From Deltaproteobacteria bacterium (GTDB lineage Bacteria; Desulfobacterota; Syntrophia; Syntrophales; UBA5619): DNA of 32,594 nucleotides. Below the pieces are notes generated by a model. It did not search any database. It saw only the letters and a program-made list of their open reading frames with translations, and was not told where the DNA came from. Positions 1 through 32,594 of the stretch are shown one piece after another. The stretch lies in NCBI GenBank assembly GCA_021817825.1, contig JAKAFS010000042.1, forward strand, positions 1 through 32,594, given 5' to 3'. Every line of letters starts with the position of its first letter. Positions within the stretch are counted from its first letter, which is position 1. The translations under genes were made by a program, and so were the position numbers.

Positions 1-487
1 ATCTCCAGCCCGCTGCCCCGGCCAATGGCGCCTGCGCCGTCTCGGTCGCCAGGTAGCCCGTGACCCCCACATTGTCCGTGGCCGTGAAGGTCGTGATCGG
101 GACCGTCAGGGAGGCGGCGGTCGCCGGAATCACGAAGGCCGTCACCGTCGGCGCCGTCGCATCGGCGGGAAAGCTGGTTGCATCGCCCGGGAACGTCCGG
201 GCGTTGATCTCGACAATGTTCGTGAAGCCGTCGCCGTCGGAATCGAGCGCTTCTATTGCCGTAAAGCTGTAATTGGCACCGGCGTAGGCGTTCCCATAGG
301 AATTGACATTGCCGCCGTTGTTTCCGCCGCCCGCCGGATGGCAAAGAGCGCAGGTGTTGAGCGCCGTGCCCGCTGTTCCATATTGGGTATTGAAAGCGGC
401 CAGATAGGGATTGCTCGCAACGGCCAGACCACCCATCGCGACGATCAGAAGCAGCGCCGATAGTGTTTTCCATGTCGTCTTTTTCAT
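1..487 (-). CDS. Secreted one-heme protein with calcium-type repeat (partial)
   Basis: The start is ATG at 487, preceded by a GAGGAAGGGAAAAAGAG ribosome site; the frame stays open to the left edge, so only the first 162 residues are seen. Residues 1-25 form a signal peptide (MKKTTWKTLS, then a hydrophobic run). One heme c motif, CALCH, lies at 46-50, followed by a Gly/Asn-rich stretch. A thrombospondin type 3-like calcium motif, DSDGDGFTN, is at 82-90. From about 112 the sequence resembles the beta-sandwich modules of large exported proteins of this phylum (a segment ending TATDNVGVTGYL). It lies downstream of the MtrA- and MtrB-like genes on the same strand, 67 bases after the barrel gene, so co-transcription is likely. 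Inference: an exported, possibly surface-exposed, electron carrier working with the conduit. No orthologue with a known function is recognised. Confidence 0.8.
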   Translation of the reverse strand, partial: MKKTTWKTLSALLLIVAMGGLAVASNPYLAAFNTQYGTAGTALNTCALCHPAGGGNNGGNVNSYGNAYAGANYSFTAIEALDSDGDGFTNIVEINARTFPGDATSFPADATAPTVTAFVIPATAASLTVPITTFTATDNVGVTGYLATETAQAPLAGAAGWR

Positions 488-510
488 CTCTTTTTCCCTT
501 CCTCTTAGGG

Positions 511-541
511 CTCTGCCGGGCAAACGGGCTTCGCGGCAGAG
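511..541 (-). other. Intercistronic stem-loop
   Basis: A perfect 8-bp inverted repeat (CTCTGCCG at 511-518, CGGCAGAG at 534-541) lies between the barrel gene stop and the start of the one-heme gene. No T-run follows it, so it is more likely an RNA-processing or stability hairpin, or a leaky terminator, than a full intrinsic terminator. Confidence 0.5.
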
Positions 542-554
542 GTATCCCTTCCGT

Positions 555-2606
555 CTAAAAGCGATAGCTCATCTGGATAAATCCGATATCCGCCCGGTAC
601 GAGGAATCGCGGTAGGCGCCGGTAAGATAATTAGGGGTTCCCCCCGACAGCGGCGTGTAGAGATATTCGTCGTACTGGGCATCGCTGTAATCGAATTTCT
701 CATGGGCGTATCCCACGGTCACGGAAAGCTCCCGCATCGGCTGGTAGGTCAGCTTGGCGACATAGGAGGTCAGGGTGTAACTGTCCCAGTTTCCGATGTC
801 CACATTGTCCTGGGTTCTTCCGGCCGGCAAGCCGGACAGATAAGAGAAGTCAGCGGACCCATCCGATTTTATGCGGCTGTAGGCAAGGTTCAGCGTCCAT
901 TGCTTCGGAACGATGTACACCTCCGTACCGGCCCCGTAGGCATAGTTGTAATTGACTTGGGTCACGGTCCAGTTGCTCGGAATCGACGTCTGCCGCTGCG
1001 TCTGACTGAGCAGGGCCCTCTGGTAATCGTAGTTGCCGAAGAGTTTCACCCGCTTCAGGAGCAGGTAATCGACATAGAGGTTCAATTCGTTATCCGATTG
1101 TTCATCCATCCCCAGGATGGCTTCCGTATAGCTGGCCCTGGACATCTTGACCCCTGCCGATATATTGAGATCCGCCAGCGGGGTCAGGTCGACGCCGGCC
1201 TTCCAGGTGTCCTTCTTCTGGCTGGCCGCATCAAAGCGCCGGACCCATGTATCGGGATTGGCGGCATCCACGGCCCGGTCGATATCGCCGGTCCGGTCCA
1301 GCCTTTCATATCCCAACCGGGCCGTCAGCGTATCGAGGCCGTTCCACCGCAACTCCGTGGCATAGAGGTTGTCTCTGGTCCGGGTGCTGTCTATCCGGCT
1401 GCGGTGGGTGTCCACGTAGGCCAACGAGCCGCTCAGATAAAAATGCATGGGCAGTTTGAACCCGAGCTCGGTCCCATAGCGGTTCTTGCGGTCATCGAAG
1501 AGCGTGTTGGTGAAGACGGCGGGGACAAGGCTGGGATCCGTCGTCGTGATCCGGTCGGACTTGTTTTTTCGATTGTAAGAGCTGAAAGAAATCTGGGCAT
1601 CCAGGAAATTCAGCGGGCTGGACTTCAAAACGAATGCGGCGTTGTCATTCTGGACCTTTCCATTGAAGACGCTGCTCGTCAGGGCGATCGGCTGCACACC
1701 GAGGTTGGTCAAATAAGAGGTCGACAGGTTGGCCGCCGACCGGGATGTCGAACTGGACAGGTTGAAATTGAAGCTGCTCTGGTAGGGCAGACGGATGGCC
1801 CCCTTCAGGTCAAGCTTCGAGCTGTTGTTGTCGGGGGCGATGGTGTACACGTCCGTTTGTGCCGCCATGACCGCATTGGTGGGATTCCGAAAATACAGGT
1901 TGTTGTTTCCATCCATAAATTGGCTGTAGAAATAGCTCAGGGAGACAAAGACGGGCTTCCCGGCATACCCTGCTTCCATCTGAAAGTTGTTCGTCGTTCT
2001 GTCCACGGGCATGGGAACCTCGATGGCGATATTGCCCGGGGAAAATCCGGCCACCCCCACCGGAAAGACGCCCCTGCTCTGCTCCTGGTTCGCCTTGGCG
2101 CTGAAGAAGAAAGGTTTCAGGAGATCCAGTTTGAAGCCCGCGCCGTAGGACTTGCGGGTCGTCGAATAATCGAAGGTGTTCCAGGTGTTGACATTGGTGG
2201 TCGGCGGGTGGGTCGGATAGGTCAGACGGTTGGACCCGATGCCGTTGTAAATCGATTGGGCGTCATTGGTCAGATGGTGGGGAAGCTCGTTGAAATGGGC
2301 ATCGATCCGGTAACTCCCCCATTTTCCGCCATCGACCTCATAGCGCTGGGTATCGTAGCCGATATCGGCAGCCTCGGCGTCCAGGTGATAGCCCTCCTGG
2401 CGATACCGGGCGTCGAACCCCACAGAGAGCCCCTCCTGGCGGTCCCGGTACTCGTTGAATTTTGCTTCGTTGCCCCCCACCTGCGACACGATCCCGGTGG
2501 CGTAAACGGTCACGTCCAGAGGTTTCACGGCGGCTTTTTCCTCGGCAGCGGGAGCATTCACCGAAAATATCAACGTAAGCAGCAAAGCGCAGGTTATTTT
2601 TTTCAT
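555..2606 (-). CDS. mtrB: MtrB/PioB-family outer-membrane beta-barrel protein
   Basis: This 683-residue protein has a signal peptide (MKKITCALLLTLIFSVNAPA) and then a long series of alternating aromatic/polar strands rich in Tyr, Asn and Ser. It ends SYRF, the terminal Phe expected of outer-membrane barrels. MtrB/PioB proteins form the porin sheath through which a decaheme cytochrome passes electrons across the outer membrane. The decaheme gene is 12 bases upstream, with a GGGGG ribosome site between them, so the two are an operon. Odd point: the only Cys is in the signal peptide, so the mature barrel lacks the N-terminal CxxC found in Shewanella MtrB. PioB and DmsF are equally good family names; the electron donor and final acceptor cannot be read from the sequence. 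Confidence 0.88.
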   Translation of the reverse strand: MKKITCALLLTLIFSVNAPAAEEKAAVKPLDVTVYATGIVSQVGGNEAKFNEYRDRQEGLSVGFDARYRQEGYHLDAEAADIGYDTQRYEVDGGKWGSYRIDAHFNELPHHLTNDAQSIYNGIGSNRLTYPTHPPTTNVNTWNTFDYSTTRKSYGAGFKLDLLKPFFFSAKANQEQSRGVFPVGVAGFSPGNIAIEVPMPVDRTTNNFQMEAGYAGKPVFVSLSYFYSQFMDGNNNLYFRNPTNAVMAAQTDVYTIAPDNNSSKLDLKGAIRLPYQSSFNFNLSSSTSRSAANLSTSYLTNLGVQPIALTSSVFNGKVQNDNAAFVLKSSPLNFLDAQISFSSYNRKNKSDRITTTDPSLVPAVFTNTLFDDRKNRYGTELGFKLPMHFYLSGSLAYVDTHRSRIDSTRTRDNLYATELRWNGLDTLTARLGYERLDRTGDIDRAVDAANPDTWVRRFDAASQKKDTWKAGVDLTPLADLNISAGVKMSRASYTEAILGMDEQSDNELNLYVDYLLLKRVKLFGNYDYQRALLSQTQRQTSIPSNWTVTQVNYNYAYGAGTEVYIVPKQWTLNLAYSRIKSDGSADFSYLSGLPAGRTQDNVDIGNWDSYTLTSYVAKLTYQPMRELSVTVGYAHEKFDYSDAQYDEYLYTPLSGGTPNYLTGAYRDSSYRADIGFIQMSYRF

Positions 2607-2618
2607 GATTTTTACCCC

Positions 2619-3527
2619 CTATCTGACGTTGAATTTCCCTCGTGTGGATGGGCCGTTGTTTCCATGGATATTCGAATGACAGTTCAAACAGGAGTGGGCG
2701 AACATCCGGTTGGAAGGCTGCGGCCCGCTGAAGGTGTCGAAGCGGGTGTAGGCGTTGGACGGGTGACCGGCCGTGTTGTGGCAGCTCTGGCAGAGCATGG
2801 GAACCCTGTTGGTGAGCAGCTTCGAGTGGTTGCTGCCGTGGGGCGCATGGCAGGAGAGGCAGTTCTCCTCCACGGGCGGATGAGCCCACATAAAGGGCCC
2901 CCGCTTTTCGGCATGGCATTGATAGCAGAGTTCATTGGTGGAAGTGCCCTTGATCATCTTGGCGGAGAATCCGCCGTGCGGATCGTGGCAACTGGTGCAC
3001 TTCATCCCCTTTTCCTTGATGGGGTGGTGGGACTGCTTGCCCGTCTGGACGGCGATATCCCGATGGCAGGTGTTGCACAGTTCCGGCTCCCTGGTTTTGA
3101 GGTTTTTCTTCGTTGTCGAATGGGCGGTATGGCAGGAATCACAGGAGACGCCGGCCCGCTCGTGTTTCCCGAGATCCCAGAAGGCCGTTGCGGACTCCTC
3201 GTGGCAGGCGAGGCATCGGGCCGATTTCACCCGGGCATCTTTTGTCTTCTTCCCGAAGGCGATGATGCTGCCCTTTTCGCTGGGTTTCTTCACATGGTCG
3301 CCGCCGGCGCCGTGGCAGCTTTCGCAGCCGTTCTTGTTCGCCGGTGAGTTAGGAACGGCTTTTTGACCGTGGAGGGAGGGCAGGTAGCTGTCATAGTATC
3401 CTGTGTGGCAGCCTTTGCACATCGCAGCGCCTACCAGGGGCTCGCTTCCCCATGCCGACGTCGCCGTGAAACAGCCCCAGAGGAGCAAGAAAGGAATGAA
3501 GCCCTGAAATGCCATGCGTTTTTTCAT
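2619..3527 (-). CDS. mtrA: Decaheme c-type cytochrome, MtrA/DmsE family
   Basis: The 302-residue protein has an N-terminal signal peptide (hydrophobic 8-27) and exactly ten CxxCH heme motifs, starting at residues 37, 68, 105, 129, 151, 177, 201, 223, 246 and 280. Length and heme count match MtrA/DmsE/PioA cytochromes, which sit inside an MtrB barrel and carry electrons between periplasm and cell surface. Extra His residues spread between the motifs are candidates for the second axial ligands. The start ATG at 3527 is preceded by AAAAGGGGGGG. It is the first gene of the operon with the barrel and the one-heme secreted protein. The family assignment is firm; whether the conduit reduces outside acceptors or takes up electrons is open. 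Confidence 0.93.
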   Translation of the reverse strand: MKKRMAFQGFIPFLLLWGCFTATSAWGSEPLVGAAMCKGCHTGYYDSYLPSLHGQKAVPNSPANKNGCESCHGAGGDHVKKPSEKGSIIAFGKKTKDARVKSARCLACHEESATAFWDLGKHERAGVSCDSCHTAHSTTKKNLKTREPELCNTCHRDIAVQTGKQSHHPIKEKGMKCTSCHDPHGGFSAKMIKGTSTNELCYQCHAEKRGPFMWAHPPVEENCLSCHAPHGSNHSKLLTNRVPMLCQSCHNTAGHPSNAYTRFDTFSGPQPSNRMFAHSCLNCHSNIHGNNGPSTRGKFNVR

Positions 3528-3897
3528 TCTACCCCCCCTTTTCTTAAAGGCCTGCCCGGAAGAATGGTTATTCCACTCTATCGACCAATCCCATTAAAAG
3601 CCGAGAAGCCCATGACATACGACATAGCGATTCTTTTTTAGCAAGCTACGCCCCCTACCGCAGGCAGTAAATCAGAATTGATTGGGGGCTTAATGATACG
3701 TAAAACCTACCGTGAGCCCTCAAGCGGATTGAACGTGCAAAGATCCTCGGGCCCGTTGCCTCATTAATAGATGTGACCGAAGGGGAGAGATGTTGGATAC
3801 GTAGGACGTATAAATGACGTGACCGTGACTCACGGTTCTTGTTGATAGAGAAAGGCGCGCGCCTACGGCCGATGACGCGCGCTTCCCTCTTTAGGAC
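3528..3897. other. Non-coding region upstream of the cytochrome operon
   Basis: No convincing gene. It holds several inverted repeats (3797-3811, 3822-3836, a 10-bp palindrome GGCGCGCGCC at 3854-3863, and an imperfect 15-bp stem 3847-3861/3876-3890). The modules GATACGTA (3695-3702 and 3796-3803) and ACCGTGA (3709-3715 and 3822-3828) each occur twice, in the same order. It probably carries the control sites of the mtrA operon. No c-di-GMP riboswitch core was seen here. Confidence 0.5.
3797..3836. promoter_or_regulatory. Two adjacent palindromes, operator-like
   Basis: ATACGT-AGG-ACGTAT (3797-3811) is a perfect 6-3-6 palindrome. Ten bases on, ACCGTGA-C-TCACGGT (3822-3836) is a perfect 7-1-7 palindrome. 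Single half-sites of both recur about 100 bases closer to the mtrA start (3695-3702 and 3709-3715). The arrangement fits binding sites for dimeric regulators; the regulator is unknown. Confidence 0.45.
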
Positions 3898-4074
3898 CTA
3901 ACAGGGTGTTGAAAAACACCTTCTGTTGAAGGCTGTTCAAAAACGGTTAGAGGCAAGGCGCGCAAAACCTGAGGAATGAGGCGCACTTTAGGTACGCCGT
4001 ATGCCTTCCCCCGCGAAAGCGGGGGAAGGTCGCAGCGCAACGCAGCAGGTGAGCGTTTTCCAACAGCCTGCTAA
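3898..4074. repeat. Dispersed intergenic repeat, copy 1
   Basis: A 177-base element with imperfect terminal inverted repeats: 3898-3917 against 4055-4074 matches at 16 of 20 positions. A second inner left arm, GGCTGTT at 3931-3937, pairs perfectly with AACAGCC at 4062-4068. The core contains 'GAGGCGCACTTTAGGTACG' (3979-3997) and 'CAACGCAGCAGG' (4038-4049), both shared in diverged form with 28378-28503. Nested inside are a GAAA-loop hairpin with a 6-bp stem (3905-3920) and another with an 11-bp stem (4004-4029). It encodes no protein. It resembles a repeat class I recall from Desulfobacterota genomes that is probably moved in trans. Confidence 0.75.
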
Positions 4075-4104
4075 AAGCGATGGCGATCCGCCTCCTGAGG
4101 TTCC

Positions 4105-4383
4105 CTAGGGAGCGGTCGACTCACAGCGTTTGGGAATGACCTTTCCGTTTTTTTCTTCATAGACCTGAACGGCAGAGGCCTGGTTGGAAATATTCCCGTT
4201 CACCAATAAAAACACATTGTTTTCGATGCAGAAGGAACTGACCGAAGTCGTGCCCTCACCGGAATAGCTCCGGAAGAGTTTCTTTTCCCGGGAGAGGTCC
4301 TTCGATTCCTGAATGGCCTGAAGGGGCGACGCCGCCCCAAAAGCGATCGCAAGCCCCAAAGCCCACATCAATACTCTGTTCAT
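4105..4383 (-). CDS. Small exported protein of unknown function
   Basis: The 92-residue protein has a clear signal peptide (MNRVLMWALGLAIAFGAASPLQA, likely cut after QA at 23), leaving about 69 mature residues. These include two Cys (in SFCIENN and KRCEST) that could form a disulfide, and a predicted beta-rich centre (NVFLLVNGNISNQASAVQVY). I do not recognise a family. The ATG at 4383 follows an AAAGGAG ribosome site that lies in the stem of a hairpin (separate entry), and an AT-rich promoter-like stretch sits near 4440-4490. It stands alone between a repeat element and a kinase gene on the same strand, 243 bases downstream of the kinase stop. Confidence 0.65.
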   Translation of the reverse strand: MNRVLMWALGLAIAFGAASPLQAIQESKDLSREKKLFRSYSGEGTTSVSSFCIENNVFLLVNGNISNQASAVQVYEEKNGKVIPKRCESTAP

Positions 4384-4388
4384 CCTGT

Positions 4389-4423
4389 GCTCCTTTCGTC
4401 ACCGTTAAAAACTCGACGAAAGG
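4389..4423 (-). promoter_or_regulatory. Hairpin that covers a ribosome binding site
   Basis: In the mRNA of the small exported protein, CCTTTCGTC (4423-4415) pairs perfectly over 9 bp with GACGAAAGG (4400-4392) across a 14-nt loop. The 3' arm contains most of the Shine-Dalgarno AAAGGAG, which ends 6 bases before the ATG. Closing this stem would block translation, so it is a candidate translational switch. Confidence 0.5.
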
Positions 4424-4626
4424 TTAGCAACAACCTTGCCACCGACAGCCATATATATAAATAATTGTATTCATTATATATTCATAAGAAAGGCACGCCG
4501 GAACGCTTCCACGCCGAAGCGCTTTTCCTACAGCATACGAGAAGGCCGGAGCCTTGAATGCGATCTAACCATCTTGAATAATGAGCTTAATGGCTAAAAG
4601 GATTTCCCTTCACAGGGGTGGAGGAT

Positions 4627-6867
<2,241 letters not shown>

Positions 6868-7261
6868 CGCAGGGCCTCATCAGACCGGGCATTGCCTGCC
6901 GGTCGCTACAGAAAGGATCGCGCTTCCCGTCCTTGGGAACCTCACCGATCCAGGCCCCCGCCGGAATCTCCCGGTTGGCAGGAACGCCCAAAACCCGGAG
7001 ACATCCTGTCGCCGGACTGCGATGCACGGACAACTGATGGCCTGTCACGCCTGGCAGCCTTTGGTCAAGCCACTGAAAGCAGCAGGATGGGTTTCGGGCA
7101 GAGGGCGGTGGTGCCGGAGGTCCTCCTGATCAGATCCGCATCATGATTGCCATTCTACATGATTGATCCACCGGGAGCAAGCATTTCCGGGCACAGGAAC
7201 CGCTTGCCGGATATACCCCCGTAACACCGAACGGCCTTTCGCGCATTTCCGGATTTTTTAT
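6868..7261. other. About 390 bases with no convincing gene
   Basis: Only short open frames without family resemblance or good ribosome sites are present. Part of the minus strand (about 7048-6870) reads as a moderately protein-like stretch overlapping the kinase start, which could be a decayed gene remnant. The region should hold the kinase promoter; none stands out. Confidence 0.4.
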
Positions 7262-7290
7262 TTGACAAATCCGGCAGAGAGGTTTATGTT
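7262..7290 (+). promoter_or_regulatory. Sigma-70 promoter of the citramalate synthase leader
   Basis: TTGACA (7262-7267), a 17-bp spacer, then TATGTT (7285-7290). Transcription would begin near 7297, giving a 5' leader of about 244 nt before cimA. Confidence 0.7.
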
Positions 7291-7355
7291 TCCACCACGT
7301 ATGAATTATTTATTTCGTTTGGGGTCGGAAGGGTAATGAAACAGGTTTTTGCAGA

Positions 7356-7402
7356 GATAATTTACGGGGGAATAATTATCGGGCCCACATAGGGGGCCTG
7401 AT
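7356..7402 (+). promoter_or_regulatory. Structured leader RNA upstream of cimA
   Basis: GATAATT (7356-7362) pairs with AATTATC (7374-7380). ATCGGGCCC (7378-7386) pairs with GGGCCTGAT (7394-7402) with one G.U pair; the two helices share ATC. GATAA (7356-7360) plus CGG (7365-7367) could instead pair with CCGTTATC (7445-7452), the left arm of the downstream terminator, forming an antiterminator. No T-box sequence (TGGNACCGCG) and no branched-chain-codon leader peptide are seen; the short frame at 7301-7336 reads MNYLFRLGSEG. Confidence 0.5.
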
Positions 7403-7440
7403 CGGGGAATAGTCTAAGCAAAATAAGACAAAAAACGACG

Positions 7441-7478
7441 AAATCCGTTATCAGGCGCAAGCCGGTAACGGATTTTTT
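7441..7478 (+). terminator. Intrinsic terminator (attenuator) in the cimA leader
   Basis: AAATCCGTTATC (7441-7452) pairs with GGTAACGGATTT (7464-7475). Inside it is a GGC-GCAA-GCC tetraloop hairpin with one bulged A, and a run of six T ends at 7478. It lies 62 bases before the cimA ATG and downstream of the promoter, so it should stop leader transcription unless antitermination occurs. Confidence 0.8.
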
Positions 7479-7540
7479 ATTTCCAGGGAGGTTCCGCCCC
7501 AACAGCAGGACCAAGCCGGAAATCAATCAGGAGAGGGATC

Positions 7541-9136
7541 ATGAAAGCACAGCAGGTCTTCATCTACGACACGACGCTCAGAGACGGGACGCAGGGGGAA
7601 AAGATCAACTTCTCGGCGGAAGAGAAGCTGCGGATCGCCCAGCGCCTCGACGAGATGGGATTCCATTACGTCGAAGGGGGATGGCCCGGCTCCAACCCCA
7701 AGGACGCCCGCTTCTTTGAGATGGCCAAGGGACAGAGGTTCAAGAACGTCCGGCTGACCGCTTTCGGCAGCACGCGCAAGGCTGGCACCCGGCCCGAAAG
7801 CTGCCGGAACATCAGAGCCCTCCTCAAGGCCGAAACGCCGGTCGTCACCATTTTCGGAAAAAGCTGGGACCTCCACGCTACGGAGATCCTCGGGGTCACC
7901 TTGAAGGAAAATCTGACGATGATCCATGATTCCCTAATCTACCTGAAGGAGAAGGGCAAAGAGGTCATCTACGATGCGGAGCACTTCTTCGACGGCTACC
8001 GGAAAAACCAGTCCTATGCCTTAAAAACGATCAAGACGGCCTTCGACGCCGGAGCGGACTGGATCGTTCTTTGCGACACGAACGGGGGGACGCTGCCGCA
8101 GGACCTCACCGCAGCCGTGCAAAAGGTGGCGTCCCTGGTCCCCTTGGACCGCCTGGGCATCCACGTTCACAACGACTGCGGCCTGGCCACGGCCAACACC
8201 CTCGCGGCCGTCCAGGCGGGCGCAACCATGGTCCAAGGGACGATCAACGGCTACGGCGAACGGTGCGGGAACGCCAATCTCATCTCCGTCATCGCCAACC
8301 TCCAGCTCAAGATGAACCGGAGGTGTCTGACCGCAGCGGCCCTCGGACAGCTGACGAACCTCTCCTATTACGTCAGCGAGGTCGCCAACGTCCGGCCCGC
8401 CCCCTACCGGCCTTTCGTCGGGCAGAGCGCCTTCGCCCACAAAGGCGGGGTCCATGTCAGCGCCGTCGCCAAGAACCCCGAGGCCTACGAGCATATCCGC
8501 CCGGAGTTGGTGGGCAACTACCAGCGGATTTTGGTCTCCGACCTGGCCGGAAAGAGCAATATCGCCTCCAAGGCCAAAGAGTTCGGCATCGACGTCGGCC
8601 GCGACGACGCCATGAACAAGAAGATCGTAAAGGAGATCAAGCATATGGAGGACCAGGGGTACCAGTTCGACGCCGCCGACGGATCGCTGGCCCTCTTGAT
8701 GAAAAAGATCACCGGCGTCTTCAAGGAACCCTTCACGCTCCAGTGCTTCAACGTCACCAACAGCAAGGCCGGCCGCCACCCCTCCCAGTGTCTGGCCACG
8801 GTCAAGGTCTCCGTCGGTCGGGAGGTGGAACTGGCCGCCGCCGAGGGGAACGGTCCGGTCAACGCCCTCGACCATGCCCTTAGGAAGGCCCTGGTCAAAT
8901 TCTACCCCCGGATCAACGAGGTGCACCTGGTCGATTTCAAGGTTCGCATCGTGGAGGGAAGCGAGGGAACGGCGGCGCGGGTCAAGGTGCTCCTCGATTC
9001 GCGGGACACTGAGGAGTTGTGGAGCACGATCGGCGTCTCGGAGAACATCATCGAGGCCAGCTGGCAGGCCCTCGTGGACAGCATCCAGTACAAGCTGAGC
9101 AAAGAAAGGTTGAATAAAAACGCCCCGTCGGCCTGA
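7541..9136 (+). CDS. cimA: (R)-citramalate synthase
   Basis: The 531-residue enzyme condenses pyruvate with acetyl-CoA to (R)-citramalate, the first step of the threonine-independent isoleucine route. The HMGL-like TIM barrel (about 5-275) opens with DTTLRDGTQGE (10-20), with the catalytic Arg and metal-binding Asp. The metal HxH is in LGIHVHNDCGLA, and NGYGERCGNANL is the family's Gly-rich segment. The C-terminal part (about 400-525) is the LeuA-type dimer/allosteric domain, where isoleucine feedback usually acts. The length and YDTTLRDGTQGE signature match the CimA type seen in Geobacter-like bacteria rather than isopropylmalate or homocitrate synthase. The ATG has a strong GGAGAGGG site. 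Expression is likely set by the leader attenuator upstream. No other branched-chain amino acid genes are next to it. Confidence 0.93.
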   Translation: MKAQQVFIYDTTLRDGTQGEKINFSAEEKLRIAQRLDEMGFHYVEGGWPGSNPKDARFFEMAKGQRFKNVRLTAFGSTRKAGTRPESCRNIRALLKAETPVVTIFGKSWDLHATEILGVTLKENLTMIHDSLIYLKEKGKEVIYDAEHFFDGYRKNQSYALKTIKTAFDAGADWIVLCDTNGGTLPQDLTAAVQKVASLVPLDRLGIHVHNDCGLATANTLAAVQAGATMVQGTINGYGERCGNANLISVIANLQLKMNRRCLTAAALGQLTNLSYYVSEVANVRPAPYRPFVGQSAFAHKGGVHVSAVAKNPEAYEHIRPELVGNYQRILVSDLAGKSNIASKAKEFGIDVGRDDAMNKKIVKEIKHMEDQGYQFDAADGSLALLMKKITGVFKEPFTLQCFNVTNSKAGRHPSQCLATVKVSVGREVELAAAEGNGPVNALDHALRKALVKFYPRINEVHLVDFKVRIVEGSEGTAARVKVLLDSRDTEELWSTIGVSENIIEASWQALVDSIQYKLSKERLNKNAPSA

Positions 9137-9213
9137 GGCGACAAGCAAGCGGGCGCTGCGCTTCACTGGCTCCGGCAGAGGCCGAAAGCGGAAATCGCCG
9201 TTTTCTTTTCCCA

Positions 9214-9243
9214 TTGACACCTCCGGGTTGCCGTTCCTATACT
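9214..9243 (+). promoter_or_regulatory. Sigma-70 promoter of the MEMO-AMMECR1 gene
   Basis: TTGACA (9214-9219), an 18-bp spacer, then TATACT (9238-9243). The inferred start is near 9250, about 60 bases before the ATG at 9309. Confidence 0.7.
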
Positions 9244-9308
9244 AGGGCATCCCTTTGCATGAGAAAAGGGATCGCAAAGACCACAACCCCTGCGAAAGGA
9301 GAGTCGCC

Positions 9309-10808
9309 ATGCCGTTCACACCGATCGAGCTGCCCTTCGTCCTTACCGGCCTGGGCGTCGCCGCGGCCGGAATGGGCGGCGACGTGCGTCCCCCCGCCGT
9401 GTCCGGACAGTTCTACCCGAAGGCGGAAGCCGTCCTGAGAGGCGCCGTCGAGGCCTTTATGGCCGATGCGCTACCCCCTCTGGCCAAAGCGCCCCTGGCC
9501 ATCGTCGTCCCCCATGCCGGATACATCTATTCCGGCCAGATTTGCGCCGACGGCTACAACCAGCTCCGCGGCCGGGAGGTCGATACGGTGGTCCTCCTGG
9601 GGACCAACCACACGACTCCCCATCTGCGGAAGATCGCCCTCTACCCCGGCGCAGGGTTCCGGACCCCTCTGGGAACCGCCCCGGTGGACATCAAGACCGT
9701 CGCCGCGCTGCTGGCCGCCAGTCCCGACTGCGCTGCGGATGCGGCCCCCCATGTCCGCGAGCATTCGCTGGAGGTCCAGGTCCCCTTCATCCAGGTCCTT
9801 TTCCCCAGGGCCGCCATCGTCCCGGCCGTCGTCGGCGAAGGGGACCCCGCCTTCTTCGCCCGTTTCGGGGCCGCCCTGGCCGGCGTCCTCAAAGGCCGCC
9901 GGGCGCTGATTGTGGCCAGCTCCGACCTTTCCCATTATCCGTCCGCGGCGGATGCGGAGGTCATCGACCACCAGACCCTGGAAGCGGTCGCGACGCTCGA
10001 TCCGGAAAGGCTTGCCCAGGCGCTTCGGACCCAGGCGGCTCGACGCATCTGGGGCTTGGACACCAGCGCCTGCGGCGAATTTCCGATCCTGGCCGCCATG
10101 GCCGCGGCGAAGGCCCTGGGGGCCGAGGGCGGCCGGGTGGTCAGCTATGCCAATTCGGGCGACCTCCCGATCGGCGACCGGGACAGGGTCGTCGGCTACG
10201 GAGCGGTCGTTCTGGGATCGGGACTGGAACCCGCCCGCACGACCGCGCCGCCGTCCGCCGGGGAAGACCTCTCCGCCGAGGATCAAAAGGGACTGCTGGC
10301 GCTGGTGAAAAGGACGATCACCCGCTATCTCACGACCCAGACGGTTCCGCTGCCCAGGGGCTTCAGCCCCGCCGCGCAGGTTCCCCGGGGAGTCTTCGTC
10401 ACCCTCAAGAAGGGAGGCTGCCTCCGGGGCTGCATCGGCCGGATGATCCCGGACCGACCGCTGGCCGCGCTCGTCGGAGCGATGGCCCTCCAGGCCGCCT
10501 TCGAGGATCCCCGCTTCCCCCCTCTCACGCTTGCGGAGGCGCCGAAACTGGAGATCGAAATCTCGATCCTCACCCCCATGAAGCCGGTCGCGGGCCCCGA
10601 GGAGATCGTGGTCGGCCGGGACGGCGTCCTGCTCCAGAAAGGGGGCTCTTCGGCGGTGTTTCTGCCCCAGGTCGCCCCGGAACAGGGATGGAGCCGGGAA
10701 GAGATGCTCGACCATCTCAGCTGCAAAGCGGGCCTCCCCGCCAACGCCTGGCGGAAAGGGGCCTGCTTCTTTACCTTCCAGGCCCAAGTACTCAACGAAG
10801 AGCATTAG
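9309..10808 (+). CDS. MEMO-AMMECR1 fusion (AmmeMemoRadiSam proteins B and A)
   Basis: ATG at 9309 is chosen over an upstream in-frame ATG at 9255 because AAAGGAGAG lies just before it; this gives 499 residues. Residues about 25-305 are a MEMO domain (LigB-like fold). The three residues that bind metal in human MEMO1 (His49, His81, Cys244) have counterparts here: His69 in VVPHAGYIYSG, His101 in LGTNHTTP and Cys255 in SACGEFPI. Residues about 320-495 are an AMMECR1 domain (RGVFVTLKKGGCLRGCIGR, with the conserved LRGCIG). These domains are normally genome neighbours of a radical SAM protein in the AmmeMemoRadiSam set, whose biochemical role is not settled; that third gene is not in this window. 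A lysine-rich exported protein follows after 29 bases and is probably co-transcribed. Confidence 0.92.
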   Translation: MPFTPIELPFVLTGLGVAAAGMGGDVRPPAVSGQFYPKAEAVLRGAVEAFMADALPPLAKAPLAIVVPHAGYIYSGQICADGYNQLRGREVDTVVLLGTNHTTPHLRKIALYPGAGFRTPLGTAPVDIKTVAALLAASPDCAADAAPHVREHSLEVQVPFIQVLFPRAAIVPAVVGEGDPAFFARFGAALAGVLKGRRALIVASSDLSHYPSAADAEVIDHQTLEAVATLDPERLAQALRTQAARRIWGLDTSACGEFPILAAMAAAKALGAEGGRVVSYANSGDLPIGDRDRVVGYGAVVLGSGLEPARTTAPPSAGEDLSAEDQKGLLALVKRTITRYLTTQTVPLPRGFSPAAQVPRGVFVTLKKGGCLRGCIGRMIPDRPLAALVGAMALQAAFEDPRFPPLTLAEAPKLEIEISILTPMKPVAGPEEIVVGRDGVLLQKGGSSAVFLPQVAPEQGWSREEMLDHLSCKAGLPANAWRKGACFFTFQAQVLNEEH

Positions 10809-10837
10809 AAGTGAATGGACAAACAGGAGGGAACAGG

Positions 10838-11143
10838 ATGAACAGGGTGATGTTGCTGGTTGCGGCGTTGGTCTTCGGGTTGACCGCTTTGGCTTTTGCC
10901 CAGGCCCCGGCGGGAAAGGCCGAGAAAAAGACGGTGCAGGAAACCATCAAGCAGGACGTCAAGGATGTGAAGAAAGACGCCAAGAAAATGCAGGAAGAGG
11001 TAAAAAAGGAAGTCAATGAGCAGGTCGCGGGGGCCAAGGAATCGGCCCAGGAAGTCAAGAAGGCCGCGGCAGGAGATGCGAAGAAAGTAAAGAAAGCCGT
11101 CACGAAGGATAAGGCGAAGCAGGCAGCGAAAAAAAAGAAGTGA
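10838..11143 (+). CDS. Lysine/alanine-rich exported protein
   Basis: 101 residues. A signal peptide (MNRVMLLVAALVFGLTALAFA) is followed by about 80 residues made almost only of Lys, Ala, Glu, Val, Asp and Gln, in a pattern expected of one long charged helix (repeated VKK/VKKDAKK/EVKK units), ending in a poly-basic tail (AKKKK). It has no Cys and no known domain. The composition recalls histone H1-like tails or apolipoprotein-like helices, but the signal peptide points to the periplasm or outside. ATG at 10838 has AGGAGG upstream. It sits 29 bases after the MEMO-AMMECR1 stop, so it is probably in that operon. Function unknown; binding to acidic polymers (cell wall, nucleic acid, LPS) is only a guess. 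Confidence 0.75.
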   Translation: MNRVMLLVAALVFGLTALAFAQAPAGKAEKKTVQETIKQDVKDVKKDAKKMQEEVKKEVNEQVAGAKESAQEVKKAAAGDAKKVKKAVTKDKAKQAAKKKK

Positions 11144-11273
11144 TTCCGGCGCGACCGCCGACAGGAAGCCCGGAGGCCCCAGTTTTTCCGGGCTCCCGCC
11201 GCGCGGCGAAGCGGCAACGGAACAGCTCCGGTTCGTCCTCCTTAGGACTTCTGTCGATTGCCAGGCCTCCCCT

Positions 11274-11471
11274 ATGATTGGAACCAACCGTATCGATATC
11301 AAACCGGGGGCCCATGTGAAGGTCGTCCGGAAGCAGGATCAGCGATCAGGGAAATTGACCGAAGGCGTCGTCAGCGATATCCTGACCAAGTCGGCGTCGC
11401 ATCCGCACGGCATCAAGGTTCGGCTCCAAGACGGCAGCGTGGGCCGGGTCAAAGAGATCCTTGTCGGCTGA
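11274..11471 (+). CDS. ywbE: YwbE family protein (DUF2196)
   Basis: The 65-residue protein matches the small YwbE family along its whole length: IKPGAHVKVVRKQDQRSGKLTEG, HPHGIKVRLQDGSVGRVKEI. The family is widespread, of one compact beta-rich domain, and its function is not known. No strong Shine-Dalgarno is seen before the ATG at 11274. An 8-bp hairpin without a T-run (AGCCCGGA 11167-11174, TCCGGGCT 11187-11194) lies between it and the preceding gene. The YaiI/YqxD gene follows 55 bases on. Confidence 0.85.
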   Translation: MIGTNRIDIKPGAHVKVVRKQDQRSGKLTEGVVSDILTKSASHPHGIKVRLQDGSVGRVKEILVG

Positions 11472-11526
11472 AGGCGCCTAACGATCGGTCGCGTTTCGCA
11501 CCGAGGCAAACCGATAAAGGAAAAGA

Positions 11527-11991
11527 ATGCGGATTTATGTCGATGCAGATGCGTTCCCGAATGTGCTCAAGGATATCCTGTTCCGGGCCGCGGAACGGAT
11601 GCAGGTCCCCCTGGTCTTTGTGGCCTGCAAAAGACTGAGTTTCGGCCGGTCGGCCAACATCTCGGTCATCGAAGTGCCGATCGGTCCGGATCTGGCCGAT
11701 GACCGCATCGTGGAGCTCGTCCAGCCCGGCGATCTCGTCATCACGGCGGATATTCCCCTGGCGGATCGGACGATTACCAAAGGCGCCTTCGCCCTCAATC
11801 CCAGGGGAGAACTCTATACGGAGGAGAATATCAAGGACCGGCTGGCTTTCCGTGGCCTCATGAATGAGCTCCGGGATTGCGGCCTGGTGACCGGAGGGGG
11901 ACCGGCGGAATTCACGAAAAAGGATCGCCAGGCCTTTGCCAATCAGTTGGACCGTCTGGTAAGCAGGCAGCTCAAACGGGAAGCCCTCTAG
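11527..11991 (+). CDS. yaiI: YaiI/YqxD family protein (UPF0178)
   Basis: The 154-residue protein carries the family's N-terminal YVDADAFPNVLKDIL, the central LVITADIPLADRTITKGA and the C-terminal FTKKDRQAFANQLDRL. The Asp-rich motifs (DADAFP, TADIPLAD) resemble PIN-like nuclease folds and suggest metal binding, but no activity is established for the family. The ATG follows an AAAGGAAAAGA ribosome site. It is probably read with ywbE. Length is normal for the family. Confidence 0.88.
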   Translation: MRIYVDADAFPNVLKDILFRAAERMQVPLVFVACKRLSFGRSANISVIEVPIGPDLADDRIVELVQPGDLVITADIPLADRTITKGAFALNPRGELYTEENIKDRLAFRGLMNELRDCGLVTGGGPAEFTKKDRQAFANQLDRLVSRQLKREAL

Positions 11992-12032
11992 CGCTGCCCT
12001 TCCCCCTGAAAAGACCGGCCTTTCGGGAAGTG

Positions 12033-12371
12033 CTACGATCGTCCTTTGGTCAGGCTTTGGAAGTCGCTCTCGGCCTTGGCCAGAAGTTTCTCCAGATCCC
12101 GCTCCAGTTGTTCAAACCGATCGATCAGGGCCTCGGCCTGCGACGTCAGATGCATGCCCTTCTCGTTCGCATCGATCTCGACGAGCTTCATTCCCATCCG
12201 CTCTTCCGAGGCCTTCAGCCTCCCCCAGGCGGCCCGGTAAGACATCTGAAGTTTCTTGGCCGCGGCATTGAGACTGCGCATATCCCGCACTGCCGTAAGG
12301 ATGTCGTCGCGCCCCCTGCCAAAGACGACTCTCCCCTCTTTTTCGATCCAAACCTTATGTTTGATGTTCAT
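12033..12371 (-). CDS. ModE-type winged-helix DNA-binding protein
   Basis: 112 residues. The N-terminal 100 match the DNA-binding domain of the molybdate regulator ModE: ILTAVRDMRSLNAAAKKLQ, then MSYRAAWGRLKASEERMG, with the recognition helix about residues 40-58. The two molybdate-binding TOBE/mop domains of full ModE are absent; only a short helical tail (SQAEALIDRFEQLERDLEKLL) follows, which could dimerise. ATG at 12371 has GGGAGG 9 bases upstream. A strong promoter lies upstream (separate entry). The nearest molybdenum/tungsten enzyme is the formate dehydrogenase operon about 2.5 kb away, so a role in its control or in Mo uptake is plausible but not shown. Confidence 0.82.
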   Translation of the reverse strand: MNIKHKVWIEKEGRVVFGRGRDDILTAVRDMRSLNAAAKKLQMSYRAAWGRLKASEERMGMKLVEIDANEKGMHLTSQAEALIDRFEQLERDLEKLLAKAESDFQSLTKGRS

Positions 12372-12401
12372 GCCGGCATGCCTCCCTTTTATTCACGGTG
12401 A

Positions 12402-12430
12402 AATATAGAAAGAAGGAACCGTTGTGTCAA
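12402..12430 (-). promoter_or_regulatory. Sigma-70 promoter of the ModE-type gene
   Basis: On the minus strand TTGACA (12430-12425), a 17-bp spacer and TATATT (12407-12402): a near-consensus promoter with its start about 25 bases before the ATG. Confidence 0.75.
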
Positions 12431-12726
12431 TGTAATTCATAACCGGGTCCCCATTATTCTCCCGATCGTCGCATCGGCGGCTCATCGCTGCCGGGATCGT
12501 CTGACAAAAGGCCATCGGCAACGGCCCATGACAGACATGGTCTTTTATAGGGGCTATCACCCCCTGCCAGGCGCCCGGACCCCCAAAGGCGGATTCGAGA
12601 TCCTTTTCGCTATCCCGGGTAACCCAAAGAGGAACTATTTTTTGGAAAAATGGTAGCACTGCCTTTCCCATCCTGTGGTAAAAGAGAAAAAAAGTGGTCG
12701 CCCAGGGCGGCAAAAGGCAACCTCCT
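12431..12726. other. Intergenic region between divergent genes
   Basis: About 300 bases between the ModE-type promoter and the helicase start. I see no gene, no clear hairpin with a T-run, and no obvious promoter for the helicase. Confidence 0.4.
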
Positions 12727-14307
12727 ATGACGGAACGAACCAAACCTGACGGCATCGACCTCAACCCGGAGTTCCGAAAAGCTCTGACATTGATGGAGGA
12801 CTCCCTCCGCCATGTCTTTGTCACGGGACGGGCGGGGACGGGGAAATCGACCCTCCTGACCTATTTCCGCAGGATGACCCGCAAGAACGTGGTGGTCCTG
12901 GCGCCCACGGGGGTGGCGGCGGTCAATGTCGGCGGCCAGACGATTCATTCCTTCTTCGGCTTCAAGCCCGACGTGACCCCCGGCAGCGTCCGGAAGCGGG
13001 ACCGGGATGAAAAAAAGAACCTCTACAAAGGCCTCACGACCATCGTCATCGACGAGGTTTCCATGGTCCGGGCCGACCTGCTCGATTGCGTCGATAAATT
13101 CCTGCGCCTGAACGGTCCCGACGGGACCCTTCCCTTCGGCGGCGTGCAGATGATCCTGATCGGCGACCTCTACCAGCTTCCGCCCGTCGTCACGGGTGAA
13201 CAGCGGGCCATCTTCCGCAGCCACTACGGTACCCCTTACTTTTTCAGCGCCAAGGCCATGGAGGATCTCGATATGGCCCTGGTCGAGCTGGAACAGGTCT
13301 ATCGTCAACAGGACGACGAATTTATCCGGCTCCTCAACGCCATCCGCAACCGGACGGCGACCGACGAAGACCTCGCCGTCATCAATCGGCGCTGCGAACC
13401 GGCATTCGAGCCGTCGCCGAAGGACTACTACATCTACCTGACGAGCACCAACGCCCTGGCCGATGGAATCAACAAGGCACGCCTGGCCAAATTGAAGGAA
13501 AAAACCTGGCTGGCACAGGGGTCCATCGCCGGTGATTTCGGCGCCGAGTATCTGCCCACGGCGGTGGATCTCCGACTGAAGCGGGGCGCCCAGATCATGC
13601 TTTTGAACAATGACGCCTCGGGACGCTGGATCAACGGAACGGTCGGTCGGGTAACGGGCTTCATTCAGGACGAGGAGGGCCAGGAGCTGATTGCCGCCGA
13701 TCTGGAGACGGGAGAGCCGGTTTCCATCAGCCGGCACACCTGGGAGATCTACCGGTTTTTCCTCAAAGAGGGAGAACTGGCTTCGGAAGTCGCCGGTTCC
13801 TTCACCCATTTTCCCGTCCGTCTCGCCTTCGCCGTGACGATCCACAAGAGCCAGGGGAAAACTTTCGAAAAGGCGGTGATCGATGTAGGCCGGGGCACCT
13901 TCGCCCATGGGCAGATGTATGTGGCCCTGTCGCGCTGCAAGTCTCTGGAGGGGATCGTTCTCAAGCAGCCGTTGAAGAAAAGCCATATCCTGCTCGATTG
14001 GCAGGTGGTGAAATTCCTGACCCGTTTTCAATATGCGCAAGCCGAAGGGTCCTGCTCGCGGGAAGAAAAGATCCGGCTCATCGAGGCGGCGATTGCCGGC
14101 CGCCGGATCTTGGAAATCCTCTACCTGAAGGCCAAAGACGAAAAATCCCGCCGGTCGATCCAGCCGCTTTACATCGGCGACATGGAGTTCAAGGGCCACT
14201 CCTTCCTCGGGATGCAGGCACTTTGCCTGGAGCGTCAGGAAAGGCGAACCTTCAATGTGGACCGGATTCTGGAGATCGGCAACGGTCAGACGCCCCCCAA
14301 AGCGTGA
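12727..14307 (+). CDS. Pif1-like helicase with C-terminal WYL domain
   Basis: 526 residues from ATG 12727 (AAAAGG 9 bases upstream; an upstream GTG at 12694 is less likely). Walker A is GRAGTGKS (34-41). APTGVAAVNVGGQTIHSFF and VIDEVSMV (Walker B) follow, then GDLYQLPPV, and near the end of the motor AVTIHKSQGKTFEKAVID and YVALSRCKSLEG, typical of Pif1/RecD-like superfamily 1B 5'-3' DNA helicases. Residues about 446-517 form a WYL-type domain (IRLIEAAIAGRRILEIL, RRSIQPLYI, FLGMQALCLERQERRTFNVDRI). Pif1-WYL proteins are known, and in one thermophile the WYL part binds single-stranded DNA. A role in unwinding G-quadruplexes or R-loops is therefore reasonable. It stands alone rather than in a defence cluster. 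Confidence 0.88.
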   Translation: MTERTKPDGIDLNPEFRKALTLMEDSLRHVFVTGRAGTGKSTLLTYFRRMTRKNVVVLAPTGVAAVNVGGQTIHSFFGFKPDVTPGSVRKRDRDEKKNLYKGLTTIVIDEVSMVRADLLDCVDKFLRLNGPDGTLPFGGVQMILIGDLYQLPPVVTGEQRAIFRSHYGTPYFFSAKAMEDLDMALVELEQVYRQQDDEFIRLLNAIRNRTATDEDLAVINRRCEPAFEPSPKDYYIYLTSTNALADGINKARLAKLKEKTWLAQGSIAGDFGAEYLPTAVDLRLKRGAQIMLLNNDASGRWINGTVGRVTGFIQDEEGQELIAADLETGEPVSISRHTWEIYRFFLKEGELASEVAGSFTHFPVRLAFAVTIHKSQGKTFEKAVIDVGRGTFAHGQMYVALSRCKSLEGIVLKQPLKKSHILLDWQVVKFLTRFQYAQAEGSCSREEKIRLIEAAIAGRRILEILYLKAKDEKSRRSIQPLYIGDMEFKGHSFLGMQALCLERQERRTFNVDRILEIGNGQTPPKA

Positions 14308-14448
14308 TAACCACCATTGTTTCCTGATATATTTTCCTTGACAGACCAGATTCCTTTCCCTATCGTGATCGAGCGCAAGAGCAACTCCTTATCTTTTCAT
14401 TCCACGGCCAGAAGGCCGTCACACACCAATGAGGCAAAAGGGGGTTTC

Positions 14449-14751
14449 ATGGGAGAGGAAAGAAGAGAGCATGAGCGCAAAAAAACAAATCTGAAGACGA
14501 GTCTGCTTTTAAACAGCCGCGAGGTATCGGGAATCCTCGAGAACATCTCCGCAGGAGGGGCATTGCTGGGCGTCGAAAAGGACGATGGCGGCAAGATCGC
14601 AGCGACGGATGTGGGACAGGACGTTTTATTTCGGATGGAGCGGGACGGATCGTCGGTGACCCAACGGGGTCACATCTGTCGCTACGTCGAGAGCCATGGG
14701 GACAAGTACGTGGCGATCATCTTCACGGGGACTCCGAGGGCCTGGGCCTAA
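14449..14751 (+). CDS. PilZ-domain protein, c-di-GMP binding
   Basis: 100 residues from ATG 14449 (AAAGGGGG upstream); a longer open frame upstream does not look like protein. It is a single PilZ domain with the RxxxR c-di-GMP motif at R6-R10 (RREHER) and the second motif N32-x-S-x-x-G (ENISAGGALL). Binding of the dinucleotide is thus likely. The C-terminal strands (GHICRYVESHGDKYVAIIF) complete the barrel. There is no partner domain, so it would act by protein contact, for example on motility or exopolysaccharide. An HD-GYP phosphodiesterase is encoded about 8 kb away. Confidence 0.85.
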   Translation: MGEERREHERKKTNLKTSLLLNSREVSGILENISAGGALLGVEKDDGGKIAATDVGQDVLFRMERDGSSVTQRGHICRYVESHGDKYVAIIFTGTPRAWA

Positions 14752-14778
14752 CATAGGAAATGGTAAAATCAGAAAAGA

Positions 14779-14813
14779 CGGGGCCCGCTCCCTGACCTAA
14801 GGAGCGGGCCCCG
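14779..14813. terminator. Shared terminator between convergent genes
   Basis: A perfect 13-bp stem (CGGGGCCCGCTCC at 14779-14791, GGAGCGGGCCCCG at 14801-14813) with a 9-nt loop lies between the PilZ gene (plus) and fdnI (minus). A short A/T tract flanks each side, so it can serve both directions. Confidence 0.75.
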
Positions 14814-14822
14814 CCGTTTGCA

Positions 14823-15488
14823 TTAATGGCCGGAAACCTTTTTTTTCTCCTCGCCGTAGATCTCGAGCGTCCCCGCCGCCTCCATCTCCTTTAGCCACTT
14901 GGGATGCTGCTTGACCAGCCATGCCCGGGTCACCCAGCCGTGCGTCATCGCCGGAAGCGAGCCGGGCGAGCCGATCGTGCCCAGATAAAGGTGGACGAAG
15001 AAGAAGGGAAAGACGACCGCGAACCCCAAGGCGTGGAGCGGATACATCCACCGCACCAACTCCACGGGAAAATAAGAGGGAAACCACATGACAAGTCCCG
15101 TGCCCACCATGAGCACGCCGAAGAGAACGCCGGCCTGAAAGAACATCTTCTGCCCCGGGTTGTATTTCCCGACCTCGGGGACCTTGTCCACATGCCAGAG
15201 ATAGCCCCCGGCGCAGAGCAGCCATTCCCGGTCCTCCGGCAGGGAAAAGAAAAAGGCCTCCCGCCACCACATTCGGACCATGAAGAAGAGCGCCAGGATG
15301 AAGAAGAGGCCCGTGAAATTGTGGATGTACTTCATCGATTTCAAGCCCCCCATGAGCGGCCCAATGAAGTTGAAGGAATGAAACATCATCCCCAGCCCCG
15401 TAAGACACAACAGGAGGAACGAGACGGCCAGGCTCCAATGGACGATCCGCTCGAAGGCGTCGGTGACCTTGATCAACCCCTTTTTCAT
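14823..15488 (-). CDS. fdnI: Formate dehydrogenase cytochrome b subunit (gamma)
   Basis: The 221-residue membrane subunit passes electrons from the beta subunit's iron-sulfur clusters to quinone through two b hemes. Four membrane helices are seen (about 18-36, 53-73, 117-137, 150-170). The four heme ligands align closely with those of E. coli FdnI: His17 (ERIVHWS), His56 (KYIHNFTG), His152 (PLHALG) and His166 (FFVHLYLG). The start ATG overlaps the fdnH stop by four bases (ATGA), so translation is coupled. The C-terminal tail (about 180-221) is cytoplasmic and charged. Last gene of fdnGHI. Confidence 0.92.
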   Translation of the reverse strand: MKKGLIKVTDAFERIVHWSLAVSFLLLCLTGLGMMFHSFNFIGPLMGGLKSMKYIHNFTGLFFILALFFMVRMWWREAFFFSLPEDREWLLCAGGYLWHVDKVPEVGKYNPGQKMFFQAGVLFGVLMVGTGLVMWFPSYFPVELVRWMYPLHALGFAVVFPFFFVHLYLGTIGSPGSLPAMTHGWVTRAWLVKQHPKWLKEMEAAGTLEIYGEEKKKVSGH

Positions 15489-16279
15489 TTCGCACCCCCT
15501 TCCTTGGTCCGGTTGTCCGCGTCATCCGGCGTCTTCGGCCCGTGAATGATATAGTGCAGGAATGACGCTGCCAGGACCCCGCCCACCGCCATCAGGCTCA
15601 AGGGCTTCAGGAAATCCTTCCAGACGACGACCGAAAGCGGCACCCGCGGATGGGCGGGCAGGGCATCGTAGACTTCCGGTTTTTCCTGAAGGACATAGAT
15701 CACATGGGTCCCGCCGACGAATTGATCGCCATAGACCCCGGCGTCTCCTCCCAGTTCCTTGGCCCGGGCGTAGGCCTTCTTGAGCATGTCCTCCTTGTCT
15801 CCGAAGGAAAGCGCCCCGGTGGGGCAGGCCTTGACGCAGGCGGGCAGGAGATCGGCCCGAATCCGGGAGAGGCAGAGGTCGCACTTGTAGACCTTGTCCC
15901 TGACGCCGTCGTAACGGGGAATCTCGAAGGGGCAGGCCGATACGCATTCCTTGCAGCCGATGCACCGCTCGCTTGCGATCCCCACGGTCCCCAGCTCGCT
16001 GTGATAAAGGGCGCCGCTCGGACAGACCTTGACGCAGGCGGCGTCGGTGCAGTGCATGCAACCGTCCTTCCGGAAGAGCCATTTGACCCCGCCCTTTGCC
16101 TCGATCTCCTGGAAACGGATAAGGGTCCAGGTGTCGGACTGGAGATCGGGAGGATTCTGATAAGTGCCGGCCGCGAAGGTCTGCCGCGCGGGAAGGCCGT
16201 TCCACTGTTTGCAGGCCAGCTGGCAACCACGGCAGCCGGTGCATTTGGCCAAATCGATGAGTTTCACTTTCTCGTTCAT
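15485..16279 (-). CDS. fdnH: Formate dehydrogenase iron-sulfur subunit (beta)
   Basis: 264 residues with four ferredoxin-type cysteine sets for four [4Fe-4S] clusters: CTGCRGCQLAC (13-23), CMHCTDAACVKVCP, CIGCKECVSACP and CDLCLSR...CVKACP. A C-terminal membrane helix (about 225-247, LSLMAVGGVLAASFLHYII) anchors it, as in E. coli FdnH/FdoH. It links the selenoprotein alpha subunit to the cytochrome b. ATG is one base after the fdnG stop, with an AAGGGGG site inside the end of fdnG. Confidence 0.93.
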   Translation of the reverse strand: MNEKVKLIDLAKCTGCRGCQLACKQWNGLPARQTFAAGTYQNPPDLQSDTWTLIRFQEIEAKGGVKWLFRKDGCMHCTDAACVKVCPSGALYHSELGTVGIASERCIGCKECVSACPFEIPRYDGVRDKVYKCDLCLSRIRADLLPACVKACPTGALSFGDKEDMLKKAYARAKELGGDAGVYGDQFVGGTHVIYVLQEKPEVYDALPAHPRVPLSVVVWKDFLKPLSLMAVGGVLAASFLHYIIHGPKTPDDADNRTKEGGAK

Positions 16280-16280
16280 G

Positions 16281-19200
16281 TCATTTCACCCCCTTCTTGA
16301 CCACGTTCACCATAAAGGCCTTGCTCTCCGGGATCATGGTGTTGGCGTCGCCGGCGGTCGGGGTCAGCAGGTTCGCGGCGTCCCCGGTGGTGAAAATTTC
16401 GGGCTTCTTGTCATGGGGACCGTACTTGCGATCCGCGGTGGTGATCCAACCGAAATGCCAGGGGATCCCCACCTGATGGATAGTCGCGCCGTCGATCTCG
16501 AAGGGTTTGAAACGGGCGGTGACCACCGCCGTGGCCGAAAGCTCGCCGCGGGCGGATTTGACGATCACCTGGTCGCCGTTGGCAATGCCACGCTCCTTGG
16601 CCAGCTCCTTGCTCATCTCCACGAACATCCCCGGCTGCATCTCGACGAGCCAGGGGCACCAGCGGGTGAGCACGCCGGTCTGCCAGTGTTCGCTCACCCG
16701 GTAGGTGGAACAGACGAAGGGAAAGCGCGGATCGCAGCTGGCGATCAAATCGAGTTCCGAGCCGACGCCCTTTTTTTCGAAGCGACGAATGGCGGGATTG
16801 TGCTTCTGGGGAGACAGGAGGTTTTTCTCCACCGGACACTCCAGCGGTTCGTAGTGTTCGGGGAAAGGCCCGTCGGCGAGGCCCGGTCCGAAGAGGCTCC
16901 CCACGCCGTCGGGCTTCATGATGAAGGGGGGACGGCCGGAGCCGGGATTCCCCACGCCGTCGGGGACATCCCCGGTCCACTTCGTCCCGTCCCAGAGGAT
17001 GACCGGACGCTGGGGATCCCAGGGTTTTCCTGAGGGGTCCACGGAGGCGCCGTTATAGATGATTCGCCGGTTGACCGGCCAGGACCAAGCCCATTCGGGA
17101 TAGGTGCCGATGCCGGTGGGATCCTTTTGCCCGCGGCGGCCCGCGAGATTCGCGGCCCCGTAGGAGCCGCAGTAGACCCAGCAGCCCGACGAGGTCGTGC
17201 CGTCGTCCTGAAGCCAGGCAAAGGCGGGGACCGGATCACCCTTCTTGAACTCCCGGAATTCCCCCTTCTTCGTCGGGTCTTCGACCTTGGCATCTTCCAG
17301 GAAGAAGCCGTTGATCTCCCGGGCCACGGCCTGGGGATCGACGAAGCGGATCGTCCCGTCGGGCCGCTTGGGTCCGTAGTTCCAGGTCAGCTTCGTCAGC
17401 GCCTCCTTGAGGGGGCCGCCTTGCTTTTCGTAGAGGTCCCGAACCTTGTAGAAGAGCTCCGTCATGATCTCCCCGTCGGGAAGGGAATCGCCTAGGGGAT
17501 CGACGGCCTTGTAGCGCCACTGCATGAGCCGGCCGCTGTTGGTGATGCTTCCCTCCTTCTCCACCGAGGAGGCACAGGGAAGCATGAAGACCTCGGTCTT
17601 GATCTTCTTCGGATCCATGCCGGGACCGCGCCAGAAGGAGCCGGTTTCGTTGTCGAAGAGGTTAACGTTCACCAGCCAGTCGAGTTTTCCCAAGGCCTGG
17701 CGGACCTTGCCGGAGTGGGCGCCGCTACAGGCCGGGTTCATTCCCCAGGCGAAAAGGCCGCTGAACCGCCCCTTGAACATCTCGTCGAAGAGGACCAGCC
17801 ACGAGTAGTTGGCGCCGTCGTCCCCCTTGGGCAGGTAGCCGTAGGCCTCCTCCAGCGTGGCGTTCATCCCGTAGACCGACCGCAGATAGCTGACCGAGTA
17901 CTTCGGGAGGTTCTTCATCCAGTTGAGGCTATGGGGTTCTTTGGTCTTGGTCGTGTATTTTTCGTTGTAGGCCGCAAGCGTGGAAAGCGACGCCGTCGGG
18001 GTGGCGATGTACCCCGGCAGGATGTGGTAGAGGAGGCCATGGTCGGTGGACCCCTGGACGTTGGACTCGCCGCGGAGGGCCTGGACGCCGCCGCCGGCGA
18101 CCCCCATGTTCCCCAAGAGGAGTTGGATGATGCTCATCGCCCGGATGTTCTGGACGCCGACGGTGTGCTGGGTCCACCCCATGGCATAGAGGATGTTCCC
18201 GGCCTTCTCGGGTTTGGCCGTCGCGGCGTAGAGTTTGTAAACTTCCAGCAGCTTGGCCTTGGGGGTCCCCGTGATCCGCGAGACGATGTCCGGCGTATAG
18301 CGGGCGTACTGCCGTTTCAGAAGCTGGTAGACGCAGTGGGGGTCCTTGAGGGAGGCATCCTTCCTGATCACGCCGGCGGCGTCGGTCTGATAAGCCCAGG
18401 TCGCCTTGTCGTACTTGCCGTCCGAAAGGCCCGAAAAGACCCCCCGGTTGTCGCCCGGCAGCTTGAAGGCCGGGTTGACCAGAAAGGCGGCGTTCGTATA
18501 GGCAAGGACATACTCCTTCTGGATCAGGTTGTTCTCCAGGAGGTACTTGATCATGCCGCCCAGAAAGGCGATGTCCGTCCCCGACCGCAACGGGGCGTAG
18601 AGGTCGGCCTTTGCCGCCGACTGGGTGAACCGGGGATCGACGCAGATGAGCTTCGCCCCCTTCTCCATCGCCCTGGTGATCCACTTGAAGGAGATGGGGT
18701 GGTTCGCGGCCGGGTTGCTGCCCATGATGAGGATGACATCGGAGTTCTGAAAATCGTTCCAGTGGTTGGTCATGGCGCCGCGTCCAAACGACTCTGCCAG
18801 AGCCGCTACGGTTGCGCTGTGTCAGATCCGGGCCTGGTGTTCGATGTACACCAGACCCAACCCCCGGAGGAACTTTTGGTAGAGGAAGCACTCCTCGTTG
18901 TCCATGGCCGCCGAACCGACGGAGGCGATTCCTTCCGTCCGATTGACCGTCTCGCCTTTGCCGTTTTTGGCCCTAAAGCTCTCATCACGGCTCTTTTTGA
19001 CGTTTTCGGCGATCTTTTCGAGGGCCCACTCCCAGGAAACCTCTTTCCAGTCGGTCGCAAAGGGGGCCCGGTAGAGGGGTTTGCCCAGGCGGTTCGCGTT
19101 TACCGCCATCTGGACGATCGAGCCGCCTTTGGTGCAGAGGGAACCGCGGTTGATGGGACTGTCCGGGTCGCCCTCGGTGTTGACAACCTTGCCGTTGCGG

Positions 19201-19379
19201 GTGGAGACGATGATGCTGCATCCCACGGAACAGTAAGGGCAGATGGTCGTCGTTTCCCTGGCGTACTGGACCTTCAGCGGCTGCGCGTAGGCCGAGACGG
19301 GCTTGAGGCTGATGCCGATGCCGCTCGCTGCCAGCGCCGCGCCGGAGATCCTCAGAAAACCTCTTCTGCTGACATCCAT
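16281..19379 (-). CDS. fdnG: Formate dehydrogenase catalytic subunit, selenoprotein
   Basis: Read as one 1032-residue gene from ATG 19379 (AAGGAG upstream) through an in-frame TGA at 18824-18822 that is selenocysteine 186. The surrounding residues, EHQARI-U-HSATVAALAESFGRGAMTNHW, align with E. coli FdnG at its Sec. A twin-arginine signal (SRRGFLRISGAAL) sends it to the periplasm. The [4Fe-4S] site is CPYCSVGC followed by a fourth Cys in SLCTKG. A molybdopterin (Mo or W) oxidoreductase domain and a C-terminal MopB-binding domain (GDQVIVKSARGELSATAVV) follow. It oxidises formate to CO2, with electrons going through FdnH and FdnI to quinone. A stop mutation is unlikely because sequence similarity continues without shift for 846 residues. 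Function requires selAB/selC elsewhere in the genome. Confidence 0.95.
18788..18824 (-). promoter_or_regulatory. Selenocysteine codon and candidate SECIS hairpin
   Basis: UGA at 18824-18822. Starting 15 nt after it, GCGGCTCT (18806-18799) can pair with AGAGTCGT (18795-18788) over 8 bp including two G.U pairs, with a GGC loop. Position and size fit a bacterial SECIS; the GGCUCU segment lies where E. coli fdhF has its GGUCU loop, though the pairing differs. Confidence 0.65.
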
Positions 19380-19494
19380 TCTAAATGTGCTCCTTTCTCA
19401 AGGGTAAGATCGAGGCGACACTGTACACTTCTTCTTCGGCCTGGAGAGCGAAACCGGGTCCGGCCAGACCCACTTCCACCAACGTGAAATGTTT

Positions 19495-19560
19495 TTACTG
19501 AAAAAGTGTAATGGAACTTGATACGTAATGCGGGGACATGCAATCCTCCCAAATTGCATG
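19495..19560 (-). promoter_or_regulatory. Palindrome and short leader frame in the fdn leader
   Basis: CATGCAAT (19537-19544) and ATTGCATG (19553-19560) form a perfect 8-bp inverted repeat with an 8-base spacer. In the fdn mRNA the loop carries GGGAGG and the 3' arm carries an ATG that opens a 13-codon frame (MSPHYVSSITLFQ). It may be an operator, or a hairpin controlling a leader peptide. Confidence 0.4.
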
Positions 19561-19611
19561 ACGAGTGTCGGGAAAGACGGTTAGCACTCTTTTTTGAGCA
19601 AAAGCGGGTGT

Positions 19612-19640
19612 GCTATATATTTTTCCTCAGAGGCTGTCAA
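19612..19640 (-). promoter_or_regulatory. Probable promoter of fdnGHI
   Basis: On the minus strand TTGACA (19640-19635), 17 bp, then TATAGC (19617-19612). The leader to the fdnG ATG would be about 225 nt and would contain the 19537-19560 palindrome. Confidence 0.6.
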
Positions 19641-19801
19641 CCATTTTCACCTTCCACTTCCGCATGTTATGTCATTTAAGGCATATTGCGACCCCATGGA
19701 TTGAGCGGGCAAGCGACAGAACGACCCGGATCGGTTTTCGTCATTTTTCCGAGACGCCCTGTTGAGCGGGAAAGTTTTTCACCATTTTTTTTATTTTTTA
19801 C

Positions 19802-19828
19802 TCAAGTTTTCTCAAGATCTGCCGATAA
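19802..19828 (+). promoter_or_regulatory. Sigma-28 (FliA) promoter
   Basis: TCAAGTTT (19802-19809), an 11-bp spacer, then GCCGATAA (19821-19828). The consensus is TAAAGTTT-N11-GCCGATAA, so 15 of 16 bases match. It is placed about 45 bases upstream of the flagellar rod-type gene, which agrees with its function. Confidence 0.88.
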
Positions 19829-19873
19829 TGGTTCAAATATCCGTTTTACATCGTTCGGCGCAGGAGGTGAATC

Positions 19874-20224
19874 ATGTCCAATATCATGAAGATAGCGCTT
19901 TCAGGCCTCAGGGCTTTTGACAAGAAGTTGGAGGTGACGGCCAACAATACCGCCAACGTGAATACCGATGGCTTTAAAAAAAGCCGTGCCACGCTGGCCG
20001 AAACCTATCCGGAGGGGGTTAAGGTGACGATCAGCGGAGTGGACACGCCGGGCACCCCCCTGCCCGCCGAGGAGACAGGCGGAAAGCCGCTTGAATCAGC
20101 GAATGTGAACCTCGAAGAGGAGATGGTCGATCTCATCCTGACCCGGCACTTCTTTGATGCCAATGCGAAAATCATCAAGGTCGAAGACGAGATGACGGGC
20201 GAACTCATCAACATCAAAGCCTGA
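19874..20224 (+). CDS. Orphan flagellar basal-body rod-type protein
   Basis: 116 residues. The N-terminus (IALSGLRAFDKKLEVTANNTANVNTDGFKKSRATL) is the conserved flagellar rod/hook signature also found in FlgB, FlgC, FlgF and FlgG. The C-terminus (NVNLEEEMVDLILTRHFFDANAKIIK) is the matching C-terminal helix motif, closest in layout to FlgC. It is shorter than FlgC (about 135) and is not in a flagellar gene cluster. The two ends are joined by a short loop with GVDTPGTPLPAEETGG. The two helical ends would form the coiled-coil D0 domain. ATG at 19874 has AGGAGGTG. The sigma-28 promoter makes it a late flagellar gene, unusual for a rod protein. Its role may be accessory rod, cap or export-related. 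Confidence 0.88.
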   Translation: MSNIMKIALSGLRAFDKKLEVTANNTANVNTDGFKKSRATLAETYPEGVKVTISGVDTPGTPLPAEETGGKPLESANVNLEEEMVDLILTRHFFDANAKIIKVEDEMTGELINIKA

Positions 20225-20458
20225 CGCTTAAACCGCACCGGCCGCAAAAAAAAACGCGCTCATTCGGATGAATCAAATGCCGGGTGGGAGGTCTGCCGGC
20301 TCGTGCCCGGAGAAAATAGAACCAGGTCCTGAATTTCACCTCCTTCGAAATAACTCCGCAGAGTGCACTGCACCTCTCCTTGAGCGCCTTTGAATCATCA
20401 TTATAGCGATCTTGCCCGGTAGCGGCCCAAGGGGACCCGCCGGTTTAAGGAATAATTC

Positions 20459-22681
20459 ATGATCATTGAAAACATCGTTCCCCAATCGGCTGGCTCTTTG
20501 TCGGTCGCGGTCTTGGCTCTGCTGATGGTCGTCATCCAGAGCGGCTTCTTTTTCCGCAACACCCAATTCGCCTGGTACGGATGGGGCGCGGCCATCTCTT
20601 TTTCCAGTCTGCTTTACGCGATCGGCATTTTTCTTGAGTACAACACGCCTGCGGGCTCGCTGAACCGGTTCGCAGGCTTGCTCGAATTGACGGCCGTTAT
20701 CTGCCTGATTCACTGCTTCTACGGCTTTACATTCTCCTGCCTGGGAATGGAGAGCAGGCATTATCACCTGCTGGCAGGGACCTTCCACAGCTGGGTTCTG
20801 ATCCTTTTGTGGTCCGGCAACGATATCGTCGCCGACCGCTTTGTCGCCCGTCATTTTCTGGGATTGGCCAAGCCCTATATCGAACCGGATCTGGGACCGC
20901 TGGGGTTCCTGTTCGTCCTTTACGCCGCGCTGGCCGCCATCGGCGCGGTGTTCCTCTGGTTCAGACACGAAGGCGCCGCTTCCCGGCACAGAGCGCCTCA
21001 TCTGGCCGGAATAGCCTTCTGGATCCTGCTGGGCATTCATGACGGCCTGGCCGCCCTGGGGATGCCGACGGTTCAATATGTCATGGAATACGGTTTTTTC
21101 GGATATTCCCTTACCGTTCTCTGGATCATCTTCAACAACTATGTCGATCTGTCGGCGGAAGACAAATACCGGGTCATCACGGAATTTGCCAATGACGGCA
21201 TCCTGGTGATTCAAGACAATAAAGCGGTCTTCGCCAATCGCGCCTGCACCGCCCTGCTCGGTCGCTCGGTCATCGGCAGACCGGTAGGGGAGTTCCTCAA
21301 TGCCCTCGCACCCGCAGAGAGACCGAAACTCACCCATTATTGCACGAGGCTCACGGACTCGCCCGCCGTGGCGGAATCCTTGACGGTACGGGTCGGCGAA
21401 ACGGATCGCGCCGAGCGGGTCGTTGAAATCCGGGCCAGCATCATCCGTTATCGGCACAAACCGGCCGTTCTGGCCATCATGCGCGATATATCGGAACGGA
21501 TCCGCGAGGAGGAGGCCCTGCGGGAAAGCGAAGCGAAGCTGACCAGACTGAAAAAAATGGAATCCCTCGGGCTGCTGGCCGGCGGCGTCGCCCATGATCT
21601 GAACAACGTCCTTTCCGGAATTGTCAGCTATCCGCAGCTGATTCTCCTGAACCTGCCCGAAGACAGCAAACTGCGCAAACCGGTGGAAACCATCCAGAGA
21701 TCCGGACAGCGGGCCGCGGACATCGTTCAGGATTTGCTCACCGTCGCCAGAGGCGTGGCCATCCCGAAAGAACCGCTGAATCTGAACGAACTCGTCAGCG
21801 AGTATTTGAAATCCCCGGAATACAGAAAGCTCTTGCAGTATCATCCGGCCGTCTCCGTCAGGGTCGAATTGGAACCCCGGTTGGCCAATATCAGGGGATC
21901 TGCCGCCCATATCCAAAAGGTCGTGATGAACCTCGTTTCCAATGCCTCCGAGGCGATCGACGGCGCCGGCACGGTGGTCCTCTCGACGCTGAATCGTTAT
22001 GTCGACCGACCGCTGAAGGGGTATGAAGAGGTCAATGTCGGTGAATACGTCGTTCTGTCGGTCGCCGACAGCGGGCCGGGCATCTCGGCGGAGGATCTGC
22101 AACGGATTTTCGAGCCCTTTTACACAAAGAAAGTCATGGGCAGAAGCGGCACCGGTTTGGGACTGACGGTGGTCTGGAATGTGATCCAGGACCACGACGG
22201 CTATATCGATGTCCTCACCGACAAGGACGGTTCACGATTTGAACTCTACTTTCCCGTTACCGGAGACTCCGTCAAAAGCGAGAACGCCCCCGTTCCGCTT
22301 GAGGATTTATACGGCCGGGGAGAGACGGTCTTAGTCATTGACGATCTGAAAAACCAGCGGGAAATCACCTGCCAGATGCTGGAGGCGTTGCAGTATCAGG
22401 CCAGGGCCGTTTCCGGAGGCGAAGAGGCGATCCAGTACCTCCGGGAGCACCGCGTGGATGTGCTGATCCTCGACATGATCATGGACCCGGGCATCAACGG
22501 CCGGGAAACCTACCGGCGGATCAAACAGCTTCATCCCCGGCAGAAAGCCATTATCGTCAGCGGCTTTGCCGAAACGGAACAGGTGAAGGAAACCCTGAAA
22601 TCGGGCGCCGGCCGATATTTAAAAAAGCCGTTCGTCCTGGAAGAACTGGGTTTGGCGCTGAAGGAAGAATTGCGGCGGTGA
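20459..22681 (+). CDS. Hybrid histidine kinase: 7-TM, PAS, kinase, receiver
   Basis: 740 residues. Seven predicted membrane helices (about 11-226) resemble the 7-TM N-terminal sensor modules of kinases. A PAS domain (about 235-345, NDGILVIQDNKAVFANRACTALLG) follows. The kinase has His379 in GGVAHDLNNVLSG, an NtrB/HPK4-type H box, and NLVSNASEAI, DSGPGIS and GTGLGLTVVW for ATP binding. A C-terminal receiver (622-735) has IDD (627-629), Asp672 in LILDMIMDPGINGRE, and KKPF. ATG 20459 follows TAAGGAAT. It has no regulator neighbour; the gene converges with the HD-GYP gene. Kinases of this build often have the receiver modulating their own activity. The signal is unknown, but a membrane-embedded or redox/lipid cue is possible. 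Confidence 0.87.
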   Translation: MIIENIVPQSAGSLSVAVLALLMVVIQSGFFFRNTQFAWYGWGAAISFSSLLYAIGIFLEYNTPAGSLNRFAGLLELTAVICLIHCFYGFTFSCLGMESRHYHLLAGTFHSWVLILLWSGNDIVADRFVARHFLGLAKPYIEPDLGPLGFLFVLYAALAAIGAVFLWFRHEGAASRHRAPHLAGIAFWILLGIHDGLAALGMPTVQYVMEYGFFGYSLTVLWIIFNNYVDLSAEDKYRVITEFANDGILVIQDNKAVFANRACTALLGRSVIGRPVGEFLNALAPAERPKLTHYCTRLTDSPAVAESLTVRVGETDRAERVVEIRASIIRYRHKPAVLAIMRDISERIREEEALRESEAKLTRLKKMESLGLLAGGVAHDLNNVLSGIVSYPQLILLNLPEDSKLRKPVETIQRSGQRAADIVQDLLTVARGVAIPKEPLNLNELVSEYLKSPEYRKLLQYHPAVSVRVELEPRLANIRGSAAHIQKVVMNLVSNASEAIDGAGTVVLSTLNRYVDRPLKGYEEVNVGEYVVLSVADSGPGISAEDLQRIFEPFYTKKVMGRSGTGLGLTVVWNVIQDHDGYIDVLTDKDGSRFELYFPVTGDSVKSENAPVPLEDLYGRGETVLVIDDLKNQREITCQMLEALQYQARAVSGGEEAIQYLREHRVDVLILDMIMDPGINGRETYRRIKQLHPRQKAIIVSGFAETEQVKETLKSGAGRYLKKPFVLEELGLALKEELRR

Positions 22682-22723
22682 GCCTTCCGCAGGCGCGTTG
22701 AAGGCCCTGCCGGCCATTTGACG

Positions 22724-23794
22724 TTACTGATCCAGCTTCACATTGCCGAGAAAGAGGATGAATTTGCGGAGCAACTCCTCATCGAAGCACCGCTTCATGC
22801 CCTGATCGCGATCATCCTGTTCGGGATCCTCTTGCCCGCCGTTGCCGACCGGTTTCCCGCACATGATCTTCACCGTTTCCCGCGGCGAGACGGACGCTTT
22901 GTAAGGCCGCCGGGACGTCATGGCATCGAAGGTATCGATGATCCGCAACACGCGGGCCAGAACATGAATATTCATCCCTGCCAGACCCATGGGATAGCCG
23001 CCGCCGTTAAAATCCTCATGATGCTGTAGAATCCCTTTCTTGACGAACATGGGCAGGTCCGTATCGAGGAGGGCGGACAAACCGTTGAGGGGGTGCCGTT
23101 TCATGACCTCCCACTCGACCTCCGTGAGGGAACCCTCCTTGCGGAGAATCTCAACGGGAACAAAGGTCTTGCCGATGTCATGGAGGATGGCGCCGACACC
23201 GCACTGCCTCACGACCTCCTTTTTCTTTTCCTCCTTGAGGTTTTGATAACCCGGCTGAATCAGTTCCAGGATCTCCGGACAGTTTCTGAGAAAGGACACG
23301 GTAAACCAGAGCACCTTCGTGGCATGCTCGTAGGTCTGATAGTCATGGCCGATCATCTTGGCCAGGGCCTGAAGCGATTTGGATTCGGAAATGAAGATCA
23401 GGGAGTTCTTGACCATCCGCTGCGTTCGCGCCATGACTTCGGCGCTCATGGTGCCCAGTCCCAGGGAGGATTCGAAGGCGTTCTTGACGACATTGGCGGA
23501 CACGCTGCTGAAGATCGTCGCCTTCTGGTCGCCGGAAGCCCATTGGTTCTCCAGAATACTGCCCAGGCTCTCCTCAATATACTGCTCGTATTTGATCTGA
23601 TCCTTCAGGTCGACAAAAACTTCCTTGAGACCGCCCTCGGCGAGTTTGGCGAGCTGATCGGAACTGACCTTGTTGCCCTCCCGCGCCCAGAGCACATACC
23701 TTCCCGAGGAACGGATGTAGATTCTGAAATCCGGCAGGGCCTCCGGGACAATCGCCCCCGGCGAGATGGCCAAGTATCTTTCTTCGTCACTCAT
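22724..23794 (-). CDS. HD-GYP domain c-di-GMP phosphodiesterase
   Basis: 356 residues. The N-terminal 110 residues are a family-specific segment (FRIYIRSSGRYVLWAREG, possibly PilZ-like or DUF3391-like). Residues about 140-355 are the HD-GYP domain: His157 (YEHATKV), the HD pair at 205-206 (ILHDIGKTFVP), HHEDFNGGGYP (258-268) and RIIDTFDAMTSRRPYK. All metal ligands appear present, so c-di-GMP hydrolysis to pGpG or GMP is expected. ATG at 23794 is preceded by a weak AGGGAAC site. It faces the 740-residue kinase across 42 bases; neither shares an operon with a diguanylate cyclase. Together with the PilZ protein it points to c-di-GMP signalling in this organism. Confidence 0.9.
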   Translation of the reverse strand: MSDEERYLAISPGAIVPEALPDFRIYIRSSGRYVLWAREGNKVSSDQLAKLAEGGLKEVFVDLKDQIKYEQYIEESLGSILENQWASGDQKATIFSSVSANVVKNAFESSLGLGTMSAEVMARTQRMVKNSLIFISESKSLQALAKMIGHDYQTYEHATKVLWFTVSFLRNCPEILELIQPGYQNLKEEKKKEVVRQCGVGAILHDIGKTFVPVEILRKEGSLTEVEWEVMKRHPLNGLSALLDTDLPMFVKKGILQHHEDFNGGGYPMGLAGMNIHVLARVLRIIDTFDAMTSRRPYKASVSPRETVKIMCGKPVGNGGQEDPEQDDRDQGMKRCFDEELLRKFILFLGNVKLDQ

Positions 23795-23983
23795 GGGTTC
23801 CCTGCTCCACTGTAGACGGTTCTCCCTTTGTCGAAAGGCAGCCCGTTGATTGCTCTTTTGCCCCTACCGGCACAGGCGATCGGACCGCTTCGGAGAATTT
23901 TCACCCTCCCGTCCGCCTGCTCGGGCTTCGAAAAACTGCCCCATCTTACCTGCAATATACTGAACCAACAATATTTTATTTAT

Positions 23984-24451
23984 TCATCCCTCAGTTTTCG
24001 GCCTTCTCCGGAGCCGCCGGCCCTTTTTCAGGCAAGTGCTGCAGATCCCTTCCAACCGCACCTCCACGGCCCGGATCTCGCCGGCAAAGGAACGGCGGAT
24101 CTCGCCGACGTCCACCGTCAGGCTCCCGGGCTGTAGGCATTGCAGGGCGTCGCAGCTTCCGCAATGGAAATGGGGGTGCGCCGGATGGTTCGCGTTCGGC
24201 GCGATGCCGTAGACCAGGCTCCGGCCGCCGCCGCTCAACCGCTCGATCAGCCCCTTTTCCACAAGCCGATCGAGGATGCGATACACGGTGACCCGGTTGA
24301 TCGCCGCGGTCCGGCGGACCGTCGCAAAAATCTCCTGCGCCCGGATCGGCGCCGGGTTGTTCCCGACCACCTCCAGCACCCGCACCCGGTTGGGGGTGGG
24401 GTCCAGGCCGCCGGTTTCGAGCAGTTCAGGATAATTGCAGCGCAGGCACAT
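23984..24451 (-). CDS. zur: Fur-family metal repressor, probably Zur
   Basis: 155 residues from ATG 24451 (GAGG upstream). The winged-helix region includes INRVTVYRILDRLVEKGLIERL (51-72), typical of Fur proteins. Metal sites are the His cluster HPAHPHFH (89-96), CGSC (97-100) and CSTC (137-140), the two CxxC pairs of the structural zinc site. An extra CxxC lies at residues 2-5 (MCLRC). It is the last gene of the znuA-znuC-znuB operon, with its start 11 bases after the znuB stop, which argues for zinc sensing rather than iron. A basic tail (KKGRRLRRRPK) ends the protein. An Mn- or Fe-sensing role is less likely but not excluded. Confidence 0.85.
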   Translation of the reverse strand: MCLRCNYPELLETGGLDPTPNRVRVLEVVGNNPAPIRAQEIFATVRRTAAINRVTVYRILDRLVEKGLIERLSGGGRSLVYGIAPNANHPAHPHFHCGSCDALQCLQPGSLTVDVGEIRRSFAGEIRAVEVRLEGICSTCLKKGRRLRRRPKTEG

Positions 24452-24462
24452 CGTTGTTTCCT

Positions 24463-25314
24463 CTATGCCGCCGGGCGGACCTTTCCGGCGGACGGATCTT
24501 TTTTCGCAGGCAAGGGCTTCAGACGCTGCCACAGCTCTGCCAAAAAGAAACCGGCCGCGGCCACCAGGATAATCGTCGCCCCCGAGGTCAGGTCCAGCAG
24601 ATAGGAAAGCCAGAGTCCCGTGACGGTGAATAGACCGCTTAAGAGCGCCGAGAGCGCCATCATCGCCCGGAGCGAACCGGTGAACCTTTCGGCAATGAAG
24701 GGCGGGATGGTCAAAAGGGCGATCACCAGGATCAGTCCCACCACCCGGATGATCATCACGACGGTGAGGGCCACCATCGCCAGCAACAGAAAGTGGAGGA
24801 AGGTGACCGGCACGTTTCTTAACCTGGCAAACTCATCGTCGTAGGACATGGCGAGAAAATCGTTGTAATACCAGCCGACGACGAGAAGCACGAGACTCCC
24901 GGCCACCGCCATCTGCCACAAATCCGCGGCCGGCACCGCCAGGATGCTCCCGAAAAGGTAGCTCATCAGATCGACGTTGTAGCCCGGCGTGAGATCCAAA
25001 AGGATCACCCCCGCCGCCATCCCCACTGCCCAGATCACCCCCACCGCGGCATCGGCCCGGTGGCGGGCCTTGAGCGTTACCGAGGCCATGACGCCCGCCG
25101 AGAGCAGCGCGACGCCCGTCGTCCCGACGGCGTAGGGCCAGCCCATGAAGAAGGCCAGGCCGATCCCCCCGTAGGCCGCGTGGGCGATGCCGCCGGCCAG
25201 AAAGACGATCCGGTTCACCACCACCAGGGTCCCGATCACCCCGCAGACGATACTCACCAGCACCCCGGCGATCAGGGCGTTGCGGACAAACTCCAACTGC
25301 AGCGCTTCGGCCAT
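24463..25314 (-). CDS. znuB: Zinc ABC transporter permease
   Basis: The 283-residue, highly hydrophobic protein has about eight membrane helices, matching the ABC-3 permease family (ZnuB/TroC): GGIAHAAYGGIGLAFF near the N-terminus, then YLFGSILAVP and VGLILVIALLTIPP. ATG at 25314 lies one base after the znuC stop, so translation is coupled. A longer upstream extension of the frame overlaps znuC and is not used. It moves zinc delivered by ZnuA using ATP hydrolysis by ZnuC. Family members also move Mn or Fe; zinc is chosen from the linked Zur. Confidence 0.88.
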   Translation of the reverse strand: MAEALQLEFVRNALIAGVLVSIVCGVIGTLVVVNRIVFLAGGIAHAAYGGIGLAFFMGWPYAVGTTGVALLSAGVMASVTLKARHRADAAVGVIWAVGMAAGVILLDLTPGYNVDLMSYLFGSILAVPAADLWQMAVAGSLVLLVVGWYYNDFLAMSYDDEFARLRNVPVTFLHFLLLAMVALTVVMIIRVVGLILVIALLTIPPFIAERFTGSLRAMMALSALLSGLFTVTGLWLSYLLDLTSGATIILVAAAGFFLAELWQRLKPLPAKKDPSAGKVRPAA

Positions 25315-25315
25315 C

Positions 25316-26089
25316 TCAGTCGTCCTTCCTCTTTTCCTCGTGTCGGCCGAGCACCCGGTGGGGAACCCCGTGGGCAACGAGATCCACCGGACAGTGGTAA
25401 GCCGCATCGAGCATTTCCCGGGTGATTTCTCCGGAGTCGTGATGATAGAGATCCCCGTTGACACAGGCCACGGATTTCACGTGGCTGGAAAGGATCATCA
25501 GGTCATGGCTGACCGCCACGATGGTGACGGTCCGGTTCAACGCCTGGAGCGCCTCATGGAATTCGCCGCGGCTCTGGGCATCGATGCTGGCCATGGCCTC
25601 GTCCAAAAAGAGGATCTCGGGGGCTGAAACCAGCGCCCGGGCGATGAAGACGCGCTGTAGCTGGCCGCCGGAAAGTTCGCCGATCCGTCGGTCCCGATAG
25701 TCCCAGACCCGCATCTGCTCCATCGCTTCCTGGGCGGCGCGCCGATCTTCCCGGCTATGGCGGGACCAGCCCCGGCTGGCCCGCAGACGTCCCATGAGGA
25801 CCACAGCGAGGACGGAAACCGGGAAATCCTTGTTGATATGGACGTTCTGCGGCACGTAACCGATGCGCTGCGACACCCGGCGCGGCGGTTCGCCAAAAAC
25901 GGCGACCGATCCCCGCCTGGGGGTGTAAAGGCCGAGCATCAGCTTCAGCAATGTCGTTTTTCCCCCGCCGTTGGGACCGATGACGATCAGGAAATCCCCC
26001 CGCGGCACCGTCAAATTGACCCCCGAGAGCACCGGCTGGCCGTTGAAGGAAAACCACAGATCACGCACTTCGATGACCGGTTCCGTCAT
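25316..26089 (-). CDS. znuC: Zinc ABC transporter ATPase
   Basis: 257 residues from ATG 26089 (AAAGGA upstream, 10 bases after the znuA stop). Walker A is GPNGGGKT (38-45), the signature is LSGGQLQRV, Walker B is ILFLDEA, and the switch His is in VAVSHD. A C-terminal tail of about 50 residues is rich in His and Cys (LYHHDSG, DAAYHCPVDLVAHGVPHRVLG), as in several ZnuC-type ATPases, and might bind metal to tune transport. Operon with znuA, znuB and zur. Confidence 0.9.
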   Translation of the reverse strand: MTEPVIEVRDLWFSFNGQPVLSGVNLTVPRGDFLIVIGPNGGGKTTLLKLMLGLYTPRRGSVAVFGEPPRRVSQRIGYVPQNVHINKDFPVSVLAVVLMGRLRASRGWSRHSREDRRAAQEAMEQMRVWDYRDRRIGELSGGQLQRVFIARALVSAPEILFLDEAMASIDAQSRGEFHEALQALNRTVTIVAVSHDLMILSSHVKSVACVNGDLYHHDSGEITREMLDAAYHCPVDLVAHGVPHRVLGRHEEKRKDD

Positions 26090-26099
26090 GATCGTCCTT

Positions 26100-26996
26100 T
26101 CATCGCGCCGCCGCTCCGAACTTCCGGCCCACATCGCGCAGATTGGCAGCCCAGTCTTCCGCCATCGGATCGGCGACCACCACCTGCCCGCCGATCTCCC
26201 GGGCCAGCAGCTCGGCGCTCTTGGCGGAGAACTGCGGCTGGACGAAAATAACGGCGATGCGGCGCTCCCGGGCTTGCCGAATGAGCTTTTGGAGTTGCGC
26301 CGCCTTGGGCTCTTTTCCCCCGCTTTCGATGGGAATCTGCCTCAGTCCATAGGCCGCGGCGAAATATCCCCAGGAGGGGTGAAAAACCATGAACTGCTCC
26401 CCTTTCCGGCCGGCGAACAGCGCCTTGAGTTCGGCGTCCAGCGCGTCGATCTCCTGCAAAAAGGAGGCGCAACGGGCCTCATAATCCGCTCGGTGCAGAG
26501 GATCCGCGACGCTCAGGCCGTCGCGGATCTTTTCGGCCTGGCGCTTCGCCAGGGGCGGTGCAAGCCAGATATGGGGATCCGGTGCGCCCGCGTCATGACT
26601 GTGGACTTGCGATGCCGGCCGCGCCGCCTTTTCCCGCGGGTCCTCTCCGCCGGCGGCCAGCTTGGCGATTCCCTCGTCGGTACGGACGATGCGCAAGCGG
26701 GGATTGGCGGCGGCGATTTTTTTCAGCCAGGCCTTCTCGAATTCGACGCCGATCGCAAAATAGACGGCGCTTTGGGCAAGCGCGGCCATCTGTCGCGGCT
26801 TGGGTTCGAACTGGTGCGGATCGGCGCCGGGGGGAACCAGAACGGAGACGGTCACGAGCTCGCCGCCGATCTTCTGGACAAAATACTTCTGGGGGGCAAT
26901 GCTGACAAACGCCTTCACCGCGGCGGCTTCCGCCGTCAACGTCGTCGCCAACAGCAGAATCCCCACACCAACCGCTTGCCGCCACCGTTTTCCCAT
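26100..26996 (-). CDS. znuA: Zinc-binding periplasmic protein of ABC transporter
   Basis: 298 residues from ATG 26996 (GAGGGG upstream); an earlier ATG at 27116 gives an N-terminus without a signal and lies upstream of the inferred transcription start. A signal peptide (about 1-25, VGVGILLLATTLTAEAAA) is present. The cluster A-I metal site is clear: His61 (GADPHQFEP), His142 (PDPHIWLAP), His206 (VFHPSWGYF) and probably Asp276 (VVADPMAEDW). The mobile loop before His142 is short and holds only HSHD, rather than the long His-rich loop of E. coli ZnuA. That makes Mn/Fe binding a minor alternative; the linked Zur favours zinc. First gene of the operon. Confidence 0.87.
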   Translation of the reverse strand: MGKRWRQAVGVGILLLATTLTAEAAAVKAFVSIAPQKYFVQKIGGELVTVSVLVPPGADPHQFEPKPRQMAALAQSAVYFAIGVEFEKAWLKKIAAANPRLRIVRTDEGIAKLAAGGEDPREKAARPASQVHSHDAGAPDPHIWLAPPLAKRQAEKIRDGLSVADPLHRADYEARCASFLQEIDALDAELKALFAGRKGEQFMVFHPSWGYFAAAYGLRQIPIESGGKEPKAAQLQKLIRQARERRIAVIFVQPQFSAKSAELLAREIGGQVVVADPMAEDWAANLRDVGRKFGAAAR

Positions 26997-27100
26997 CTCG
27001 CAACCCCTCTTCCGCTTATCGCCTTTTTCGTGCAACACCGTATCATCGGCTTTTGTCTTTGCGCCTCCGGTTACGGCAAGAAATGGCGATCGTTTCCCTG

Positions 27101-27133
27101 TGCAATCTAGTTGCATCGGAAAATCCTTGTCAA
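27101..27133 (-). promoter_or_regulatory. znu promoter overlapped by operator-like palindrome
   Basis: On the minus strand TTGACA (27133-27128), 18 bp, then TAGATT (27109-27104). TGCAA-N5-TTGCA (27101-27115) is a palindrome sitting over the -10, as expected for repression by the operon's own Fur-family protein. Its half-sites are not the E. coli Zur box, so binding by Zur is inference. Confidence 0.6.
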
Positions 27134-27149
27134 GGGTTATTTTTTACGG

Positions 27150-28343
27150 TCAATGGCGCCGCATCAACTGCCGGACCGCCTTCTCCAGGCCGTCGAGGGT
27201 CAGCTCGTACATGGGGAAAATACGTCCGATCGCCCCCAGGGTCCAGGAGTCCGCCCACTGCCCCTCGGGACGGGGATTGAGCCAGACGGCATGCCGGAAG
27301 GTGCGGGCGAGGGTTCGCAGCCGCTCGACGCTGCTGACGCTTTCCCGGGAGCCGAAATAGATGGCGCCGTTTCCCTCGTTGAGTTCGTAGGGGGACATGG
27401 TCGCATCGCCGACGAAAATGAGGCGGGTCTCGGGGTCCCGGCGGGCCAGTTCCTCGATCCTTTCGGCCCTTCGGTGGCGCTGGGGATCGAGCCAGACCTG
27501 ACTGTAAATCGTGTTGTGAAAATAGTAGATCCGGAGATCCTTGAACTGGGAACGAGCATAACTGAAGAGGGTCTGGACCCTCTCGATGTAGGGGTCCATC
27601 GACCAGCCGCCGTTGTCGATCAGAAGGATCACCTTGAGGCGGTCCGTTAAACGGCGGTCGAAGACGATCGCGATCTCGCCGCCATTTTTGAGCGTCGCGG
27701 CGATGGTCTTTTCCACATTGACGATGTCCCGCGGCCCCTGATGAGTCATCTGCCGCAGCCTTTTCAGGGCTTCGCCCATCTGGACCTCGGTCAGGGGGCC
27801 CTCCTGGCTGTAGTCGCGGTAACGCCTCTCCATGGCCACCTTGACGGCGGATCGGTTCCGCGATGCACCGCCGACCCGCATCCCGCCGGGATGGACTCCC
27901 GAGTGGCCGACCGGAGAGGTCCCCCCCGTGCCGATCCAGCGATTGCCGCCGTGATGCTCCTCTTTTTGCTCCCGGAGACGGTCGAGAAAATACTGGACCA
28001 GTTCCTCGGGCGTATAGCGGCTGAGCTTCTTTTCGTCGATACCCAGAAGCTGCGCCAGTTCCCGAGGGTTCTTCAGCCATTCTTCCAAAAGGAGACGGAC
28101 CGCTTCACTCAGCTCGGCATCCTCCAGCGTTTCGGAAGTCTTCCCCCGGAAGTACTGGGCGAAGACTTGATCATAGATGTCGAAATAGCGTTCGCTCTTG
28201 ACGAGGATGGCGCGGGCGGAGGTGTAAAAGGCATCCAGGGAGCCGATCGCGCCCAGGGCCAGGGCCTTCTGGAGACGCAAAAAAGAGGTGGGGGTCACGG
28301 GGATCCCCCGTTCGCGGAGGCGGTAGAAAAACGGTACAAACAA
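27150..28343 (-). CDS. VWA-domain protein, partner of MoxR ATPase
   Basis: 397 residues. The start is TTG at 28343: GAGGAG lies 8 bases upstream and an in-frame stop is five codons upstream, so no earlier start is possible. The N-terminal helical region (1-125) is followed by a Gly/His-rich linker (131-160, GTGGTSPVGHSGVHPGG) and a VWA domain (about 235-395). The metal-ion site reads D243-N-G-G-W-S248, one residue longer than the usual DxSxS and with Gly for the first Ser. A second acidic site is Asp313 (FVGDATMSP). MoxR-VWA pairs act as ATP-driven chaperones that insert metals or assemble enzymes (CoxD/CoxE for CO dehydrogenase, for example). The client is not evident; the nearest large metalloenzyme is fdnGHI, 8 kb away. 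Confidence 0.82.
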   Translation of the reverse strand: MFVPFFYRLRERGIPVTPTSFLRLQKALALGAIGSLDAFYTSARAILVKSERYFDIYDQVFAQYFRGKTSETLEDAELSEAVRLLLEEWLKNPRELAQLLGIDEKKLSRYTPEELVQYFLDRLREQKEEHHGGNRWIGTGGTSPVGHSGVHPGGMRVGGASRNRSAVKVAMERRYRDYSQEGPLTEVQMGEALKRLRQMTHQGPRDIVNVEKTIAATLKNGGEIAIVFDRRLTDRLKVILLIDNGGWSMDPYIERVQTLFSYARSQFKDLRIYYFHNTIYSQVWLDPQRHRRAERIEELARRDPETRLIFVGDATMSPYELNEGNGAIYFGSRESVSSVERLRTLARTFRHAVWLNPRPEGQWADSWTLGAIGRIFPMYELTLDGLEKAVRQLMRRH

Positions 28344-28377
28344 AGCTCGAACTCCTCAAAAGTACGCGGAAGCGTTC

Positions 28378-28503
28378 ACAGGCGGTGCAAAAGCGCCCGG
28401 GTGCAAGGCCCCCGAAATCCTGAGCCGTGAGGCGTACTTTCTCGTACGTTGGACGGCGAGGGAGGAGGAAAACGCAGCAGGCGGATGCGTTTCAACCGCC
28501 TGT
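28378..28503. repeat. Dispersed intergenic repeat, copy 2
   Basis: A 126-base diverged relative of the 3898-4074 element. It has terminal arms AGGCGGT (28380-28386) and ACCGCCT (28495-28501), and a core with 'GAGCCGTGAGGCGTACTTT' (28422-28440), 'CGTACG' (28443-28448) and 'AACGCAGCAGGCGG' (28471-28484). It fills the gap between moxR and the VWA gene, its last base touching the moxR stop. The terminal arms differ from copy 1 by paired changes that keep them complementary. Confidence 0.72.
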
Positions 28504-29354
28504 CAGTAGCGGCTGCCGGCCGCCTGCTGGATCGCCAGATTCAGATCGCCGCTCTTTTTGAAGAGCACGCCGAGGTAGGGGAGTTTCTTTTTCTCCAGCA
28601 CCTTGGGGTCGAAATCGGGATCGGAGGTCAGCGCCCGGACCCAGTTGATCAGTTCCCGCGTGGCAGGTTTCTTCTCGATCCCCCGGAATTCCCGGATCCG
28701 GTAGAAGCACTCGAGACAGCCCCCGATCAGCGCCTCCGAAAGGTTCGGGAAATGGACGCCAAGAATCGACCGCATCATCTCCGGATCGGGAAAGGCGATA
28801 TGGTGAAAATTGCAGCGGCCCAAAAAGGGATCGGAAAGATCTTTCTTGGCGTTCGAGGTGATGATGATCACCGGGCGGTGGTTCGCCCGGACGGTCCGGT
28901 CGATCTCGATGATGTCGAACTGCATCTGGTCCAGAACGTCGAGCATGTCGTCCTGAAAATCCGTGTCCGCCTTGTCGATCTCGTCGATCAAGAGGACCGT
29001 CCGGCAATCGGAGACGAAGGCCTGGCCGATCTTGCCCATCCGGATATAGGCGGCGATGTCGCTCACATCCCGCTGGGAATCGCCGAAGCGGCTGTCGTTG
29101 AGCCGGGTCAGGGTGTCGTATTGATAAAGGGCGTCCAGAAGCTTCATGCTCGATTTGACGTTCAGGACGATGAGCGGCATCCCCAGACTCTCGGCAATTG
29201 CATGGGCGAGCATGGTTTTCCCCGTCCCCGGCTCGCCCTTCAACAGGAGCGGAATCTCCAGGGCCATGGAGACATTGACGATCTGCGCCAACTCCTCGTC
29301 GAGGATATATTTTGCGGCGCCGTTGAAACAATTTTGCTTCACGATAGGTTTCAT
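28503..29354 (-). CDS. MoxR-type AAA+ ATPase
   Basis: 283 residues. Walker A is GEPGTGKT (40-47), Walker B is TVLLIDEIDKAD, sensor 1 lies in IIITSNAKKDLSDP, and an arginine-finger region is LGRCNFHHI. It is the compact MoxR type, with a C-terminal lid domain (about 205-283). With the downstream VWA protein it forms the usual two-gene chaperone pair, though here 159 bases and a repeat element separate them. Start ATG 29354 is preceded by AAGGGGGAAAG. The client protein is unknown. Confidence 0.9.
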   Translation of the reverse strand: MKPIVKQNCFNGAAKYILDEELAQIVNVSMALEIPLLLKGEPGTGKTMLAHAIAESLGMPLIVLNVKSSMKLLDALYQYDTLTRLNDSRFGDSQRDVSDIAAYIRMGKIGQAFVSDCRTVLLIDEIDKADTDFQDDMLDVLDQMQFDIIEIDRTVRANHRPVIIITSNAKKDLSDPFLGRCNFHHIAFPDPEMMRSILGVHFPNLSEALIGGCLECFYRIREFRGIEKKPATRELINWVRALTSDPDFDPKVLEKKKLPYLGVLFKKSGDLNLAIQQAAGSRY

Positions 29355-29584
29355 CTTTCCCCCTTGAATGGTGCGGACTTTCCTTTAGCGAAATTCCCGC
29401 CAAATTGCCATCCCTTTTTCCCAAAAGACGTAGAGAGGCGGACCGGTGGCTGCGCGGGAAAGACAAGCAGGAACCTTTTTCAAAGAGTGCTTTTTGTGAT
29501 ATGGTACAGACAAGCAGCGTCCGGGAAGCGGCGGAATATCGCGACTCCCTGGCCGCAATTCAAGGCAGGCTTTGCAGAGGTGGA

Positions 29585-30403
29585 ATGACGGCAATCAGTG
29601 AGATCTTCTCTTCCGCAGACCGCACGCGCGGCGAAACGCTGCTCAGGAAGGGGCACGATCGCGGTCTGGGCGAAAAGTCCTTTTCCGCCCTCGTCGTCGC
29701 AGCGGGACGGCACTTTATCGACGCCCCTTATGGAGCGCAAACCCTGGAGCGGGAGGGACCGGAGACGCTCGTCGTGAACCTGCGAGCCTTCGACTGCGTC
29801 ACCTTCGTGGAGGCCGTCATCGTCCTGGCCGGGTTGATCCACTGCGGCGTCATCGACTTTGCCGCCTACCCGAAGGCCCTGGAGAAGATCCGTTATCGCC
29901 GCGGCCGTTGCGACGGCTATCCCTCCCGCCTCCATTATTTCACGGACTGGTTGTACGACAACGGCCGCAAAGGTCTCGTCCGGGACATCACCTTGGCTCT
30001 CGGCGGCGTCCCCTATCCGAAGACCGTCCATGCCCTGACCGACCGGCGCAGCGCCTGTCCGGGACTCGCCCCTGCTGCCGCCTTCCGGCGAATGCGGATT
30101 CTGGAGAGTCTCTGTTCGCGGCGGCTGCGGCACTTCCTTCCGAAGGGGAATTGGGCAACTGCGGCCCCTCTGATCCAGGACGGAGACCTTATCGCCATCA
30201 CGACCGACGAGCCGGGAATCGACGTCTGCCACGTCGGGATCGCCGTCTGCGACCAAGATGCGGTTCGGCTGCTGCACGCCTCGAGCGCCGCAGGACGGGT
30301 CGTCATGACGGAAGGTTCGCTGGCCGATTATCTCGCCGCCAAGCCGTCCCGGACGGGGGTCATCGTCGGCCGCCCGGTGGCGCCTGAAAAACCGGGCAGA
30401 TGA
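29585..30403 (+). CDS. DUF1460 protein, NlpC/P60-like amidase fold
   Basis: 272 residues from ATG 29585 (CAGAGGTGGA upstream); ATGs at 29405 and 29501 give poor N-termini. The DUF1460 family resembles cell-wall amidases/peptidases with a Cys-His pair: Cys71 in FDCVTFVEAVIVL, His216 in CHVGIAV, and LHASSAAGRVVM (His231) near the C-terminus. RGRCDGYPSRLHYFTDWLYDNGRKG (about 107-131) is the conserved middle region. Relatives are usually exported, but no signal peptide is seen with any start, so it may be cytoplasmic (peptidoglycan recycling) or exported in another way. It is divergent from the MoxR gene; a weak extended -10-like TGATATGGT lies at 29497-29505. Confidence 0.82.
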   Translation: MTAISEIFSSADRTRGETLLRKGHDRGLGEKSFSALVVAAGRHFIDAPYGAQTLEREGPETLVVNLRAFDCVTFVEAVIVLAGLIHCGVIDFAAYPKALEKIRYRRGRCDGYPSRLHYFTDWLYDNGRKGLVRDITLALGGVPYPKTVHALTDRRSACPGLAPAAAFRRMRILESLCSRRLRHFLPKGNWATAAPLIQDGDLIAITTDEPGIDVCHVGIAVCDQDAVRLLHASSAAGRVVMTEGSLADYLAAKPSRTGVIVGRPVAPEKPGR

Positions 30404-30492
30404 ACCTGAGCGGGCGCGTCCGAGATAAAAACATCGCGCCTAACTCCAGGAGGGAAGCACGGGCGAGGAAGGCTTTTCATCGTCAGCGCGCC

Positions 30493-31071
30493 TTACGCGC
30501 CAGCCTCTTTCAGGGATGCCGCCAGTTTCTGCAACTCTGCCCGATCCAGGTCCAGACAGACTTTTCCTCCGCCGGGATGGGCAAGGGTGAGTGCGGCGCC
30601 GGTTTCGGTCTTCTCGACCTGCCACCGCGTCCGGGCGGGAAGCTTGACCTCCGCAGCCAGCCAGTCCGCGGCCTTGAACTCCGCGATTTGAATGAGGACG
30701 CCGAAGGCATGGCGCGGATGGATGAAGATCTCCTTCCAGATGCCGCCGGGATACTCGTGGCGGCCGAAGAAGGGAATGCCCTGCGCTTCCAGGTGCGCCA
30801 TGGCCTTGCCGAGATCCGGCGTCTGGAGGGTGATATGGTGGACGCCCCCTTCCCGGTCCTTCAGAAAACCATCCAAAAAGCTGCCTTGTCCGGTGGGCGA
30901 GATGATTTCCAGACGGGACAGATCGCCCAGGGAAAAGAGCTGCCAGAAAAAACGGGTTTGGGAATCCTCCCTCCCGACGCCGGCCACGGCCCCCAGGATT
31001 TCCCGGAAAAAGCGCTCCGCCTGCTTCTGGTCTCTGACCGCGATGGATACATGATCGATGCGGGAAATCAC
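30493..31071 (-). CDS. VOC-family protein, methylmalonyl-CoA epimerase-like
   Basis: 192 residues from GTG 31071 with AGGAGG 7 bases upstream. Residues 1-130 are two beta-alpha-beta-beta-beta VOC modules (DHVSIAVRD, GGVHHITLQTPD, FIHPRHAFGVLIQ) most like methylmalonyl-CoA epimerase. The predicted metal ligands are His7, Glu55 (LEIISP), His79, and Gln128 where epimerases usually have Glu (GVLIEL). A 60-residue C-terminal extension (133-192) is beyond the usual epimerase length. It follows the nucleotidase gene by 42 bases. Because of the Gln and the extension, epimerase activity is possible but not assured; a different lyase/isomerase or binding role is open. Confidence 0.78.
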   Translation of the reverse strand: MISRIDHVSIAVRDQKQAERFFREILGAVAGVGREDSQTRFFWQLFSLGDLSRLEIISPTGQGSFLDGFLKDREGGVHHITLQTPDLGKAMAHLEAQGIPFFGRHEYPGGIWKEIFIHPRHAFGVLIQIAEFKAADWLAAEVKLPARTRWQVEKTETGAALTLAHPGGGKVCLDLDRAELQKLAASLKEAGA

Positions 31072-31113
31072 TGTTCGCCTCCTTTTGGGTACCCGCGGAG
31101 TTGCCGCCGGCCG

Positions 31114-32594
31114 CTATTCCCGGCGCAGGATGCGCCCCTCTTCCTTAGCCGTGATCACCCCGCGCCGCCGGATCGTGTCGACGAGCAGCTCACTTAAAAG
31201 GAGACCGGTCCGGATGTAGGGTTTGTCCTTCAGGACCGTGTAGCTGTCGCCGCCGGTGGCCAGGAAATCGGGGATGGCCACGGTATAGAGGCTTTGGGGT
31301 TGCAGCGGTTGCCGGCCCCCTCCCACCCGCACGTTTTCTACGGAACGGCCGCGCACCTCAAAGGCGATGCCCGAAACCTGAAGAAAGCCGCCGTCGCTAT
31401 CTCCCCGGAAACCGCGGACGGACCGCTGAAGGACCGCGGCAATCTCGGCCCCCGTCAGCTCCATCACCGTCAGCTCATTGGCAAAGGGCGCGGTTTTGAA
31501 GACATCCTCGACCGTCACCGGCCCCTCTTTGATGCTGGTTCGCAGCGAACCGGCATTGATCAGGGCGATCCCGGCGCCCGTATACTCCCGCACGATGTCC
31601 GCCACAAAATTGCCCAGCGCGGTCTCCTCGTAGCGGATCCGTCCCCGCTCACCGTCCAGAAAAGTTTCGGCGCGGCCGATCACCTCCTTGAACCGGCCGC
31701 CCAGCTGTTCCTGATAGCCGGCCACGATGGCAGCAACCTGCGGGTCCGGCGCGATCTTTGAAGTAATGGGGAGATAGGCGTGATCCACCAGAACGGCCTT
31801 TTGAGAGCGGGGATCGATCCGCAGATCGATCCGTCCCAGGTACCGCCCCTTTTCCAGGGCCTGAAAGATCGGAACGGCGCCCATCGATTGGTCGGGCGAC
31901 AACAGGATATGGTCATGGCCGCCGATGATGGCAGCAAGGTCGGGCAGGGCCGCTGCGAGCGCCTGGTCGGTCCGGTGGCGACTGTGGGAGAGAAGCACCA
32001 CCGGCCCCCGGGAGCGGACCCCTTCATAGACCTCCCTTACCGACGGCATCGCGTCGTCGACCTTCAGGGGGGCCACGTTGGCGGCCAGGGTGGTGGTCAG
32101 CAATTCCTCGGTGGTGACGCCGATGATCGTGACGGCCAGGTTATCGGCAAGGGGAATGGTCAGGAAGGACCGGCAAAGGGGCAGGCCGCTCTTTTTCTCC
32201 AGCACATTGGCGCTCAGGAAGGGAAAGGTCGCCCGGGCCTGGAGCTTGCGAAAGTTATCGAGGCCGAAATCGAACTCGTGGTTGCCGACGGTGACCGCAT
32301 CGACGCCCATGGCGTTCAGGCATTCCACATCGGGCTCGCCGCGGAACACTGTGGAAAGAGGGGTTCCCTGTAGGAGATCGCCGGCGACCAGCACCAGGGT
32401 GCGCACCCCTTTACGGCTGTTTTCCGCGCGGATTTCCCGGATCAGGGTAGCCAGACGGGCAATGCCGCCCACTTCCTGCGGCTTCTCTCCGCTCTTGATT
32501 TCAAAGGGCTGTAGATAGCCGTGCAGGTCGTTGAAAAAAAGAACCGTCACAGGAACCGGTACCGGCGACGCGGCCGTGGTCACATGACCGGCGC
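31114..32594 (-). CDS. 5'-nucleotidase/UDP-sugar hydrolase family (5' end cut)
   Basis: The frame is open to the right edge; a GTG at 32583 exists, but the residues before it (AGH) continue the frame, so the true start and signal peptide probably lie outside. The visible 493 residues include a calcineurin-like metallophosphoesterase domain with NDLHG, VAGDLLQGTP, TVGNHEFDFG, LLSHSRHR and GGHDH, and a C-terminal substrate domain with GNFVADIVREYTGAGIALINAG and ATGGDSYTVL. This is the UshA/5'-nucleotidase layout (periplasmic nucleotide salvage, two metal ions). It probably forms an operon with the VOC gene downstream. The exact substrate (nucleotide, UDP-sugar or cyclic nucleotide) cannot be told. 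Confidence 0.88.
   Translation of the reverse strand, partial: AGHVTTAASPVPVPVTVLFFNDLHGYLQPFEIKSGEKPQEVGGIARLATLIREIRAENSRKGVRTLVLVAGDLLQGTPLSTVFRGEPDVECLNAMGVDAVTVGNHEFDFGLDNFRKLQARATFPFLSANVLEKKSGLPLCRSFLTIPLADNLAVTIIGVTTEELLTTTLAANVAPLKVDDAMPSVREVYEGVRSRGPVVLLSHSRHRTDQALAAALPDLAAIIGGHDHILLSPDQSMGAVPIFQALEKGRYLGRIDLRIDPRSQKAVLVDHAYLPITSKIAPDPQVAAIVAGYQEQLGGRFKEVIGRAETFLDGERGRIRYEETALGNFVADIVREYTGAGIALINAGSLRTSIKEGPVTVEDVFKTAPFANELTVMELTGAEIAAVLQRSVRGFRGDSDGGFLQVSGIAFEVRGRSVENVRVGGGRQPLQPQSLYTVAIPDFLATGGDSYTVLKDKPYIRTGLLLSELLVDTIRRRGVITAKEEGRILRRE

Follow-up and report, generated by a model that had tools for sequence, protein, structure and literature searches.

A putative isoleucine attenuator upstream of the citramalate synthase gene in Syntrophales

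Citramalate synthase, encoded by cimA, opens the citramalate pathway of isoleucine biosynthesis. In the stretch of DNA analysed here (the window, 32,594 nucleotides of a Syntrophales genome), a leader of about 240 nt separates the cimA promoter from the gene and carries a terminator, raising the question of whether such an RNA would sense isoleucine supply by binding a metabolite, by binding a tRNA or by being translated. An earlier inspection of the letters alone (hereafter the sequence-only reading) proposed a possible new attenuator or riboswitch. Its attenuator half stands, as mutually exclusive helices and a terminator do precede cimA, while its metabolite-sensing RNA gives way to a translated, isoleucine-rich leader as the predicted sensor. 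Taken together, the evidence argues strongly, with a probability of roughly 0.94, that cimA is under ribosome-mediated transcription attenuation by isoleucine supply.

Layout and folding of the cimA leader

The features of the leader are collected in Table 1. Its promoter motif recurs among relatives, TTGAC[AC] being found 140–330 nt 5' of cimA in 69 of 85 of them, and the product of the downstream gene scores 733 bits against the citramalate synthase model, for which the cut-off is 450 bits. Both the promoter and the gene had been recognized in the sequence-only reading, as had the helix at 7378–7402 and the strong terminator with a GCAA loop (given there as 7441–7478), and all four are borne out. 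Where it went wrong was in seeing a single leader frame without any run of Ile, Leu or Val codons: it presumably referred to the short frame at 7301–7336, which is probably incidental (none was seen in the leaders of relatives), and the very next frame was missed. This second frame, encoding MKQVFAEIIYGGIIIGPT, has isoleucine at 5 of its 18 codons (ATA ATT ... ATA ATT ATC), three of them consecutive. The last Ile codons, the final one lying at 7378–7380 or immediately before, lead straight into region 1 of hairpin 1:2, and the stop codon (7390–7392) sits inside the loop of the same hairpin.

Table 1. Positions of the promoter, leader elements and regulated gene in the window
Feature	Position	Strand	Details
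Sigma-70-type promoter, TTGACA-17-TATGTT	7262–7290	+	10/12 consensus matches; -10 box at 7285–7290
Short frame, MNYLFRLGSEG*	7301–7336	+	Stop overlaps the leader-peptide start by one base (TAATG)
Leader peptide ORF, MKQVFAEIIYGGIIIGPT*	7336–7392	+	Five Ile control codons; purine-rich GGAAGGG just 5'
Ile control codon stretch of the leader ORF	7357–7380	+	From sequence; GGIII-type motif conserved in relatives
Region 1 (5' arm of protector hairpin 1:2)	7378–7386	+	From folding, -15.2 kcal/mol, and relatives
Region 2 (3' arm of hairpin 1:2)	7394–7402	+	GCCTGAT at 7396–7402 doubles as 5' arm of the antiterminator
Region 3 (5' arm of terminator)	7441–7456	+	ATCAGGC at 7450–7456 pairs with region 2 in the antiterminator
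Region 4 (3' arm of terminator and T-run)	7461–7480	+	From folding and relatives
cimA, citramalate synthase (regulated gene)	7541–9136	+	TIGR00977

Elsewhere in the window, on the minus strand, the gene for a formate dehydrogenase alpha subunit (16281–19379) contains an in-frame TGA that is read through at the usual selenocysteine site (IEHQARI-U-HSATVAAL), a zinc uptake cluster (23984–27116) combines a FUR-family regulator, an ABC transporter and a ZnuA-type binding protein, and an MtrB/PioB-type outer membrane barrel adjoins a multihaem cytochrome c (555–3527), a pair that could possibly form an outer-membrane electron conduit.

As a whole, the cimA leader folds more stably than its shuffled counterparts (z -4.2). 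In the window, hairpin 1:2 comprises nine pairs (z -3.6), and the terminator hairpin (7441–7475, -19.9 kcal/mol, z -6.2), which was absent from the output of a simple consensus scan, carries the GCAA loop followed by the T-run. The GCCTGAT of region 2 is the exact complement of the ATCAGGC of region 3, and the folding of the window places helices 1:2, 2:3 and 3:4 in the classical order, each excluding its neighbours. When bases up to 7388 were blocked and region 4 was not yet made, as if a ribosome stood at the final Ile codons, the minimum free energy structure became that of the antiterminator, GCCUGAU/AUCAGGC; with bases up to 7404 blocked, as for a ribosome at the stop codon, the antiterminator was impossible and the terminator alone was left (both footprints are assumed). 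The leader combines, in one place, a leader ORF, a terminator (3:4), an antiterminator (2:3), a protector hairpin (1:2) at the control codons and a matching target gene, since the Ile-rich ORF lies before a gene of isoleucine biosynthesis, namely cimA and, in a second copy, ilvB.

Conservation among relatives

Within the window's family, we located cimA in 20 of 21 genomes, and within the order in 128 of 155. Nearly all cimA leaders of the order share the layout of an Ile-rich upstream ORF (uORF), region 2 and terminator, and the same leader occurs in a metagenome-assembled genome named Syntrophus aciditrophicus (L086). The uORFs of the window's family are of the kind ...GGIIIGPT or ...GGIIIGPAYRGLSGG, those of other families include MNGTALSAIIAIIIIGIIRPEDPGA and MKINTIIIIINGIIIRPPHIKGLIMV, and the corresponding elements of relatives are of the type CCTGATAATGG for region 2 and AAATCCGTTATCAGG...CCTGATAACGGATTTTTT for the terminator. 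Two leaders (L009 and L010) have just 2–3 Ile codons. Within the window's own family, one cimA leader (L021, genome G004) is without the element altogether and another (L018, genome G019) keeps the terminator with the Ile-rich uORF missing; an assembly error is possible in either case. Applied to cimA leaders from Geobacteraceae, Paenibacillus, Nitrospirae and other groups, the same terminator and uORF scan mostly found no terminator.

The simplest alternative would be an unregulated arrangement, in which a constitutive promoter is followed by an ordinary terminator and a short ORF arises by chance. Indeed, the Ile count of the window is only modestly above that of shuffled sequences (5 versus 2.05), and 3% of the shuffles have at least as many in their best short frame, so it is conservation that carries the argument. 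Across 75 leaders, an average of 7.44 Ile codons is found in the best uORF, compared with 2.0 in dinucleotide-preserving shuffles treated alike, and isoleucine makes up 28% of uORF residues as opposed to 5% in the genes of the window. Given that the uORF, region 2 and the terminator are conserved across the families of one order, and that a second copy lies before ilvB in the same genome, we regard a chance ORF in an unregulated leader as scarcely credible.

Base pairing was counted on alignment A2, which holds 69 leaders. The terminator is paired in 96% of cells, with slid controls at 27–47%, and changes on both sides occur in 6 of its 13 pairs (51 cells). The antiterminator 2:3 is paired in 89% of cells, with slid controls at 29–49%, and a second count, confined to 7396–7402/7450–7456, gave 91–92%. 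By comparison, the antiterminator put forward in the sequence-only reading, 7356–7367 with 7445–7452, is paired in 53–57% of cells, and the accompanying helix at 7356–7380, an AT-rich match between the two clusters of Ile codons, pairs in 55–63% of relatives' cells; we set both aside. A comparison of relatives' leaders, as the same reading had suggested, yielded compensatory changes in the terminator and no Rfam match, and its 7356–7380 helix was not conserved.

Against shuffles, the covariation of the antiterminator is mixed: its 17 double-change cells are reached by 2 of 500 shuffles, but when the pairs showing such changes are counted instead, 290 of 500 shuffles do as well. Region 3 is used in both 2:3 and 3:4, so covariation is limited by this joint constraint. 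In one leader (L093) the antiterminator extends to 15 continuous pairs. The conservation evidence is weaker for hairpin 1:2 than for the antiterminator and terminator; its mean z in relatives is -1.7, with 45 of 69 leaders below -1, and its register shifts between families, the support coming from folding energies and not from column covariation. At the level of sequence, then, the comparison establishes the leader ORF with its conserved Ile content, helices 2:3 and 3:4, and their conservation in the order.

A translated sensor and its alternatives

Exclusive helices and a terminator in front of a biosynthetic gene are also what one would expect of a metabolite-binding riboswitch, which would recognize isoleucine, 2-oxobutanoate or citramalate and act on the terminator without translation, and absence from the known Rfam classes leaves room for an unknown class. 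However, apart from the uORF, region 2 and the terminator, the RNA alignment is variable and holds no conserved aptamer-like core. What is conserved further upstream is an ORF rich in Ile, uninterrupted between its start and stop codons and preserved as a peptide throughout the order. In addition, the leader codons follow the pathway, being Ile-rich before cimA of Syntrophales and Ile/Leu/Val-rich before ilvD. We therefore consider a riboswitch very improbable, and it is the previously missed leader ORF, rather than covariation or an Rfam match, that decides against it.

A T-box or other tRNA-binding leader would sense uncharged tRNA-Ile directly, and T-boxes are well known to control isoleucine genes in other bacteria. 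The Rfam T-box model matched neither the window nor the whole genome, in agreement with the sequence-only reading, and such a leader seems next to inconceivable here. More broadly, no Rfam 15 family reached its gathering threshold in the window or in the tested leaders of relatives. Weak matches to STnc240, sR28 and Six3os1_3 (E 0.8–9.5) lie far under the gathering scores and were dismissed as chance, that to STnc240 falling mainly on a terminator stem.

Ribosome-mediated attenuation, as known from the trp, his and ilv operons, accommodates these observations, and for the cimA leader we infer the following scheme, including activity of the promoter, translation of the ORF, ribosome stalling and which condition favours read-through. 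RNA polymerase would start a few bases past the -10 box, followed by a ribosome that translates MKQVFAEIIYGGIIIGPT. With charged tRNA-Ile in short supply, the ribosome would stall at the Ile control codons, covering region 1 and blocking hairpin 1:2; region 2, freed in this way, would pair with region 3 to form the antiterminator, and transcription would enter cimA. When isoleucine is plentiful, the ribosome would instead reach the stop codon, region 2 would be either covered or released into hairpin 1:2, and the terminator 3:4 would form and end transcription before cimA.

Stalling might conceivably also come from an arrest peptide, with a GGIIIGP or GIIRP motif acting in the exit tunnel beyond the effect of Ile-tRNA shortage alone. 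The motif GG-III-GP/RP around the Ile run is fairly conserved, but the G-P/R-P codons form part of region 1, and their conservation can be ascribed to this position in an RNA helix; moreover, the motif varies between families while Ile richness persists. An arrest peptide consequently appears most unlikely in comparison with attenuation by isoleucine supply.

A variant of the attenuation model concerns the codons themselves. ATA accounts for 54 of the 215 Ile codons (25%) of the leader ORFs, compared with 67 of 1023 (6.5%) in cimA of the same genomes. The Fisher p for this enrichment, about 1e-13, makes it look stronger than it is, since leaders of related genomes do not count as independent observations and share the conserved run GGCATAATTA. 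In alignment A2, GGCATAATTA is conserved at the nucleotide level in the cimA leaders of the order. Rare codons such as ATA would sharpen stalling, and the attenuator might sense mainly the AUA-decoding, lysidine-modified tRNA-Ile and not isoleucine generally, a refinement that we hold to be doubtful. If true, such a switch could signal the state of tRNA modification, or a bottleneck at a rare tRNA, in addition to isoleucine supply.

Further copies and relation to known leaders

A covariance model built from the leaders (R1) has matches in 135 of the 155 genomes that represent the class. Across the phylum, 46 of 395 sampled genomes are matched, of which 30 lie outside the order. The window's own genome contains a second copy (C96:66580-66715; L200:581-716) directly 5' of ilvB (TIGR00118), with the leader peptide MHLSRLPGGVFIGGLIISGIISPSHKGSW, and in other genomes of the order (L201–L204) second copies with Ile-rich leaders precede ilvB-like genes, identified by their N-terminal sequence. 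Outside the order, several matches lie before ilvD (NCBIfam check on L207), three before cimA (L209, L213 and L218, of which L213 was checked), and others before leuA (L217, also checked) and ilvB (L210, identified from its sequence). Leaders of ilvD outside the order mix Ile, Leu and Val codons (MKKLSAIYSLINLIIVLVVGILPHCEEGA); ilvD acts at a step common to Ile, Val and Leu synthesis, and mixed leaders would be fitting for an enzyme of the shared pathway. The cimA leaders of L213 and L218 also carry Leu and Val runs, which would not be expected in those lineages if control were specific to Ile alone. The terminator sequence that the elements share across the phylum suggests that they are homologous rather than convergent.

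In its anatomy, the cimA leader resembles the enterobacterial ilvGMEDA (ilvL) and other ilv attenuators: a short leader rich in end-product amino acids, an Ile run beside a hairpin arm coding for Pro/Gly, alternative 1:2, 2:3 and 3:4 helices, and a T-run terminator before the gene. It differs in its target, cimA, in its mainly Ile control codons and in its occurrence in Syntrophales, the likeness being one of anatomy. T-box leaders (RF00230) likewise report aminoacyl-tRNA shortage through a terminator, but they sense uncharged tRNA directly and without translation, whereas the cimA element would be translation-coupled. In the ilvB-II, ilvB-OMG and ilvB motifs, uORFs rich in branched-chain codons and terminator stems precede ilvB and have been read as attenuators (PMC10272879); the targets described here, by contrast, include cimA and ilvD. 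Every leader compared with Rfam here, those of ilvB in Syntrophales included, scores below the gathering score of each family, although Rfam may not model the motifs of that study. Leader peptides recovered by terminator screens belong to the same mechanism class, and the main text of that work mentions neither citramalate, Syntrophus-type organisms nor isoleucine (PMC2965389). A survey of Rfam motifs suggested that amino acid attenuators may have arisen in gammaproteobacteria and undergone few transfers, and reported isoleucine/valine attenuators to be absent from Rfam (PMC3766115).

In the searchable literature, which leaves most subscription journals outside reach, we found no description of leader-peptide control of cimA, nor of leader-peptide control in Syntrophus or the syntrophic-anaerobe lineage. 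The principle of attenuation is ordinary; the target gene cimA and the lineage appear to be new. The leader would place citramalate synthase of these syntrophic anaerobes under an attenuator centred on isoleucine, and its alignment could become a new Rfam family. Furthermore, the targets ilvB, ilvD, leuA and cimA differ in their leader codons, so that the attenuation model may be checked against the end products of the respective enzymes.
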